From assembly GCA_011390165.1 (NCBI GenBank), contig JAABSV010000015.1, forward strand, positions 1 through 64,000: a DNA stretch of 64,000 nucleotides, in the 5' to 3' direction. A program made the position numbers and the translations under genes. Positions 1 to 64,000 of the stretch are shown piece by piece (position 1 is the first letter of the stretch; each line of letters starts with the position of its first letter). The notes under the pieces were generated by a model. That model was not told the DNA's origin. It ran no database searches and saw only the letters and a list, made by a program, of their open reading frames with translations. The DNA comes from Desulfobulbaceae bacterium. GTDB taxonomy: Bacteria; Desulfobacterota; Desulfobulbia; Desulfobulbales; Desulfocapsaceae.

Positions 1-1
1 C

Positions 2-241
2 ATCGCCGACCAGGTGCTGGTGGGGATGGGGGCGATCGTCATGGACGGCTGCCGGGTGGAGAGCAACAGTATCATTGCCGCCGGGGCGGTGCTCACTCAA
101 GGGACCAGGGTGGAGTCGGGGGCGATCTATGCCGGGGCACCGGCCCGCAAGATCAGAGAGGTCAGTGCCGAGATGCTGGCCGGTGGGGAGATCGGCAAGA
201 TAGCCGAACGCTATCTTACCTTCGCCGGCTGGCACCGCTAG
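2..241 (+). CDS. Gamma-carbonic-anhydrase-like hexapeptide-repeat protein, C-terminal part
   Basis: The reading frame is open from the window edge, so the 5' end lies outside; 79 residues remain. The visible part is a left-handed beta-helix tail with hexapeptide rungs (VLVGMGAIV, SIIAAGAVL, SGAIYAGAPARKIRE) and then a short C-terminal helix. This matches the YrdA/CaiE/gamma-carbonic-anhydrase family, which forms trimers and often binds zinc through histidines. Those histidines would lie upstream, so carbonic anhydrase activity cannot be judged from this fragment. An acyltransferase of the same fold is less likely, because the GAPA-K-IRE ending is typical of the YrdA group. The gene converges on the leftward meaB. 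Confidence 0.8.
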   Translation: MADQVLVGMGAIVMDGCRVESNSIIAAGAVLTQGTRVESGAIYAGAPARKIREVSAEMLAGGEIGKIAERYLTFAGWHR

Positions 242-276
242 AGGGCGGTGCCCCCACTCTTTTTTGGGGACCTCTA

Positions 277-1263
277 TCAGCCGTCGCGACCGTGCAGGGT
301 GGCGAGGAGGGTGGCTGCTGCCGCCGTGGGGGTGGTTTTGCCGGCCGCCACCTCTTCCTGCAGGCGGGGGAGGTGGGCCACTACCTCAGCGGTGGTCTGG
401 AACCAGCGGCGCAGGCCGTCATCGAGCAGAAAGCTGAGCCAGTCAAGGGCCTGGGTTGCCCGTTTTTCGGCCATTTCGCCACATTCGCTCATTATTCGGT
501 GGTGCTCGCCGATGCGCTGCCAGATCTCCTCGATACCACTCTCCTCCAGGGCGCTGCAGGTGAGGACCGGCGGGGTCCAGTTGGCACTCGCCGGCATCAG
601 CATGTGCAGGGCGTTGCTGTACTCCTTGCGGGCCAGTTCGGCGCGAAGCCGGTTATCGCCGTCGGCCTTGTTGATGACGATGGCATCGGCCATCTCCAGC
701 ACCCCCTTCTTTATCCCCTGCAACTCGTCACCCCCTCCGGCAATCATCAGTACCAGGAAGAAATCGACCATGGAGGCGACGGTGGTCTCCGACTGGCCGA
801 CGCCCACCGTCTCGATGATGATCACGTCAAAGCCGGCCGCCTCGCAGACCAGCATGCTCTCCCTGGTCCGCCTGGCCACCCCGCCAAGGCTCCCCCCGGA
901 AGGGGAGGGGCGAATAAAGGCCTGCCGGTCGACGGCCAGGCGTGCCATCCTGGTTTTGTCACCGAGGATTGAGCCGCCGCTGCGGCTGCTGGAGGGATCC
1001 ACTGCCAGCACCGCTACCCGATGGCCCTGCTCAGTGAGCATGCTGCCAAAGCTCTCGATGAAGGTCGATTTGCCGGCACCGGGGACGCCGGTTATGCCGA
1101 TCCTGTTCGCTTTGCCGGTATGGGGCAGCAGCATCTCGACAATGTTCCGGGCCAATTCCTGATGGGCGGGGAGGGCACTCTCGATGAGGGTGATGGTTCT
1201 GGCCAGCAGCAGGCGGTCGCCGGCCAGAACCCCGTCGACGTATTCCTGTGGAGTTTTCAGCAT
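277..1263 (-). CDS. meaB: Methylmalonyl-CoA mutase-associated GTPase MeaB (ArgK family)
   Basis: A 328-residue G3E-family P-loop GTPase that protects and reloads the adenosylcobalamin cofactor of methylmalonyl-CoA mutase. The sequence shows Walker A GVPGAGKST at about residues 59-67, the ETVGVGQSE switch region near 151-159 and the NKAD guanine-specificity motif at 198-201. The open frame runs further upstream, but that part overlaps the mutase gene and is low-complexity Ser/Pro/Arg, so the start MLKTPQEY at 1263 is preferred; no strong Shine-Dalgarno precedes it. The length matches the family (about 320-330). It is the last gene of the tetR-mce-mcm-meaB run and lies directly downstream of its client enzyme. 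Confidence 0.95.
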   Translation of the reverse strand: MLKTPQEYVDGVLAGDRLLLARTITLIESALPAHQELARNIVEMLLPHTGKANRIGITGVPGAGKSTFIESFGSMLTEQGHRVAVLAVDPSSSRSGGSILGDKTRMARLAVDRQAFIRPSPSGGSLGGVARRTRESMLVCEAAGFDVIIIETVGVGQSETTVASMVDFFLVLMIAGGGDELQGIKKGVLEMADAIVINKADGDNRLRAELARKEYSNALHMLMPASANWTPPVLTCSALEESGIEEIWQRIGEHHRIMSECGEMAEKRATQALDWLSFLLDDGLRRWFQTTAEVVAHLPRLQEEVAAGKTTPTAAAATLLATLHGRDG

Positions 1264-1372
1264 TGCAGTTGGTGGCCGAAAGGTTGAGGGGAAAAAAGTG
1301 GCGGGTGGTTCCGGCCACCCCTGCAGAGAGGGGCCGGAACCGCAAGGGACCGCAGTCGACTCGGGTGCACCC

Positions 1373-3514
<2,142 letters not shown>

Positions 3515-3749
3515 ACGCTGCTCCTTGAGTGAGAATCGGGCCTTAAAATGCTCCGGGTGCTCCGGCTGTTCGGCCGCAAGCCGCATTGTCGAAGAAAAAC
3601 CGCTCTGTTCTGCTGTCGGTGGTGTGATCGCCACCGCTCCGTATGTCTGGTTGCCCGGTTGCCCGGTTGCGGCTGGCTGCCTGGCTGACCGCCTGAAGAG
3701 GAGCGGTTGGGGAACTCACTGCTGCGCCATCTTGTTGCCAAAGGGTGGT

Positions 3750-4154
3750 TCAGTCCCGCTGGCAGAGTTCCACCAGGATGCCACCGGTGGCCTTGGGGTG
3801 GAGGAAGGCGATCCGCGCCCCACCGGCACCGATGCGTGGTTCCTGGTCGATCAACTGCACGCCCTTCTCTTTCAGTTCCCGCAGGGCGGCGTCGATATCC
3901 TCGACCCGAAAGGCGATATGCTGGAAGCCGGTCCCCTTCTTTTCGATGAATTTGGCCACCGGGCCATCGGCTGAGATCGATTCGAGCAACTCAACCTCAC
4001 TCTCCCCCACCGGAAAGAAGGCGGTGGTGACCTTCTGTTCGGAAACCGTTTCCGCCCCTTGGAAGGGGAGCCCCAGGACCCCCGACCAGAAGTTCTTCCC
4101 TTCGTCAATACTGTTGACGGCGATGCCGAGGTGGTCGATCTGCAGGATTTTCAT
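3750..4154 (-). CDS. mce: Methylmalonyl-CoA epimerase
   Basis: A 134-residue single vicinal-oxygen-chelate domain protein that epimerises (S)- to (R)-methylmalonyl-CoA. Candidate metal ligands His8 (IDHLG), His79 (FQHIAF) and Glu129 (ILVEL) sit in the usual family positions, and the length is typical. CTGGAG lies 7 nt before the ATG. It sits between the TetR gene (50 nt gap) and the mutase (235 nt gap). That second gap contains only CCGGTTGC/GGCTGC-type short direct repeats and no gene. Glyoxalase-like alternatives are unlikely given the neighbours. Confidence 0.95.
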   Translation of the reverse strand: MKILQIDHLGIAVNSIDEGKNFWSGVLGLPFQGAETVSEQKVTTAFFPVGESEVELLESISADGPVAKFIEKKGTGFQHIAFRVEDIDAALRELKEKGVQLIDQEPRIGAGGARIAFLHPKATGGILVELCQRD

Positions 4155-4204
4155 AGACGTTCTCCAGATGAAAAATTGTTGGTGGATGTAGTAAAAAAGA
4201 GATA

Positions 4205-4861
4205 TCAGTGGCTTGCGTCACCAGTCCGGGAAGTTGGCTGTTCCCGTCCCTCCGCCATTGGCCTGGGGTGAGCCTCCGATGGCTGGGCCATTCCCTGCCA
4301 GACCATCTCGAACATGACGTTGGCCTGGGCACTCAACGACTCTTTCTGGCCACGCAGGATCCACATGAAAAAACTACGCTGGACAAAACCCATCAGAAAG
4401 TCGAGCAGGACACCGGCACGGACCTGATGGTTGAGGATGCCCTGTTGCTGGCCTTGGCGGAGAACATCAATCATCAGCGACATCATCCGAGGCTGGGCAA
4501 AGCTGGTGTCACTCATCCAGGTCTTCATCGGCAGGGTCATAAAGACGATCCGGCCAAGTCCTTCGTGCCGTTCATAGTAATCCAGCTGCAGCCAGAATAC
4601 CTTGCGCAATTTTTCCTTCAGATTCTCGATCCCCTGGAGGTGGTCGACAATCCGGTCGGTGAGTTTGCCCATCCAGATGTCGACAAAGGCGAAGACCAGC
4701 TGCTCTTTGCTGCCGTAATGCTTGTAGATGGTGGTGAAACTGACGCCGGCCCGGGTGGCGATGTCGCGGATCGAGGCACGGTGGAAGTCGGAGTCGGAAA
4801 AGACCTCAAGGACCGCCTTTTCCAGGCGCCGTCGGATATCTTCGTTGAGTTCTTCTGCCAT
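4205..4861 (-). CDS. TetR/AcrR-family transcriptional regulator, probable propionyl-CoA regulon repressor
   Basis: A 218-residue protein with an N-terminal helix-turn-helix at about residues 30-50 (SIRDIATRAGVSFTTIYKHY), which is the canonical TetR form. The C-terminal helical ligand/dimer domain runs to about 190, with a Pro/Arg-rich tail. It is the first gene of the leftward run into mce, mcm and meaB. A near-palindrome, GGTAACAGCATTACC, lies about 150 bp upstream at 5014-5028, and a related perfect palindrome lies upstream of mmdA. This suggests autoregulation and control of the whole block. An acyl-CoA ligand such as propionyl-CoA would fit fatty-acid TetR regulators, but that is inference. 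Confidence 0.88.
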   Translation of the reverse strand: MAEELNEDIRRRLEKAVLEVFSDSDFHRASIRDIATRAGVSFTTIYKHYGSKEQLVFAFVDIWMGKLTDRIVDHLQGIENLKEKLRKVFWLQLDYYERHEGLGRIVFMTLPMKTWMSDTSFAQPRMMSLMIDVLRQGQQQGILNHQVRAGVLLDFLMGFVQRSFFMWILRGQKESLSAQANVMFEMVWQGMAQPSEAHPRPMAEGREQPTSRTGDASH

Positions 4862-5013
4862 GGTGGACCGGAGGTTTTGAGGGTGGCGCCGCAGTGTCGG
4901 GGCCGTTGGTATTGAAAGAGCGTTGTTATTACGAATATATAAAATCTAACAAATTGGTTTTAAATGATAAAAAAAATAAGTAAATATCTTGGAGCCAATT
5001 TATCCAGCTTAAG

Positions 5014-5028
5014 GGTAACAGCATTACC
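5014..5028. promoter_or_regulatory. Candidate TetR operator upstream of tetR
   Basis: GGTAACAGCATTACC is an inverted repeat with perfect GGTAA/TTACC arms. It shares GTAACA and TTAC spacing with the perfect palindrome at 9008-9022. It lies beside an AT-rich tract (about 4920-5010) that contains weak promoter-like sequences for tetR. The remaining spacer up to mmdB (5029-5154) holds no gene. Confidence 0.45.
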
Positions 5029-5114
5029 GCCAGTTCTCTCTCTACTGTATCGGCCGGATCTTTTCAAGGAAAAAGCCCCGCTGGTCAGGCGATGAGTGGC
5101 GCCGGCCAGTGATC

Positions 5115-5150
5115 GCTCACCGGTATGCAGCAAAAGGGCGCAGAAACCGG
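5115..5150. repeat. Partial copy of hairpin repeat family 2
   Basis: CTCACCGGTATGCAGCAAAAGGG closely matches, within its first part, the left end of the element at 58464 (TCACCGGTA, one variable base, GCAGCAAA). Only this left-end fragment is recognisable, between mmdB and the tetR promoter region. Confidence 0.35.
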
Positions 5151-5154
5151 CCAT

Positions 5155-6318
5155 TCATTGACCGAACAGCGACAGCAGTACCCCCGCCGACACCGCCGAG
5201 CCGATCACTCCGGCGACATTGGGGCCCATGGCGTGCATGAGCAGAAAATTGCCCGGATCCTCCTGCTGGCCGATGGTCTGGGAGACCCGGGCGGCCATGG
5301 GTACCGCCGAAACCCCGGCCGAGCCGATGAGCGGGTTGATGTTCATCCTGAACAGAAGATTCATCAGCTTGGCGAGCAGCACCCCTGAGGCGGTACCGAT
5401 GGCAAAGGCGACCACCCCCAGGGAGAGGATGGCCAGGGTCTCCACCTTCAGGAACTGTTCGGCGGTGGCGGTGGCACCGACGGTGATGCCGAGAAAGATG
5501 GTGATGATGTTGATCAGGGCATTTTTGGCGGTGTCCTCGAGACGGCCGACCACGCCGCACTCGCGAAACAGGTTGCCGAGCATCAGCATGCCCACCAGGG
5601 TGGCGGCGGCCGGCACGATCAGCGAGACGATGATGGTGACGGCGATGGGGAAGATGATCTTTTCCCGCCTGGTCACCTCCCGGAGCTGGGTCATTCTGAT
5701 TGCCCGCTCCCTGCTGGTGGTGAGCAGGCGCATGATCGGTGGCTGGATGATCGGCACCAGGGCCATGTAGGAGTAGGCGGCGATGGCGATGGGGCCAAGG
5801 AGGTGGGGGGCGAGTTTAGAGGAGAGGAAGATTGCCGTCGGCCCGTCGGCACCACCGATGATGCCGATGGAGGCGGCCTCCTGGGCGGTGAACAGCCCGG
5901 AGAAGACCGCTCCCAGGAAGGTGATGAAGATGCCGAACTGGGCTGCGGCGCCAAGGAGGAGGGAGCGGGGGTTGGCGATCAGCGGGCCGAAGTCGGTCAT
6001 CGCCCCGACGCCGAGAAAGATCAGGGGGGGGAAGATTCCCAGGTGGTCACCCTGAAAGAGATAGTAGAGGAGGCCGCCCGGCTGGAGGGTGTGGATGGCG
6101 TCTGCCCCCACTTCCAGGACCGGTTCGGCCATCAGCCCGGCGAAGGGGAGATTGGTAAGAAGCACCCCAAAGGCGATGGGAACCAGGAGGAGCGGTTCGA
6201 AGCGCTTGACGATGGCCAGGTAGAGGAGGAGGCAGGCAATGGCCAGCATCGTTACGGCCCCCACGTTCAAGCCGAAGAAACCCGAACCCTTGAGAAAATG
6301 GAGCAGTGCGTCGAGCAT
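5155..6318 (-). CDS. mmdB: Na+-translocating decarboxylase beta subunit (methylmalonyl-CoA/oxaloacetate type)
   Basis: A 387-residue, very hydrophobic membrane protein of the OadB/MmdB/GcdB family. This subunit decarboxylates carboxybiotin and couples it to export of Na+. Conserved landmarks include [34 protein letters not shown] and the C-terminal [23 protein letters not shown] lies about 9 nt before the ATG. It is the last gene of mmdA-mmdD-mmdC-mmdB, 16 nt after mmdC. The family motif alone cannot tell oxaloacetate from methylmalonyl-CoA specificity; the carboxyltransferase and the adjoining mce/mcm genes point to methylmalonyl-CoA. Confidence 0.93.
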
Positions 6319-6334
6319 GGCGGGGTCTCCTCCC

Positions 6335-6754
6335 TCAACTGGTCAAGAGAACCAGAAGATCACCGGCGTTGACCGAATCTCCCTGGCTCACCGGTACCTC
6401 GGCAACCAGGCCTTCGGCGGGTGCCTTGATCTCATTTTCCATCTTCATTGCCTCGAGCACCAGCAGGGTTTGGCCCAGGCTGACCGTATCCCCCGGGCGG
6501 ACTGCCACCTGCAGAATCGTCCCTGGCAGGGGGGCGCGGACCGCTCCAGCCACTTCCCGGGTGACACCGCCAGTAGCCGTTCGCGCCCCGCCACGGCCAG
6601 CCGGGGCCGAGGCGGTGGCGGGGCTGGCCGGTCCGCTGCCGCCGGCTGGGGAGAGACGGGCTGTTGCCGCCGGAAGTTTACTCTCCTCATCGGCAAGCTC
6701 TTCGATGCCCACCCGGTATTCACTGCCGTTGACCACTACACGAAACATTTTCAT
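6335..6754 (-). CDS. mmdC: Biotin carboxyl carrier subunit of the decarboxylase
   Basis: A 139-residue protein with three parts: a short N-terminal region ([15 protein letters not shown]), a flexible Ala/Pro/Gly-rich linker (about 28-65) and a C-terminal biotinyl domain. The biotinylation motif EAMKM has the acceptor Lys at position 104, and the beta-barrel end reads LVLLTS. It shuttles CO2 from the carboxyltransferase MmdA to MmdB. The linker-plus-biotinyl layout is that of free-standing MmdC/GcdC rather than a fused OadA. It lies 19 nt after mmdD. Confidence 0.93.
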
Positions 6755-6773
6755 GACAAAACCTCCGGCTTGG

Positions 6774-7172
6774 CTAGAGTCTGCTGTTCATCTGTTCGAT
6801 AATCCCGGCCCGGCCCCAGGCCGGTTGCTGGTTGTGGACGCTTTCGATGTTTCTGATCACGATCCGCTCCGGCCGCGTTCCCAGCTGGTTGGCGAGAACG
6901 GCGGTAATCACAGCAATCAGTTCCCGGTTGTCGGTGGCCGAGCCCGCGGCAACTGCCGCCGCTGGGCGGGGTGGGGCTGGCACCGGCAGTGGTTTGCCGG
7001 AGCGGTTGAGCAGCCTCTCCATGACCGCGATCACTACCTGCAGGACGATCAGAGCGAGGAAGGTGATTCCCATCCCGAGGAGTGTGGTGGCAAGGCCGGC
7101 CAGCAGCTTGTCGCTGGCGGAGAGGGTGTGGATCACCTCCGGGTCGGCGAGCTGACTGAGAAGTTCCATCAT
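6774..7172 (-). CDS. mmdD: OadG-family small membrane subunit (delta) of the decarboxylase
   Basis: A 132-residue protein with one N-terminal membrane helix (about 24-50, ending IVLQVVIAVMERL), a Pro/Ala-rich linker and a C-terminal segment that resembles the interaction region of MmdD/OadG subunits. These subunits hold the carboxyltransferase and carrier on the membrane subunit. Tandem ATGs at 7172 and 7169 follow an AGGAG motif. The gap to mmdA is 15 nt. The family diverges fast, so the call depends partly on operon position. Confidence 0.85.
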   Translation of the reverse strand: MMELLSQLADPEVIHTLSASDKLLAGLATTLLGMGITFLALIVLQVVIAVMERLLNRSGKPLPVPAPPRPAAAVAAGSATDNRELIAVITAVLANQLGTRPERIVIRNIESVHNQQPAWGRAGIIEQMNSRL

Positions 7173-7187
7173 TGCCGTCGTCTCCTC

Positions 7188-8735
7188 TTACAGGGGAATG
7201 TTGCCATGCTTTTTGGCCGGCCGTCGCTCCCGTTTGCCGGCCAGCATGTTGAAGGCGTCAATGATTCGCTGCCGGGAGGTATGCGGTTCGATAACATCGT
7301 CGACAAAACCCCGTTCCGCCGCCTTGTAGGGGGTGGCAAACTCGGCGGCGTACTCGGCGAGAATCCGCTCTTTGGCGGCCTGGGGTTCCTCGGCCTTGGC
7401 AATCTCGTTTTTGAAGATGATGTTCACCGCCCCCTCCGAACCCATGACCGCCACCTCGGCTGTCGGCCAGGCGAAGACCACATCGGCCCCCAGCGACTTG
7501 GAACACATCGCCACATAGGCGCCGCCATAGGCCTTGCGGGTGATCAGGGTCACCTTCGGCACGGTGGCCTCGCTGTAGGCATAGAGGATCTTGGCGCCAT
7601 GGCGGATGATGCCGCCGTACTCCTGGGCGGTGCCGGGGAGAAATCCGGGGACGTCGACCAGGGTGAGCAGAGGGATGTTGAAGGCATCGCAGCTGCGGAT
7701 GAAGCGGGCCGCCTTGTCACCGGCGTTCATATCCAGACAGCCGGCCATCACCTGCGGCTGGTTGGCGACAATCCCCACCGATTGCCCGTTTATCCGGGCA
7801 AAACCGGTAATCAGATTGGTGGCAAAATGAGGCTGGTACTGGAGAAAATCGCCCTGGTCGACGATGGGCAGGATCACCTCGAGGATATCGTAGGCGTGGT
7901 TGGGGCTTTCGGGAATGATGCTGTTCAACTCGGGCAGAGGACGGTTGAGGTCGTCGCCGGTTGCCGCCGCCGGGGCCCGTTCCATACTGTTGGCGGGGAG
8001 GAAGCCGAGCAGGCGGCGGATAGCGGCGAGGCAGGTGACGTCGTTTTCGGCAATGAAGTGGACATTGCCGGAGACCCGGTTGTGGGTCATGGCGCCGCCC
8101 AGTTCTTCGGCACTGACGATTTCGCCGGTCACCGTCTTGATCACCTGCGGGCCGGTGATGAACATCTGCGAGGTCTTGTCGACCATGAAGATGTAGTCGG
8201 TGAGGGCCGGCGAGTAGACCGCACCGCCGGCGCAGGGCCCCATGATCGCCGAGATCTGCGGGATGACGCCGGAGTAGATGGCGTTGCGGAAAAAAATATC
8301 GCCATAGCCCGAGAGGGCGTCCACCGCCTCCTGAATTCGGGCGCCGCCGGAGTCGTTCAGGCCAACGATGGGGGCACCCACCTTCACCGCCGCATCCATT
8401 GCCTTGACGATCTTGCGGGCGTGCATCTCTCCCAGGGCGCCACCGGTGATGGTGAAGTCCTGGGAAAAAGCATAAACCAGCCTGCCCTCCACCTGGCCGT
8501 AGCCGGTTACCACCGACTCCCCTTCAAAGTCGAGTTTGTCCATGCCGAAGCGGCTGCAACGGTTCTTGACAAAGGCATCGCTCTCGATGAAGGTGCCGGG
8601 GTCGAACAGGGTGACCAGCCGCTCCCGGGCGGTCATCTTGCCGCCGGCATGCTGTTTGTCGATCTTCTGCTGGCCGCCGCCAAGGGCCAGTCTGCTTTTC
8701 TTCTCCTGAAGAGTGGCGATTTTGTCGGCAGACAT
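7188..8735 (-). CDS. mmdA: Methylmalonyl-CoA decarboxylase carboxyltransferase (alpha) subunit
   Basis: A 515-residue acyl-CoA carboxyltransferase (crotonase-like fold, two homologous halves) of the MmdA/PccB family. It moves the carboxyl group from methylmalonyl-CoA to biotin. Visible features include the [21 protein letters not shown] start, [29 protein letters not shown] and the second-half [12 protein letters not shown] and [11 protein letters not shown] oxyanion-hole motifs. The start at 8735 follows GCAGGAG with 7-nt spacing. A propionyl-CoA carboxylase beta subunit is the alternative. No biotin carboxylase is present here, while mmdB/C/D are, so a Na+-pumping decarboxylase is preferred. 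It may run in reverse during propionate oxidation. Confidence 0.93.
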
Positions 8736-9308
8736 GCGAGACTCCTGCAAGGGTTGTCGGGCTGGTTACGGGGACAGTCTCTTGAACATTGTTATCGTAG
8801 GCTGCATTAACCGGCCTTTTCCAGATATCTTTGGCGGAACAGATGAAATAAAATATGTAATGTAATCAATTTGTAGACTGAATATTTGTCATCGCCTCTT
8901 TAAAAGTGGCAAAAGGTGCTGTTCGTGTCTTGATAGCAAATATATGCTTTTAAATATTTAAATATAATAGTTTTTTATCAAGTGATGGCTGCTTTAAGGG
9001 TTCAATTAGTAACACTGTTACTCATTACATCTACCGTAGAGCCTGATTCGTTGTCAAGAAAAAACGGTGTGTCGATTCGGCGCCTCCGTGCTCGCCACCC
9101 GAGGATGGGGGTGGAAGAGGGGAAAAATTGCATGGAAATTCTACCCTAAAGATGCTAGGTTCAACCCTGTATACGGGCGCTGAAAACCGGGCGGGAAACG
9201 GGGTGAAGAGGTGTGCCGGGGACTCTGCCGGGAAAACTGCCAAAAACAGTGGAAAAAGTTGAACAGCAAACAGGATGGCAATTGCCGACGGCGCAACCGG
9301 AGGGTGAC
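8736..9308. other. Divergent control region between mmdA and acuI
   Basis: This 573-bp gene-free spacer contains an AT-rich core (about 8820-9030), clearly lower in GC than the flanks. On the minus strand TTGATA-17 nt-AATATT (about 8960-8990) is a plausible mmdA promoter. The palindrome at 9008-9022 is roughly equidistant from both start codons. No small gene is supported. Confidence 0.6.
9008..9022. promoter_or_regulatory. Perfect palindromic operator candidate (TetR regulon)
   Basis: AGTAACACTGTTACT is a perfect 7+1+7 inverted repeat in the mmdA/acuI spacer. It shares the core GTAACA-N-YRTTAC with the site upstream of tetR (5014-5028). No similar palindrome was noticed elsewhere in the window, so it likely binds the local TetR protein. 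Confidence 0.55.
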
Positions 9309-10304
9309 ATGGGAAAAAGGTACCGGGCATGGCAGGTGTCGGAAGATGGCGAGGGGACGTTTACCCGCAGTCTGATCGACAAGGAATTCGATGGGTTGCC
9401 GGCGGGGGAGGTGCTGGTCCGGGTGGCCTGGTCTTCGCTCAACTACAAGGATGCCCTCTCCGCCAGCGGCAACCGCTCGGTGACCCGAAAATTTCCGCAC
9501 ACGCCGGGGATTGATGCCGCCGGAGTGGTTGCCGAGAGCAGTGACCCGGCCTTTGCGGTTGGCGAGGCAGTGGTTGTCACCAGTTACGATCTCGGCATGA
9601 ACACCCCCGGTGGCTTTGCCGAGTACATCAGGGTACCGGCAGCCTGGGTCCTCCCCCTGCCGGCTGGACTCAGCCTGCGCGAGGCGATGCTCTTCGGCAC
9701 CGCCGGTTTTACCGCCGGCATGGCGGTGGCCGCCCTGAGCCGGACAGTGCCGCCGGAGCGGGGAGAAATCCTTGTTACCGGTGCGAGCGGCGGGGTGGGT
9801 TGCCTAACGGTGGCCATCCTGGCCACTCTTGGCTACCGGGTGGCGGCCGTTTCCGGCAAAGCGGCGGCGGCCGATTTTCTCACTTCCCTGGGGGCGGGGC
9901 GGCTTCTTTCCCGGGCCGAGGCGGTGGCCGGCAATGAGCGGCCCTTACTGAAGGGGGTGTGGGCCGGAGTGGTAGACTGCGTCGGTGGAGAGATCCTCGC
10001 CGCAGCCATCAAGGCCACCGATTCTCTCGGGGTGGTTGCCTGCTGCGGCAATGTCGCCTCGCCGGAACTGGCGATCAACGTCTTTCCCTTCATCCTCCGC
10101 GGGGTGAGCCTGGTAGGGATCGATTCGCAGAACTGTCCGATGGCCCATCGTCGAGAAGTGTGGCAGAAGTTGGCAGGGGAGTGGAAACCGAAGCAACTGG
10201 CCACCCTGGCCCGGGAGGTCGATCTGGTCGATCTGGATCCGGAGATTTCTCGGATTCTTCGTGGGGAACAGCAGGGAAGGGTTCTGGTCCGGGTCGCACC
10301 GTAG
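9309..10304 (+). CDS. acuI: YhdH/AcuI-type NADPH-dependent acryloyl-CoA reductase (MDR superfamily)
   Basis: A 331-residue medium-chain dehydrogenase/reductase without zinc ligands. The N-terminal GroES-like domain holds SSLNYKDALSASG and TPGIDAAGVV, and the Rossmann domain holds VTGASGGVGCLTVAILATLGY, typical of the YhdH/YhfP group. Relatives reduce acryloyl-CoA to propionyl-CoA. The start at 9309 is chosen for GGAGGGTGAC immediately upstream; a longer frame upstream has low-complexity content. Its position, divergent from a propionyl-CoA decarboxylase operon with a shared palindrome, supports an acryloyl-CoA/propionyl-CoA role, but substrate specificity is inferred. Confidence 0.85.
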   Translation: MGKRYRAWQVSEDGEGTFTRSLIDKEFDGLPAGEVLVRVAWSSLNYKDALSASGNRSVTRKFPHTPGIDAAGVVAESSDPAFAVGEAVVVTSYDLGMNTPGGFAEYIRVPAAWVLPLPAGLSLREAMLFGTAGFTAGMAVAALSRTVPPERGEILVTGASGGVGCLTVAILATLGYRVAAVSGKAAAADFLTSLGAGRLLSRAEAVAGNERPLLKGVWAGVVDCVGGEILAAAIKATDSLGVVACCGNVASPELAINVFPFILRGVSLVGIDSQNCPMAHRREVWQKLAGEWKPKQLATLAREVDLVDLDPEISRILRGEQQGRVLVRVAP

Positions 10305-10437
10305 CCTCTCCCGGGACGAGCGCACCGGCTGAGAAGTTGTCTGCGGTGCTGGTGGCAAGGGCGGTACTGGCGTTGCCGGCTGTCATCGAGGGGATGGCCG
10401 ACGAGAAGGGGAAGAAGCCAACAACGGGATCGAAGTT

Positions 10438-11391
10438 ATGAAAAGAACTGGATTTGTTTACGATGATTGCTACCTGCGCCATGATACCGGCGGATACCAT
10501 CCGGAATGCCCGGAACGGCTGTCGGCCACCATCAAATGGCTGGAAAGTTCCGGCCTGCTGCCGCAACTCGCCCGACTGCCGGCTGTTCGCGCCGACCAGC
10601 GCTGGATCGAAGCGGTGCACAACATCCACTACATTATCCGTTTCGAGGAGGCCTGCAATTTCGGTCTGAGTGAGTTCGAGCACCCCGACAACGCCATCTG
10701 CCGGGAGACCTATGAGGTGGCCTATTACGCCGTCGGCGGGGTTCTCCAGGCCCTCACTGCAGTTATGGCCGGCGAGGTGGACAACGCCTTCTGCGCCGTC
10801 CGTCCCCCCGGCCACCATGCCGAGGTGGACAAACCGATGGGCTTCTGCTACTTCAACAATGTCGCCATCGGTGCCCGCTACCTCCAGCAGAAACACGGGG
10901 TGGGCAGGGTGGCGATCATCGATTTCGACGTCCACCACGGCAACGGCACCCAGCATATCTTTGACCAGGATCCCACTGTCTTCTACTATTCGATCCACGA
11001 GCACCCCTCTTTTGCCTACCCCGGCACCGGCCGGGAGTTCGAGAAGGGGAGCGGGCCAGGGCAGGGGTATACGGTCAACTCTCCGGTGCTCCCCGGCCGC
11101 GGGGATGAGGATTACCGGCGGTTGATGACCCAGGATATGGTCCCGGCGGTGAAGCGTTTCGATCCGGAATTCATCATCGTTTCAGCCGGTTTCGATGCCC
11201 ATGTCAGCGACATGATGTCCGGGGTCAACCTCTCCACCGACGGCTACGATTTTATCACGGAAATGCTGGTCAATCTAGCCGAGCGTTGCTGCGGCGGGCG
11301 GATGGTCTCGGTGCTGGAGGGGGGGTACAACCTCGACGTCCTGCCGTTACTGATCGAGAATCATCTTAAAATCATGGCTGGATTGCGCTGA
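10438..11391 (+). CDS. Class II histone deacetylase-like / AcuC-type protein deacetylase
   Basis: A 317-residue zinc deacetylase of the HDAC/AcuC/acetylpolyamine amidohydrolase superfamily. Visible are the start-domain HPECPERL motif at 21-28, the active-site His pair 126-127 (PPGHHAE), the metal site DFDVHHGNGTQ with Asp164 and His166, and SAGFDAH for the third ligand. The C-terminal SVLEGGYNL motif is present. It is followed 77 nt downstream by a CBS-ACT protein resembling AcuB. In Bacillus AcuC deacetylates acetyl-CoA synthetase, so a role in acyl-CoA synthetase control is plausible. Polyamine or other acyl-lysine substrates cannot be excluded. Confidence 0.85.
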   Translation: MKRTGFVYDDCYLRHDTGGYHPECPERLSATIKWLESSGLLPQLARLPAVRADQRWIEAVHNIHYIIRFEEACNFGLSEFEHPDNAICRETYEVAYYAVGGVLQALTAVMAGEVDNAFCAVRPPGHHAEVDKPMGFCYFNNVAIGARYLQQKHGVGRVAIIDFDVHHGNGTQHIFDQDPTVFYYSIHEHPSFAYPGTGREFEKGSGPGQGYTVNSPVLPGRGDEDYRRLMTQDMVPAVKRFDPEFIIVSAGFDAHVSDMMSGVNLSTDGYDFITEMLVNLAERCCGGRMVSVLEGGYNLDVLPLLIENHLKIMAGLR

Positions 11392-11468
11392 ACGGCAGTC
11401 CCGCTCCCCCCATATAGAGTATGCCCGGCAAGTGATTCCGGGCGAGAACGTGCGTACCAGGAGGCACC

Positions 11469-12143
11469 ATGTTTATCAGCGACAGAATGTGCAGAGAGTT
11501 GATTACCGCCGGCCCCGACCTTACCATCGGCGAGGCCAGGGCACTGATGACCGAGAAGGGCATCCGCCACCTGCCGGTGGTCGACGGCGACGGCAAGCTG
11601 CTGGGGATCGTCAGCGATCGTGATCTCCGCGATGCGATGCCCTCGACCCTGCTGAAAAAGGCCGACTACGAACAGACCCTGGCCCGGATCAGCGGCCATC
11701 CGATCAGCGAGATCATGACCGGCAATCCGCAGACCATCTACCCCTACTACACCATCCAGGACTGTCTGCTCATTATCCAGAAAAAGAAGGTGGGGGCCTT
11801 GCCGGTGGTGGACGACAACGGCCGTCTGCAGGGGATTCTCTCCACCCGTGATCTGCTTAAGGCCTTTGTCAACGTGATGAACATCGACGAACCGGGGACG
11901 CTGCTCTGCATCGTGGTGGAAGAGCAGCGCGGGCAGCTGAAGAAGATCGTTGATATCATCACCGAAGAGCGGATATCCCTGGGCAGCGTCCTGGTTTCAC
12001 GGCACTGGGATACCGAAAAGAGGGCAATCTTTCCCTACCTGCTCACCAACAACGTCATCAATGTGAAGAAGAGGTTGCTGGAGGTGGGTTTCAAGCTGAT
12101 CGACCCGATGCAGTGGCACCTCGAGCAGCTGCCGAAGAGGTGA
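11469..12143 (+). CDS. AcuB-like protein: two CBS domains plus ACT-like C-terminus
   Basis: A 224-residue protein. CBS1 (about 5-60, ending GIVSDRDLRDAM) and CBS2 (about 80-138, ending GILSTRDLLKAF) form an adenine-nucleotide-sensing Bateman module. It is followed by an ACT-like domain (about 145-215, GTLLCIVVEEQRGQLKKIVDII). This CBS-CBS-ACT order is that of AcuB. CCAGGAGG lies just before the ATG. Its pairing with the HDAC-like gene resembles Bacillus acuB-acuC; no AcuA acetyltransferase is adjacent. It probably senses AMP/ATP and modulates the deacetylase or another partner. Confidence 0.85.
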   Translation: MFISDRMCRELITAGPDLTIGEARALMTEKGIRHLPVVDGDGKLLGIVSDRDLRDAMPSTLLKKADYEQTLARISGHPISEIMTGNPQTIYPYYTIQDCLLIIQKKKVGALPVVDDNGRLQGILSTRDLLKAFVNVMNIDEPGTLLCIVVEEQRGQLKKIVDIITEERISLGSVLVSRHWDTEKRAIFPYLLTNNVINVKKRLLEVGFKLIDPMQWHLEQLPKR

Positions 12144-12144
12144 T

Positions 12145-12218
12145 GGCGGGCACGGTGTAGCCCAAGGGCGAAAGCGGCCGCATCCGCTGATTCAGGGGTG
12201 CGCTGTGTCGTGCCCGCC
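12145..12218. other. Long-range inverted repeat between convergent genes
   Basis: GGCGGGCACG (12145-12154) and CGTGCCCGCC (12209-12218) are perfect complements enclosing a 54-nt GC-rich loop. The structure lies directly after the AcuB-like stop and before the rnd stop. No T-run follows on either strand. It could be a factor-dependent transcription end or an RNA structure. Confidence 0.35.
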
Positions 12219-12244
12219 TTGGGGGGTGGCGCCATTACCGGCGA

Positions 12245-13378
12245 TTACCGGCGGTTACGCCGGAAATAGTCCTCCAAAAAGGCCTTCCGCCACCCCTCGG
12301 TCTGGCGGAGCGGGGTGAGGGGGGCAGGGTCGCTGCCGTGCAGGGTTCTGATCAGCTGTTCCAGTTCGGCGGTGTTGCCAAGAAGGGTCGGGGCGATACC
12401 GAGCATCTCCCCCTTCAGTTCTATCAGTTTGCGCAGGTTGACAAGGGCTCCCTTTTCGCTCTTGCTCAGACGGGTCGGCCCCGGGGGGGTGGGCTGGCGG
12501 TCGGCCGGCTGCTCGAGGCTGGTGGCGACGATGGCCAGCACCGTTTTGCCGTAGCGGTCCACCGCCCGGGCGGAGAGGTGGCACTTTTCGGTCAGGGCGG
12601 CCGGGTCGGCCGGCCGTAGTCGAGCAATATCGAGGAGTGCGCCGTCCTTGATGATGTGGCCGCGGGGGCGGTCCAGCTTGCGGGCCATCTTCTCCCGCCA
12701 GGAGGCGAGGTTGCGCAGGATCGCCAGACCTGGGCGGTCAAGGGAGACGAAACCGCGGATGCGCAGATAGCGGCGGTCGTCGGCCGGTCCGGCGTAGCTG
12801 GCCGGATTGTTGAGCAGATTGAGCTCCTCCTGCAGCCAGGCCCGGATCTTCGGGCCGATGATCCGGGAGAGGAGCAGCACCCGTACCGCCCCGAGATAGC
12901 GGACATCATCGGCGGCGTAGCGGAGCTGGTCGGCACTCAGCGGCCGGCGCAGCCAGTCGGTGCGGGTCTCCTCCTTGCTCAGATCGATATCGAGCAGCTC
13001 CTTGACCAGGGTACTTAAAGAGAGGGTGGCTGAGAGGCTGGCAAAGCCCGCCGCCAGGCGGGTATCGAAGATGTTCTGCGGCGCCGTCCCGGTGGCCTGG
13101 TAGAGGATGGCCAGATCCTGGGGGGCATCGTGGAAGATTTTGACCACCCGCCGATCGGCGAGCAGCCCGCCAAGGGGGCTGAGATCCTCCAGGGCCAGGG
13201 GGTCGATGAGGGCGATCTGTTCGTCGGAGAGGGCGATCTGGATCAGGCCGAGACGGGGGGTGTAGGTTCTCTCCCAGAAAAATTCGGTGTCGACGGCGAT
13301 AGCCTCGCACTCCCGGGCCTGTGCCACCAGTTCCGCCAGATCTTCCGGCTGTTGAATAAGTTCCTTGCTCACGTCCAT
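12245..13378 (-). CDS. rnd: Ribonuclease D (3'-5' exoribonuclease)
   Basis: A 377-residue DEDDy exonuclease for tRNA 3'-end processing. Exo I has Asp30 and Glu32 (AIAVDTEFFWERTY), Exo II lies in IFHDAPQDLAIL and Exo III is YAADDVRYL, with the Tyr that defines the DEDDy class. HRDC-like helical domains make up the C-terminal half (about 205-377). Length agrees with the family. The gene is single, convergent with the AcuB-like gene, and its upstream spacer carries a MITE-like element. Confidence 0.95.
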   Translation of the reverse strand: MDVSKELIQQPEDLAELVAQARECEAIAVDTEFFWERTYTPRLGLIQIALSDEQIALIDPLALEDLSPLGGLLADRRVVKIFHDAPQDLAILYQATGTAPQNIFDTRLAAGFASLSATLSLSTLVKELLDIDLSKEETRTDWLRRPLSADQLRYAADDVRYLGAVRVLLLSRIIGPKIRAWLQEELNLLNNPASYAGPADDRRYLRIRGFVSLDRPGLAILRNLASWREKMARKLDRPRGHIIKDGALLDIARLRPADPAALTEKCHLSARAVDRYGKTVLAIVATSLEQPADRQPTPPGPTRLSKSEKGALVNLRKLIELKGEMLGIAPTLLGNTAELEQLIRTLHGSDPAPLTPLRQTEGWRKAFLEDYFRRNRR

Positions 13379-13757
13379 ACCTGTGGTATCCTTTGGCGGG
13401 AAACGACCCGTTTCGTGATCAGTATTCGGTTTCAGGCCGCCTTGAAAAATTCGTATTTCCGTTCAAAATCAAGGCGAAGTAAAACAATTTGCCGCAGGCA
13501 TAGAGTTAATATTCCGAGGACAAATTGTTTTCGCTCAACGCAGAGAGACTGGGCGGAAATGCCATTTTTCAAGGTGGCCTACAGATTCCCTGCCCGGTGC
13601 AGAGTTGCTCTTTGCCCTTCCCCGGGGCCGGTGGCAGGGGATGGCGGCACTGATTAGCTAAAAAGACACAACGGTGACAAAAAAGACAAGAAATATTCTT
13701 CTATTAAACGCTGTTTTGCGGTATTTTCCGTTCTCTTCTGTCGGTTGAGGGAACACT
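13379..13757. other. Intergenic region between rnd and yejB with a MITE-like insert
   Basis: This 379-bp spacer between divergent genes has no supported gene. The hairpin element at 13434-13580 occupies the middle. An AT-richer stretch (about 13670-13740), with GAGGGA before the yejB ATG, is the likely promoter side for the transporter genes. Confidence 0.6.
13434..13580. mobile_element. MITE-like hairpin element, family 1, copy 1
   Basis: A 147-bp non-coding element with imperfect terminal inverted repeats of about 27 bp: AGGCCGCCTTGAAAAAT at the left against ATTTTTCAAGGTGGCCT at the right. Inner perfect arms AAAACAATTTG and CAAATTGTTTT let the whole unit fold as one hairpin. A second copy with high identity lies at 59570-59715. 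No transposase is present, so it would depend on one elsewhere in the genome. Confidence 0.75.
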
Positions 13758-14813
13758 ATGGCCTTTTATATTCTCAAACGCTGCCTGCTGATGATCCCCA
13801 CCCTCTTCGGGGTGATGGTGATCACCTTCGTCATCACCCAGTTTGTCCCCGGCGGCCCGGTGGAGAAGATGATCGCCGAGATCGAGGGGGTGGCGGCGGG
13901 TGGCGAGGTGGGCGGCGGCGCGGCCGGCGGTCTCTATCGTGGTGACTCCGGCCTCGACAGCGACAAGATCGAGCAGTTGAGGCGTCTCTATGGCTTTGAC
14001 CGCCCTCCTCTCGAGCGTTTTCTGACCATGATGGGCAACTACCTGGTCTTTGATTTCGGCAGTTCCTACTACCACCACCGAAGCGTGGTCGAACTGGTGG
14101 TGTCGCGGCTGCCGGTCTCCATGTCGCTCGGTCTGTGGAGTTTCTTCATCGTCTACGGAGTCTGCATCCCCCTGGGGATCAAGAAGGCGGTCCGTGACGG
14201 CAGTCGCTTTGACCTGATCAGTTCGGCGGTGATCCTCATCGGCTACGCCATCCCCGGCTTTGTCCTCGGGGTGGTGCTGATCGTCCTCTTCGGAGGGGGG
14301 AGTTTCTGGGCGATCTTCCCGCTGCGCGGCCTCGTTTCCGACAACTGGGCGGAACTGAGCCCGGCCATGCAGGTGCTCGATTACCTCTGGCACATGGTCC
14401 TCCCCATCACCGCCAGTGCCGTCGGCAGCCTGGCGGTGATGACCATGCTGACCAAAAACTCCTTCCTCGAGGAGATCCGCAAACAGTACGTGCTCACCGC
14501 CCGGGCCAAGGGGCTTTCCGAAAACCAGGTCCTCTACAAACACGTTTTCCGCAACGGCATCATCCCGATCATCACCGGTTTTCCAGGCTACTTCATCGCC
14601 TCGTTCTTCACCGGCAGCCTGCTCATCGAGACCATCTTCTCCCTGGACGGGATGGGGCTGCTAGCCTACCAGTCGGTGCTCAACCGCGACTATCCGGTAG
14701 TCCTTGGTACCCTCTACTTCTTCACCATTATCGGCCTGGTCTCACGACTCCTCTCCGACCTGAGCTACGTGGTGGTCGACCCTCGAATCAGCTTTGCCGC
14801 CATCGATGACTGA
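13758..14813 (+). CDS. yejB: Oligopeptide/microcin C-type ABC transporter permease YejB
   Basis: A 351-residue inner-membrane permease of the DppB/YejB family. The N-terminal signature MAFYILKRCLLMIPTLFGVM and the QFVPGGPVEKM segment typical of YejB are present. The binding-protein-dependent EAA loop is at about 240-260 (YVLTARAKGLSENQVLYKH). GAGGGA lies before the ATG. It overlaps the next permease by 8 nt. No substrate-binding protein or ATPase gene accompanies the pair, so those parts must be encoded elsewhere. Confidence 0.92.
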   Translation: MAFYILKRCLLMIPTLFGVMVITFVITQFVPGGPVEKMIAEIEGVAAGGEVGGGAAGGLYRGDSGLDSDKIEQLRRLYGFDRPPLERFLTMMGNYLVFDFGSSYYHHRSVVELVVSRLPVSMSLGLWSFFIVYGVCIPLGIKKAVRDGSRFDLISSAVILIGYAIPGFVLGVVLIVLFGGGSFWAIFPLRGLVSDNWAELSPAMQVLDYLWHMVLPITASAVGSLAVMTMLTKNSFLEEIRKQYVLTARAKGLSENQVLYKHVFRNGIIPIITGFPGYFIASFFTGSLLIETIFSLDGMGLLAYQSVLNRDYPVVLGTLYFFTIIGLVSRLLSDLSYVVVDPRISFAAIDD

Positions 14814-15861
14814 ATCGCACCCGGGCAAGGATAACCGCAAGGCGGTGGCCGGGCGGCGGTCGAACCGCTGGCAGCGATTCAAGCGCAGCCGGCGAGGCTA
14901 CTGGAGCCTTCTCCTCTTCACTCTGCTCTTTGTCACCAGCCTGCTGGCAGAAGTGGTCAGTAACGACCGGCCGCTTCTTGTCCGCTATGCCGGCGGCATC
15001 TATTTTCCGGTCCTCTTCGACTATCCCGAGACCACCTTCGGCGGCGATTTCGCCACCACCACCGACTACCGCGACCCCTTCATTCTCGAGCAGCTCAACC
15101 AGCCCGGCAACAGCGTGCTTTTCCCCCTGAACGGCCACAGCTATAACAGCATCAACCTGGAGATCAGTGGCCCGGTCCCCTCGCCGCCTACCCGCGACAA
15201 TCTGCTCGGCACCGATGACCGTGGCCGGGATGTCTTCGCCCGTCTCCTCTACGGCTTCCGTCTGAGCGTCCTCTTCGGCCTGGCTCTGACCGCCACCGGC
15301 ACCCTGGTGGGGATCGTCGCCGGCGCCGTGCAGGGTTATTTCGGCGGCCGCACCGATCTCTTTTTTCAGCGTTTCATCGAGGTCTGGGGGGCAATGCCGG
15401 AGCTCTATCTGCTGATCATCTTCGCCTCGATCTTTCAGCCCAGTATCCTCCTCCTCCTCTGCCTCCTCTCCCTGTTCAGCTGGATGGGGCTCTCCGACTA
15501 CGTCCGGGCCGAGTTTCTCCGCGGTCGCAACCTCGAGTACGTCAGCGCCGCCCGGGCCCTCGGAGTGGGCAACCTGCGGATCATGTGGCGCCATCTTCTC
15601 CCCAATGGCATGACCCCGGTCATCACCTTTCTGCCTTTTCGCGTTTCCGCCTCGATTCTCGCCCTGACCAGCCTCGACTTTCTCGGCCTCGGGGTTCCCC
15701 CCTCCACGCCCAGCCTGGGCGAGTTGCTCGCCCAGGGCAAGGCCAATATCGAGGCCTGGTGGCTCTCCCTCTCCGCCTTCCTGGTCCTGGTAGTGATGCT
15801 CGTTCTTCTCATTTTCATCGGTGAGGCGCTGCGCGAAACCTTTGACCCGCGGAAGAGTTGA
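14806..15861 (+). CDS. yejE: Oligopeptide/microcin C-type ABC transporter permease YejE
   Basis: A 351-residue permease of the DppC/YejE family. After a basic cytoplasmic N-terminus (RFKRSRRGYWSLLLF) comes a large periplasmic loop (about 50-120) that mentions RYAGG and the NLLGTDDRGRDVFARLLYG motif. The EAA loop lies near 245-265 (EYVSAARALGVGNLRIMWRHLLP). The ATG at 14806 overlaps the yejB stop; an in-frame TTG 12 nt earlier is less likely. With YejB it would form the membrane channel of a peptide importer. Confidence 0.92.
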   Translation: MTESHPGKDNRKAVAGRRSNRWQRFKRSRRGYWSLLLFTLLFVTSLLAEVVSNDRPLLVRYAGGIYFPVLFDYPETTFGGDFATTTDYRDPFILEQLNQPGNSVLFPLNGHSYNSINLEISGPVPSPPTRDNLLGTDDRGRDVFARLLYGFRLSVLFGLALTATGTLVGIVAGAVQGYFGGRTDLFFQRFIEVWGAMPELYLLIIFASIFQPSILLLLCLLSLFSWMGLSDYVRAEFLRGRNLEYVSAARALGVGNLRIMWRHLLPNGMTPVITFLPFRVSASILALTSLDFLGLGVPPSTPSLGELLAQGKANIEAWWLSLSAFLVLVVMLVLLIFIGEALRETFDPRKS

Positions 15862-15984
15862 CCCCGGCTGATCGGTGGTTGCTGTTGACTTCCCGCCCTG
15901 CTGACTATAGAGTAGTGCCTGTTGTCGGCCCGGGAACGTACCGGGCCTCCTTCTGCTGGCTCGTATGAACCGGGAACTCCCCTG

Positions 15985-16776
15985 ATGAAGAGCAACCACC
16001 TCGCCCGTCTCGGCAATAGCGGCCTCTATGTGCTGGCCGATCTTGGCCGGATGGCCATCTTTCTCCTTTTGGCGGTACGCGGACTGTTCCGTCGGCCGTT
16101 TCGTTTCCACGAGCTGCTCCGCCAGATCCAGTTCATCGGGGTGGGCTCGCTGGCGGTAATTTTCTTTACCGCTGCCTCCACTGGCATGGTTCTCGGTCTG
16201 CAGGGCTATTACTCGCTGAATAAATTCGGCGCGGAGGGGATGCTCGGTTCCGCCGTCGCCCTCACCCTGATCATGGAGCTCGGTCCGGTACTCACCGCCC
16301 TGATGGTTGCCGGCCGGGCCGGCTCGGCGATCTGTGCTGAGATCGGCATCATGCGGATATCCGAACAGATCGACGCCCTCGAATGCATGGCTATTGACCC
16401 CTTCCGCTACTTCATCTCCCCTAAAATGCTGGCCACCCTGATCTCGGTCCCCCTGCTCACCGCCATCTTTGACCTGGTGGGGATAGCCGGCGGCTATGTT
16501 GCCGGGGTGAGTCTGATGGGGGTGAGTCCGGGCAGCTATCTGGAAGGAATGCAGAGTAGCGTCACCAACCATGATATCCGCCTCGGGGTGATCAAGTCTT
16601 TCGTCTTCGCCCTGCTGGTGGTGTGGATCTCTGCCGGCCGTGGCTACTTCGTCCGCGAGATACGTGGGGCTGGTTTCGGTGCCGAGAGTGTCAGCCGGGT
16701 GACCACCCAGGCGGTGGTGCTCTCCTCCATATCGGTGCTGATCTTTGATTATCTGCTCACCGCGGTGCTCCTCTGA
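15985..16776 (+). CDS. mlaE: MlaE-family phospholipid ABC transporter permease
   Basis: A 263-residue membrane permease of the MlaE/Ttg2B family, part of the complex that moves phospholipids between inner and outer membrane. Conserved stretches are ELGPVLTALMVAGRAGSAICAEIG and EQIDALECMAIDPFRYFISPK. The start at 15985 gives MKSNHLARLG and normal family length; upstream codons are atypical. It ends in a one-base stop/start overlap with the ATPase gene, opening the mlaE-F-D-C operon. Confidence 0.93.
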   Translation: MKSNHLARLGNSGLYVLADLGRMAIFLLLAVRGLFRRPFRFHELLRQIQFIGVGSLAVIFFTAASTGMVLGLQGYYSLNKFGAEGMLGSAVALTLIMELGPVLTALMVAGRAGSAICAEIGIMRISEQIDALECMAIDPFRYFISPKMLATLISVPLLTAIFDLVGIAGGYVAGVSLMGVSPGSYLEGMQSSVTNHDIRLGVIKSFVFALLVVWISAGRGYFVREIRGAGFGAESVSRVTTQAVVLSSISVLIFDYLLTAVLL

Positions 16777-17558
16777 TGACCCCGGCAATTGCCTTTGATC
16801 AGGTGGTGAAGAGCTTTACCCGTGCCGACGGCACGGTTCAAGCGGTTCTGGACAAGGTCAGTTTTTCCATCCCCACCGGCAAGACCACGGTGATTGCCGG
16901 CGGCAGTGGCCAGGGGAAGAGCGTCACCCTGAAGATTATCCTCGGACTGATGCCCCTTGACAGCGGTCGGGTCTTTGTCCAGGGACGGGATGTCACCGGG
17001 GTGCGGGGGGGAGAACTGGAGAAGCTGCGCAGCCATTTCGGGGTGCTCTTCCAGGGATCGGCCCTCTTTGACTCGCTCACCGTTTTTGAAAATGTCGCCC
17101 TCCCCCTGCGCGAACGGACCAGCATGAGCGAAGAGGAGATCCACAGCGCCGTGGCGGCAACATTGGCCCAGTTGGAACTGACCGGCCACGATGAGAAATA
17201 TCCGGCCCAGTTGAGCGGCGGCATGCAGAAGCGGGTGGGGTTGGCCCGGGCCCTGCAGTTGCGTCCGGATATTCTCCTCTTCGATGAACCGACCACCGGC
17301 CTCGATCCGGTGATGACCCGGGAGATCTACCATCTCTTCGCCCGCATGCAGGCCGACTTCGGCTTCACCTCGGTGATCGTCAGCCACGACATCCCGAAGA
17401 TTTTCAACCTTGCCGATCAGGTGATCATCCTCAACCGGGGGGTAATGGAGGTCTTTGCCAGCCCGGAGGAGATCCAGTGGTCGGAGAAGCCGCATATCAG
17501 GGAGTTCGTCAAGACGACGATGGGTGATATCTATCAAAGCCATCTGGTGGAAAAATGA
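16776..17558 (+). CDS. mlaF: MlaF-family phospholipid ABC transporter ATPase
   Basis: A 260-residue ABC ATPase that powers the Mla lipid transporter on the cytoplasmic face. Walker A GGSGQGKSV is at 42-50, the Q-loop at LFQGSALFD, signature LSGGMQKRVGLARAL at 146-160, Walker B ILLFDEPTTGLDP at 166-178 and the H-loop at VSHD. The ATG overlaps the mlaE stop by one base, and its own stop overlaps mlaD by 4 nt, which indicates translational coupling. Confidence 0.95.
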   Translation: MTPAIAFDQVVKSFTRADGTVQAVLDKVSFSIPTGKTTVIAGGSGQGKSVTLKIILGLMPLDSGRVFVQGRDVTGVRGGELEKLRSHFGVLFQGSALFDSLTVFENVALPLRERTSMSEEEIHSAVAATLAQLELTGHDEKYPAQLSGGMQKRVGLARALQLRPDILLFDEPTTGLDPVMTREIYHLFARMQADFGFTSVIVSHDIPKIFNLADQVIILNRGVMEVFASPEEIQWSEKPHIREFVKTTMGDIYQSHLVEK

Positions 17559-18004
17559 GCAAAAAAGTAGTGGAAACAACAGTAGGCATCTTCATGCTGA
17601 TTGGTTTTGGGGCCCTGGTCTACCTGGCCCTGCAACTGGGCGAGGTCCCCTTTCTCACCAGTGGCAAGAGCTATATCCTCAACGCCGAGTTCGACAACGT
17701 TGCCGGGGTGAAGAAGGGGGCCTCGGTGCAGATCGCCGGGGTTGTCGTTGGCGAGGTGGCCGGAGTCTCCCTGGGCAAAAACGAGGCGGCGGTACTGGCG
17801 CTGCGGTTGAACAGGGATATCAGGGTACCCACCGACTCGATGGCCTCGGTGAAATCGCAGGGAATCATTGGCGACAAGTATATCCTCCTCAGCCTCGGTG
17901 GCGACGAGGAGATCTTCGCTCCCGACGATATGCTCCGGGAGACCGAATCGTCGGTGGATATCGAGTCCCTGATCAGCAAGTTCGCCTTCGGCAGTGCCGA
18001 GTAG
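17555..18004 (+). CDS. mlaD: MlaD-family MCE-domain lipid carrier
   Basis: A 149-residue protein with one N-terminal membrane helix (about 10-28) and an MCE domain (about 38-117) that contains FDNVAGVKKGASVQIAGVVVGEV and the hydrophobic-pore segment SQGIIGDKYILLSLG. In the Mla system MlaD forms a hexameric ring that hands lipid to the periplasmic carrier MlaC. The length is slightly under that of the E. coli protein. The start overlaps the mlaF stop (ATGA). Confidence 0.93.
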   Translation: MSKKVVETTVGIFMLIGFGALVYLALQLGEVPFLTSGKSYILNAEFDNVAGVKKGASVQIAGVVVGEVAGVSLGKNEAAVLALRLNRDIRVPTDSMASVKSQGIIGDKYILLSLGGDEEIFAPDDMLRETESSVDIESLISKFAFGSAE

Positions 18005-18086
18005 GGGCGGAACGTCCTCCCGGCCGGACCTCCCCTCCCTGTACCCGTCGGCTCACACAACAATTACAAACCACAGGCAGAACAAA

Positions 18087-18761
18087 ATGAAAACCTGTAT
18101 GCACTGGACAGCGAGTACCCGCAGGGTGCTTTTTTTCACCGTTCTTCTCGGCGCCCTCTGGCAGTTTCCGGCGATGGCTGCCGGAGACAATACCGTTCCC
18201 GCCAATACCGCTACCCCCTCCGCCGGCCCCTTGGCCGACCTTCGGCCCGTTCTCGAGGATCTCACCGCCGTCCTTGGTGACGAGAGTCTGAAAGGAGCTG
18301 CGCACCGCCAGCAACGTCGGGACAAGGTCATGTCGCTGATCTCCCGGAGTTTCGACTTCCGGGAGATGTCCCGCCGCGTCCTTGGCCGCACCTGGCGGGA
18401 GATCAGCCCCCAGGATCAGGACTACTTCACCACCCTGATGACCAAGTTGCTGGAAAACGTCTATATCGGTAAATTGGAGGGCTATTCCGGCCAGACCCTG
18501 GAGTACGTCGGAGAGGCGGTGAAAGAGGACCGGGCCCAGGTGTCGGTCCTCCTCGACAATAACGGGGTGAAGATCCCGGTGCATTACATCATGAGCCGGG
18601 GGGAGACCTCCTGGCTGGTCTACGACATCAATATCGAAGGGGTCAGCCTAATCCGCAACTACCAGGAACAGTTCCGTTCTATTCTCCGCACCGACGATTT
18701 TGCCGGGCTGGTCAAGGTGCTGGAGGAGAAGAACCGCTCCTTTACCCAGGAAGGGACATGA
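18087..18761 (+). CDS. mlaC: MlaC-family periplasmic phospholipid-binding protein
   Basis: A 224-residue secreted protein with an N-terminal signal peptide (basic start, hydrophobic core RVLFFTVLLGALW, cleavage near AMAAG at about 32). The Tol-tolerance Ttg2D/MlaC domain follows. It has the family pattern RSFDFREMSRRVLGRTWREI, the LLENVYIGKLEGY segment and the C-terminal WLVYDINIEGVSLIRNYQEQF. It ferries phospholipid across the periplasm. It lies 82 nt after mlaD, and its stop overlaps the next gene by 4 nt. Confidence 0.92.
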   Translation: MKTCMHWTASTRRVLFFTVLLGALWQFPAMAAGDNTVPANTATPSAGPLADLRPVLEDLTAVLGDESLKGAAHRQQRRDKVMSLISRSFDFREMSRRVLGRTWREISPQDQDYFTTLMTKLLENVYIGKLEGYSGQTLEYVGEAVKEDRAQVSVLLDNNGVKIPVHYIMSRGETSWLVYDINIEGVSLIRNYQEQFRSILRTDDFAGLVKVLEEKNRSFTQEGT

Positions 18762-19207
18762 TCGACTACAGTCCGGATGTGCAGCAGAGCTGTTTTCCCT
18801 TTCTGGATGAGGCGGCAGCCCGGACTCTCTGTGCCGAACTCGAGCCGCTTGCCCTGCCTGCCGGGGAGAAACTCTATGCCGGCGGCCAGGCGGCTGATGC
18901 CCTCTACTTTCTCCTCTCCGGCCGCCTGGCAGTCCAGCACCCCACCGGTTTTGCCGAGCGGATGCAGGTGGTGGCCCTGCTCGACACTGGGGCTCCGGTG
19001 GGGGAGGGGGGACTCCTCGCCGATGACCGGCATGCCGCCACAGTTACTGCGGCGACGGCATGCCGGCTGGCGGTTTTGCACCGGGCGGCCTTTTTCCGGC
19101 TGGTTGCCGGCGAACCGGTCCTGGCCATTGATCTGCTCAGGTGGCTGTTGAGCAGAAATGTTCTTCGCCTCCGCAAAAGTTCCGAACGGCTGGCCCAGGT
19201 TCTCTGA
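18758..19207 (+). CDS. Stand-alone cyclic nucleotide-binding (CNB) domain protein
   Basis: A 149-residue single-domain protein. The beta-roll (about 20-130) contains LPAGEKLYAGGQAADALYFLLSGRLAV and the phosphate-binding-cassette-like PVGEGGLLADDRHAATVTA. It ends with a helix, and there is no helix-turn-helix or enzymatic domain. The cassette has EGG/LL and lacks an obvious Arg directly after, so cyclic nucleotide binding is uncertain. The ATG overlaps the mlaC stop, which places it as the fifth gene of the Mla operon where many genomes have mlaB (STAS). It may regulate the transporter; that is inference. Confidence 0.85.
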   Translation: MIDYSPDVQQSCFPFLDEAAARTLCAELEPLALPAGEKLYAGGQAADALYFLLSGRLAVQHPTGFAERMQVVALLDTGAPVGEGGLLADDRHAATVTAATACRLAVLHRAAFFRLVAGEPVLAIDLLRWLLSRNVLRLRKSSERLAQVL

Positions 19208-19464
19208 TCTGTAAGCCTATGGTGGCCGACTGGGAGAGGCTGTCGATCTGTCGCCACTCTGTGCTCGCCCTTTGCAAGCCTGGTGCGTGCCGAGAGAGTG
19301 TCCTACGTGCCGATGGCACGTGAGGTAGCAGTGTCGCGGACGTTGAAGTGCTGCGGCGATTTTGCCCGAGGCTGTTTTTTTTCTGGCCAATCGCCGAGAA
19401 ATTGAGTACTTTTCCGTTCTTTTATTTTAGCTTTGCGCCGATTGCCACGGCCCCAGTAGTCCGT

Positions 19465-19977
19465 ATGAAGTTGCTTTTTGACGAAATCACCAGTGCAGTC
19501 AGGCACTTCACCATAGCCGACGGTCCCTGGCTGAAGGGTGAGGAGTGCTCTCTATCTGCCACCTTCACCGTTTGTCGGCGCGACCCGGAAACGGTTCACC
19601 TTGCCGGGCGGCTCGACGGCTGCTGCCACTGGCCCTGTGACCGTTGCGGTGAACAGACCTCGGGCCGGCTGCACGGGGAGTTTGTCTACCTGGTGACGAC
19701 GCGAAAGGAGGCCGCGGCAGCGCCGGAAAACGAGTGCCGTGACGAGGATGCGATCACCCTGTACCTGAGCGAACCGATTATTGATGTCGGCGCAATCCTC
19801 CAGGAGCAGGCTCTCCTCGCCATCCCCTGGAAAATTTTGTGCCGTGCGGACTGTAAAGGGATCTGCGCCGGATGTGGAGTGGTTCTGAATGACGATCGCT
19901 GTCGCTGTCCGCCGGACAGCAGCCACTCCCCCTTTTCCGTACTGAAAAAACTCACCGGCAATGAGAATAACAGCTAA
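19465..19977 (+). CDS. yceD: DUF177 / YceD-family protein upstream of rpmF
   Basis: A 170-residue protein of the YceD (DUF177) family, linked to 23S rRNA/ribosome maturation. Characteristic features are the CxRC-type motif WPCDRCGEQTSG and the C-terminal CRADCKGICAGCG segment, giving paired cysteines that may hold a metal. The frame extends upstream with Phe-rich low-quality sequence; the ATG at 19465 fits family length. It is followed 37 nt later by rpmF, the nearly universal yceD-rpmF pairing. The 257 bp before it show no gene, only a short ACGTGCC-GAT-GGCACGT palindrome (about 19306-19322). Confidence 0.9.
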   Translation: MKLLFDEITSAVRHFTIADGPWLKGEECSLSATFTVCRRDPETVHLAGRLDGCCHWPCDRCGEQTSGRLHGEFVYLVTTRKEAAAAPENECRDEDAITLYLSEPIIDVGAILQEQALLAIPWKILCRADCKGICAGCGVVLNDDRCRCPPDSSHSPFSVLKKLTGNENNS

Positions 19978-20014
19978 CCTGGTATGAAAGATACCGAAGT
20001 TTGAGGAGAGTATA

Positions 20015-20203
20015 ATGGCCTTACCGAAGAGAAGACATTCCCATTCCCGTACCCGGAAAAGACGTTCCCACGACGCCCTTGGCATGCCGGGTCTGTCGCT
20101 TTGCGGCTCCTGCGGGGAACCGAAGGAACCGCACCGTCTCTGTGGCAACTGTGGCAAGTATAATGGCAGAACGGTCTACGCACTCGAAACGGATCTGACC
20201 TAG
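20015..20203 (+). CDS. rpmF: 50S ribosomal protein L32
   Basis: A 62-residue ribosomal protein beginning MALPKRRHSHSRTRKRRSHD, the conserved L32 N-terminus. It has a complete C4 zinc ribbon (Cys30, Cys33, Cys43, Cys46), so this is the zinc-binding form. GAGGAG precedes the ATG. It lies between yceD and plsX, the standard ribosome-to-lipid synthesis junction. Confidence 0.98.
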   Translation: MALPKRRHSHSRTRKRRSHDALGMPGLSLCGSCGEPKEPHRLCGNCGKYNGRTVYALETDLT

Positions 20204-20212
20204 GAGCGTTGC

Positions 20213-21235
20213 GTGCATATAGCCCTGGATGCCATGGGCGGTGACCATGGATCGGAGGAGTTGATTGCCGGGGCACTGCTTGCCGTACAGGAGGCGGGTC
20301 TGCGGGTCAGCCTGGTCGGTGAGAGGGAACTGCTGACCAGGCATCTTGCCGCACTGGCGCCGGATCCGACGAGTTCCGACCTGATCGGTATTGTCCACGC
20401 CTCGGAAGTAATCGGGATGAATGAACACCCGGTGGATGCGGTGCGCAAGAAGAAGGACGCCTCGGTAGTAGTCGCCTTTGACCAAGTGAGCAAGGGGCTG
20501 GCCGATGCCGCGGTCAGTGCCGGTAACTCAGGGGCAACCCTGGCGGCAGGTGTCCGTAAACTTGGCCGGCTGCCTGGCATATCCCGCCCTGGGATCGCCT
20601 CGATCTTTCCAACATTGAAGAAACCGGTGGTGCTGATGGATATCGGTGCCAACGTCGATTGTCGGCCGCACCACCTCTACCAGTTCGCGGTGATGGCTGC
20701 CGCCTTCTCCCGGGTGAACGACGTCGCCAACCCGCGGGTTGGACTGCTCACCATTGGCGAAGAGACCGGCAAGGGCAACGCCCTGATCAAGGAGACCTAC
20801 CCCCTGCTGGCCGCCAGCCCGCTCAATTTCATCGGCAATGTCGAGGGGCGGGATGTCTTCCAGGGCGACGTCGATGTGATCGTCTGCGACGGTTTCGTCG
20901 GCAATATCTGCCTGAAGGTCAGCGAAGGACTGGCCGAGGCGGCGATGCAGATGCTTCGCGATGAGATCGTCAAGTCCCTGCCGGCAAAAATCGGCTATCT
21001 GCTTGCCCGCAACGCCTTCAAAGCATTTCGCCGGCGGGTCGATTATGCCGAATACGGCGGCGCCCCTCTGCTGGGCCTGGCCGGGGTGGGGATCATCTGC
21101 CACGGCACCTCCAGCGCCCAGGCGATAAAAAACGCCATTCTCGGCGCGGCGGTGATGGTGAAGCGCAACATCAACCAGGACATCATCTCCAGCCTCACCC
21201 CGGTCGGCTATGCCGAACCAGTGGAAAACGGATAG
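20213..21235 (+). CDS. plsX: Phosphate acyltransferase PlsX
   Basis: A 340-residue enzyme that turns acyl-ACP into acyl-phosphate for membrane phospholipid synthesis. The N-terminal IALDAMGGDHG, GNSGATLAAGVRKLGRLPGI and CDGFVGNICLKVSEG motifs are diagnostic. The start is GTG at 20213 with TAGGAG 7 nt upstream, only 9 nt after rpmF. It is peripheral on the inner membrane in known members. Confidence 0.97.
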   Translation: MHIALDAMGGDHGSEELIAGALLAVQEAGLRVSLVGERELLTRHLAALAPDPTSSDLIGIVHASEVIGMNEHPVDAVRKKKDASVVVAFDQVSKGLADAAVSAGNSGATLAAGVRKLGRLPGISRPGIASIFPTLKKPVVLMDIGANVDCRPHHLYQFAVMAAAFSRVNDVANPRVGLLTIGEETGKGNALIKETYPLLAASPLNFIGNVEGRDVFQGDVDVIVCDGFVGNICLKVSEGLAEAAMQMLRDEIVKSLPAKIGYLLARNAFKAFRRRVDYAEYGGAPLLGLAGVGIICHGTSSAQAIKNAILGAAVMVKRNINQDIISSLTPVGYAEPVENG

Positions 21236-21238
21236 AAA

Positions 21239-22213
21239 ATGGGAACAGTTGTTTTAGGAACCGGGGCCTGTGTGCCGGAGAGAATACTGACCAACGCCGA
21301 ACTGGAGACAATTGTCGATACCAATGACGAATGGATCCGTAGCCGCACCGGCATCGAGGCCCGGCGCATAGCCGGCCACGGCGAGCAGACCTTCCAACTG
21401 GCCGCCCGGGCGGCGGAAAGGGCCCTGGCCGCTGCCGAGGTGGGGGCGGAAGAGATTGGCCTGCTGGTCCTCGGCACGGTCAGCTCCCATATGCTCATGC
21501 CCTCCTCGGCCTGTTTTGTCCAGAAGGAAATCGGCGCAGTAAACGCCTTTGCCTACGATATCAACGCCGCCTGTTCCGGATTTCTCTTTGGCCTCGATCT
21601 GGCCGACAAGTATATCCGCGCCGACCCGACCATGAAGGTGTTGGTGATCGGTGCCGAAACCCTTTCCGGTCGCCTCAACTGGCAGGACCGCAACACCTGC
21701 ATCCTCTTCGGCGACGGGGCTGGGGCGGCGGTGTTTGGCCACAGCGCCAGTGATCGCGGGGTGATCGGCTCGAACATGTTCTCCGATGGCGGCCTCTGGC
21801 GGCTCCTCTACATGCATGCTCCGGTGAGCACCAATCCGGAACTGGTGGTGCCGGACAACAGCGGCGCCCATGTGCAGATGGAGGGGCGTGAGGTCTTCAA
21901 GCACGCCGTCCGGGCCATGGAGGATGCGGTGTGCGGTTTGTTGGCTCGGGAGAAGATCTCCATCGAAGCCATCGATGTGGTCATTCCCCATCAGGCCAAT
22001 ATCAGAATACTCAGTAACTTGATCGAACGTCTCGGGGTCCCGTCAGAGAAGGTATTTCTAAACGTCAGCAAGTATGGTAATACATCGGCTGCGTCCATCC
22101 CGATTGCCCTGGCCGAGGCGGATGAGCAGGGCTTGCTGCACCGGGGGGATCTTGTTTTGTTCTGTTCCTTTGGGGGTGGCTTCACCTGGGGGGCAACCCT
22201 GATCAAGTGGTAA
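21239..22213 (+). CDS. fabH: 3-oxoacyl-ACP synthase III (FabH)
   Basis: A 324-residue condensing enzyme that starts fatty acid synthesis from an acyl-CoA and malonyl-ACP. The catalytic triad is complete: Cys112 (NAACSGF), His251 (IPHQANIRI) and Asn281 (YGNTSAASIP). It lies 3 nt after plsX. The next three genes are a redox module where fabD is normally found. Confidence 0.97.
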   Translation: MGTVVLGTGACVPERILTNAELETIVDTNDEWIRSRTGIEARRIAGHGEQTFQLAARAAERALAAAEVGAEEIGLLVLGTVSSHMLMPSSACFVQKEIGAVNAFAYDINAACSGFLFGLDLADKYIRADPTMKVLVIGAETLSGRLNWQDRNTCILFGDGAGAAVFGHSASDRGVIGSNMFSDGGLWRLLYMHAPVSTNPELVVPDNSGAHVQMEGREVFKHAVRAMEDAVCGLLAREKISIEAIDVVIPHQANIRILSNLIERLGVPSEKVFLNVSKYGNTSAASIPIALAEADEQGLLHRGDLVLFCSFGGGFTWGATLIKW

Positions 22214-22229
22214 ACAGGAGGCTTCAAGT

Positions 22230-23378
22230 ATGGATTATTTCTTGACCGAACAGCAGCAGATGATTGTCGATATTGCTCGACAACTCACTGACGAAAAGAT
22301 CATTCCGCACCGGGCAGAACTTGACGAACAGCACCAGTTTCCCAGGGAGATTCTCAAGCAGATGGCCCAGGCCGATCTCTTTGGCGTACCGATCCCCGAG
22401 GCCTATGGCGGCTTTGGCGGCGGCTGTCTGGACATCGCTCTCACGGTCGAACAGTTCGGTCGAGGTTGTATCGGGGTCGGCACCGCCTTTGCCGCCAATT
22501 TCCTCGGGGTCTACCCGATCATCATCGCCGGCTCCGAGGCGATGAAAGAAAAATACCTTCCAGACGTTGCCACCGGCAAAAAATTCGGCGCCTTCGGTCT
22601 CACCGAGGCCAATGCCGGCTCCGATGCCTCCGGAATCCAGACCACTGCCGTCCTCGACGGTGACCATTGGGTTCTGAACGGCACCAAGCAATGGATCACC
22701 AACGGCGGTGAGGCCCAGATCTATGCGGTGGTGGCGATCACCGACCGCAGCCGCGGTCCCCGCGGCGCCTCGATCCTGGTGGTCGAAGAGGGGGACCCCG
22801 GTTTCTCCTGCGGCCCCAAGGAAAAGAAGATGGGGATCCGCGCCTCCTCCACCACCGAGCTGATCTTCAAGGATTGCCGGATTCCCGCCGACCGCCTGGT
22901 CGGCCGACAGGGGACCGGTTTTATCACCGTGATGAAGACCCTTGATCTCTCCCGGCCGGGAATTGGTGCGCTGGGGGTCGGTCTGGCCCAGGGGGCTTTG
23001 GACGAGGCGGCCAGGTACGCCAAGCAGCGGCAGCAGTTCGGTAAGCCGATCATCGCCTTCCAGGCCGTCCAGCACATGCTCGCCGATATGGCGATCGGGG
23101 TGGAATCGGCCCGGGCCCTGGTCTATGCCGCTGCCCGCCATATCGACGCCCACCCCAAAGAGATGTCCAAGGTGTCGGCGATGTGCAAGGCCTACGCCAC
23201 TGACGTGGCCATGAAGGTGGCCACCGATGCGGTGCAGGTGATGGGTGGCTACGGCTACATGTGTGAGTACCCGGTGGAAAAGATGATGCGGGACGCCAAG
23301 ATCCTGCAGATTTACGAAGGGACCAACCAGATTCAGCGCAACGTTATCGGTCAGGAATTGAACAAGGAGTATTCCTGA
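22230..23378 (+). CDS. Short-chain acyl-CoA dehydrogenase / CarC-like reductase
   Basis: A 382-residue FAD-dependent acyl-CoA dehydrogenase. FAD/substrate motifs FGLTEANAGSDASG and WITNGG and the C-terminal YEGTNQIQRNVI are present; Glu363 is the expected catalytic base, the position of butyryl-CoA dehydrogenases. AGGAGG precedes the ATG. It is followed by etfB and a ferredoxin-domain etfA in the same order as the caffeyl-CoA reductase genes carCDE, so it may work as an enoyl-CoA reductase in an electron-bifurcating complex. Beta-oxidation is the simpler alternative. The location inside a fatty-acid synthesis operon also allows a biosynthetic enoyl reduction role. Confidence 0.92.
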   Translation: MDYFLTEQQQMIVDIARQLTDEKIIPHRAELDEQHQFPREILKQMAQADLFGVPIPEAYGGFGGGCLDIALTVEQFGRGCIGVGTAFAANFLGVYPIIIAGSEAMKEKYLPDVATGKKFGAFGLTEANAGSDASGIQTTAVLDGDHWVLNGTKQWITNGGEAQIYAVVAITDRSRGPRGASILVVEEGDPGFSCGPKEKKMGIRASSTTELIFKDCRIPADRLVGRQGTGFITVMKTLDLSRPGIGALGVGLAQGALDEAARYAKQRQQFGKPIIAFQAVQHMLADMAIGVESARALVYAAARHIDAHPKEMSKVSAMCKAYATDVAMKVATDAVQVMGGYGYMCEYPVEKMMRDAKILQIYEGTNQIQRNVIGQELNKEYS

Positions 23379-23584
23379 GCGGTGGGACCGGAAAGATGTC
23401 CTGCCAAATCGAGGATAGCGAGCATAGCGAGGGCGACGGGGGCGGCCGATGCCACGGGTGATGCCGGCCGGCTCGTCTATTCCGCGTACTCCCTGTACTC
23501 ACTGTACACTCGCTCTACAGGCCGTGCCGGTGCCGATTCCAGCGACGATCCCCCGTTTCCGGGATTTCTTGAACAGGTTTTGCT

Positions 23585-24364
23585 ATGAAGATTTGTGTGT
23601 GTATCAAACAGGTACCGGATGCCAAGGAGGTCCGTCTTGATCCGGTGACCAACACCCTTGCCCGGGAAGGGGTGCAGTCGATCATGAACCCCTTCGATGA
23701 GCACGCCCTGGAAGAGGCGGTTCGTCTGCGGGAGTCGGTCGGCGGTGAGGTGGTGGCGGTCAGCATGGGTCCGCCCCAGGCCGAGGCGATGCTCCGCGAG
23801 GCAATCAGCTGTGGGGCCGACCGGGCGGTACTGGTCTCCGATCGGGCCTTCGCCGGGGCCGATACCTGGGCCACCGCCTACACCCTCGAGCACGCCCTGC
23901 GCCGGATCGGTGATTTCGACCTGATTCTCTGCGGCAAGCAGGCCATTGACGGTGATACCGCCCAGGTCGGCCCGGGGCTGGCCACCCGCTTTGCCATCCC
24001 CTATGTCGCCTGTGTCCAGAAGATCCGCCATGCCGATGCCACCGGACTGGTGGTGGAACGGATGATGGATGATGGCTATGACGTGGTGGCGGTGGACTAT
24101 CCCGTCCTGCTCACCGTGGTGAAGGATATCAACGAACCACGGGTACCCTCCCTCAAGGGAAAGATGAAGGCGAAAAAGGAGACTATCCTCCACCTTAACG
24201 CCGCAGATATCGGTGCCGAGCCTGCTGCCATCGGTCTGGCCGGTTCCCCCACCAGGGTGGTCAAGGTCTTCCCCCCGGAGGCGAGGGGCGGCAGGGCGAT
24301 GCTGAGCGGTACTGTCGACGAGCAGGTGGCGCAGCTGGCGGAACGGTTGCGGCGCTATCTTTAA
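23585..24364 (+). CDS. etfB: Electron transfer flavoprotein beta subunit
   Basis: A 259-residue EtfB starting MKICVCIKQVPDAKEVRLDP. It has the LCGKQAIDGDTAQVGPGLA nucleotide-binding segment and the PRVPSLKGKMKAKKE recognition-loop region that contacts the dehydrogenase. In bifurcating Etf the beta-subunit flavin is the branching site. It lies 206 nt after the acyl-CoA dehydrogenase; that gap holds only a short run of ACTC-type repeats. It is coupled to etfA 16 nt downstream. Confidence 0.95.
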   Translation: MKICVCIKQVPDAKEVRLDPVTNTLAREGVQSIMNPFDEHALEEAVRLRESVGGEVVAVSMGPPQAEAMLREAISCGADRAVLVSDRAFAGADTWATAYTLEHALRRIGDFDLILCGKQAIDGDTAQVGPGLATRFAIPYVACVQKIRHADATGLVVERMMDDGYDVVAVDYPVLLTVVKDINEPRVPSLKGKMKAKKETILHLNAADIGAEPAAIGLAGSPTRVVKVFPPEARGGRAMLSGTVDEQVAQLAERLRRYL

Positions 24365-24380
24365 ATGATTGGGAGTTGGC

Positions 24381-25574
24381 ATGCTGCAGGTAAGTGAAGA
24401 ATTGTGCATCGGCTGTGGCCTCTGCGAGGAGAGCTGCCCTTTTGCCGCCATTGCGGTAGTTGATGGTCTGGCAGTGGTCGGCGATACCTGCACCCTGTGC
24501 GGGGCCTGTGTGGAGAGCTGCACGCCGGGGGCCCTGACCATCGTCTTGGCCGAGAAGAGCGGCGCCACCCGTCTTACTGACTGGTCCGGGGTATGGGTCT
24601 ACGCCGAATTCCGTAAAGGCGAGCTGGCCCCGGTCTCTCTGGAGTTGCTGGGCATCGGCCGCCAACTTGCCGACACCCGCGGGGTTCCCCTGGCCGCTCT
24701 GCTGATCGGCGCGGAAACGGGCGACGCCGCCCGACAGCTGATCGGCCACGGTGCCGACACGGTCTACCTGGTCGAGGACCCGGCCCTGGCCCTCTTCCGG
24801 GAAGAGCCCTACGCGGCGGTGGCCACCGCCGCCATCCGTCGCTTTCGCCCGGAAATCGTCCTGGCCGGGGCTACTGCCATCGGTCGCTCCTTTATCCCCG
24901 GGGTGGCCACCCTCCTCGACGCCGGGCTCACCGCCGACTGCACCGCGCTGGCCATCCGGGCGGAGGATGGCGCTCTGCTCCAGACTCGACCCGCCTTCGG
25001 CGGCAATATCATGGCAACCATCGTCTGTGAAGAGTCGCGGCCGCAGATGGCCACGGTACGTCCCAAGGTGATGAAGGCCCTTGTTTTCGATGCGCAGCGG
25101 CAGGGTGAGGTGGTCGTTCTCGATACCACTGCCGGGCAACTGGCCAGCCGGGTGCAGGTGTTGGAATCGGTGGTCGGCCAGGCGGCCGAGGTAAATATCC
25201 AGGAGGCCGACATCCTGGTTTCCGGCGGCCGTGGCCTGGAGAGCGCTGAAGGATTTGCCCTCCTGCGTCGGCTGGCCGAGGTGCTCGGGGCGAAAGTCTC
25301 CGCCTCCCGGGCGGTGGTTGATGCCGGCTGGATTCCCTATCCGCATCAGGTCGGGCAGACCGGCAAGACGGTGGCCCCGAAACTGTACATCGCCTGCGGT
25401 ATCTCCGGGGCGATCCAGCATGTTGCCGGAATGCAGACAGCCGAAACCATCGTCGCCATCAATCGCGACCCCAATGCGACGATCTTCTCCGTTGCCGACT
25501 ATGGCATAGTTGGTGATCTAAGCGAGGTTATCCCCAAATTGATCGACAAAATCGAGGAGCTTCGGCAAAGATGA
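24381..25574 (+). CDS. etfA: Electron transfer flavoprotein alpha subunit with N-terminal 2[4Fe-4S] ferredoxin domain
   Basis: A 397-residue EtfA. Residues 1-60 form a ferredoxin-like domain with two complete CxxCxxCxxxC motifs (Cys9/12/15/19 and Cys37/40/43/47). The EtfA body follows, with the C-terminal FAD site [10 protein letters not shown] and [23 protein letters not shown]. The ATG at 24381 has GGGAG 5 nt upstream; an in-frame TTG 12 nt earlier is less likely. Ferredoxin-domain EtfA proteins such as CarE belong to ferredoxin-linked, possibly bifurcating Etf complexes. It overlaps fabG by 4 nt. Confidence 0.94.
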
Positions 25575-26314
25575 GCCTGGCAGGAAAAGTTGCCCTGGTA
25601 ACCGGAGGCAGCCGGGGGATAGGTCGGGCGATCTGTCTGCGCCTGGCGGCGATGGGGGCCCTGGTCTACACCAACTACGTCAGCCGCCAGGAGGCGGCGG
25701 CGGAAACGGTCCGGCTGATCGAAGTGGCCGGCGGCAAGGCAAGACTGGTCGCCTTCGATGTCGCCGACTCGGAAGCGGTTCTGGCGGCCTGTAAGAGTAT
25801 CGGTGAAGAGGCCGGCGGCGTGGATATCCTGGTCAACAACGCCGGGATCACCCGGGATGGACTGCTTGCCCGGATGAAGGATGCCGACTGGGACGCAGTC
25901 ATCGACACCAACCTGAAAGGGGCTTTCCTCTGCTCTCGGGCGGTGGCCAGACAGATGATGAAGAAGCGCTGGGGGCGGATCGTCAACATCTCATCGGTCT
26001 CCGGTTTTGCCGGCAATCCTGGCCAGGCCAACTATGCGGCGGCCAAGGCCGGCCTCACCGGTTTGACGAAGGCGGTGGCCCGCGAGTACGCCTCTCGGGG
26101 GATAACTGTCAACGGGGTCGCACCCGGTTACATCGAGACCGAGATGACCGCCCAGTTGCCGCTGGAGACACAGGAGCAGATAAAAAAAGAGATTCCTCTG
26201 GCCCTTTTCGGGTCGGTGGAGGATGTGGCCGGTGCCGTAGCCTATCTGGTTTCTGAGGATGGTCGCTACATCACCGGTCAGACCATCCACGTCAACGGCG
26301 GCATGTACATGTAG
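25571..26314 (+). CDS. fabG: 3-oxoacyl-ACP reductase FabG
   Basis: A 247-residue short-chain dehydrogenase that reduces 3-oxoacyl-ACP with NADPH. It has the TGGSRGIG cofactor loop at 11-18, NNAG at 89-92 and the catalytic Ser/Tyr/Lys in NISSVSG, Tyr155 and Lys159. The C-terminal GQTIHVNGGMYM is typical of FabG. The ATGA overlap with etfA shows it is co-translated with the redox module. Confidence 0.96.
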   Translation: MSLAGKVALVTGGSRGIGRAICLRLAAMGALVYTNYVSRQEAAAETVRLIEVAGGKARLVAFDVADSEAVLAACKSIGEEAGGVDILVNNAGITRDGLLARMKDADWDAVIDTNLKGAFLCSRAVARQMMKKRWGRIVNISSVSGFAGNPGQANYAAAKAGLTGLTKAVAREYASRGITVNGVAPGYIETEMTAQLPLETQEQIKKEIPLALFGSVEDVAGAVAYLVSEDGRYITGQTIHVNGGMYM

Positions 26315-26399
26315 ACGGGGATGGGAGCGTTGGTGGAGAGATGAATAATCATGTCACGGCTGCGAGGCGGTGGCTACTTTCAAGGAAGGGAGAACGGGA

Positions 26400-26633
26400 A
26401 TGGCAATTGAACAGGAAATGATAGACATCATTGTCGAGCAGTTGAGTGTAGAACGGGAAAAAGTGGTACCCAATGCCTCCTTTGTCGATGACCTCGGCGC
26501 TGACTCACTGGACCTGGTGGAACTGATCATGGCGATGGAGGAGGGATTTGATATCGAGATTCCCGACGAGGACGCCGAAGGGATCAGTACCGTTCAGGAT
26601 GCCATTGATTACGTGAAGAAACAGAAAGCTTAA
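26400..26633 (+). CDS. acpP: Acyl carrier protein
   Basis: A 77-residue acidic helical carrier. The phosphopantetheine attachment site is Ser36 in the invariant [10 protein letters not shown] motif. The ATG at 26400 follows AAGGGAG. It lies between fabG and fabF, the standard order, and is required by FabH, FabG, FabF and PlsX of this operon. Confidence 0.98.
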
Positions 26634-26722
26634 GGCCACCGCACTGATCGGGGGAAACGGCACCGGTGCCGTTCTCCCCGGGACCTGTCCAGGCCGGATG
26701 AGAACCGAAAAAGGAGTGTGGC

Positions 26723-27964
26723 GTGAAGCGAAGGGTCGTGGTGACGGGTGTTGGTCTGGTGACACCGCTTGGTACCGGCGCCGGCAAGACCTGGCGGAAT
26801 ATATGTTCCGGAGTGAGCGGCATCGGTCCTATTACCCGCTTTGATTGCAGTCAGTATGCCGTGCAGATTGCCGCCGAGGTGAAGGATTTCTCCACTGACG
26901 AGTACTTTGAGAAAAAGGCCGGCAAGCATCTCGATCTGTTTGTCCAGTACGGCATGGTTGCCGCCGACATGGCGGTGCGGGACAGTGGTTTTGTGGTTAC
27001 CACGGAGAACTGTGGCCGGGTCGGGGTGATCACCGGCTGCGGCATGGGTGGTTTGCCGACCATTACCAGGTACCACCAGGTGCTGCTGGAAAAAGGGTCA
27101 AAACGGCTCACCCCCTTCTTTATCCCCATGGTGATCCCCAACATGGCCTCCGGCCACATCTCCATGGCCCTGCAGAGCAAGGGGCCCAATCTCACCCTGA
27201 CCACCGCCTGCGCCGCTGGAACCCATGCGGTGGGCGAGGCCTACCGGCATATCTGCTATGGTCTCTCCGATGTGGTGGTGAGTGGCGGCACCGAGGCGGT
27301 GATCTGTGAACTGGGGATTGCCGGCTTTTCGGCGATGAAGGCCCTGTCCACCCGCAACGAGGCACCTGAGGCCGCCTCTCGCCCCTTTGATCGTGACCGG
27401 GATGGTTTTGTCATGTCCGAGGGGGCCGGGATGCTGGTCCTCGAAGAGTACGGCCATGCCGTGGCTCGAGGGGCGAAGATCTATGCCGAGGTGTGTGGCT
27501 ATGGCTTGAGCAGTGACGCCTACCATATCGCCGCGCCGCCGGAAGATGGCGAGGGGGGGGTGAGAGCGATGCGGATGGCCCTGGATGATGCCGGACTGGA
27601 GCCGGCCGATATCGACTATATCAATGCCCACGGTACCTCGACACCGCTCAATGACCGCTGCGAAACCCAGGCGATCAAGACCGTTTTCGGTGCCGAGGCA
27701 AACCGTCTGGCGGTCAGTTCCACCAAGTCGATGGTTGGTCATATGCTAGGTGCCGCCGGCGGCATAGAGGCGGTGTTCACCGCTTTGGCCATCCACGAAC
27801 AGATTGCCCCGCCGACCGTCAACCTCGATAACGCCGATGCCGACTGTGATCTCGACTATGTGCCCAATGTAGCAAGAAAAATGGAGATCAGGGCGGCCCT
27901 TTCCAACTCTTTTGGTTTCGGCGGGACCAATGCCGTGATTGCCATGAAACGGCTGCTCTCCTGA
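26723..27964 (+). CDS. fabF: 3-oxoacyl-ACP synthase II (FabF)
   Basis: A 413-residue elongating condensing enzyme. The catalytic Cys163 sits in TTACAAGTHAV, and the two His residues lie in NAHGTSTPLND and GHMLGAAGG. The C-terminus FGFGGTNAVIAMKR is diagnostic. The start is GTG at 26723 with AAGGAG 7 nt upstream. Confidence 0.97.
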   Translation: MKRRVVVTGVGLVTPLGTGAGKTWRNICSGVSGIGPITRFDCSQYAVQIAAEVKDFSTDEYFEKKAGKHLDLFVQYGMVAADMAVRDSGFVVTTENCGRVGVITGCGMGGLPTITRYHQVLLEKGSKRLTPFFIPMVIPNMASGHISMALQSKGPNLTLTTACAAGTHAVGEAYRHICYGLSDVVVSGGTEAVICELGIAGFSAMKALSTRNEAPEAASRPFDRDRDGFVMSEGAGMLVLEEYGHAVARGAKIYAEVCGYGLSSDAYHIAAPPEDGEGGVRAMRMALDDAGLEPADIDYINAHGTSTPLNDRCETQAIKTVFGAEANRLAVSSTKSMVGHMLGAAGGIEAVFTALAIHEQIAPPTVNLDNADADCDLDYVPNVARKMEIRAALSNSFGFGGTNAVIAMKRLLS

Positions 27965-27982
27965 ACCACCCGGGAGGATTCT

Positions 27983-28417
27983 GTGTCCATAGTCATCGCC
28001 GCCGACCACGGTGGCTTCGAATTGAAGGAAGCGATCAAGAGACGGTTGCTTGAGGTGGGTCGAGCGGTGGTCGATGTCGGTTGCCCGTCGGAGGCGGCGG
28101 TTGACTACCCCGACTATGCGGCACTGGCGGTGGCGGAGATTGTCAGTGGCCGTTGCCGCTGGGGAATCCTCATCTGCGGCACCGGCATCGGCATGTCCAT
28201 TGCCGCCAACCGCCACGCCGATATCCGCGCCGCCAACTGCCATAACGAGTACACCACGATCATGAGTCGTGAGCACAACGACGCCAACGTCCTTTGTCTC
28301 GGGGCGAGGGTTCTAGACCGGGATGAGGCCCTCTCGCTGGTCAGCCTCTGGCTGGCCACCGACTTTACCGGCGGCCGACACCAGCGTCGGGTCGATAAGC
28401 TGACGTTGCCGCACTGA
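27983..28417 (+). CDS. rpiB: Ribose-5-phosphate isomerase B
   Basis: A 144-residue LacA/RpiB sugar-phosphate isomerase of the pentose phosphate pathway. It shows IAADHGGFELK at the N-terminus, the active-site Cys in GILICGTGIGMSIAAN, and REHNDANVLCLGARV. The start is GTG with GGGAGG upstream. It lies 18 nt after fabF and is followed by a terminator-like hairpin. Confidence 0.96.
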   Translation: MSIVIAADHGGFELKEAIKRRLLEVGRAVVDVGCPSEAAVDYPDYAALAVAEIVSGRCRWGILICGTGIGMSIAANRHADIRAANCHNEYTTIMSREHNDANVLCLGARVLDRDEALSLVSLWLATDFTGGRHQRRVDKLTLPH

Positions 28418-28469
28418 GTGTCGGCGGAGAGCGTGGACCCCCAACCGGTGAGAGGGGAGAAGGGAGAGG

Positions 28470-28503
28470 GAGCCGGTGCGGCCACTGCGCACCCGGCTCT
28501 TTG
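28470..28503 (+). terminator. Terminator-like hairpin after rpiB
   Basis: GAGCCGGTGCG (28470-28480) pairs with CGCACCCGGCTC (28488-28499) around a 7-nt loop, with one bulged C, followed by TTT. It may end or attenuate the fatty-acid operon before nrdR. The T-run is short. Confidence 0.45.
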
Positions 28504-28599
28504 TCGTTTGCGGGGGCAGGTGTGGCCGCCCCCGCCCCGGGCCGAGGGGGGTGGTGTCCCGGCTGGCAGCAACTTCACCGACTTTTCAGGGGAACGACG

Positions 28600-29076
28600 A
28601 TGAAATGTCCATATTGTGACCATCTCGACAACCGGGTAATCGATTCCCGACTGAACAAGGATGCCACCATCACCCGGCGGCGGCGCGAGTGCCTGGCCTG
28701 CGATCAGCGGTTTACCACCTACGAACGGTTGGAGGTGATGCTGCCGGTCCTGATCAAAAAGGATGGCCGGCGAGAACCCTGGGAGAGGCGGAAACTGGTC
28801 GCCGGGCTGGAGAAGGCCTGCGAAAAGCGATCGGTCAGCCGCGACCGGATCGACGAATTTGCCGACAACATCGAGCACAAACTCCAGGACTTCGGCGCCA
28901 AGGAAATTCCCTCAAAGGTCGTGGGGCAGTGGGTGATGGAGGATCTGCCCCTCCTCGACGAGGTGGCCTATGTCCGTTTTGCCTCGGTGTACCGGCAGTT
29001 CAAGGATGTCAATGAATTCATGGCCGAGTTGAAGGCCCTGCTGGCTGCCCGGGGGGACGAGGATGCACCGGGCTGA
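28600..29076 (+). CDS. nrdR: Transcriptional repressor NrdR
   Basis: A 158-residue regulator of ribonucleotide reductase genes. The N-terminal zinc ribbon uses Cys3, Cys6, Cys31 and Cys34, and an ATP-cone domain follows (about 49-139, from VLIKKDGRREPW). CAGGGGAACG precedes the ATG at 28600. It overlaps ribD by 14 nt. The nrdR-ribD pairing is common in proteobacteria. Confidence 0.97.
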   Translation: MKCPYCDHLDNRVIDSRLNKDATITRRRRECLACDQRFTTYERLEVMLPVLIKKDGRREPWERRKLVAGLEKACEKRSVSRDRIDEFADNIEHKLQDFGAKEIPSKVVGQWVMEDLPLLDEVAYVRFASVYRQFKDVNEFMAELKALLAARGDEDAPG

Positions 29077-30199
29077 TGAGGCCTATATGCGTCTCGCCCT
29101 GCGCGAGGCGAGAAAGGGGCTGGGGCGGACCTCGCCCAACCCCTGCGTCGGGGCGGTACTGGTCAGGGATGGCCAGGTCATCGCCCGGGGCTTCCATCGG
29201 CGGGCCGGCGCCCCGCACGCTGAAGTCGAGGCCCTGAACCGGGCCGCTGGCCAAAGTGTGGCCGGGGCGACCATCTATGTTACCCTCGAGCCCTGCAACC
29301 ACACCGGCCGGACCCCTCCCTGTACCCGGGCGATTGTGGCGGCCGGCATTTCCCGGGTGGTGGTGGGGATGTGCGACCCCAACCCTCTGGTAGCCGGCAG
29401 TGGCATCCGCGCTCTGCGGGAACAGGGCCTTGAGGTGCGTTGCGGGGTGCTGGAAGAGCAGTGCCGCCGGTTGAACCGCCCCTTCTGCAAACATATCACC
29501 AGCGGGCTGCCCTGGGTAATCATGAAGGCCGGGGTGAGCCTGGATGGCCGCCTGAACTACCGCAGAGGGGCAAGCGGCTGGATGACCGGGCCGGAGTCGC
29601 AGGTCGCGGTGCACCGCCTCCGCGACCGGGTCGATGCGATTCTGGTCGGCCGGGGGACGGTGGCCATCGACAACCCCTCCCTGACCACCCGTCTGCCGGG
29701 CCGGGGCGGCCGCGACCCACTGCGGGTGGTCGTCGACAGCCACCTTTCTCTGCCGCTTGCCGCCACCCTTTTTCAACAGCACTCTCCTGCCCCGACCTTT
29801 GTTTTCTGTGCCCCGGAGGCCGATCCCGACCGGGCCGCCCGACTCGCCGACCTCGGCGTTCGGGTCTGGCCGGTGGAGCGAACGGCTGCCGGTCTCGATC
29901 TCCGCCAGGTTCTCCGCATCCTCGGTGGGGAGGGACTCTGCTCTCTGCTGGTGGAGGGGGGGAGTGCCATACACGGCTCCTTCCTGCGGGCCGCTCTCTA
30001 CGATTACGCCCATCTCTTCATTGCACCGCTCTTTGCCGGTAACGGCGGAGAACCGCTGGTCGGCGGTCTGCTGGCCGGCGACCGTGCCCATGCCCCGCAC
30101 CTGAGGGGGGTAGAGCTCCGGCGGTTGGGGGAGGATCTGCTTCTCTCCGGCGAGGTCGTTTATTCCCGGGAAGAGGGGGGACTGACCGGGGTCCCCTGA
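29063..30199 (+). CDS. ribD: Bifunctional riboflavin biosynthesis deaminase/reductase RibD
   Basis: A 378-residue two-domain enzyme. The N-terminal deaminase has zinc ligands His52, Cys78 and Cys87 and catalytic Glu54 (HAEVEAL, LEPCNHTGRTPPC). The C-terminal reductase (about 150-365) has KAGVSLDGRLNYRRGASGWMTG and VEGGSAIHGSFL. It converts the GTP-derived pyrimidine in riboflavin synthesis. Its 3' end overlaps the convergent ParB-like gene by 40 nt. Confidence 0.96.
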   Translation: MHRADEAYMRLALREARKGLGRTSPNPCVGAVLVRDGQVIARGFHRRAGAPHAEVEALNRAAGQSVAGATIYVTLEPCNHTGRTPPCTRAIVAAGISRVVVGMCDPNPLVAGSGIRALREQGLEVRCGVLEEQCRRLNRPFCKHITSGLPWVIMKAGVSLDGRLNYRRGASGWMTGPESQVAVHRLRDRVDAILVGRGTVAIDNPSLTTRLPGRGGRDPLRVVVDSHLSLPLAATLFQQHSPAPTFVFCAPEADPDRAARLADLGVRVWPVERTAAGLDLRQVLRILGGEGLCSLLVEGGSAIHGSFLRAALYDYAHLFIAPLFAGNGGEPLVGGLLAGDRAHAPHLRGVELRRLGEDLLLSGEVVYSREEGGLTGVP

Positions 30200-31185
30200 A
30201 GACGACGCAGGTAGGCGGCACAGGCGGCCAGATCGGCAAAGGTGGTGGTCAGGGTCACCTCGTCTTTTTCAAAGGATGGGCTATGGCTGAGGCTGCTGTT
30301 GGCCGGCAGGGGGAGGCTTTTCACCTTTCTGGCAAATTCTGCCTCGGCGGCGGTGAGGGCCGGGCGGTGCTGCTCTTGGAGGAGGTCGCCGAGATGGCTG
30401 ATCTTCTGGGCCAGGTTCCACACCGGGTGGTGGTGGATGGCCTGAATCTCCTCGGCTGCCAGAGTGGCGGCGATGCTCTCTTGCCGGCGGGCGGCGATCT
30501 CACTGATCAAGGAAAGAAAACGGCGCTGTTTCCCTTCCCCCATGGCCAGGTCGGTAAAGAGGCGGAGAAGGGCCAGGCGGTCGGTGTCGCTGGCCAGACG
30601 GAGCAGTTCCAGAGAGATCTTCTCGCTCAGCAGGCCGTTGTCCATGGCCCGCAACAACTCCTCGTCAAGGGCCAGGACCCGCTCGCTGAGCGCCAGGCTT
30701 GCCGGCCGTCTCGGCAGGGAGAGCCTGGTCAGCCAGTCACCGCCGACCACGGCCTCATCACCAATAATATGTCGGGCAAGCTCGATAAACCGGGCCTTTT
30801 CGGCCAGGGAGAGGGGACCGCAATTCTGCTGGTCGGCCAGGACCAACGGCAACAGCAGTTCCGGCGGCGTGGCGGCAGGCAGAGAGAGGCAGTTGAGCTG
30901 CCCGGCACCGTTTTGTCGGGCAAAGTGCAGTCTCCTCAGCCCGCAGACCACAGTATAGCGGCCCTGGTGCCCCCCCTGGCAGCCGGCGGTGGGCAGGAGC
31001 AGCGGTGGGTGGAGCACTCCGGCCAGGGTCAGGGATTCGGTCAGGGCCGGCGGTAGGCGGTCAACGGCCCAAGGGTGGAGGGACCACTCGGGGTCGAGTC
31101 GGATATCGGTAAGGGGTACAGGCCGGCAACAGGCATCAATCAGCCAACATGCTGGCGTGCTTGTTGCGGAGTCGGACTCTGGCAT
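30160..31185 (-). CDS. Solitary ParB/Spo0J-like domain protein
   Basis: A 341-residue protein. Residues about 20-110 resemble the ParB N-terminal domain: the DIRLDPEWSLHPW strand, TESLTLAGVLHPPLLLP and the CGLRRLHFAR counterpart of the GxRR nucleotide-binding motif. A helix-rich middle (about 120-260) resembles the ParB helix-turn-helix region but is divergent. No ParA gene or parS cluster accompanies it, so chromosome segregation is not implied. It starts 85 bp after the ihfA-like gene and overlaps ribD at the 3' end. A DNA-binding or CTPase-type role is possible; function unknown. Confidence 0.7.
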   Translation of the reverse strand: MPESDSATSTPACWLIDACCRPVPLTDIRLDPEWSLHPWAVDRLPPALTESLTLAGVLHPPLLLPTAGCQGGHQGRYTVVCGLRRLHFARQNGAGQLNCLSLPAATPPELLLPLVLADQQNCGPLSLAEKARFIELARHIIGDEAVVGGDWLTRLSLPRRPASLALSERVLALDEELLRAMDNGLLSEKISLELLRLASDTDRLALLRLFTDLAMGEGKQRRFLSLISEIAARRQESIAATLAAEEIQAIHHHPVWNLAQKISHLGDLLQEQHRPALTAAEAEFARKVKSLPLPANSSLSHSPSFEKDEVTLTTTFADLAACAAYLRRLQGTPVSPPSSRE

Positions 31186-31224
31186 TGCTGCGGGCGGCAG
31201 AAAAGAGCGGGCACGGCCTCTGAC

Positions 31225-31252
31225 CGGGCAGTGACCCTCCGGTCGCTGCCCG
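31225..31252 (-). terminator. Hairpin downstream of the IHF/HU gene
   Basis: CGGGCAGTGACC and GGTCGCTGCCCG pair over 12 bp, with one wobble, around a CTCC loop, just after the IHF-like stop on the minus strand. A CTCTTTT run follows only about 20 nt later, so it is a weak terminator candidate. Confidence 0.4.
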
Positions 31253-31270
31253 CTGCCGGTCGCAGTTCTG

Positions 31271-31558
31271 TCAGGAGTTGTTGATCTTGTCGCGGAGGAT
31301 ACCGGATGGCTTGAAGGTTACCACCCGCCGGGCATCCAGAGTCAACTCGTCGCCGGTTTGCGGGTTGCGCCCGCGTCTGGCGCTTTTTGCTTTGACATTG
31401 AACTTGCCAAAACCGCTGAGCAGCAGGTCCGAACCGCTGATCAGGCTCTCTTTGGAAATACGCAGGAAGGCCTCCACCGAGTCGGTGGCCTGGGCCTTGG
31501 TCAACCCTTCATGATTTTTATAGACCTGCTGAACCAGGTCGGCCTTGGTAAGTGTCAT
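31271..31558 (-). CDS. ihfA: IHF/HU-family DNA-bending protein (integration host factor alpha-like)
   Basis: A 95-residue histone-like protein: MTLTKADLVQQVY start, FGKFNVKAKSARRGRNPQTG arm with the DNA-intercalating Pro, and a TFKPSGILRDKIN C-terminus. The RRGRNPQTGDEL motif favours the IHF alpha class over HU, but assignment between the two is not certain. AGAGGAG lies before the ATG. It may be transcribed with the ParB-like gene. Confidence 0.88.
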   Translation of the reverse strand: MTLTKADLVQQVYKNHEGLTKAQATDSVEAFLRISKESLISGSDLLLSGFGKFNVKAKSARRGRNPQTGDELTLDARRVVTFKPSGILRDKINNS

Positions 31559-31701
31559 GGCTTCTCCTCTGTGAACTGTTAAATTCGTTCAAATCTAGAC
31601 AATGATATCCGCTTGGTGGAGAAAGTCAAATTTTATCTTCTTTCCCCCCTCTCCAAGGGGAGCAATGCGGCCATTTTACTCTGCCTGGCCGGCCGGCAGC
31701 C

Positions 31702-32910
31702 TTACATCATGACGCTGGAGAGCTTGAAGATCGGCAGGTACATCGCCACAACGATGCCACCGATCATCCCGCCGAGAAAGACCATCATAAAGGGTTCAAT
31801 CATCGCGGTGAGGTTTTCCACCGCCTGGTCCACCTCCTCGTCATAAAAGTCGGCAATCTTTTCCAGCATCGCGTCAAGGGCACCCACCGACTCACCGACA
31901 TTGATCATTTGGACCACCATGTTTGGGAAGACGCCACTCTCCTCAAGAGGCTCGGCAATGGGGCGCCCCTCGGCGATGGAATCGCCAACCCGGAAGACTG
32001 CCTGCTCAATCACCTTGTTGCCGGAAGTCTTGGCCACCACCTGCAGGGCCTCGAGGATTGGTACACCGGCACTGAGCATGGTGCTGAGCGTCCGGGTGAA
32101 CTTGGCGACCGCCACCTTTCGCAGGAGAATGCCGAATACCGGGGCGCGGAGCATACCCCGGTCCATGGCTATTCGCCCCTTCTCCGTCTGGTAGATCTTT
32201 TTCACCCCCAGGCCGAGAAGGAAAAAGGCGATGATGATGTAGATAAAATATTCCTGAAAAAATTCACTCATATTGACGACAATCGTGGTGGGGAGGGGGA
32301 GGCTGTGGCCGAACCCCTCGAACATCGACTTGAATACCGGTACCACAAAAACCAAAATGACGATCAAAATGAGGATTGAGATCGCCAGGCAGACGGTGGG
32401 GTAGGTCATCGCCCCCTTGATCTTTTTCTTCAGGGCCATGGATTTTTCCATGAACACTGCCAGCCTGTTGAGGATGGTGTCGAGGATACCGCCGGTCTCG
32501 CCGGCCTCGATCATGTTGGTGAAGAGGTTGTCGAAGATCTTGGTTTTCTTGCGCATGGAATCGGCAAGGGTTGAGCCGGCCTCCACATCCATGCGGATCT
32601 CGTTCAGTGCCTTTTTGAAGGTGGGGTTACTCTGCTGCTTTTCCAGGATCTCCAGACCCTGTACCAGGGGGAGACCGGCATTGATCATTGTCGAGAGTTG
32701 CCGGGTGAAGATGACGATATCCCGCCCTTTTACCTGTGGTTTAAAAAAGGAGATATTTTCCAGCAGATCTTTCGGCTTTTCCTTGATCGTCGGGTTGCTG
32801 ATGCGCATTCGGCGGACCTGGGCCTGGGCTCCGGCCAGGTCCGGTGCCTCAACCTCCCCTTTTCGCTTTTCGCCGTGGGTGTTCTTTCCTTTCCATATGT
32901 AGATGGGCAT
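31702..32910 (-). CDS. pilC: Type IV pilus assembly inner-membrane protein PilC
   Basis: A 402-residue polytopic protein with two GspF/PilC (T2SSF) domains (about 70-190 and 275-395), each with MINAGLPLVQGLEIL- or MLSAGVPILEALQVV-type motifs, and about three membrane helices. It is the platform for pilus assembly motors. GGAGG precedes the ATG. It stands alone: no pilB, pilT or pilA is adjacent, so the remaining pilus genes must be elsewhere. Confidence 0.93.
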   Translation of the reverse strand: MPIYIWKGKNTHGEKRKGEVEAPDLAGAQAQVRRMRISNPTIKEKPKDLLENISFFKPQVKGRDIVIFTRQLSTMINAGLPLVQGLEILEKQQSNPTFKKALNEIRMDVEAGSTLADSMRKKTKIFDNLFTNMIEAGETGGILDTILNRLAVFMEKSMALKKKIKGAMTYPTVCLAISILILIVILVFVVPVFKSMFEGFGHSLPLPTTIVVNMSEFFQEYFIYIIIAFFLLGLGVKKIYQTEKGRIAMDRGMLRAPVFGILLRKVAVAKFTRTLSTMLSAGVPILEALQVVAKTSGNKVIEQAVFRVGDSIAEGRPIAEPLEESGVFPNMVVQMINVGESVGALDAMLEKIADFYDEEVDQAVENLTAMIEPFMMVFLGGMIGGIVVAMYLPIFKLSSVMM

Positions 32911-33249
32911 GGCGGACCTCCGAGTGGGGGGGGGAGACTGCTCAGCGTCAGTATGCTGGCAGTTGGCTAAACCGGCAGTGATATCGATTGTATACCATCG
33001 CTCACATGATTACAAGCTTCTCGCTTTGTTTGCTATCGACAATCTTTGTGGCCCTCCGGTACTGTTTTAAAGGCCCCTGTAGAGAGAATTCGATCATTTT
33101 AAAAAAAGCTTGTCGCTAAGCAAGGCTGTTGGTATAGTACACGGTTCGTGTAGATTGGATTATCTGGCTGCAGGCGTTTCATCGTCTGTTGCCGTTTTTT
33201 TTGGCACCTGTCGGCGTGCCGGCAGGTATCTGCTGGAGTGGAGGAGAAG
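32911..33249. other. Divergent promoter region between pilC and the small Cys-rich gene
   Basis: No gene is supported in this 339-bp stretch. It is AT-richer than its surroundings and contains the strong promoter candidate at 33110-33138 for the rightward gene. Confidence 0.55.
33110..33138 (+). promoter_or_regulatory. Sigma-70-like promoter
   Basis: TTGTCG (33110-33115), a 17-nt spacer and TATAGT (33133-33138) match the housekeeping consensus well. It lies about 110 bp upstream of the small Cys-rich protein gene, after an AT-rich run of A residues. Confidence 0.6.
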
Positions 33250-33495
33250 ATGCAGAGTCAGACCACGGTAAATTACAGTGATGGTCGTTTTCAACCGGTT
33301 ATCGAGAAGTGTCAGGGCTGTGGACGGGTTGTTGAACAGGAGGGGGTGGAGTACTGCCGGAGCTATCTGCAGCCGGCCGCCAAGTGGAAACTTGGCTTCT
33401 GTAACTTTGCCACCCACGCCAAACCGGAGATCAACATCATCAAGGTCAGGATCAACCCGTTGAAAGCAGCCAAGCGGGCATCGAAGAGAAAATAG
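33250..33495 (+). CDS. Small Cys-rich protein with W-x2-G-x-C-x3-ATH motif
   Basis: An 81-residue basic protein of unknown function. It contains CQGCGRVV (CxxC), a third Cys in YCRSYLQP, a fourth in the motif AAKWKLGFCNFATHAK, and a Lys-rich tail (KAAKRASKRK). The four cysteines suggest a zinc ribbon or small metal site. I recall similar short proteins in sulfate reducers, but no function can be named. GAGGAG lies directly before the ATG; an in-frame GTG 12 nt earlier is possible. It has its own promoter (33110-33138) and a terminator-like hairpin just downstream. Confidence 0.75.
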   Translation: MQSQTTVNYSDGRFQPVIEKCQGCGRVVEQEGVEYCRSYLQPAAKWKLGFCNFATHAKPEINIIKVRINPLKAAKRASKRK

Positions 33496-33516
33496 CGCAC
33501 CAGTTTTCTCTCCCCG

Positions 33517-33538
33517 GGGGCCGGTTTTGGCCGGCCCC
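33517..33538 (+). terminator. GC-rich hairpin after the small Cys-rich gene
   Basis: GGGGCCGG (33517-33524) and CCGGCCCC (33531-33538) form an 8-bp stem with a TTTTGG loop, 22 nt after the stop codon. No T-run follows, so termination would be imperfect. Confidence 0.35.
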
Positions 33539-33733
33539 TGCTTGCTCGCCACGCCCGCCTCTTTTTGCTTTTCCTGTCGTTTCTGCCTCTTCTGCTCCTC
33601 CAGGCTACCTGCCCTTTTCTCTCTTTTGCCTCGGATTGTACCCCGAATTGTACTTCAAGTATCGCCCGGCGGAGTTCTCAGACCATCCCCTGCCTGCCGA
33701 CCGGCAGTGCTTTTACTACTCCTCGCGTTGTGG

Positions 33734-34417
33734 TTACTTCCGTACCCCGAAGATTGCCGTGCCAATCCGGATAATTGTCGCCCCCTCTTCGATGGCCACC
33801 CGGTAGTCGCCGGACATCCCCATGGAGAGTTCAACCCTCTCTGCCGGGAGGAGACCAAGTTGCTGGAGAGATTCGGCAAGTTGCCGGAGATGACGGAAGT
33901 GGGGACGCGACTCTTCCGGGTCATCGGTCAGCGGTGGCATGGTCATCAGACCACGGACCAGAAGGGTTTCGAAGCCACTGATCTGGCGAAGGAATTCCGC
34001 CGCTCCGGCCGGATCTACCCCCGCTTTGCGCGGGTCGGCACCGACGTTGACCTGGACGAGAATTTCCAGTTGCCGGGCGCTTCCCAGCATGGCACGGTGA
34101 AGAGCCTGGGCCAGTTTCAGTCGGTCAACGCTCTCCACCATGGTACAGCATTCGGCAGCCAGTTTCGCCTTGTTGCTCTGCAACTGGCCAATAAAATGGA
34201 ACTCTGCCCCGGCCGGCACCTCGGGCCTCTTGCCGACCAGTTCCTGGACATAGTTTTCTCCAAAACAGTGCTGGCCGGCCTGATATGCCTGGCAAATTAC
34301 TTCTGCTGGAAAAAGTTTCGAGACCGCTACCAGTTGTATATCTTCCGGTCGGCGTCGGCAGGCTGTTGCAGCCCGGGCGATCTCTTCTCGGATTCGGACA
34401 AGATTATCGGCAATCAT
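33734..34417 (-). CDS. yggS: YggS/PLPBP-family pyridoxal-phosphate homeostasis protein
   Basis: A 227-residue single-domain TIM-barrel PLP-binding protein. The PLP Lys is expected at 34 (LVAVSKLF), followed by FGENYVQE, FHFIGQLQSNKAK and ELSMGMSGDY phosphate-binding motifs. It buffers vitamin B6 and affects amino-acid pools in known organisms; no enzyme activity is established. It overlaps the tatD stop by 4 nt. Confidence 0.96.
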   Translation of the reverse strand: MIADNLVRIREEIARAATACRRRPEDIQLVAVSKLFPAEVICQAYQAGQHCFGENYVQELVGKRPEVPAGAEFHFIGQLQSNKAKLAAECCTMVESVDRLKLAQALHRAMLGSARQLEILVQVNVGADPRKAGVDPAGAAEFLRQISGFETLLVRGLMTMPPLTDDPEESRPHFRHLRQLAESLQQLGLLPAERVELSMGMSGDYRVAIEEGATIIRIGTAIFGVRK

Positions 34418-35262
34418 GGTTGGTGTGGCACTGCCGGTTGCCCGGCAGGCAGGGAAAAAAGTTTTTCCGCATTGGCGGTGGTTGCCGTAGCCAGGTCGGC
34501 GAGATCCAAACTGCGAAGTTCAGCTACTTTTTTGGCAGTGGCAAGCAGATAGGCCGGTTCGTTACGTCGGCCGCGAAAGGGGTGGGGGGCGAGAAAGGGG
34601 GCATCGGTTTCCAGGAGCAGAGAGTCGAGGGGAACCAGGCGGGCGACCTCCTGCAGAGTGCGGGCATTGGCAAAGGTGACGATCCCGGGAACAGAGACCA
34701 TCAACCCCAGGGCCAGAACCTTCTCGGCGAATTGCCAGTCACCGGAAAAACAGTGCATGATGCCGCCGTGTCGCAGCGATCCGACCTGGCGAAGGAGGGC
34801 CAGGGTATCGACATCGGCCTCCCGGTTGTGGATGATGATCGGCAGGCCAAGCTCGCCGGCCAACTCCAACTGCCTGGCCAGGCAGCGCCGCTGCTCGGCA
34901 GGTTCGGCATAGCCCTTGACGTAATCGAGGCCGATTTCGCCAAAGGCGACGATCTGGCCGGGGTGGTTGCGGTACAGTGCTTCAAGAAGGAGGTAGTCAC
35001 CGTCGCTGGTTCTGCCGGCCTCGTGGGGGTGGATGCCGATGGCCGCCGAGACGCCGGGAAACCGTTGTGCCAGAGCCACAGCCTGAGAGGAACTGGTCGG
35101 GTCGATACCGATGGTGACTACCCGGTCTACCCCGGAGGCGGCGGCCCGATCGAGAATTCCGGCGGGCTCCTCATCCCGGGCAAGCATGTCCAGGTGGCAA
35201 TGGCTGTCGATCAACCGGATGGGCTGGCAGTGTTCTTGCTGGTTTTTGGTTGGTGGCTGCAC
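34414..35262 (-). CDS. tatD: TatD-family metal-dependent deoxyribonuclease
   Basis: A 282-residue amidohydrolase-fold nuclease. The metal motif DSHCHLD is near the N-terminus, followed by GEIGLDY, IIHNREAD, HCFSGD and ETDAPFL. The start at GTG 35262 is chosen because GAGGAG lies 5-6 nt upstream; an in-frame TTG at 35289 lacks this. It is translationally coupled to yggS. Confidence 0.94.
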   Translation of the reverse strand: MQPPTKNQQEHCQPIRLIDSHCHLDMLARDEEPAGILDRAAASGVDRVVTIGIDPTSSSQAVALAQRFPGVSAAIGIHPHEAGRTSDGDYLLLEALYRNHPGQIVAFGEIGLDYVKGYAEPAEQRRCLARQLELAGELGLPIIIHNREADVDTLALLRQVGSLRHGGIMHCFSGDWQFAEKVLALGLMVSVPGIVTFANARTLQEVARLVPLDSLLLETDAPFLAPHPFRGRRNEPAYLLATAKKVAELRSLDLADLATATTANAEKLFSLPAGQPAVPHQP

Positions 35263-35417
35263 GCTGTCTCCTCGGCCTCTCTTTAGCAAAATTGGCCGGA
35301 AGCTGCAATCAGCAAGATTTTCCCTTCGGCCACATCGTCATGTTCTGCAACTGTGGGCCGACCTTTTCCGTTTGGCAAGTCGTTCCAGCTGGGTTCGGGT
35401 CGGTGCTGCAATCGTTT

Positions 35418-35558
35418 GTCGCCGGGCAGGAAAAGGTTGCAGGCTCTGAATCAGTATCTGTCCGGCCAGTGCTCCAGCTTTGTTTAGGCAGGCCAACGAG
35501 CTTGAGTTGGCCTTGTGAATGGACCTGTCCGGGCGAAAATGGGCTGCCGGTGAACGGG
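35418..35558. repeat. Hairpin repeat family 2, copy A (degenerate)
   Basis: Its GGCCAGTGCTCC, AGGCAGGCC and GGTGAACGGG segments align with the copies at 56323 and 58464. The internal stem here is perfect: AGGCCAAC and GTTGGCCT around GAGCTTGA. The left terminal repeat is decayed. Confidence 0.55.
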
Positions 35559-35604
35559 CCCTCGGTGCTGGCGGGATGGATTTGTTATAAAATGAAAATA
35601 AATC

Positions 35605-35633
35605 TTCATCTGGGCCCGAAACTATCGTATAGT
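35605..35633 (+). promoter_or_regulatory. Weak sigma-70-like promoter candidate for the roadblock/MglA operon
   Basis: TTCATC (35605-35610), a 17-nt spacer and TATAGT (35628-35633). The -10 box equals that of the promoter at 33133; the -35 box is poor. Confidence 0.3.
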
Positions 35634-35920
35634 GGTAAGAGTTAAAATTTGTTGTATATTTTTTTGATACTGCCGGATCTGACCCGAACTGCTGCCATGG
35701 GTGGCGGTTGCCCGCTCTGCTAGTCATGGCCGGTATACCGTATGTGCGGCTGAGCTTTATCCGAAGCCCTACAGCTTGTGTTTTGCCTGGCCAGCAGCCA
35801 TTTGCCGCTGGCCGCTGGCCAGGGTGGGAACTTCTCTCAGATACCATTGAGCGCCGGTTTGTCTGTCGTCTTTTGCGAAGGTTGTGGAATCAAGCCAACA
35901 ATTACAATGAGGTCTGTGGC

Positions 35921-36322
35921 ATGAATTATGGGATTGTGAGTCAAGAGCAACTGGAGCAGATCGATACGATTTTGACGGATAAACTGATCAAACTCGGGGT
36001 AGATTGCGTCATCATCATTGATATGGCCGGCAATATCATAACCGCCAGGGACAATGGCGAAAGCAAGTATGATGTCTATTCCTTCGCTGCCCTGGCGGCA
36101 GGAAATTTCGCTACGGTCGACGCCATGGCCAAGCTGGTGGGGGAACAGGAGTTCTCCCTGCTGTTCCACAAAGGGCAGGAATCGAACATCCATTTCAGCA
36201 AGATAGATGAGGAACTGCTGCTGATCTCGATGTTTGGACGTGATATCTCACTGGGATTCCTCCGCCTGAACGTTGTCGACGTCATCGAAAAGATACGCAA
36301 GGTATGGGAGAAAAAGGGGTAG
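35921..36322 (+). CDS. Roadblock/LC7-domain protein (MglB-like)
   Basis: A 133-residue single roadblock/LC7 domain protein. It has an N-terminal helix, then the alternating strands CVIIIDMAGNIITARD, LLFHKGQESNIHFSKI and LLLISMFGRDISLGFLRL. Such proteins act as GAP or scaffold for MglA GTPases in polarity control. GAGG lies about 8 nt before the ATG. It is followed 62 nt later by an MglA-like GTPase, so the pair probably works together. Confidence 0.9.
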   Translation: MNYGIVSQEQLEQIDTILTDKLIKLGVDCVIIIDMAGNIITARDNGESKYDVYSFAALAAGNFATVDAMAKLVGEQEFSLLFHKGQESNIHFSKIDEELLLISMFGRDISLGFLRLNVVDVIEKIRKVWEKKG

Positions 36323-36384
36323 CCGAAGAAAATTCCGGCAAGTGTGCGGAGTTGATCGCAGACAACAGTTAAGGGAGTGAGACC

Positions 36385-36990
36385 TTGAGCTTCATCAATT
36401 TAAAAGACAAAATTGTCCAGGTAAAAATTGTCTATTACGGGCCCGGGCGCTGCGGTAAGACCACCAACCTTGAGTATATCAACCGAACCTTTCGCAAGCA
36501 GATTGTCTCGGAGATGGTCAGTCTCAAGACCCATGGTGATCGGACCCTGTTTTTCGATTTTTTGCCTTTTGATATGGGCCAGATAAAAGGTTATGACATC
36601 AAGATCCAGCTCTACACCGTGCCAGGTCAGGTGAAGTACAACGCTACCCGCAAGCTGGTTTTACGCGGAGTGGACGGAATTGTCTTTGTCGCCGATGCCA
36701 TGGAGAAACAACGGGAGAAAAATATCCGCTCCCTCAACCAGCTGCACGAGAACCTCCAGTCCTATAAGGAGAGTATCTTCAAAATTCCCCTGGTCATGCA
36801 GTACAATAAGGTTGATCTGAAGGAGCACGGAATCCCCATTCTGCCCATCGAGGTTCTGGAAAAGGATCTCAACAGCCGCCTGCAGGTCCCCTATTTTGAG
36901 GCGAGCGCGATTACCGGTTACAATGTCGCCGCGACGTTGAAGAAAATTATCTCTTCGTCAGTGATTTCAATACAGAAAAAATTACTCTAG
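36385..36990 (+). CDS. MglA-like small Ras-family GTPase
   Basis: A 201-residue GTPase of the bacterial MglA group. The P-loop GPGRCGKTT is at 19-27, switch II is TVPGQ at 78-82, and the guanine-specificity motif NKVD is at 141-144. In switch II the Asp of the eukaryotic DxxG motif is replaced by Thr, as in MglA. The start is TTG 36385 with AAGGGAG upstream. MglA controls polar recruitment of pilus motors in Myxococcus. Neighbouring roadblock and scaffold genes and a nearby pilC suggest motility or polarity control, but targets are unknown. Confidence 0.93.
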   Translation: MSFINLKDKIVQVKIVYYGPGRCGKTTNLEYINRTFRKQIVSEMVSLKTHGDRTLFFDFLPFDMGQIKGYDIKIQLYTVPGQVKYNATRKLVLRGVDGIVFVADAMEKQREKNIRSLNQLHENLQSYKESIFKIPLVMQYNKVDLKEHGIPILPIEVLEKDLNSRLQVPYFEASAITGYNVAATLKKIISSSVISIQKKLL

Positions 36991-37001
36991 AGAGAACTGT
37001 A

Positions 37002-39860
37002 GTGAAACAGCAAAGCGAAAATGCCTACGACGATGATTTGACCGTCGGTACCGACGAAATGGATGACTCGTACTACTCCGAACCGGTAGATCTGTTCGAG
37101 TTTTCAACCGATATCGAGGCACCGATCAGCCGGTTGAAAACCCTGGTGCTCTCCATTGACTGGGAAATAACCGACGATATCCTGGTCCAGTTCAGCGAGG
37201 AGTTGCAGGAGTTGAAGGAGACCTGGGCCGGTGAGAAGGTCAATCTGGTCTATGTTCAGGCACTGGAAAAGATATGCCGCTATATCTACCAGAAAAAAGC
37301 CGACTCCCATCCAAATTCCATCAAGCTGCTGCTCAATCTATTCCATAACCTCGAACGCATAGTCACCGATGAGACCCTCGGCGGTGAGGAAAAGAAAAAG
37401 CTGCTCGTCGATGATGTGAGAAGATTTGAGAACCTGAAACGGGCAATCAGCCGCAAAGAAATGCCTGCCTCGCCGCCATTGTCCGGGTCGGAGCGCGCCG
37501 GTGAGAAGATGGCCGGCACCGGCTCGGCCCAATTGGAGAAGATGAAGGCGCTCATCCTGGCCATTGACTGGGAGGTTGGTGATACTGATCTGGCCAGCCT
37601 GCAGGGTGAGGTGAGCCGTCTTGAGAAGCAGTTTGCCGACAGCCGGCCGGCCCGGATCCTTCTCCAGGGGATTGCCACCCTCACCGGCTATCTCAAGGCG
37701 AAAGGAGCGAAGGCTCACGGCAATACTCTCGAGCTGCTGCAGTTTTTCTACCAGAGCTTGGAGAAGGTGGCCGGTCAGGGAAAAGAACCAGAGGAGGAAA
37801 GGGCAATTCTCTTTCCGGCGGTTGAGCGCTTTAACGCCTTCAAGGCGGCCATTGACCAAGTGGGCGAAGCTGACGACCGGCAGGGTGGCGCGACCGCAGG
37901 CCACCGTGATGGTGCCACCGCTCAAGCCCCACCACCCCGGACTGCTCCAGTTGTCGAAGAGGACGACGAGGAGGATGAAGATGAGGAGGGCCTTGGCGAG
38001 TCGGCTGTGGTCACACCGGCACTTTCCGATGTCTCGGATGAGGTGATCTGCGGCTTTCAGGCCGATCTCGAGGCAAAATCGCTGGGGCTGGCCGCTCCCG
38101 ACCATATTCTCTCCCGGGTGGACGACTTTTTTGCCGACGAGCCGGCGGCTGCCCCGGCCGCACAGTCGATGGCGCCCCCCCCTGCCGGACAGCCCCCAAC
38201 CACCGTGCCAACACCGGTAGAACCTCCGGCGGTCGAGGTCAACTTCGCTAAGGAAAGCGAAATTGCCGAACAAGACAGGCCTGACGGCGAGGTTGATGTG
38301 GTGGCACAGTTCTTTGCCGATGGGCTCGAAGAGGAGAGTGCTCCGGCCTCGGCACCGCCATCGGTTGAGCGGAGTAAGGCCCTGGAAGGGGTCGCCGTGG
38401 AGAGCGATGCCGATGAAGACGATGATGAACCGGAATTACCAAAATTTGGTGATGAACCAGCCCCGGCTCTGGCCGACAGGGATGAAGTGAGTCTCTATAA
38501 CGCTGAACTGGTTGCCGCGGTCACCACCGAAGATGAGGAGTTCGATGAGGTGGCCGGCACCGTTGACGGTTTTTTTGCTACCGAGGAGACTCCGGCCGCT
38601 GCCCAGCCGCCCTTTGCTGGAGAGGCAATGCCTCTCTCTCTGGAAGAAGAGGAGGGGCAGCAGGATGCCGAGACCCCGGCTGCTGACGATCGTGATGAAT
38701 CTATCGCTGCGGCCACTGACGGTGACGGCCTGTCGATGCCATCTGCACTGCCCGAAAGCAGCCAATTATACGGGGAAGCGATGGCTCCGGCACAGCTTGA
38801 GATGGAAGAGACAGCTCCGACTGACCCTGAACTGGAAGAGGTGGTCGTGGTTGACCCTGAGTTGGAAGAGACGGCTCCGACTGACCCTGAGCTGGAAGAG
38901 GTGGCGATGGAGGAGAAGGTGAGTCCGGAAGTGGCAGCTGAGCTGGTTGCCACTGATACGGCGGCGTTGCCGGAGGTGGAGGCGATTGAGCCGCCCACCG
39001 AGATGGAAATGGCTTGGCCCGGAGTGGACGGGGAGTCTGTTGCCGAGGAAGAGGAAGTTGTTGACGGCGAGGTGGTCTTTGCACCGGTGCTTGACGAGGA
39101 ATTTTCTGCCCCCGTGGAGGATGCTGACGAAGAGCTGCCCCTTGTCGTCCCAGAGCCTGATGAAGCCGATGAAGCTGAAGAGGCGGATGAAGTCGAGATT
39201 TCCGGGGGAGATGAGGAAGGCGACGTAGCTGAAGAGACGGATGAAGTTGAGACCTCCGGGGGAGATGAGGAAGGCGACGAAACCGAAGAGGTGGATGAAG
39301 CCGAGACCCCCGGGGAAGACGAAGAAGGCGACTATCCGGCAGCGGTGGGAATACTTGCCGGTCTGCGGGCGGCCATCCAAACCCTTGCCACAGACCCGGA
39401 AGAGCGCCGTACGGCAGCACTCTTTCAAGAGATCCATTTTCTCCGTGGCCGTTTCGCCGGACGACCGGTAGAGAAGAGCTTTCTGCAGCTGCTCTCCACC
39501 GTCGGCCAGCATATTGACCGGCATGGCCAGGAGTACGGCGGAGGCGTGGCCAGGGATCTGCTCCGATCGGTCAGTGACGCGCTCGCCCTCTGCCTGGAAA
39601 GCCCGGCGCACGGCCAGGAACTGCTTCTACCGGAGACCTTGAAGGTGCTCGAGTGGCAGCAGACGCTGCTCAGTGAACTCCGCTGGGAGCTGCGTCGGGA
39701 GCCAGTGGCTCGGGAGACCCTTGCTGCAACTGCCGACGGCGCTGCTCAACTTGAGGAGCCGGCGGTGACGGTTGCCGACCTCCATCAGGAGCTGGTTGGT
39801 CTGCGGCTGGAACTGGCGGAACTGCGACGGGAGCTGCGCGGGAAGGCGTCGATGGCTTGA
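37002..39860 (+). CDS. Large acidic protein with three repeated helical SIDWE-type modules
   Basis: A 952-residue soluble protein; I recognise no named family. Two N-terminal modules (about 38-130 and 182-280) share the pattern LK-L/A-L-x-I-DWE followed by amphipathic helices ending in LERIV or LEKVA. A third, diverged copy lies at about 780-900 (GLRAAIQTLATDPEERR onward). Between them is a long acidic, Pro/Ala-rich stretch with PTDPELEE repeats (about 600-630) and three SGGDEEGD-type repeats (about 720-776). The C-terminus (about 925-950) is a Leu/Glu/Arg coiled coil. The start is GTG, 12 nt after the MglA-like stop. It is probably a scaffold or effector of the GTPase; this is inference. Confidence 0.85.
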   Translation: MKQQSENAYDDDLTVGTDEMDDSYYSEPVDLFEFSTDIEAPISRLKTLVLSIDWEITDDILVQFSEELQELKETWAGEKVNLVYVQALEKICRYIYQKKADSHPNSIKLLLNLFHNLERIVTDETLGGEEKKKLLVDDVRRFENLKRAISRKEMPASPPLSGSERAGEKMAGTGSAQLEKMKALILAIDWEVGDTDLASLQGEVSRLEKQFADSRPARILLQGIATLTGYLKAKGAKAHGNTLELLQFFYQSLEKVAGQGKEPEEERAILFPAVERFNAFKAAIDQVGEADDRQGGATAGHRDGATAQAPPPRTAPVVEEDDEEDEDEEGLGESAVVTPALSDVSDEVICGFQADLEAKSLGLAAPDHILSRVDDFFADEPAAAPAAQSMAPPPAGQPPTTVPTPVEPPAVEVNFAKESEIAEQDRPDGEVDVVAQFFADGLEEESAPASAPPSVERSKALEGVAVESDADEDDDEPELPKFGDEPAPALADRDEVSLYNAELVAAVTTEDEEFDEVAGTVDGFFATEETPAAAQPPFAGEAMPLSLEEEEGQQDAETPAADDRDESIAAATDGDGLSMPSALPESSQLYGEAMAPAQLEMEETAPTDPELEEVVVVDPELEETAPTDPELEEVAMEEKVSPEVAAELVATDTAALPEVEAIEPPTEMEMAWPGVDGESVAEEEEVVDGEVVFAPVLDEEFSAPVEDADEELPLVVPEPDEADEAEEADEVEISGGDEEGDVAEETDEVETSGGDEEGDETEEVDEAETPGEDEEGDYPAAVGILAGLRAAIQTLATDPEERRTAALFQEIHFLRGRFAGRPVEKSFLQLLSTVGQHIDRHGQEYGGGVARDLLRSVSDALALCLESPAHGQELLLPETLKVLEWQQTLLSELRWELRREPVARETLAATADGAAQLEEPAVTVADLHQELVGLRLELAELRRELRGKASMA

Positions 39861-39896
39861 CCTCTGGTCGCCAACGCTGGTTGTCGACCGGCCCGC

Positions 39897-40775
39897 TCAG
39901 CGGTTCCAGGCGATCAGGGTGAAGACGGCGTACCAGCCCAGCCAGAGGCCGATGCCCCAGAGGCAGAGGCGTTGCCGGCGGCCGCCCGGCTGGGCCAGGA
40001 AGAGGGCGACCAGGAAAAGGCTGGGTATGCCAACCCCGGCGGTAAGCGGTGAAAGGTAGCGGAGCAGTTCCTGTAGACCGAGGAAAAACCAGGGGCCGCT
40101 GATATATTCTACGCCCGGTCGGGCTGGTTCCAGGGGGGCGGCGACCAGCATTGAGAAAAGAAGGACCATGGCGACGGTGCCGGTATTGTCCCGCAGTCGG
40201 ACCCGATACCGCCGCAGGTGTTGCCAGAGCAGCAGGAGAAGCAGGAAGTCAAGCCCGATCACATGTTGCAGGTACACCTTGCGCAGGCCGCTGTCGTCGA
40301 TGGCAAAGAGGAGATTGTTGAGTGGTTCACCGAGGAGCGGCAGGGCCACCAGGATGTGCTCGGCAATGACACCGGCGGAAACGCCGGTGTTGTCGCCACG
40401 CAGGACATAACCGGTGAAGAGAAGAAGAAGGCTCACCACCAGGGCGGCAATCAGTTTCCACCACTCGCTTCTGGGGGAGTCGCCACTTTTTCGGTAGACC
40501 GCCAGGAGATGCACACAGCCAGCGAAGAAGAACAGCTGGCTGGAATAGAAATGGAGGGCGCGAAAAAAGCCGCCGTAGGGGATAAGCAGGTCGATGGCGG
40601 AAACCGAGAAGAAGGGGGTGCTGTACTCGTACTGCAGCCCGACGACCAGACCGGAGAGGAGGGAGAGGAGGAGGTTGACCAGGGCCCAGGCGCCCCATGG
40701 CCTCTCCCGCCAGGCGAGCCACCGCCACAGTCGTCGACCAGGTTGGTTGGTGGCGAACTTAGAGAGTGACCACAT
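39897..40775 (-). CDS. petB: Cytochrome b subunit (b6-type) of a Rieske/cytochrome b complex
   Basis: A 292-residue membrane protein with about seven to eight helices. It carries two pairs of heme-ligating His with classical spacing: His-13 residues-His in ALHFYSSQLFFFAGCVHLL and His-14 residues-His in LQHVIGLDFLLLLLLWQHLRR. It would bind two b hemes and oxidise menaquinol. The ATG at 40775 overlaps the Rieske gene end by 17 nt. No cytochrome c1/f gene follows, so the electron acceptor is not known. Confidence 0.85.
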   Translation of the reverse strand: MWSLSKFATNQPGRRLWRWLAWRERPWGAWALVNLLLSLLSGLVVGLQYEYSTPFFSVSAIDLLIPYGGFFRALHFYSSQLFFFAGCVHLLAVYRKSGDSPRSEWWKLIAALVVSLLLLFTGYVLRGDNTGVSAGVIAEHILVALPLLGEPLNNLLFAIDDSGLRKVYLQHVIGLDFLLLLLLWQHLRRYRVRLRDNTGTVAMVLLFSMLVAAPLEPARPGVEYISGPWFFLGLQELLRYLSPLTAGVGIPSLFLVALFLAQPGGRRQRLCLWGIGLWLGWYAVFTLIAWNR

Positions 40776-41169
40776 AGTAGGGGTCGCTCTCTTTTTTTTC
40801 GACCGGAAAAAAGGGGAGGCTTCTTTTCGCCGGCCCGTGCAGGACCTCGCCGGTATCGGCGGCAAAACGGCTGCTGTGGCAGGGGCAGTCCAGGCTGTGC
40901 CGCTCTTCGTGGTAGTTCAGCCGGCAGCCGAGATGGGTGCAGGTTCGTGAGAGCGCCCAGCACCGCCCATCCCGATCAAAAAGAACAAAATCTTCGGTGA
41001 TGAGTACCCCGGTGAGGGGGATGGGCTGGTGGATCGGTACCAGGACGGGCTGCTTTGGCACCTTGTAGCCGATGAAGCGGAACACCGGGTAGAGCAGGGT
41101 GAGACTGAGCAGCACTCCCAGGTAGCGCCGGCGAGTGGAGACTGAAGAGGGGCTGGCTGGCTGGTTCAT
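40759..41169 (-). CDS. petA: Rieske [2Fe-2S] iron-sulfur protein
   Basis: A 136-residue protein with an N-terminal membrane anchor (about 15-32, after STRRRY, a Tat-like twin/triple Arg motif). The Rieske cluster motifs are CTHLGC (Cys77, His79, Cys82) and CPCHSS (Cys95, His98). It is short for the family but complete. It overlaps coaD by 4 nt and the cytochrome b gene by 17 nt, so it is part of the ilv-psd-coaD operon. Confidence 0.92.
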   Translation of the reverse strand: MNQPASPSSVSTRRRYLGVLLSLTLLYPVFRFIGYKVPKQPVLVPIHQPIPLTGVLITEDFVLFDRDGRCWALSRTCTHLGCRLNYHEERHSLDCPCHSSRFAADTGEVLHGPAKRSLPFFPVEKKESDPYYVVTL

Positions 41170-41669
41170 ACCGGCCGGGCAAATTTTTCCAGAAGCTTCC
41201 GATGGACATGGGGAGGGACCAGGTCGCCGATATCCCCGCCGTTGCGGGCGGCATCCTTGATGATTGATGAACTGATGAAAATCCAGCGAAAGCCGGGCAT
41301 CAAAAAGACCGAGTCCACCTCCCGGTTCAGTTTGCGGTTCATCAGGGCCAGCTGGAATTCGTAGTCAAAATCGGAGACCGCCCGGATGCCGCGGACAATT
41401 GCCTTGGCCTTTTGCCGATGGGCGAAGTCGACCAGGAGACCGGAAACCCGGTGGACCTCAATCCGGCTCCGGTCGAGAAAGGACTCCTCAATCATCGCCA
41501 CCCGTTCGTCGAGGGAGAAGACCGGGTCCTTGGCTGAGTTGACGGCAACGGCAACAATCAGACGGTCAAAGAGATTGAGGGCCCGGTTGATGATATCCAC
41601 ATGGCCCATGGTGATCGGGTCAAAGGTACCGGGATAGACCGCCAAAGACGGGGTGTGGCTGGCGCGCAT
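41166..41669 (-). CDS. coaD: Phosphopantetheine adenylyltransferase
   Basis: A 167-residue nucleotidyltransferase of coenzyme A synthesis. It has the (H/T)xGH-type site YPGTFDPITMGH at 12-23, the RGIRAVSDFDYE segment, and FISSSIIKD near the C-terminus. It lies 33 nt after rsmD, a frequent pairing, and overlaps the Rieske gene. Confidence 0.97.
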   Translation of the reverse strand: MRASHTPSLAVYPGTFDPITMGHVDIINRALNLFDRLIVAVAVNSAKDPVFSLDERVAMIEESFLDRSRIEVHRVSGLLVDFAHRQKAKAIVRGIRAVSDFDYEFQLALMNRKLNREVDSVFLMPGFRWIFISSSIIKDAARNGGDIGDLVPPHVHRKLLEKFARPV

Positions 41670-41702
41670 GGGGTTGACTCCTGAACAAAAGATATAGCCG
41701 GA

Positions 41703-42302
41703 TCATGCCGGCAGGGCGCCGGATGGGTCGGGACGATACAGCCAGAAGGCCGCTTCACCGTATACCCGACGGTCGAGCAGGTTGAGACCGAGGGGGTGGT
41801 AGGGCAGCTGCACGGAGTGCCGCACCTCGACCACCAGCAGCCCCTGGTCGGCAAGAAGACCACTGTCACCGATAGTGTTGACGATGGCAAGGGAAATGTC
41901 TTCCGAATAGGGCGGGTCGGCAAAAATCAATGTGTAGTTCTGCCGCAGTGCCGCTGGCAGGCTGGCCAGCGCCAGCCCCCTTTTCAGGTCGTGCTGGACC
42001 ACCCGAATCTCTCCACGGCCCTGGTAGCCGCGGAGGCAGCGGAGGACATTTTTTTTGATCAACTGCAGGGCCTGGGGGTGGTTGTCGACAAAGACCACCA
42101 GGTCCGCCTCGCGGCTGAAGGCCTCCAGCCCGAGGGCCCCGGTCCCGGCAAAGAGATCGAGGACCCTGGCCTGGCGGGGGTGGGTGCCGAGAATATTGAA
42201 CAGGGCCTCTCGAGCCCGGTCCGAGGTGGGGCGGATGTCGCGGCTGCCGGCAGCTGGGGTGGCAAGCCGCAGGCCTCTGGCGGAACCGGCGATGATGCGC
42301 AC
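41703..42302 (-). CDS. rsmD: 16S rRNA (guanine-966 N2)-methyltransferase RsmD
   Basis: A 199-residue SAM-dependent rRNA methyltransferase. It shows the DLFAGTGALGLEA SAM-binding loop and the catalytic ADPPY motif. The GTG at 42302 gives the family-typical start MRIIAGSARGLRL and lies 4 nt after the psd stop. A second in-frame GTG at 42335 inside psd is possible and would add 11 residues. Confidence 0.93.
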   Translation of the reverse strand: MRIIAGSARGLRLATPAAGSRDIRPTSDRAREALFNILGTHPRQARVLDLFAGTGALGLEAFSREADLVVFVDNHPQALQLIKKNVLRCLRGYQGRGEIRVVQHDLKRGLALASLPAALRQNYTLIFADPPYSEDISLAIVNTIGDSGLLADQGLLVVEVRHSVQLPYHPLGLNLLDRRVYGEAAFWLYRPDPSGALPA

Positions 42303-42306
42303 CGGC

Positions 42307-42951
42307 TCAGTGGAGGTGGCCGAGCACCGTTTCACCGGCTCGAACCCGGTCGCCGACCTGAACGGTGAGGCTTGTCTCCGGGGGGAGGTAGAGGTCCACC
42401 CGCGAACCGAAGCGGATCAGCCCGAAACGGCGCCCGGCGAGCACCGCGTCGCCAGGCTCCAGCCAGCAGACGATCCGTCTGGCGATCAGGCCGGCGATCT
42501 GTACCACTGCCAGTGGTTGGCCCTGATTGGTGCGGATCACCGTCGCGCAGTACTCGTTCTCCAGTCCCCCCTTGACCGAATCGGCAGAGTAAAAGCGACC
42601 GGGCCGGTAGTGAACCTTTTCCACCGTCCCGGCACAGGGCAGCCGGTTGACATGGACGTTGAAGACATTCATGAAGATCGACACCTTGCGGGCCGCACCG
42701 CCGGTAAACTGGTCATCCGCCACCGTGTCGACCAGGATCACCCGACCATCGGCCGGTGAGAGCAGGGCGTTTGCCCGGGCTGGGATAAACCGCTCCGGAT
42801 CACGGAAAAATGCGAGGATAAAGGCGGTAACCAGCAGCAGCAGAAGGGCCGCGGTGGCCCAGCCAAGGGCGGCGGCAACGAGGGTGCAGAGGGCGGCAAA
42901 GGCGATGAACGGGTAGCCTTCCCTGGCGATGGGAACCTGCGGGGTGAGCAT
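42307..42951 (-). CDS. psd: Phosphatidylserine decarboxylase (short form)
   Basis: A 214-residue pyruvoyl-dependent decarboxylase that makes phosphatidylethanolamine. Two N-terminal membrane segments (about 14-48) are followed by FFRDPER, FMNVFNVHVNR and the self-cleavage site Gly182-Ser183 (RFGSRVD). The size and GS site are those of the short, archaetidyl-type Psd. No pssA follows; in related genomes it often does. It lies 47 nt after ilvN. Confidence 0.95.
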   Translation of the reverse strand: MLTPQVPIAREGYPFIAFAALCTLVAAALGWATAALLLLLVTAFILAFFRDPERFIPARANALLSPADGRVILVDTVADDQFTGGAARKVSIFMNVFNVHVNRLPCAGTVEKVHYRPGRFYSADSVKGGLENEYCATVIRTNQGQPLAVVQIAGLIARRIVCWLEPGDAVLAGRRFGLIRFGSRVDLYLPPETSLTVQVGDRVRAGETVLGHLH

Positions 42952-42998
42952 GGACGGTTGACCTCCAATGGTGGATGCGGTTTTCGGCTGAGCTTGCC

Positions 42999-43484
42999 TT
43001 ACTTGTTCTTGCTGGCTCGGGCCATGGTGATCACCCCGGTGCGAACGATCTCCTTTATCCCGATGGGGCGGAGAATGTCGATCACCGCCTCGATTTTCGA
43101 GGCGGAACCGGTGACCTCGATGGCATAACTTCTGGCGCTGACATCGACCACCTTGCCGCGGAAGATGTCGATCACCCGCAGCACCTCCGCCCGGGTACTG
43201 GCCTCCGCCTTCACCCGGAGGAGAACCATCTCTCGCTCGACGAAGGGCACGTCGCTGAGATCGGTCACCTTGATCACATCGATCAGTTTGTGCAGCTGTT
43301 TGGTGATCTGTTCGATCACCCCGACATCGCCTTTGGAGACCACCGTCATGCAGGAGACGGTCGGGTCGAGGGTCTCGGCGACGCAGAGACTTTCAATGTT
43401 GAAGCCGCGGCCGCTGAACAGTCCAGTGACCCGGGAGAGAACCCCGGGCTTGTTCTGGAGGAGGACGGAGAGGGTATGTTTCAT
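42999..43484 (-). CDS. ilvN: Acetolactate synthase small (regulatory) subunit
   Basis: A 161-residue protein with an N-terminal ACT domain (SVLLQNKPGVLSRVTGLFSGRGFNIESL, about 5-80) and the ALS_ss C-domain (about 85-158). It confers branched-chain amino-acid feedback on IlvB. It lies 55 nt after ilvB. Confidence 0.97.
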   Translation of the reverse strand: MKHTLSVLLQNKPGVLSRVTGLFSGRGFNIESLCVAETLDPTVSCMTVVSKGDVGVIEQITKQLHKLIDVIKVTDLSDVPFVEREMVLLRVKAEASTRAEVLRVIDIFRGKVVDVSARSYAIEVTGSASKIEAVIDILRPIGIKEIVRTGVITMARASKNK

Positions 43485-43539
43485 TACAAGTCTCCTGGAT
43501 AGGGTGTCGCGGATAGCATAAAAGAAACCCCGCTCTCCT

Positions 43540-45240
43540 TCAGACGAGGAGCATCTCAGTTGTCGCCTTGCCGGCTGGAACCATCGGGTAGACCCCTTCT
43601 TCCTTTTCGATCTTGAAGTCCATCAGCACCACATTGTCGGTGGCCAGGGCCTCCCGAATCACCGGTTCCACCTCGCTGCGGCGGGTCGCCCGCAGCCCCA
43701 CGGCGCCGAAGGCCCTGGCCAAATCGACGAAGTCGGGAATGATATCCATGGTCGTCGAGGCGTAGCGCCGGTCGTAGAAGAGTTCCTGCCATTGCCGGAC
43801 CATTCCCAGATAGTTGTTGTTCAGGATCGCCACCTTCACCGGGCAGTGGTACTGCCGGGCAGTGGCCAGTTCCTGGATGTTCATCTGGATGGAGCCATCG
43901 CCGGCAATATCGATCACCGTCCGCCCCGGAAAGGCCATTTGGGCACCGATGGCCGCCGGCAGGCCGTAGCCCATGGTACCAAGGCCACCGGAGGTGAGCC
44001 AGTGGCGGGGGTGGTTGAAGGTGTAAAATTGCGCCGCCCACATCTGGTTCTGACCAACCTCGGTGGAGATGATTGCCTCGCCGCCTGTCTGCCGGCAGAG
44101 TTCCTCGACCACATACTGCGGCTTGATGATTTCCGGGTCGTCGGTGTAGGAGAGAGGATGGCGCTCCTTCCACTGGTCAATCTGCCGGTACCAGGGCTCG
44201 AGGCGAGTGGCCGCTGCGGCGAGATCAATCTCGCTGTGGCTGGCGTACCAGCTGTTGATCGCCCGGAGGGCATTTTTGCAGTCAGCGACGATGGGCACGT
44301 CCACCTTCACATTCTTGCTGATCGAGGTGGGATCGATATCGATGTGGATGATCTCCGCCTTGGTGGCGAAGTCGGAGAGCTTGCCGGTAACCCGGTCATC
44401 GAATCTTGCCCCAACCGCAATGAGCAGGTCGGATTCGGCCACCGCCATATTGGCGGTGTAGGTGCCGTGCATGCCGAGCATCCCCATGGAGAGCTGGTGG
44501 GTGCCGGGAAAGGCACCGAGGCCCATCAGGGTCATGGTGACCGGAATCTTCAGGGACAGGGCCAGTTCAGTGAGTTCACGGCTGGCATCGGAGAGAATCA
44601 CCCCGCCGCCGACGTACAGAACCGGCTGGCGCGCCTCGATCATCTTCCGGCAGGCTTTTTCCACCTGTACCGGGTGGGGCTTGTAGTTTGGCTGGTAATT
44701 TGCCATCTTCACCGGAGCCTTGTCCGGAAAGGTGAGCCGGGAGGCGATGAGATCCTTGGGCAGATCGACCAGCACCGGGCCCGGGCGACCGGAGCGGGCG
44801 ACGTGGAAGGCCTCACGCAGGGTCGGGACCAGGTCGTCCAGATTGCCGACCAGGTAGTTGTGTTTGGTGCAGGGTCGGGTGATCCCGACGATATCCACCT
44901 CCTGAAAGGCGTCGTTGCCGATCAGGGCCCGTGGCACTTGGCCGGTGAGGACCACCATGGGGATGGAGTCGCAGTAGGCGGTGGCGATACCGGTTACCCC
45001 GTTGGTAGCCCCGGGACCGGAGGTGAGCAGGGCGACACCAACCTCACCGGTGACCCGGGCGAAGCCGTCGGCGGCGTGGACCGCTGCCTGCTCGTGACGG
45101 ACCAGAACGTTGGTGATATCGCAGTCCATCAGGGCATCATAGAGGTCGATGACCGCCCCTCCGGGGTAGCCGAAGATGATTTTCACCCCTTCTTCCTGCA
45201 GACAGCGGACAACCGCCTCGGCGCCGGTAATTTTTGCCAT
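43540..45240 (-). CDS. ilvB: Acetolactate synthase large (catalytic) subunit
   Basis: A 566-residue ThDP- and FAD-dependent enzyme for valine/leucine/isoleucine synthesis. The catalytic Glu is at 50 (VRHEQAAVHAADG), with the SGPGATN motif, the central FAD domain and the ThDP-binding DIAGDGSIQMN-xx-LATA segment. The start at 45240 follows AAGGAAAT; an ATG 15 nt upstream lacks such spacing. It is the first gene of the leftward ilvB-ilvN-psd-rsmD-coaD-petA-petB run; ilvC is not adjacent. Confidence 0.97.
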   Translation of the reverse strand: MAKITGAEAVVRCLQEEGVKIIFGYPGGAVIDLYDALMDCDITNVLVRHEQAAVHAADGFARVTGEVGVALLTSGPGATNGVTGIATAYCDSIPMVVLTGQVPRALIGNDAFQEVDIVGITRPCTKHNYLVGNLDDLVPTLREAFHVARSGRPGPVLVDLPKDLIASRLTFPDKAPVKMANYQPNYKPHPVQVEKACRKMIEARQPVLYVGGGVILSDASRELTELALSLKIPVTMTLMGLGAFPGTHQLSMGMLGMHGTYTANMAVAESDLLIAVGARFDDRVTGKLSDFATKAEIIHIDIDPTSISKNVKVDVPIVADCKNALRAINSWYASHSEIDLAAAATRLEPWYRQIDQWKERHPLSYTDDPEIIKPQYVVEELCRQTGGEAIISTEVGQNQMWAAQFYTFNHPRHWLTSGGLGTMGYGLPAAIGAQMAFPGRTVIDIAGDGSIQMNIQELATARQYHCPVKVAILNNNYLGMVRQWQELFYDRRYASTTMDIIPDFVDLARAFGAVGLRATRRSEVEPVIREALATDNVVLMDFKIEKEEGVYPMVPAGKATTEMLLV

Positions 45241-45440
45241 TACAATTTCCTTCATCTTTGGGTGGGCATCTGGGCAACCGACGGGCCAGGAACCGGCGCG
45301 AAACTGCCTGGTCTTGCGTTGCTAGCTGACTCGGCCTGGTGTCGATTGTCGCTGAAGAGAACGTCTTTTCCAAGAACAAAAATATATATCGGTGAAGCGG
45401 TGCCCTGTCAACCGGCAAACACCGCTACAAAATCGAAAAC

Positions 45441-45500
45441 CACCGCCGACACTCTTTGTCTGCCGGCAGGATTGGGCGATCTCAGTCCTTGCCGGCGGTG
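45441..45500 (-). promoter_or_regulatory. Mutually exclusive hairpins upstream of ilvB
   Basis: On the minus-strand transcript CACCGCCGGCA (from 45500) can pair with CTGCCGGCAG (45460-45469) or with CGGCGGTG (45448-45441). The second option is followed by GTTTTCGATTTT. This is attenuator-like, but no leader peptide rich in branched-chain codons was found. Confidence 0.35.
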
Positions 45501-45552
45501 TTTCCTTCTCCTTCTGGCCCGGCCACGGGAGGGTGAGGAGGCGAATTGAACC

Positions 45553-45582
45553 TTGACAACCGCCCAGCAAGATGGGTAGATT
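45553..45582 (+). promoter_or_regulatory. Sigma-70-like promoter for the leuA leader
   Basis: TTGACA (45553-45558), an 18-nt spacer and TAGATT (45577-45582). Transcription would begin near 45590 and give a leader of about 440 nt before leuA. Confidence 0.55.
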
Positions 45583-45703
45583 CAGGCCATGTCTGTGGTG
45601 CGGTACGGCCTGTCCCGCTGCCGCCCATCCCTGCCGGACGGCAGCGGCGAGGCTGAAGTGTCTTGCTGCCGTGCTGATTGGCAGGCAGTACAAACTGGTT
45701 AAA

Positions 45704-45799
45704 ATGTACCAACTGGCTAACAACCTGGAACTCCACCTGGGACCACACCCGGAACTTCTCCCGGGACTTCACCAGAAGCTCCGGCAGGAACTGGTTTAG
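45704..45799 (+). CDS. Leucine-rich short frame, possible leader peptide 1
   Basis: A 31-residue frame with 9 Leu codons (positions 4, 8, 10, 12, 18, 19, 22, 26 and 30), including a Leu-Leu pair. This is far above background. It lacks a good ribosome-binding site (GCAGG is about 18 nt upstream), so translation is uncertain. It lies inside the presumed leuA leader transcript. Confidence 0.35.
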   Translation: MYQLANNLELHLGPHPELLPGLHQKLRQELV

Positions 45800-45843
45800 C
45801 TGGTAAGGCTGGTTGTGGCAGCGCAACCACTGTAAGGAGCAGC

Positions 45844-45924
45844 GTGCGAACCCAACTTCCCGAACATCTCCTCGCTCTAGCCATGGCGCATCCGGCGCCC
45901 GTGGCGAAAGCGGAGAGATTGTAG
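45844..45924 (+). CDS. Leucine-rich leader peptide 2 of leuA (leuL-like)
   Basis: A 26-residue frame starting at GTG with AAGGAG 4 nt upstream. It has 5 Leu, including consecutive LL at 9-10. Its stop lies 26 nt before the terminator hairpin at 45951. Position and spacing fit a transcription attenuation leader sensing charged tRNA-Leu. A GGCGC-ATCCG-GCGCC hairpin (45885-45899) overlaps its 3' half and could act as the pause structure. Confidence 0.5.
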   Translation: MRTQLPEHLLALAMAHPAPVAKAERL

Positions 45925-45950
45925 CCCACCGGGAAACGCAATCAATCCGA

Positions 45951-45983
45951 AAAAGGCCGCGGTTGCGAAACCGCGGCCTTTTT
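45951..45983 (+). terminator. Intrinsic terminator / attenuator before leuA
   Basis: A perfect 14-bp stem, AAAAGGCCGCGGTT (45951-45964) with AACCGCGGCCTTTT (45969-45982), is capped by a GCGA tetraloop and ends in a T5 run. It lies 46 nt upstream of the leuA start and downstream of leader peptide 2. It is therefore more likely an attenuator than a simple end of transcription. Confidence 0.8.
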
Positions 45984-46028
45984 CGTTGCGGCCAAGCAAC
46001 CATTGGCCACTGTCCACGGAGAACCACG

Positions 46029-47717
46029 ATGAACCGGCAATTGCTGAAAAAATACCGCCCCTATCCGGCGGTGTCCCTGCCCGACCGAAGCTGGCCCGAC
46101 AAACGGATTGACCAGGCCCCCACCTGGTGCAGTGTCGACCTTCGGGACGGCAACCAGGCCCTGATTCAGCCCATGAGTCTGGCGAAAAAAATGGAGATGT
46201 TTCGCCTGCTCACCGATATCGGTTTCAAGGAGATCGAGGTCGGCTTTCCCTCCGCCTCCGAGGTGGAGTACGATTTCACCCGCCAGCTGATCGAGCAGGA
46301 GCTGATTCCGCAAGGGGTGCTCATCCAGGTTCTTACCCAGGCCCGTGAACATCTCATTCGCAAGACCTTTGCCGCGGTGGCCGGGGCCAGGGAGGCGGTG
46401 ATCCACCTCTACAACTCCACCTCCACCCAGCAGCGCGAGACGGTGTTCAAAATGAGCCGCCGGGAGATTATCGAACTGGCGGTGCACGGTGCCCGGCTGC
46501 TCAGGGAGGAAGAAAAACGGTACCCGGAGACCACCTTCCGCTACGAGTATTCACCGGAGAGCTTCACCGGCACCGAATTGGACTTCGCCCTGGAGATCTG
46601 CGAGGCGGTGATGGCCGTTCTCGAACCGACCCCGGAAAATCGGTTGATCATCAACCTGCCGGCAACGGTGGAACTCTCCACCCCGAACATCTACGCCGAC
46701 CAGATCGAGTGGTTCTGCCGCCATCTCCGCCACCGTGACCGGGCCATCATCAGCCTGCATGCCCACAACGACCGGGGCTGCGCCGTCGCCGCCACCGAAC
46801 TGGCCCTGATGGCCGGCGGCGAGAGGGTGGAGGGAACCCTGTTCGGCAACGGCGAGCGGACCGGTAACGTCGATATCGTCACCCTGGCCCTCAACATGTA
46901 CACGCAAGGGCTCGACCCGGGACTCGACCTCCATGACCTCAACCGGCTGGTGGAGACCTTTGAACGGGTCTGTCGTCTCCCCATCCATCCCCGCCACCCC
47001 TACGCCGGCGAGTTGGTCTACACCGCCTTTTCCGGTTCGCATCAGGATGCCATCAACAAGGGGATGCACCAGTACCAGGATGACGAATCTGGTCTCTGGG
47101 AGGTGCCCTATCTTCCCATCGACCCGTCCGACCTGGGCCGTACCTACGAGTCGATCATCCGGATCAACAGCCAGTCCGGCAAGGGCGGCGTGGCCTATGT
47201 GATGGAGCAGGACTTCGGTTTCCGCATGCCCAAGGCGATGCACCCGGAATTTGGCCGGATCATCCAGGCGGTTACCGACCGGGAGGGGAGGGAACTGCTG
47301 CACAGCGAGATTTTCGCCGAATTCGAGAAAGAGTACCTCCACTCGACGAGCCCCCTCGATCTGCAGGAGTTCAACGTGGTGAAGCGGCATATCGACAGGA
47401 GCGAGCAGGGGTCGCGGGCCGATGTCGAGGCGATCCTGCTGGTCGAGGGTCTGGCGACCAGCTTTGCCGCCGCCGGCAACGGCCCCCTGGATGCCTTCTG
47501 TGCCGCCCTTCGGGCCGGAGGGATCAGTGATTTCACCCTGACCAACTACCACGAGCACGCCCTGAACGGCGGCTCCAGTGCCAAAGCGGCCGCCTATGTA
47601 GAGATTGAAGGGACGGACGGCCTACGCTGGTGGGGGACAGGGGTGGACACCGATATCATCATCGCCTCCATCAAGGCCCTGTTGAGCAGCCTGAACCGGT
47701 CCCGTCGGGGCGAGTGA
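46029..47717 (+). CDS. leuA: 2-isopropylmalate synthase, long LeuA2 type
   Basis: A 562-residue Claisen-condensing enzyme that starts leucine synthesis from 2-oxoisovalerate and acetyl-CoA. The N-terminal TIM barrel has DLRDGNQAL (Arg39, Asp40) and the metal motif HAHNDRG near 244. The LeuA dimer/regulatory domain (about 430-560) ends with the WWGTGVDTDIIIAS loop. The 560-residue length, and the start MNRQLLKKYRPYP, are those of the LeuA2 group. The ATG at 46029 has GGAG upstream. It lies divergent from ilvBN. Confidence 0.96.
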   Translation: MNRQLLKKYRPYPAVSLPDRSWPDKRIDQAPTWCSVDLRDGNQALIQPMSLAKKMEMFRLLTDIGFKEIEVGFPSASEVEYDFTRQLIEQELIPQGVLIQVLTQAREHLIRKTFAAVAGAREAVIHLYNSTSTQQRETVFKMSRREIIELAVHGARLLREEEKRYPETTFRYEYSPESFTGTELDFALEICEAVMAVLEPTPENRLIINLPATVELSTPNIYADQIEWFCRHLRHRDRAIISLHAHNDRGCAVAATELALMAGGERVEGTLFGNGERTGNVDIVTLALNMYTQGLDPGLDLHDLNRLVETFERVCRLPIHPRHPYAGELVYTAFSGSHQDAINKGMHQYQDDESGLWEVPYLPIDPSDLGRTYESIIRINSQSGKGGVAYVMEQDFGFRMPKAMHPEFGRIIQAVTDREGRELLHSEIFAEFEKEYLHSTSPLDLQEFNVVKRHIDRSEQGSRADVEAILLVEGLATSFAAAGNGPLDAFCAALRAGGISDFTLTNYHEHALNGGSSAKAAAYVEIEGTDGLRWWGTGVDTDIIIASIKALLSSLNRSRRGE

Positions 47718-47841
47718 GAGGGGCCGATGCCCGGCCTGGGCCCACAGCCCTCCAGCCCACCAGCCCACAGGCACATTGGCCCATAGCCCCACAGCCTACA
47801 GTCCCATAGGTTTACAGGCCCATTAGGCGCACATGCAGCCC
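47718..47841. repeat. Degenerate short repeats (CCCACAG / CCCATAG type)
   Basis: Between the converging leuA and copZ genes about ten imperfect copies of a 9-10 bp unit related to AGCCCACAG, GGCCCATAG and TTTACAGGCCC follow one another. No gene is present. It looks like a decayed simple-sequence array. Confidence 0.5.
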
Positions 47842-48039
47842 TTACTCCCCAGGATCGAAACCGATCTTGCGGATGGCGGCGCGCACAGCTTCCCGTTCGG
47901 CGCCATTGCTCTGGTAGCTGACCTCGCCCCGTTCCAGGTCCACCTCGACCCCGGAGATGCCGGTGAGGGCGGTCAGGGTCTTTTTCACTGAAGCGACGCA
48001 ATGCTGACAACTCATCCCGTTAATTTTCATTCTTTCCAT
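47842..48039 (-). CDS. copZ: Heavy-metal-associated copper chaperone (CopZ-like)
   Basis: A 65-residue ferredoxin-fold HMA protein. The metal-binding motif GMSCQHC (Cys11, Cys14) lies at the usual place, and the C-terminal AIRKIGFDPGE is typical. GGAG lies 6 nt before the ATG at 48039. It is divergent from the copper ATPase gene, to which it probably delivers Cu(I). The 168-bp spacer shows no clear CueR or CsoR box. Confidence 0.9.
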   Translation of the reverse strand: MERMKINGMSCQHCVASVKKTLTALTGISGVEVDLERGEVSYQSNGAEREAVRAAIRKIGFDPGE

Positions 48040-48207
48040 TTCGTTCTCCGGACCTGTGGTTATTCTGTACATTCAATATGGACTTCCAACTGACAGGAAT
48101 CCCTCTCTCCCGGCCACTCTAACCATTCTTGACGCCGGGGAAAGGCCGGCTCGGCCGCATAGGGCCGTCGACCCGGCCGCCGGGAGGGGAAAAAATCGGG
48201 AGGCACA

Positions 48208-50514
48208 GTGGCTGAAGAGCGCTATCGAGCGAAAATAACCGGCATGCACTGTGCCGCCTGTTCCAGCCGGATCGAACGGGTGGTGGCTGCTCTCGACGGG
48301 GTGGCTTCCTGTTCGGTCAATCTGGCCACCGCCCGGGCAGAGGTGTTCTATGATCCGGCCCTGACCAACCCCGACCAGGTGGCCGAGACCATTGCCGGGC
48401 TTGGCTTCACCGCCGAGAGCGAGGGCGAGGGGGAGAAGCGGGACCATGGGGCGGTGGCGCGGGAGGAGGCGGAGCGCTTGCGACAGGTGCGTCGCGACCT
48501 CTTTCCCGCCTTTTTCCTGGCCCTGGCAATCATGACCCTGTCGATGGCGCCGATGGTCGGAATCAGCCTGCCGCAGCCTCTCCACCCCGACCACGCCCCA
48601 CTCAACCACGCCGCCCTGCAGTTTTTCCTTCTTCTGCCGGTCCTCTACCTTGGTCGTGGCTTCTATCTGAGCGGCTTTCCCGCCCTTTTCCGTGGCATTC
48701 CGACCATGGACTCACTGATCGCCATAGGTACCGGGGCGGCCTTTGTCTACTCGAGCTGGAACCTGGTGGAGATTGCCCTTGGTATTGATGCGGTGGCCCG
48801 GGCCCATGACCTCTATTTCGAATCGGCGGCCATGATCCTCGCCCTGGTCTCCCTTGGCAAGTATCTTGAGGCCCGCTCCAAGGCAAAAACCGGTGATGCC
48901 ATCCGCCAGCTTCTCCAATTGGCCCCGGAGAGCGCAGTCAGGCTGGAAGAGGGCGTGCAGAAGGTGGTGCCGGTGGCGACACTCCGGGTTGGCGACCGGG
49001 TGCTGATCAGGCCCGGGGAGCGGATTCCAGTTGATGGCCGGGTTCTCGGCGGCCACTCGGCGGTGGATGAGGCGATGCTCACCGGCGAGAGCATGCCGGT
49101 GGAGAAGGTGGTCGATTCCCCCCTCTTTGGTGGCAGCCTGAACGGCAACGGTGCCCTGACCATGCTGGCGGAAAAGGTGGGCGATGAAACGGTTCTGGCC
49201 AGGATCGTCCGGCTGGTGGAGGATGCCCAGGGAAGCAAGGCGCCCATCGCCGGACTTGCCGACCGCATCAGCCTCTATTTTGTGCCGGTGGTGATCGCCA
49301 TTGCCACCCTGGCCGGGTTGGCCTGGTTTTTCCTCGCCGGCGCCGAATTCACCTTCGCCCTGCGCATCTTCATTGCTGTCCTGGTTATCGCCTGTCCCTG
49401 CGCGATGGGGCTGGCAACCCCCACCTCGATCATGGTCGGCACCGGCCGTGGTGCCCAGCTTGGGGTGCTGGTCCGCACCGGTGCTGCCCTGGAACGGGCC
49501 GAGAAGGTGAGTACGGTGGTCTTTGACAAGACCGGCACCCTCACCAGCGGCCGGCCCCGGCTGGTGGAGATGGTCACCTTCGACGGCTGGCCGGAGGAGG
49601 AGGTGCTGCAGTTGGCCGCCGCCGCCGAGAGCCATTCCGAGCATCCCCTGGCCGAGGCGATTCTTGCCGCCGCTCGGGAAAAGGGGCTCTCCCTGCCGGA
49701 GACGACTGACTTCTCGGCCCGCCCCGGCCGCGGAATCAGCGCCACCCTTTCAGTCGAGGATCGGCAGCGGCACATTCTTTTCGGCAATCGGGACGCGTTG
49801 CTCGAGGCGGAAGTGGCCGGCATGAATGAGGCGGTGGATGCCACCATGAACCAGCTTGCCGAGCGGGGGCAGACGGTACTGATGCTTGCCGTCGATGGCC
49901 GACTGGCGGCTCTTTTCGCCCTCGGTGATACCTTGAAGCCGGAAGCGGTGGCTACCCTCCGGCAATTGCGAGCCCTCGGTCTGCAACTGGTGATGCTCAC
50001 CGGCGATACTCGCCAGACGGCGGAGGCTATTGGCCGCGAAGCGGGGCTGGAGCGGGTGGTGGCCGGGGTTCTGCCGGAGCGGAAAGAGGCGGAGATTGTC
50101 CGCCTGCAGCAGGCAGGAGAGGTGGTGGCGATGGTCGGTGACGGGATCAACGATGCCCCGGCCCTGGCCCGGGCCGATGTCGGCATCGCCATGGGAACCG
50201 GTATCGATGTGGCGGTGGAGTCAGCCGATATTGTCCTGATGCAGGGCCATCTCGGCGGGGTGATCACCGCTATCGCCCTCAGCCGCGCCACCATGGGCAA
50301 TATCCGCCAGAATCTTTTCTGGGCCTTTGCCTACAACGTGCTGGGCATCCCGGTGGCGGCCGGGCTTCTCGCAGTTTTCGGCGGCCCGACGCTCAGCCCG
50401 ATGCTGGGCGGGGCGGCGATGGCGCTCAGCTCCTTTTCGGTGGTCAGCAATGCCTTGCGCCTGCGCTGGTTCCAGCCGCCGGCTGCCGCTCTAAAGGTGA
50501 AGGGTGAAGGGTGA
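48208..50514 (+). CDS. copA: Copper-translocating P-type ATPase CopA
   Basis: A 768-residue P1B-type ATPase exporting Cu(I). It has one N-terminal HMA domain (Cys15, Cys18 in GMHCAAC), the metal-channel CPC motif at 396-398 (ACPCAMGLATPTS), phosphorylation Asp440 (DKTGTL) and the GDGINDAPALA hinge near 651. CPC plus HMA supports Cu(I)/Ag(I) rather than Zn/Cd. The start is GTG 48208 with GGGAGG upstream. Confidence 0.95.
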   Translation: MAEERYRAKITGMHCAACSSRIERVVAALDGVASCSVNLATARAEVFYDPALTNPDQVAETIAGLGFTAESEGEGEKRDHGAVAREEAERLRQVRRDLFPAFFLALAIMTLSMAPMVGISLPQPLHPDHAPLNHAALQFFLLLPVLYLGRGFYLSGFPALFRGIPTMDSLIAIGTGAAFVYSSWNLVEIALGIDAVARAHDLYFESAAMILALVSLGKYLEARSKAKTGDAIRQLLQLAPESAVRLEEGVQKVVPVATLRVGDRVLIRPGERIPVDGRVLGGHSAVDEAMLTGESMPVEKVVDSPLFGGSLNGNGALTMLAEKVGDETVLARIVRLVEDAQGSKAPIAGLADRISLYFVPVVIAIATLAGLAWFFLAGAEFTFALRIFIAVLVIACPCAMGLATPTSIMVGTGRGAQLGVLVRTGAALERAEKVSTVVFDKTGTLTSGRPRLVEMVTFDGWPEEEVLQLAAAAESHSEHPLAEAILAAAREKGLSLPETTDFSARPGRGISATLSVEDRQRHILFGNRDALLEAEVAGMNEAVDATMNQLAERGQTVLMLAVDGRLAALFALGDTLKPEAVATLRQLRALGLQLVMLTGDTRQTAEAIGREAGLERVVAGVLPERKEAEIVRLQQAGEVVAMVGDGINDAPALARADVGIAMGTGIDVAVESADIVLMQGHLGGVITAIALSRATMGNIRQNLFWAFAYNVLGIPVAAGLLAVFGGPTLSPMLGGAAMALSSFSVVSNALRLRWFQPPAAALKVKGEG

Positions 50515-50530
50515 AGGGGGGGGAGGTTTG

Positions 50531-50749
50531 GTGATTCGTCTTGACTTCAAGCTGAGCCCACTGGGGCTGGTGGAGCTGGAACTGGCCGCGCCCCTCACCC
50601 TGGCCGAGGTGCTGGCCACGGCCGCCGCTCGACAAAAAAAGGAGGTCGGGGCGACGATGGTGGTACGTAGCGGGTGTCTGCTCCGTCAGGACGAACTGGT
50701 GGCCGACGGTGACCTTCTTGAGATCTACCCGGCCCTGTCGGGCGGTTGA
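50531..50749 (+). CDS. Ubiquitin-like sulfur-carrier (MoaD/ThiS) family protein
   Basis: A 72-residue beta-grasp protein ending in the activatable double-Gly LSGG. The LTLAEVLATAA helix and DELVADGDLLEIYPALSGG C-terminus are typical of MoaD/ThiS-like carriers. The start is GTG with GGGAGG upstream. It lies 16 nt after copA, with no E1-like (MoeB/ThiF), MoaE or ThiG gene nearby, so the pathway is not known. It could serve molybdopterin, tungstopterin or thiazole sulfur transfer. Confidence 0.8.
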   Translation: MIRLDFKLSPLGLVELELAAPLTLAEVLATAAARQKKEVGATMVVRSGCLLRQDELVADGDLLEIYPALSGG

Positions 50750-50759
50750 CAAGGCAGTC

Positions 50760-50890
50760 ACTGTCCACCAGCGGCCCATTTTTGCCGGCTCAAGCCACTC
50801 GCTCAGGTAACCCGCTCAGGCAACCGGTTCAGGCCACCCGTTCAAGCCATCCAGTCAGGCCAGCCATTACAGGGAGCCAACGCCAGCCCG
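50760..50890. repeat. Degenerate tandem repeat (CGCTCAGGCAACC type)
   Basis: Seven or so imperfect 15-16 bp copies related to CCGCTCAGGCAACC, CCGTTCAAGCCATCC and GGTTCAGGCCACC follow each other. The period is uneven. The segment is non-coding and occupies the gap after the ubiquitin-like gene. Confidence 0.5.
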
Positions 50891-50941
50891 GCGGCCTGTC
50901 AACACCAACCTCGAGCACTCTGGATGAACGGTTCATGCAAA

Positions 50942-51100
50942 TCAAAAGCTTTTTTTGCCCCCGTAGTGGTGGCCGTTGATCTCGAGCAACCGCTGCACCA
51001 GCCGGACCAGGCCCCCCAATGCACCGGGCCGCTCTGCACCCGTCTGCTGCTTTGCCTCTGGCTGGTTTGCAGTTGTGCCGGTTGTCTGCTCTTCGCGCAT
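50942..51100 (-). CDS. Possible small protein, unknown function
   Basis: A 52-residue frame beginning MREEQTTGTTANQP and ending GALGGLVRLVQRLLE-INGHHYGGKKSF: a polar, disordered start and a short amphipathic helix with a basic tail. GGAGG lies 8 nt upstream of the ATG, a strong reason to accept it. I recognise no family. It runs opposite the adjacent dehydrogenase gene in a 494-bp spacer. A palindrome ATGAAC-G-GTTCAT (50924-50936) lies just beyond its stop. Confidence 0.4.
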   Translation of the reverse strand: MREEQTTGTTANQPEAKQQTGAERPGALGGLVRLVQRLLEINGHHYGGKKSF

Positions 51101-51243
51101 CTCTTCACCCTCCGGGGTGGCCGTTGCCGGCCCTGTTACGGGCCGGATACAGCCCAGTTTCAGACAATATGGCACTATACATCGTCTCGTATCGGCCGAC
51201 AAGAGTGGCAACGACCGGTACGACCAATCTGGAGGAGGTGGCT

Positions 51244-52362
51244 ATGAAAACAGGTGTTCTCTTCATCACCTGGCTGCTGCTGGTGGCAAGTGCCCAGGCG
51301 GCGCCATTGCTGACGGGCAGGAGCGAGGGGGTGGAGTTCAGGGTGGATGAGGTCCTCTCCGGCCTCGACATCCCCTGGGGGATGGCCTTCGTCAGCCCGC
51401 AGGAACTGGTTTTTACCGAGCGGGCCGGTCGGGTCCAGCGCCTCGATCTGCAATCCGGTCGGCTGGTAGCCCTCTCCGGGGTACCGCCTGTTTTCTCCCG
51501 TGGGCAGGGGGGGATGCTTGATGTGGCGGTACCGCCGGGCTACCGTCCCGGTGAGTGGCTCTACTTCACCTACAGCAAGATGCTGCCGACGGGCGGCGCC
51601 ACCACTCTGGCCCGGGCCCGCCTGGAAAAGGACGCCCTGCAGGACTGGCAGGATCTGTTCACCACTTTGCCGGTCTCCACCAGTGGCCACCATTTCGGCA
51701 GTCGGATCGCCTTTGACGGCCAGGGCCATCTCTATTTCACCATTGGTGACCGGGGTGAGCGCGAGAACGGCCAGAACACCGCCACCCATGCCGGCAGCGT
51801 CCTTCGCCTCCAGCTGGACGGGACGGTTCCACCTGACAATCCGGACCTGGGTCCGCAGGCCCAACCGGAGATCTGGACCTACGGCCACCGCAACCCCCAG
51901 GGGCTGGCCTACGATGGTGACAGCGGGCGGCTGTGGTTGAACGAGCACGGACCGCGCGGCGGCGATGAGATCAACCTGCTCGCCGCAGGTGGCAACTACG
52001 GCTGGCCGGTGGTCTCACACGGCATGGAGTACTGGGGGCCGGTGGCGGTAGGGGAGGGGAGCAGCAGACCCGGGGTGACCGACCCGCTCAAGGTCTACAT
52101 CCCCTCCATCGCTCCCGGCAGCCTCCTTCTCTACCGTGGAGCCGCCTTTCCCGCCTGGCGGGGCAACCTCCTGGCCGGGGCCCTGAGTCTGCAGCATCTC
52201 AACCGGGTGGTGCTCGACGGTGCCGGCCGGCCGGTGGCCGAGGAGCGGTTGCTCGGCGAACTTGAAGAGAGGATTCGTTCCCTGGTCGAAAGCCCGGAGG
52301 GCTGGCTCTACCTGGGAACCGACAGCGGACGGATTCTTCGCCTGCGCCCGGCCCTGCCCTGA
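51244..52362 (+). CDS. Exported PQQ-dependent aldose/sugar dehydrogenase-like protein (YliI/Asd family)
   Basis: A 372-residue secreted six-bladed beta-propeller of the soluble glucose dehydrogenase family. A signal peptide (about 1-19, WLLLVASAQA) is followed by GLDIPWGMAF, GQGGMLDVAV, HHFGSRIAFDGQGHLYFTIGDRG, YGHRNPQGLAYD and NEHGPRGGDEIN motifs. These cover the expected catalytic His and PQQ/Ca2+ contacts. GGAGGAGG lies before the ATG. It needs exogenous or self-made PQQ; no PQQ genes are in the window. Confidence 0.9.
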   Translation: MKTGVLFITWLLLVASAQAAPLLTGRSEGVEFRVDEVLSGLDIPWGMAFVSPQELVFTERAGRVQRLDLQSGRLVALSGVPPVFSRGQGGMLDVAVPPGYRPGEWLYFTYSKMLPTGGATTLARARLEKDALQDWQDLFTTLPVSTSGHHFGSRIAFDGQGHLYFTIGDRGERENGQNTATHAGSVLRLQLDGTVPPDNPDLGPQAQPEIWTYGHRNPQGLAYDGDSGRLWLNEHGPRGGDEINLLAAGGNYGWPVVSHGMEYWGPVAVGEGSSRPGVTDPLKVYIPSIAPGSLLLYRGAAFPAWRGNLLAGALSLQHLNRVVLDGAGRPVAEERLLGELEERIRSLVESPEGWLYLGTDSGRILRLRPALP

Positions 52363-52933
52363 ACTGGCAACCCTGCCCATGACGATCACGGATTTTCTTC
52401 TCCCGGATCACGGGAAGCCATAGCCAAGCAAAAAATCCAGCACGGGAAGCGGCAGGTAAGCAATTAAATATTCAGCACAGTGGCAGGCTGGCCGGTTTTG
52501 CCTTCGGCTGCATCGCGGAGGCCCGGCTGGACGGTGAACCAGGCCCGCAGGGTTGCCGACAGGGATGTCGGCAACCGGCAGTCAGGCCAGGGATGGCCTG
52601 TCTGCCGGCCTCACCGGCCGGCCGATCAGGCCGGAGAGCCGCAGCCAGAAGGTAAAGCCGGCCAGCCGAAAATACAAATGGTCAGCCGCAGGTAACCCCG
52701 ATGAAGCGAAGCTAAGGCCGATGAAGCGAAGGCAAAGCCGATGAAGCGAAGGCAAAGCCGATGAGCCGAAGGCAAAGCCGGTAAGCCGGAGGCAAAGCCG
52801 GTAAACTGGAGGCAAAGCCGGTAAACTGGAGGCAAAGCCGGCGAACTGGCGGGAAAGCCGAGCAGCCCGGGGGTACGACCTGCCAGCCGAACCCCCAGGA
52901 CTTACCAATACAAAAACTGTAAAAAGGTGCAGA
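52363..52933. other. Gene-free region with a minisatellite
   Basis: A 571-bp stretch between two rightward genes. The right half is a 20-bp tandem array (52701-52860), and the left half has GCCGGCC-rich irregular sequence. No convincing gene or CRISPR spacer pattern is present. Confidence 0.6.
52701..52860. repeat. Tandem array, 8 units of 20 bp
   Basis: Eight head-to-tail 20-bp units in exact register, consensus ATGAAGCGAAGGCAAAGCCG, with the left part drifting (ATGAAGCGAAG, GTAAGCCGGAG, GTAAACTGGAG) and the right part (GGCAAAGCCG) nearly constant. There are no spacers, so it is not CRISPR. The unit is not a multiple of three. Confidence 0.9.
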
Positions 52934-53716
52934 ATGCTCGAAGAAAGGCTTGTTCACGAAATTGAGGGGTTCGTCTCCCGCCACCAACAGACCGCTACGA
53001 CAACCGGCTGGCAGCGGCCGCTGGTTGCCTTTGCCGATGCCGCCAACCCCCTCTTTGCCGGGTTGAAGCAAGCGGTTCGGGCCAGTCATGCCTTGCCGGA
53101 GGATCTTCTTCCCGGGGCACGCTCGGTACTGGTCTACTTTCTTCCCTTCAGCCGGGAGATTCCCAGTAGTAACCGCCAAGGCTACCACGCCTCACGTCTC
53201 TGGGCAACTGGCTACGTGGAGACCAATGCCCTGATCATCGCCCTCAACCAGCATCTCGGGGCACTCCTCGCCGAGGCCGGCCACCGCAGTACCATCATGC
53301 CCCCGACCCACAATTTTGACACTGAGCAGCTGATGAGTGACTGGTCGCACAAACATGTCGCCGCCATTGCCGGCCTCGGTGACTTTGGCGTCCACCATCT
53401 GCTGATCACCGCTGCCGGCTGCTGTGGCCGGCTGGGGAGCATCATCACCGATGCACCGCTTTCCCCCAGCGTCCCGCCGGAACAACCCCGCTGCCTCCAT
53501 CGTTTCGACGGCTCCTGCCTCGCCTGTGTCCAGCACTGTCCCACCGGTGCCCTCACCGAGGCGGCCTTCGACCGCCATCGCTGTTATGCCATGCTTCTGG
53601 AAAACGCCGAGGTGCACAGGGAGGCCGGGTACGCCGATGTCTGCGGCAAGTGCTGCTGCCTGGTGCCCTGCTCCTTTGTCGACCCGGTGGGAAAAAAGGT
53701 GGCCCAGGGGGGCTAA
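52934..53716 (+). CDS. Epoxyqueuosine reductase-like iron-sulfur protein, short form
   Basis: A 260-residue protein related to QueG and DUF1730/4Fe-4S proteins. The N-terminal part has GARSVLVYFLPF and the YHASRLWATGYVETNAL region. The C-terminal ferredoxin-like part has CxACxxHCPTGAL (about 195-207) and CGKCCCLVPC (about 236-246), enough Cys for one or two clusters. It is shorter than canonical QueG (about 360-380) and lacks its C-terminal HEAT-like segment. A role as a reductive-dehalogenase-fold corrinoid protein cannot be shown. Confidence 0.75.
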   Translation: MLEERLVHEIEGFVSRHQQTATTTGWQRPLVAFADAANPLFAGLKQAVRASHALPEDLLPGARSVLVYFLPFSREIPSSNRQGYHASRLWATGYVETNALIIALNQHLGALLAEAGHRSTIMPPTHNFDTEQLMSDWSHKHVAAIAGLGDFGVHHLLITAAGCCGRLGSIITDAPLSPSVPPEQPRCLHRFDGSCLACVQHCPTGALTEAAFDRHRCYAMLLENAEVHREAGYADVCGKCCCLVPCSFVDPVGKKVAQGG

Positions 53717-53752
53717 GCCGTCGGAGGGCTAGGCTGCCGGCCAGGAGGGGGC

Positions 53753-54346
53753 TCAGCCGCCGGCCAGGCGGTGGCAGGCGGCCACCGCCAGGGCATAGAC
53801 GATATCCAGGCTGAGCAGTTGGCTGATTGAGCGGTCGTAGAGGAGTTTGCCTTCGGCCGGAAACTCGTCGTCCCCGCGCCAGTAGAGAAGGGCCAACGGG
53901 ATATCGGCGGCGATGGTGAATAGCCAGCTCCTGTCGGCCATGGCCAGGGGTGCACCGCCAAGGGCCCGGCAGTGCTGGTCGAGCAGATCGAGACTGTTGC
54001 CGAAACGGTCACTGATCAGGGCGGTGGGCAGCAGGTGCGGGCCCCGGAAAAAGGTGGCCCCGCCGGCCAGGTCCTTTTCAGAAATCCACTCCCCCCGGGG
54101 CGGCACATCGCCGGCGTGGAGAAGGTAGTAGATGGCGAAGAGGGAAAAATAGTCATGCATCCCGAGGTGTCCGGCCGGCAGCAGCACCCTGCCACGGCCG
54201 GGGTCGATGCTCAGATCAACCCCCCAGAGGTGGAGCAGGTAGCAGCCATCTTCGGCCAGATAGCGGCAGCGGCCGTTACGGCAGAGCCATTCGGGGTCAG
54301 CCCCGGCCAGTTCCTGGTAGTAGCGACTGTCAATCAGTTCGGCCAT
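53753..54346 (-). CDS. DUF3786-domain protein
   Basis: A 197-residue protein resembling the DUF3786 family of anaerobes. It has an N-terminal CRNGRCRYLAEDGCYLL segment with three Cys, PRGEWISEKDLAGGATFFRGPH, and RSWLFTIAADIPLALLYWRGDDEFPAEGKLLYD. AGAGGA lies before the ATG at 54346. Function unknown; many members occur near corrinoid or iron-sulfur genes. It overlaps the methyltransferase gene by 13 nt. Confidence 0.8.
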   Translation of the reverse strand: MAELIDSRYYQELAGADPEWLCRNGRCRYLAEDGCYLLHLWGVDLSIDPGRGRVLLPAGHLGMHDYFSLFAIYYLLHAGDVPPRGEWISEKDLAGGATFFRGPHLLPTALISDRFGNSLDLLDQHCRALGGAPLAMADRSWLFTIAADIPLALLYWRGDDEFPAEGKLLYDRSISQLLSLDIVYALAVAACHRLAGG

Positions 54347-55164
54347 GGTATCCTCTTTTTGTCGTCTTGGTGTGGAGCCTGCCCTGTCGCCTCTTTTTTC
54401 TCCATCAGGGCGATGTTGGTGGACGGGATCAGGCATTGCCAGCCGAAACGGCGGGCGATGTGCTGCAGGGTCGACTGGCGGTAAAAAACCACATGGGTCG
54501 GGTCACGGCGGTAGTGCCAGTCGGCGAAAAGGGTGTCGTCGGTCTGGAAGCAGGTGCTCAGTCCGAGCCAGCCGCCGGGCCGCAGCATTCGGTCGAGACG
54601 GGCAAACTCCTCGTAGGGCCGGTGGAAGTGCTCGATGGTCTCGCTGCAGGTAATGAAGTCAAAGCAGTCGTTAAAGGGCAATGGCTGCGGAAAAAAGAGC
54701 GGGTCATAGAGCTGCACCTGGTGGCCGGCCGCCGAGATAAGGACGGCCAGCGCCGGCCCGGGGCCGCAACCGTAGTCGAGACCTCTGCCGGGGGTGGTAA
54801 TCCGGCGCAACAGAGGGACGGCCAGCCGGTTCAGGAAACGGCGGTAGCCAGAGTCGTCCGGGTCGTTGCGGTGCAGACCGTAGCGTTGGTGCTCCGCCTT
54901 CCTGGAGAGCCTTGCCACCGGATCGATAAAGGTCGCCTGGCAATCCGGGCAGCGCCAGTAGGTAGCCACGCCAAGCTGAATAAAGAAGTGGGCGCCGGGA
55001 CTGGAGCAGACGATACAGCGCCTTCTCCTCGGCGCAGCGGAATCCACTTTGTACGTCGGCTCAGCTGCCGCTTCTCCTCCGGCTACCTCCCGCTGAACTG
55101 GTTTCCCCTGTCCATCCGGTCGGCTGTCGCCTGTCGCCCCATGCCTTTTGTCCCCTTTAGCCAC
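54334..55164 (-). CDS. Class I SAM-dependent methyltransferase with N-terminal zinc ribbon
   Basis: A 276-residue protein from the GTG at 55164; a shorter start at GTG 55047 would give 237 residues. The two starts cannot be separated, since no ribosome site is clear. An N-terminal CIVC-x16-CPDC ribbon is followed by a methyltransferase domain: GLDYGCGPGPALAVL (motif I), a YDPLFF acidic loop, ITCSETIEHFHRPYEE and a MLRPGGWLGLST strand. The layout is that of methyltransferase family 23/11-like proteins that modify sugars or lipids; the substrate is unknown. It overlaps the flavin oxidoreductase gene end. Confidence 0.8.
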   Translation of the reverse strand: MAKGDKRHGATGDSRPDGQGKPVQREVAGGEAAAEPTYKVDSAAPRRRRCIVCSSPGAHFFIQLGVATYWRCPDCQATFIDPVARLSRKAEHQRYGLHRNDPDDSGYRRFLNRLAVPLLRRITTPGRGLDYGCGPGPALAVLISAAGHQVQLYDPLFFPQPLPFNDCFDFITCSETIEHFHRPYEEFARLDRMLRPGGWLGLSTCFQTDDTLFADWHYRRDPTHVVFYRQSTLQHIARRFGWQCLIPSTNIALMEKKEATGQAPHQDDKKRIPWPN

Positions 55165-56242
55165 GGAACGGGGGATAATCGGTATACCCTTCCGGCCCGG
55201 GGGTATACCAGAGGGACATATCGTCGTATGGGGCGAGGGGGAGGCCTGCCGCCAGCCGTTCCACCAGATCGGGGTTACTGATGAAGGGGCGGCCGAAAGC
55301 GGCGATGTCGAGATGACCGGCAGCCAGCCGCTGCTCGGCATCCTCCTTGGTGTAGCCGCAGTTGCCGATGATGACCCCGGGGTAGTGGGCCCGGAACTCG
55401 GCCAGGGTCATCGCTTCCCCCTGCTGGTGAAAACCAAAGGCCAGCCCGTCCATGATATGGACATAGCCAAGATCCAAACTGGCCAGCTCCTTGATGGTAT
55501 AAAGGTAGGTCTCCCGGAAGTCGGGGCTGCCCATGTCGTTGAAGACCCCGTTGGGAGAGAGGCGAACGCCAACCCGCCCGGCCGGCCAGATCTCGAGAAC
55601 CGCCCCTAGTACCTCACCGAGAAAACGGTATTTGTTCTCCAGGCTGCCACCATAGCGATCGCTGCGCCGGTTTGTTCGGGTATCGAGAAACTGGTTGAGC
55701 AGATAGCCGTTGGCGGCGTGCACCTCAATTCCAGAAAAGCCGGCTTCCCGGGCGTTGAGGGCTGCCTGCCGGTAATCGGCCACCGTTGCCTGGATCTCAT
55801 CCAGGCTCATTGCCCGTGGTGTTTCGAACTCTTTTTTACCTGAGGGGGTGTGTATCCCATCCCCCTCCAGTCTGACGGCCGATGCGGAGAGGGGGAGCTC
55901 TCCATGGTGGAAGTCACTGTGCGAGACCCGGCCGCAGTGCCAGAGCTGGAGAAAAATATGGGTCCCAGTGGGGCGCAACCGTTCAGTCAGCCGGCGCCAG
56001 CCGGCAACCATCTCTGCAGTATAGATGCCGGGGGAACCAATCCAGCCGATTCCCTCCTCGCTGATGACCGTCGCCTCGGAGAGCAATAGCCCGGCCGAGG
56101 CGCGCTGGAAATAGTGTTCAGCCATCAAGTCGTTGGCAACCCGACTCTCGCCGGCCCGCCCTCTGGTCATCGGGGCCATGGCAATACGGTTTTTCAGCTG
56201 CAGGTCACCAAGCTGGATTGGTTCGAATAGTGAGCGGCTCAT
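55157..56242 (-). CDS. nemA: Old Yellow Enzyme-family NADH:flavin oxidoreductase / alkene reductase
   Basis: A 361-residue FMN TIM-barrel enzyme. It begins LFEPIQLGDLQLKNRIAMAPMTR. The substrate His/Asn pair is in EVHAANGYLLNQFL near 172-175, and the C-terminal FGRPFISNPDLVERL phosphate-binding region is intact. The length is typical of NemA/OYE (about 360). GGAG-AAAGAT precedes the ATG at 56242. It reduces activated alkenes or nitro compounds, with no iron-sulfur cluster domain. Confidence 0.92.
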   Translation of the reverse strand: MSRSLFEPIQLGDLQLKNRIAMAPMTRGRAGESRVANDLMAEHYFQRASAGLLLSEATVISEEGIGWIGSPGIYTAEMVAGWRRLTERLRPTGTHIFLQLWHCGRVSHSDFHHGELPLSASAVRLEGDGIHTPSGKKEFETPRAMSLDEIQATVADYRQAALNAREAGFSGIEVHAANGYLLNQFLDTRTNRRSDRYGGSLENKYRFLGEVLGAVLEIWPAGRVGVRLSPNGVFNDMGSPDFRETYLYTIKELASLDLGYVHIMDGLAFGFHQQGEAMTLAEFRAHYPGVIIGNCGYTKEDAEQRLAAGHLDIAAFGRPFISNPDLVERLAAGLPLAPYDDMSLWYTPGPEGYTDYPPFRG

Positions 56243-56789
56243 ATCTTTCTCCGTTGTTCTTTTTCTGTAATGGTCTGGGTGCGGCAACCCGGGGCCTTTC
56301 CCCGGGCCGAACATCGTACTCCTTCACCAGTATAGACAGCAAAAGAGTGCGGAACCAGGATATTTGCCCATCCAACCAGTGCTCCGAATTCGTTCAGTCA
56401 AGCCGCCAGACTGAAGTTTGCTCTGCGAGGTGGTCTGACCAGGGAAAAACTGGGTACTGGTGAACGGGAAGCAAATATCTGCCAAGAGTATAAGACCAAG
56501 AGGATGATTGTCGATGGCATGTTTCTCGATCCTCCGTCGACTCTCTAAGCCGCTCAACGGTCGATCAGGTATTTTTTTTCGCATGGAACAAATTGCCAGG
56601 CAACTGGATGTATGGTATCTCTGTAGTTCATGAAAGGTGTTGATTGTGAGGTTAAACAAGAGAAGACCGGTTTGTTTGGCCGGCTTGCAGTTTCCGGGGC
56701 CGACTTCCCATACCGGCTTTCTTTTGCGGCCATCTCCGGTTGGGGGATTGGCTTTGCCGTACCGCTCTGTTCCTGATTAAGGTCCGCCA
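56243..56789. other. Intergenic region with repeat family 2, copy B
   Basis: This 547-bp spacer between divergent genes contains the complete MITE-like element at 56323-56464 and then an AT-richer stretch (about 56480-56690) without a supported gene. It would hold the promoter of the PilZ gene. Confidence 0.55.
56323..56464. mobile_element. MITE-like hairpin element, family 2, copy B (full length)
   Basis: A 142-bp element with perfect 10-bp terminal inverted repeats, TTCACCAGTA and TACTGGTGAA. Internal segments align with the copies at 35418 and 58464 (CCAGTGCTCC, TTCGTTCAG, GAAGTTTGCTC). No coding capacity. Confidence 0.65.
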
Positions 56790-57110
56790 ATGGTATCCAA
56801 ACGGCTTGCCCTCCGTTTTCCCTGTAATCGTCTTCCGCTCCGCTTTAAGACCGCCTACGATGACGGTGAGGGATGGCTGCTCAATGTCTCCACCGATGGT
56901 TGTGCCTTTTCCCCGGTCGACCGTCTTCTCACCATGGGGGAGAAGATACTGGTGAGTATCGAGCTGCAGGGAGAAAACGAGATTTTTCAGGCCCGGGGAG
57001 AGGTGGCGAGAATCGATGCGCAGGGGTTGGCAGCGGTCCGCTTTACCCTTGCCGAACCGGAGGCAAAGGCGCTGTTGAGAAGATATTTTACCAGGCTGCG
57101 CCGTGACTGA
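56790..57110 (+). CDS. PilZ-domain protein, small
   Basis: A 106-residue protein resembling a single PilZ domain. Its N-terminal KRLALRFPCNRLPLRFK and NVSTDGCAF segments mirror the RxxxR and (D/N)xSxxG c-di-GMP motifs, and the C-terminal strands are AVRFTLAE. The RxxxR arginines are not perfectly spaced, so c-di-GMP binding is uncertain. It precedes the EAL/HDOD gene by about 68 nt. Confidence 0.75.
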   Translation: MVSKRLALRFPCNRLPLRFKTAYDDGEGWLLNVSTDGCAFSPVDRLLTMGEKILVSIELQGENEIFQARGEVARIDAQGLAAVRFTLAEPEAKALLRRYFTRLRRD

Positions 57111-57178
57111 TGAAGAGTAGAGTCTCCGTTCTTGCTCCGGCCCCCAGGCAAAGGTATTAATCCTGATACGTGGATGGT

Positions 57179-58387
57179 ATGGAACAGTTTATTGCTCGAC
57201 AGCCAATCCTTGACCTCCACAAAAGACTGTATGGCTACGAGTTGCTCTACCGCGGCGCCGGCGACAGGGTGCTTGGCCGGGTGAGCGGCGAACAGGCCAC
57301 CGCCAGTCTGCTCTCCAGCGCCTTTCTCACCGGCGATATCGAAAATATTTCCAACAACCGGCTCTGCTTTGTCAACTTCACCCAGGAACTTCTGGAAAAA
57401 AATCTCCCTTTTAGCTTTCCAAAGAACAAGATTGTCGTGGAGATTCTCGAAAATGTCGAGCCGACAGCAAAAATTGTTGCCGTTTGCCGGATGTTGCGAG
57501 AACGGGGATACACCCTCGCCCTCGATGATTTTGTCTACCACCGCCGCTTCGAACCACTCCTCGAACTGGCGCAAATCGTCAAGATTGATATCCGTCTCAC
57601 CCCCCTCAACACCCTGGTCCGGACCCTTAATCTTCTCAAAAACCACAAGGTGAAGCTGCTGGCCGAGCGGGTTGAGCATGACGACGAGTTTGTGCTTGCC
57701 AACCGGATGGGCTTTTCCTACTTCCAGGGCTACTTTTTCTGTCGTCCCGAACCGATTGGCATCGTTGAGATCTCTTCCATGAAGGTGAACCTCCTCCGCC
57801 TGCTGGCCGAGGTGACCCAAAAGGGGACCTCGCTGGAGCGGCTCCGGGATATCATCGCCTCCGATGTGGCAATTACCTACAAACTGCTGCGGTTTCTCAA
57901 CTCTGCCTATTTTTATCGGCTCCAGGAGGTGAAGTCGGTGATGCATGCCGTTGCCTATCTCGGTGAGAAGGAACTGCGTCGGTTTATCATGCTGGTCATC
58001 GTCTCCGGACTGGCCAGCGAAAAGCCTGAGGAGTTGGTGCGTCTGGTCCTGGTCCGGGCCAGATTCTGCGAAGCCCTCGGCGAGGCCATGGCCCTATCGG
58101 CACGAAAATGTGCCGATCTCTACATTATCGGCCTCTTTTCCCTTCTCGACGCGATGCTCGACTACCCCATGGCCGAGATTCTCACCAAGGTACCGGTCGG
58201 TTCCCTGATCAAGGAGACCCTGCAGGGGAAAAGTACCCTTTTCACCCCCTTTCTCCGCCTGGTCGAACTGCTGGAAAGAGACCAGCTGGACGGCTTTGGA
58301 CATATCCAGCAACAACTCTCCCTCACTGACGAGCAAATCCGCACCGCATATCTGGAAGCGGTCAGGTACGCCAACCACCTGGCCTGA
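57179..58387 (+). CDS. EAL-like/HDOD signalling protein (YuxH family)
   Basis: A 402-residue protein. An EAL-like domain (about 1-190) has the EAL signature replaced by EILE (VVEILENVE), LALDDFVY and VKIDIR, as in catalytically inactive YuxH proteins. The HDOD domain (about 205-400) includes the DVAITYKLLRFLNSAYF segment. It begins MEQFIARQPILDL; the GTG nine bases earlier is an alternative. Such proteins act in signalling to motility or chemotaxis; probably not a c-di-GMP phosphodiesterase. Confidence 0.88.
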   Translation: MEQFIARQPILDLHKRLYGYELLYRGAGDRVLGRVSGEQATASLLSSAFLTGDIENISNNRLCFVNFTQELLEKNLPFSFPKNKIVVEILENVEPTAKIVAVCRMLRERGYTLALDDFVYHRRFEPLLELAQIVKIDIRLTPLNTLVRTLNLLKNHKVKLLAERVEHDDEFVLANRMGFSYFQGYFFCRPEPIGIVEISSMKVNLLRLLAEVTQKGTSLERLRDIIASDVAITYKLLRFLNSAYFYRLQEVKSVMHAVAYLGEKELRRFIMLVIVSGLASEKPEELVRLVLVRARFCEALGEAMALSARKCADLYIIGLFSLLDAMLDYPMAEILTKVPVGSLIKETLQGKSTLFTPFLRLVELLERDQLDGFGHIQQQLSLTDEQIRTAYLEAVRYANHLA

Positions 58388-58734
58388 ACCGGCCCGCAAC
58401 CCCCCTCATCGACGGATCTCGACGCCGGTTCCCCCCCCCGCTTGTGCCGCCGGCGGCACAGGTGTACTCATTCACCGGTAGGCAGCAAAGGGTTGCCGAA
58501 CCCGAATCTGTACCCGTTCAGCCAGTGCTCCAGGTTCGTTCAGGCAGGCCGCCGAGCGAGAGTTTGCTCGGTGCGGTGGCCTGACCGGGCGAATATCTTC
58601 CACCACTCTCTTTGCCGTTGCCGCCAGCTGTGAAAACTGGTAACGCTATTGGCCGCCGGACACGCCGGTCAGGCCGTACCGGGGGTGCCCGGCAGGGCCG
58701 GGGGCAAAGGGCGCAAGAGGTGTCAGGGGGGGGT
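58388..58734. other. Intergenic region with hairpin and repeat family 2, copy C
   Basis: This 347-bp spacer has TGTGCCGCCGGCGGCACA (58444-58461), a perfect palindrome after the EAL/HDOD gene that may be a terminator stem. The family 2 repeat follows, then GC-rich sequence before the EamA start. No gene is supported. Confidence 0.5.
58464..58600. repeat. Hairpin repeat family 2, copy C (right end truncated)
   Basis: GTACTCATTCACCGGTAGGCAG aligns with the left end of the element at 56323, and CAGTGCTCCAGGTTCGTTCAGG with its middle. An internal hairpin pairs GGCCGCCGAGC with GCTCGGTGCGGTGGCC. The terminal right repeat is absent. Confidence 0.6.
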
Positions 58735-59571
58735 ATGACCATTGGTATTTTTTCAGCGGTGATCGCTGCCGCATTGCTGCATGCCCTCTGGAATGGCCTG
58801 ATCAAGCTGGAGGTCTCCAAACTCACCGCCATGCTGCTTCTCACCATGGTGCAGGGGATCATTGGCCTGGTGGTGGCGTTGAACAGGGATTTACCGGCCA
58901 AGGAGATCTGCTTCTGGCTGCTCGGTTCCGGGGTGTTCCATACGCTCTATAAACTCTTTCTCGCCTACGCCTACGACCAGGGTGATCTCAGCCGGGTCTA
59001 CCCCATTGCTCGCGGGGCGGCGCCGCTGGTGGTTCTGGTGATCGCCGCCATCTTTCTCAACGACCGGATGGGCGGGCCGGAGTACGCCGGGGTGGTGGTG
59101 CTGGGGGCCGGTATCCTGTTAATGGCGAGGGGGGTCTTCCGCTGCAACGAACGTCGCCGTCTGCTTCCCCTGGCACTGGGTTCGGCGCTGGCCACGGCTG
59201 GATACTCCCTGGTCGACGGGATGGGCGCGCGGGTTGCCGGCGATGCGGTGACCTATGTCGCCTGGCTCTTTGTCCTCGACGCACTCTTTTTCACCCCCAC
59301 CTGTCTGGCCCTCCGCGGGCGGCAGGTGCTGCACGCCTCGCGGCGCACCTGGCTGGTCTGCAGCGGCGCGGCGACCGCCTCCTATAGTGCCTACGCGATC
59401 ACGGTCTGGGCGATGACCCAGGCCCCCCTTGCCCTGGTTGCCGCCCTGCGGGAGACATCAATTCTCTTTGCCGTGCTGATCGGCTGGACGCTTTTCGGCG
59501 AGCGGATGGACCGGGGGAAGGCGGTGGCAGCGCTGCTCATTGTCGCCGGGGTCATCCTCACTCGCTTATAG
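58735..59571 (+). CDS. EamA/DMT-superfamily transporter
   Basis: A 278-residue membrane protein with about ten helices in two EamA repeats (about 5-140 and 150-278). Repeat 1 has the LLHALWNGLIKLE and FLAYAYDQGDLSRVYPIARGAAPL motifs, and repeat 2 has APLALVAALRETSILFAVLIGWTLFGE. It resembles metabolite exporters of the 10-TMS drug/metabolite superfamily; the substrate is unknown. The ATG at 58735 follows a G-rich site. Its stop codon TAG at 59569-59571 shares two bases with the adjoining MITE-like element. Confidence 0.85.
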   Translation: MTIGIFSAVIAAALLHALWNGLIKLEVSKLTAMLLLTMVQGIIGLVVALNRDLPAKEICFWLLGSGVFHTLYKLFLAYAYDQGDLSRVYPIARGAAPLVVLVIAAIFLNDRMGGPEYAGVVVLGAGILLMARGVFRCNERRRLLPLALGSALATAGYSLVDGMGARVAGDAVTYVAWLFVLDALFFTPTCLALRGRQVLHASRRTWLVCSGAATASYSAYAITVWAMTQAPLALVAALRETSILFAVLIGWTLFGERMDRGKAVAALLIVAGVILTRL

Positions 59572-59715
59572 GCTGCTTTGAAAAAATTCGAATTTCCGTT
59601 CAAAATCAAGGTGAAAGAAAACAATGTGCCGCAGGCATATAGTTGATATTGTCGAGGACAAATTGTTTTTGTTCAACGCAGAGATTGGGCGGAAATACCT
59701 TTTTCAAGGTGGCTT
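59570..59715. mobile_element. MITE-like hairpin element, family 1, copy 2
   Basis: A near-identical counterpart of the element at 13434-13580: AGGCTGCTTTGAAAAAATTCG at the left and CTTTTTCAAGGTGGCTT at the right, with inner AAAACAATGTG and CAAATTGTTTT. It lies between the convergent EamA and SulP genes, with two bases inside the EamA stop codon and 7 bp from the SulP stop. It may act as a bidirectional transcription end. Confidence 0.75.
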
Positions 59716-59721
59716 GTAGAT

Positions 59722-61869
59722 TCAGTTTTGCCGGCGCTCCTTCCCGTCGTCCGGCAAGAGGGGGTGGCCGGCATCCTCCTCCCCTTCCAGGCGCTGGGAG
59801 ATCGCCCGCAATGCCTGCGCCTCGCTGGCAAAGATCTTCTCGGCACCAATAAAGCCGAGCAGGCCAGTGGCCTGCAGGACATCGACCACCTGCCTCTTCA
59901 ACCCGGCAAAAAACATCTCCACCCCCGATTCGTGCAGTTGCACCACCAGATTGTGGAGCATTTCCTCTCCGGAAGAGTCGAGATTGTTTATCCCACCCCC
60001 CAGCACCAGCAGATACCTGGCCTGCCGATGTCCGGCCAGGGCGGCCAGCACGGCCTCCTCGAAGTGGGCGACATTGGCAAAGTAGAGTGAGCCGTCAAAT
60101 CGGATTGCCACCACCCGGATGGCGGCACCGTTTTGGGGGAATTCCCGGAGGTGATGGAGAGTGCCGTCGTCAGTGCCACCGAAGATCGCCACCCGTGGGG
60201 CCATCGAGCGGTAGAGGGAGAGGCCGATGGCCAGGGTGGTGCCGGCGAGAATCCCCTGGTCCAGATGGGGGGCGGCGAGCAGGGTGACCACAAAGGTGGT
60301 CAGGGCCACCACCCCGTCGGAGCGGCTGGCCTTCCAGATGTGCTGGAAGGCCCTGGGGGTGATCAGCCCGGCTACCGCCAGGAGGATGATCACTGCCAGC
60401 ACCGCCTTGGGCAGGTGGTAGATGGTCGGGGTGAGAAAGAGCAGGGTGAGGGCAACGAACAGGCCGTTGGTGACCATTGCCAGGCCGGTTCTGGCCCCAG
60501 CCTGCAGGTTGATCGCCGAGCCGGTAAAGGAACCGCAGGCTGGATAGGCCTGAAAGAGCGAGCCACCGATGTTGGCTACCCCCTGGCCGATCAGCTCCTG
60601 GTTGGGATCGATGTGCTGCCTGGCCTTGCCGGCCATGGCCTTGGCCATGGAGATCGATTCCATAAAGGCCACCAGGGCAATGACCAGGGCGGCGGTAAGC
60701 AGTTGTCGGACCGCATCAACGCCGAGGGTGGGCAGACGGAAGGAGGGGAGGCCGGCGGGGATCTTCCCTACCACTTCACCGCCGCCGACCAGTTTGATTG
60801 TCTCCCCCTCGATTTTTTTGATCCGCCAGGGCCGCCCCTCCTGCACCACCGCCGGCGGCACCCGGTCGAGTTGATAGAGGCGAAGCGGGGCGCCGGCTTC
60901 GGCCCTGCCGTGGACAAGGAAGAGCTGGTAGACAGTGCGCAGGCGCCGGCCATTTTCCTCGCTCAGGGTAGTGCTGTCCACCCGGCGCAGCTCCAGTCGG
61001 TAGCGAAGATCGGCGGCACTTCTGCTGTCACCAGCCATTTCTGCCTGACGGAGTTCTGCTGCCAGTCTGGTGGTGGTGACGGCGAGCTGTTCCAGCTCTT
61101 GGGCAGTCTCCTGGTAGCGGCGGATCAATCCCTTGGCCCGGGGGCTGGCGATCTCTTCGATTTGGGCGGCACTGTTATGTTCGTAGCCGAGCAGGGCGCT
61201 CAGCAGGGTGGTGAGCAGAACCACCACCAACACCCCCGGTTTGGCCAGGAAAGGGATCCTCTTCGCCGTCAGCAGCAACAGCAGTCCCAGGGCCGACATG
61301 GCCAGGGTGGGCAGGTGGGTTTGCCTCAGATAGCCGAGCATCTCCCAGATATCTTGTAGAAAGAAGTCGCTTCGACCCTTGGGGAGACCGAGCAGCAGAT
61401 CGAGCTGGGAGAGGCCGATGATGATCGCCGCCGCATTCATGAAGCCAAGAATCACCGGGTGGGAGACGAAATTGACCACCGTGCCGAGCTTCACCACTCC
61501 GAGGAGCAGTTGGATCAGTCCCACCAGCAGAGTCAGCAGCAGGGCGAGACCGATGTACTCTTCGCTGCCGGGCAGGGCCAGGGGGGTGATGGCGGCAGCG
61601 GTCATCAGGGAGATGATCGCCACCGGCCCGGTGGCCAGTTGCCGGGAGGAGCCCCATAGGGCGCCGAGAATGGCCGGTACGAAGGCGGTATAGAGGCCGA
61701 ACTGGAGGGGCAGTCCGGAGAGTTGTGCGTAGGCCATCGCTTTCGGTACGAGTACCAGGCCACCGGTAATGCCGGCGACCAGGTCGCCGCGGAGGATCAT
61801 GGTCGAGAGCGGAAACCAGCTGAGAAAGGGGAAGAGGCGTCGGGTCAGTTTCTCTGCCATGCTGAACAT
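59722..61869 (-). CDS. SulP-family anion transporter with STAS domain and extra insert
   Basis: A 715-residue inner-membrane carrier. Core SulP motifs include the LVLVPKAMAYAQLSGLPLQFGLYT region near 38-61, GPVAIISLM, NFVSHPVILGFMNAAA and the SYPACGSFTGSAINLQAGARTG-type segment near 447-468. A C-terminal STAS domain follows (about 570-690, RVVAIRFDGSLYFANVAHFEE, LDSSG). Unusually, a 140-residue hydrophilic, partly coiled-coil segment (about 232-372) interrupts the usual transmembrane-to-IPAGLP junction. It is 42 nt from the universal stress protein gene. Sulfate or bicarbonate import is the family role; the substrate is not known. Confidence 0.88.
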   Translation of the reverse strand: MFSMAEKLTRRLFPFLSWFPLSTMILRGDLVAGITGGLVLVPKAMAYAQLSGLPLQFGLYTAFVPAILGALWGSSRQLATGPVAIISLMTAAAITPLALPGSEEYIGLALLLTLLVGLIQLLLGVVKLGTVVNFVSHPVILGFMNAAAIIIGLSQLDLLLGLPKGRSDFFLQDIWEMLGYLRQTHLPTLAMSALGLLLLLTAKRIPFLAKPGVLVVVLLTTLLSALLGYEHNSAAQIEEIASPRAKGLIRRYQETAQELEQLAVTTTRLAAELRQAEMAGDSRSAADLRYRLELRRVDSTTLSEENGRRLRTVYQLFLVHGRAEAGAPLRLYQLDRVPPAVVQEGRPWRIKKIEGETIKLVGGGEVVGKIPAGLPSFRLPTLGVDAVRQLLTAALVIALVAFMESISMAKAMAGKARQHIDPNQELIGQGVANIGGSLFQAYPACGSFTGSAINLQAGARTGLAMVTNGLFVALTLLFLTPTIYHLPKAVLAVIILLAVAGLITPRAFQHIWKASRSDGVVALTTFVVTLLAAPHLDQGILAGTTLAIGLSLYRSMAPRVAIFGGTDDGTLHHLREFPQNGAAIRVVAIRFDGSLYFANVAHFEEAVLAALAGHRQARYLLVLGGGINNLDSSGEEMLHNLVVQLHESGVEMFFAGLKRQVVDVLQATGLLGFIGAEKIFASEAQALRAISQRLEGEEDAGHPLLPDDGKERRQN

Positions 61870-61911
61870 AGCCGTGGTGTTGTCGACGGGCCCGGGGGCC
61901 CGGAGGATGTT

Positions 61912-62763
61912 TCAGGCGCTCACTACCAGGACGGCACAGTGGGCCTTGGCCGCCACCTTGGCGCTGACCCTGCCCTGGAACATCTTCGCCATGCTCTTGC
62001 CGGCACTGCTGCCGATGAGAACCATATCCACCTGTTCGGCCCGGGCGGTGGCGACGATCTCGCTTGCCGGGTCGCCGGTGCTAAAGAGTGCCTGACAGTT
62101 GATGGACGGCCCGAGGGCGGTGCACCGGGCGAGAAGCTCGTCAACCAGAGAGCGGGTCTCGGCCATTTTTTCGGCGCTGCCGGCCACAAGGAGCAGGCTC
62201 AATCGCTCCAGGGTGTCGCAGCTTTGTCCCAGGGAGAGGGCCTCCCGGGCCGCCAGGCGGCCGTTTTCGGAATCCGCCACCACCAGCAGGAGGTGGCGGC
62301 CGGTGATGATGAAATCCTCCGGGGCAACCAGAACCCGCGGGAACCCCTGGCCGATCACCCTGGCGGTCATCCGTCCTGTCAGGCGTGCCAGCCGGCTACT
62401 GTCGTTGCGTCGTCCCATGAGGATCACATCGGCCTGACGCAGCCGGGCCTGTTCGACAATGGTCTTCTCCGGCCGGCTCGAGCCGACCACCGCCAGTTCC
62501 ACCTGCACGCCGCTGTCCCGGGCAAGTTTGCGGATGTACTCCAGTTGCGGGGCAAGTTCCTGCTGGCCCTGCCGGACGGCAAAGTTGGCGCTGCGGATCG
62601 ATTCGGCCTGGGTGGGGACGATATGGAGGATGACCACCCTGGCCTGGCAGGCCTGGCCGAAGAAGATCGCCTCCTGAATAGCCCCCTCACTGAAACGGGA
62701 ACCGTCGGTGGCGAGCAGCAGGGTTTTTGCCTCGCCGAGGAGGCTGGTGGAAAAGCGCCCCAT
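61912..62763 (-). CDS. Tandem-domain universal stress protein
   Basis: A 283-residue protein with two UspA domains (about 12-148 and 154-282). The first starts KTLLLATDGSRFSEGA and has a partial ATP-binding motif, GRRNDSSRLARLTG. The second ends with MVLIGSSAGKSMAKMFQGRVSAKVAAKAHCAVLVV, a G-2x-G-9x-G(S/T)-like ATP-binding loop. AAAGGAG lies before the ATG. It lies upstream of, and is probably transcribed with, the SulP gene. Confidence 0.9.
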   Translation of the reverse strand: MGRFSTSLLGEAKTLLLATDGSRFSEGAIQEAIFFGQACQARVVILHIVPTQAESIRSANFAVRQGQQELAPQLEYIRKLARDSGVQVELAVVGSSRPEKTIVEQARLRQADVILMGRRNDSSRLARLTGRMTARVIGQGFPRVLVAPEDFIITGRHLLLVVADSENGRLAAREALSLGQSCDTLERLSLLLVAGSAEKMAETRSLVDELLARCTALGPSINCQALFSTGDPASEIVATARAEQVDMVLIGSSAGKSMAKMFQGRVSAKVAAKAHCAVLVVSA

Positions 62764-62925
62764 GGCAGCTCTCCTTTGGCAGAGTGGTGAAGATGCCCAG
62801 ACGACAGGCTACCATCCCGATCCGGTAAAGACAAGACCTGCCTTGCCCAGCCTCGCGGGCAGCGGTGTTCCCCCTGGGAAAAGGTTCGGGATTCGGCCGG
62901 CCTCGGCAGCCTTGTTTGCCGCCGC

Positions 62926-63924
62926 CTACTCCGCCAGGGGGTGCAGGGCGGTGGCGATATCCACCGGCCGGTCGATCTGCTTCTGTTCCAGCATGATCGC
63001 CTCGGTCTCCTGCCACGCCACCAGGTCAATGCGGCCGATATCTGCCGGCGAGGGGTGGGCCACCAGTTCCCGGGTCAGGGCGAGTTGCTCGCGGATCAGC
63101 GGCAGAGGCGTCTCCCGGTCGAAACGGTGGATCAGTTCGGCAGTCCGTTCGGCGTGTTCCGGGGCCATGGCCAGTTGCCAGCCCCGGCGCAGGGCGGTGG
63201 TGAAGCGCTGCACCAGCTCCGGTTTCTCGGCAAGGAGTTTTGCCGAGGTGATCACCGAGTTGGCCACAAAGCGGACCCCGGCCTGGTCGGGGTTGAAGAA
63301 GGCGAACGCCTCACCGGCGGCACGCAGTTTCTCGCCGATGATCACCCCTTGAGCATTACGGTAGAGGGGCCAGAGATCGACTTTCTTCTGGTAGAAGGGG
63401 GTGTAGTCGTGGCGGACACTGAACAGCTGCACCTCCTCTTCGCCGATGTGGTGGCGCTGGAGCAGGGTCCGAAGGATGGTCTCGTCGTTGCCGCCGTAGG
63501 TCACCCCGATCACCTTGCCCCGCAGGTCGTCACCACTGCTGATGGTGGTCTGCTCGGGCCGGTAGATCCAGTTGAGCGGGTTGACCTGAAAGAGCTGGGC
63601 CACCACCACGATGGGTGCCCCCTTGGCCAGGCCGCGGATCACCTGGTCGGCCGAGGCCACCCCGAAGTGGGCCCGGCCGAGTTCCACCTCGCGGATGGCG
63701 TCCCGCTCCGGCCCACCGGGAAGAATTGCCACCTGCAGCCCCTCGGCGGCAAAGAGCCCTTCCGCCTCGGCCACCACATCACCGGCAGTGCTGGCGTTGA
63801 TCAGCCACTTCAGGCGGTAGGCGATCTGCTCGTCGGCTGCGGTGGCAAAAGAGGGTGAAAAGAGGGAAAAGGGGCCAAGAAGGGCGACCAGAAGTGCGAC
63901 CGAAGAGTGCCAGAACGTAGCCAT
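62926..63924 (-). CDS. ABC transporter substrate-binding protein (SsuA/THI5-like)
   Basis: A 332-residue exported binding protein of the nitrate/sulfonate/taurine/THI5-like group. The signal peptide (about 1-32, hydrophobic SVALLVALLGPFSLF) is followed by LKWLINASTAGDVVAEAEGLFAAEGLQVAILPGG. The FGVASADQVIRGLAKGAPIVVVA fold core and GVTYGGNDETILRTLL are typical. The gene is complete, with GGAGG 7 nt before the ATG at 63924. It overlaps the upstream gene by one base (TAATG). Its own permease and ATPase would lie beyond the window. Confidence 0.85.
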   Translation of the reverse strand: MATFWHSSVALLVALLGPFSLFSPSFATAADEQIAYRLKWLINASTAGDVVAEAEGLFAAEGLQVAILPGGPERDAIREVELGRAHFGVASADQVIRGLAKGAPIVVVAQLFQVNPLNWIYRPEQTTISSGDDLRGKVIGVTYGGNDETILRTLLQRHHIGEEEVQLFSVRHDYTPFYQKKVDLWPLYRNAQGVIIGEKLRAAGEAFAFFNPDQAGVRFVANSVITSAKLLAEKPELVQRFTTALRRGWQLAMAPEHAERTAELIHRFDRETPLPLIREQLALTRELVAHPSPADIGRIDLVAWQETEAIMLEQKQIDRPVDIATALHPLAE

Positions 63925-64000
63925 TACCCACCTCCAGCGGGGTTGCGCCATTTTTTTTCGATCAGGGCACCGGCTGTTTCCAGAACCCCGAGATAGATTG
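63924..64000 (-). CDS. C-terminal end of an upstream gene, unknown
   Basis: On the minus strand a frame open from the window edge gives about 25 residues, ending LIEKKWRNPAGGG, with a TAA that overlaps the ATG of the substrate-binding protein (TAATG). Such coupling implies one operon. The piece is too short to name. A transporter or sensor subunit is possible. Confidence 0.5.
   Translation of the reverse strand, partial: IYLGVLETAGALIEKKWRNPAGGG

What the first reader, a model, noticed from the sequence alone, without database searches (positions are those of the whole stretch)
35921..39860. Roadblock / MglA GTPase / giant acidic repeat protein cassette
Three close genes encode a roadblock protein, an MglA-like GTPase and a 952-residue protein of no recognised family. 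The GTPase and large gene are 12 nt apart. The large protein has repeated helical modules joined by a long acidic linker and a coiled-coil end, as expected for a scaffold or effector. MglA/roadblock pairs set cell polarity and pilus placement in Myxococcus; a solitary pilC lies 3 kb away. This may be an undescribed polarity system.
Basis: partly seen in the sequence, partly recalled or inferred. Interest (0 to 1): 0.8.

Follow-up and report, generated by a model that had tools for sequence, protein, structure and literature searches.

The report
Polarity GTPase with conserved third partner
This genome carries a Ras-like polarity switch (MglA and its partner MglB) followed by a large scaffold-like protein whose relatives mostly keep the same gene order and often lie near pilus genes, so it may be a link between a polarity switch and pilus placement.

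Summary
A roadblock/MglB-like gene (35921-36322), a Group-1-type mglA (36385-36990) and a 952-aa gene without a Pfam or NCBIfam family (37002-39860) lie in one direction. Among 43 named loci with a homologue of the large protein, a roadblock gene is upstream in 43 and mglA between in 41; the other two genomes have mglA elsewhere. The large protein's repeat is a five-helix domain, three copies here, one in a short form. Many distant relatives in the phylum have one such domain, a linker and a C-terminal CheW/CheA-P5-like domain. The helical domain weakly resembles CheA P1 (HPt) but lacks the phospho-histidine. The family looks like a CheA without its kinase: an adaptor. Some triads lie near type IV pilus genes (PilM-N-O, PilC) or a PilB/GspE-type ATPase, and PilM occurs in 102 of 103 sampled genomes with this MglA type against 222 of 291 others. 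Best reading: a third component that couples the MglA/MglB switch to polar type IV pili, a job done by the unrelated SgmX, FrzS and SopA in Myxococcus. Binding, localisation and pilus control are inferred, and a regulator role is a serious rival.

The parts
35921..36322 (+). roadblock / MglB-like protein, 133 aa
   Evidence: Robl_LC7 22.5 bits; phmmer to M. xanthus MglB E 6e-15 and T. thermophilus MglB E 4e-8; the one match of PF03259 in this genome
36385..36990 (+). MglA, Group 1 type small GTPase, 201 aa, TTG start
   Evidence: M. xanthus MglA E 9e-52; GPGRCGKT P-loop, GDRT (Arg next to the G2 Thr), TVPGQ, NKVD in the alignment
37002..37103 (+). N-terminal acidic stretch of the large protein (aa 1-34), with YDDDLTVG and VDLFE, largely kept in long forms
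   Evidence: alignment of 28 long forms; composition
37110..37460 (+). module A (aa 37-153), five-helix domain, CheA-P1-like
   Evidence: profile iE 3e-49 (the window is among the profile's seeds); AF2 model pLDDT 89; genome search G000:C15:37110-37454
37530..37859 (+). module B (aa 177-286), second copy
   Evidence: profile iE 1.9e-25
37860..39341 (+). acidic Ala/Pro-rich linker (aa 287-780), net charge -142
   Evidence: distance between copies 2 and 3 is 233-752 aa in 21 homologues
39342..39680 (+). module C (aa 781-893), divergent third copy
   Evidence: profile-profile match of the third-copy alignment to the module alignment, 98.9%, E 1e-17
39681..39860 (+). C-terminal tail, probably a short coiled coil at its end (aa 894-952, then stop)
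   Evidence: read from sequence; no coiled-coil program was run
31702..32910 (-). pilC-like gene (type IV pilus inner-membrane protein), possible functional neighbour
   Evidence: T2SSF; NCBIfam best model PilC 516 bits against GspF 380, both under cut-off; kept beside the triad in 9 of 27 long-form loci

Best explanation
The triad is an MglB-MglA switch with a dedicated third component, a kinase-less CheA-like adaptor. In many distant relatives the adaptor has a short N-terminal motif, one CheA-P1-like helical domain without the usual phospho-histidine, a flexible linker and a CheW/CheA-P5-like end. In the window's lineage no CheW-like end is found and the helical domain is present three times on a long acidic linker. 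Proposed working: MglA-GTP at one pole binds the P1-like modules (or their N-terminal motif); the adaptor, made multivalent by its repeats, gathers type IV pilus parts such as the extension ATPase there; MglB ends the signal by stimulating GTP hydrolysis. Shown: genes, order, conservation, domain architecture, lack of the histidine, genetic linkage to pilus-type genes. Inferred: direct binding to MglA, polar position, recruitment of the ATPase, control of pili.
Confidence: 0.5

Rival explanations
1. The third protein acts upstream: it is a pole-targeting regulator of the GTPase cycle (a GEF like RomR/RomX, or a co-GAP like RomY, the latter recalled) rather than an effector that passes the signal to pili.
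For: In L032 and L036 the module gene stays with the roadblock gene while mglA is on another contig. The long acidic, Pro-containing linker recalls the Pro-rich and Glu-rich output part of RomR described in passages of PMC3441718. Tight gene order with MglB is equally expected of a regulator.
Against: No receiver or roadblock domain in the protein (0 Pfam families at E <= 1), so nothing shows descent from RomR. Linkage to PilM-N-O and the ATPase suits an effector better.
Confidence: 0.27
2. The triad drives a polar or membrane process other than type IV pili, such as positioning a chemosensory array, a secretion machine or a Ser/Thr-kinase pathway; pilus genes are neighbours for another reason.
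For: CheW-like end in relatives; Ser/Thr kinases directly downstream in some loci; the neighbouring ATPase is not separable from GspE by its scores; sequences similar to two DUF4388 proteins in 21 of 39 distant loci.
Against: PilM in 102 of 103 genomes with this MglA type, Fisher p 2.5e-9, not corrected for shared descent; PilM within 15 kb in 12 of 45 genomes with both places listed and at 0 of 27 places of the other MglA type.
Confidence: 0.18
3. The module is a working HPt domain and the protein is a phosphorelay intermediate feeding a response regulator.
For: CheA-P1-like fold and profile similarity.
Against: The residue paired with the phospho-histidine is His in 1 of 55 rows and Gln in the window. 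The frequent His of the module (26 of 55, position 69) lies in a loop between helices 3 and 4 of the model.
Confidence: 0.03

Closest known systems
MglA/MglB polarity module of Myxococcus xanthus and Thermus (Group 1 MglA of PMC4316618; outline and sections 13-15 and 18 read)
   Same: MglA with P-loop, Arg beside the G2 Thr, TVPGQ and NKxD; MglB-like roadblock gene next to it
   Different: A third gene is commonly fixed beside the pair; that paper says Group 1 neighbourhoods vary widely and names only PATAN-domain proteins as occasional neighbours
SgmX, FrzS, SopA (act with M. xanthus MglA on pili)
   Same: Proposed job: passes MglA-GTP to the pilus extension ATPase
   Different: SgmX is made of TPR repeats and FrzS has a pseudo-receiver domain (passages of PMC11580455); the window protein shows neither and lies beside mglA
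FimL of Pseudomonas aeruginosa
   Same: HPt-like domains with Gln in place of the phospho-histidine, polar, important for pilus function (passages of PMC3019171); the window's module A also has Gln at the paired place
   Different: FimL is related to the N-terminus of ChpA and acts on cAMP synthesis by CyaB; no sequence comparison with FimL was made here
CheA (P1 and P5 domains) and CheW
   Same: P1-like fold at the front and, in distant relatives, a P5/CheW-like fold at the end
   Different: No recognised kinase domain, no phospho-histidine; no CheW-like end in the window protein
Conservons and Group 3 MglA systems
   Same: MglA, MglB-like protein and a protein of unknown function in one gene cluster (section 18 of PMC4316618)
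   Different: Other GTPase groups (GTPGQ, no Arg finger; section 15) and other partner domains

Membership tests
MglA family, Group 1 | TVPGQ in G3 and Arg adjacent to the conserved G2 Thr | tested here: met
   GDRTLFFDFLP and TVPGQ in the window protein; alignment of 23 homologues; definition from PMC4316618 section 15
MglA family, Group 1 | P-loop and NKxD nucleotide motifs | tested here: met
   GPGRCGKT and NKVD
MglA family, Group 1 | GTP hydrolysis and polar switching | not testable with these tools
   needs protein and cells
MglB (roadblock GAP) | Roadblock domain most similar to MglB, coupled to mglA | tested here: met
   M. xanthus MglB E 6e-15; 62 nt upstream of mglA; Pfam score slightly under cut-off
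MglB (roadblock GAP) | GAP activity on its MglA | not testable with these tools
   biochemistry needed
HPt domain / CheA P1 | P1-type five-helix fold | tested here: inconclusive
HPt domain / CheA P1 | Phospho-accepting histidine | tested here: not met
   1 His of 55 rows at the paired position, Gln in the window; 3 of 55 at the next position
CheW / CheA P5 | CheW-like domain in distant relatives | tested here: met
CheW / CheA P5 | CheW-like domain in the window protein | tested here: not met
   best hit among 44 window-lineage and short proteins E 0.22
SgmX | TPR repeats | tested here: not met
   no Pfam family at E <= 1
FrzS / RomR | Receiver or pseudo-receiver domain | tested here: not met
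   no Pfam family at E <= 1
Type IV pilus PilC (31702-32910) | PilC rather than GspF | tested here: inconclusive
   best model PilC 516 bits, GspF 380; both under their curated cut-offs
Type IV pilus PilB (ATPase after distant module genes) | PilB rather than GspE | tested here: inconclusive
   L092: PilB 524, GspE 502 bits; L120: 508 and 494; all under cut-off

The most novel reading that the evidence does not exclude
A third core component of bacterial Ras-like polarity systems, hidden by high divergence, runs through much of one phylum. It is a CheA that has lost its kinase, keeping a P1-like end for the GTPase side and a P5/CheW-like end for a chemosensory array or pilus base, and so joins small-GTPase polarity to chemosensory scaffolding in one polypeptide. 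One branch dropped the CheW end and multiplied the P1-like module into a multivalent acidic scaffold, possibly a polar condensate.
Probability: 0.35. Interest if true: 0.82.

Novelty: new variant of a known kind. Interest (0 to 1): 0.7.

Why it matters
MglA systems are best studied in Myxococcus, where mglA is not near the genes of its response-regulator partners (PMC4316618, section 18). A partner fixed beside mglA in many genomes of a phylum gives a short list of testable proteins for how a small GTPase tells pili where to form, and suggests that the chemosensory and GTPase layers, separate proteins in Myxococcus, can be physically joined. Judging by the names of the loci, many hosts are sulfate-reducer relatives; that their surface movement is little studied is my recollection.

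Tried and rejected
Narrow module profile A2 against PDB sequences: 14 matches at E <= 10, best 0.17, none convincing. A2 against Pfam, 62 members: scattered weak hits, none shared by more than 9. Foldseek: no match at E <= 0.001 for the module (195 at E <= 10) or the CheW-like end (226 at E <= 10). Narrow profile A2 against CheA P1: no match; only broad profiles match (probability 29% and 22%, with HPt sets of all kinds 30% and 12%). Third-copy profile against CheA P1: P 0.053, not significant. Promoter/terminator scan: 3 promoter-like sites (1.2 expected), 0 terminator-like sites (4.8 expected), uninformative. 'Peculiar to this genome': rejected (190 of 242 genomes of the class match). 'Working phosphorelay': rejected on the missing histidine. 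L032 and L036 seemed to lack mglA but their genomes have one on another contig; L028's mglA holds a run of N. L123 was dropped as a false positive (my reading: MazG-like), and L093 was left out of the broad alignment because its module is cut by a contig end. L091, L092 and L095 count as 'no module within 3 kb', although L092 and L095 have a protein right after mglA with the CheW-like end (2e-24, 3e-28) and a weak module match. Rows dropped before the counts: further module copies in the same gene, and six weak single rows (E 2e-4 to 7e-4), none of them beside mglA of this type. For PilM distances one MglA and the listed PilM per genome were used. Homologues outside the phylum were not searched for lack of a centre genome there. 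No coiled-coil prediction, complex prediction or mirror-tree test was made. On re-checking I found that I had misread the His count (first written as 0, it is 1 of 55) and had called the ATPase PilB too firmly; because of the latter the odds of the best explanation went from 0.55 to 0.50 and those of two rivals rose slightly.
Full report
What is in the window. The last two are 11 nt apart. The GTPase matches M. xanthus MglA at E 9e-52 and carries the marks that PMC4316618 (section 15) gives for Group 1: an arginine beside the G2 threonine and TVPGQ in G3. The roadblock protein matches M. xanthus MglB at E 6e-15, although its Pfam score is just under the cut-off. The large protein has no Pfam or NCBIfam family at E <= 1.

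Anatomy of the large protein. A profile of its repeat finds copies at aa 39-153 (iE 3e-49) and 177-286 (1.9e-25). A third copy near aa 781-893 is too weak alone (0.037), but an alignment of third copies matches the module profile at 98.9%, E 1e-17, with reversed controls at 0.7% or less; its rows had been picked by weak hits of a module profile. Between copies 2 and 3 lies a linker with 31% acidic residues and net charge -142; in 21 homologues the distance is 233 to 752 residues. The first 34 residues are acidic and hold YDDDLTVG and VDLFE, largely kept in long forms.

Conservation of the triad. A scan of genome contigs with aa 1-266 gave 43 loci. A roadblock match lies upstream in 43 of 43; it is cut by the contig end in L030 and has two in-frame stops in L034. 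mglA lies between in 41 of 43 (in L028 it holds a run of N). In the two exceptions, L032 and L036, roadblock and module genes are neighbours and one MglA lies elsewhere in each genome. The 27 loci L002-L028 have the long form, some cut by contig ends; the 16 loci L029-L044 have a short one with one module, a linker and a C-terminal stretch. Among long-form loci the roadblock protein is 80-95% and MglA 88-97% identical to the window's (L028 apart), the first 266 residues of the third protein 36-58%.

Spread through the phylum. The module profile matched 190 of 242 genomes of the class and 71 of 394 of the phylum. In stretches of up to 13 kb around further hits, roadblock, mglA and module genes stand together in 27 of 39 loci L084-L122, and in 17 of the 19 with the weakest hits, L104-L122 (L123 dropped). 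A broader profile (A4) matched 116 of 394. An MglA profile (A3) matched 211 of 394 at 1e-50, with a gap between 2e-84 and 2e-79. Of 115 places above the gap 93 have a module within 3 kb downstream on the same strand; of 35 listed places below it none. Cautions: A3 was built from loci found through the module, so the split is partly by construction; the lists are cut by the tool; species are not independent. Two of the 22 places without a module (L092, L095) do have a CheW-ended protein right after mglA. Against strict linkage, 33 of 126 module places used are not next to mglA of this type (39 of 132 with six weak rows that I had left out), and 17 genomes had a listed module but no MglA above the gap; six of these were searched again at 1e-5 and gave none.

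Pilus link. The window's pilC lies 3.0 kb away, and 9 of 27 long-form loci keep a pilC there. Among 16 short-form loci 5 hold a PilB/GspE-type ATPase, and among 39 distant loci 9 hold such an ATPase and 7 PilM-N-O. In eight of the distant loci the ATPase gene is the next one after the module gene on that strand. In L120 it has N-terminal TPR repeats, then MshEN and T2SSE. NCBIfam scores PilB only slightly over GspE for the two tested, L092 and L120, both under cut-off; PilM of L104 is over its cut-off. Elsewhere the next gene is a Ser/Thr kinase or a TPR protein. PilM occurs in 102 of 103 genomes with this MglA type and in 222 of 291 others (Fisher p 2.5e-9, uncorrected for descent). PilM is within 15 kb of this MglA in 12 of 45 genomes where both places are listed, and of the other MglA type at 0 of 27 places. 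The window genome has a PilB-like ATPase on another contig (673 bits over a 385-residue stretch against a cut-off of 675.65).

Mechanism. In M. xanthus MglA-GTP recruits SgmX, which brings PilB to the pole, with FrzS and SopA helping (passages of PMC11580455 and PMC7519303). FimL of Pseudomonas is an HPt-like protein with glutamine for histidine that is polar and important for pilus function (passages of PMC3019171). The triad plausibly combines these ideas: an HPt-like adaptor beside mglA that reads MglA-GTP and gathers pilus parts. A regulator role like that of RomR/RomX remains a serious rival, since the roadblock link survives where mglA has moved.

Literature. The listings (9 to 18 papers shown in each, openings of abstracts) showed me no paper on a CheW- or HPt-like protein encoded with mglA and mglB. 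I read the outline and four sections of PMC4316618, passages of PMC11580455, PMC7519303, PMC3019171 and PMC3441718, and of the rest only listings. PMC4316618 reports PATAN-domain proteins as occasional neighbours of Group 1 and 5 mglA; sequences similar to two DUF4388 proteins, which I take to be of that kind from memory, are in 21 of 39 distant loci.

Noticed in passing
window 33238-33495 (+): An 85-aa protein between pilC and the YggS gene is well conserved (64-86% identity) in the long-form loci that keep pilC; no family was looked up.
   Followed up: no
window 30160-31185 (-) and 31271-31558 (-): A protein I read as ParB-like (no Pfam family over its cut-off) and a small HU-type DNA-binding protein sit next to pilC, and travel with it in several long-form loci.
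   Followed up: partly
L091, L092, L095: A long run of genes on one strand holds, as far as each stretch reaches, mglA, a CheW-ended protein, DUF4388 proteins, a HAMP/Cache protein, a class III cytochrome c, the module-CheW protein and a PilB/GspE-type ATPase (Pfam run on L092 only; the others by similarity).
   Followed up: partly
L120 7222-9603: The PilB/GspE-type ATPase directly after the triad carries its own N-terminal TPR repeats, the repeat type of which SgmX is made.
   Followed up: partly
L089, L112, L118, L119, L121: A Ser/Thr protein kinase, some with TPR repeats, is the next gene after the module gene; in L032 and L036 ORFs that I read as FHA and PP2C proteins lie upstream of the roadblock gene on the other strand.
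   Followed up: partly
L097, L101, L102: Solo relatives (module plus CheW-like end) with no mglA in the stretch; L101 has mnmG close by. Genomes G007, G010 and G018 have a module but no MglA at 1e-5.
   Followed up: partly
L094, L096, L099, L103: Roadblock genes of about 280 aa with an N-terminal extension of about 150 aa precede mglA in these loci.
   Followed up: no
(phylum sample): A second group of MglA sequences (E 2e-79 and weaker to the triad profile) occurs in the phylum, with no module at the 35 listed places.
   Followed up: partly
L077 (genome G006): A long-form gene with two modules has no roadblock or mglA in the 3.3 kb held, and no MglA was found in that genome, given as 99% complete.
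   Followed up: partly
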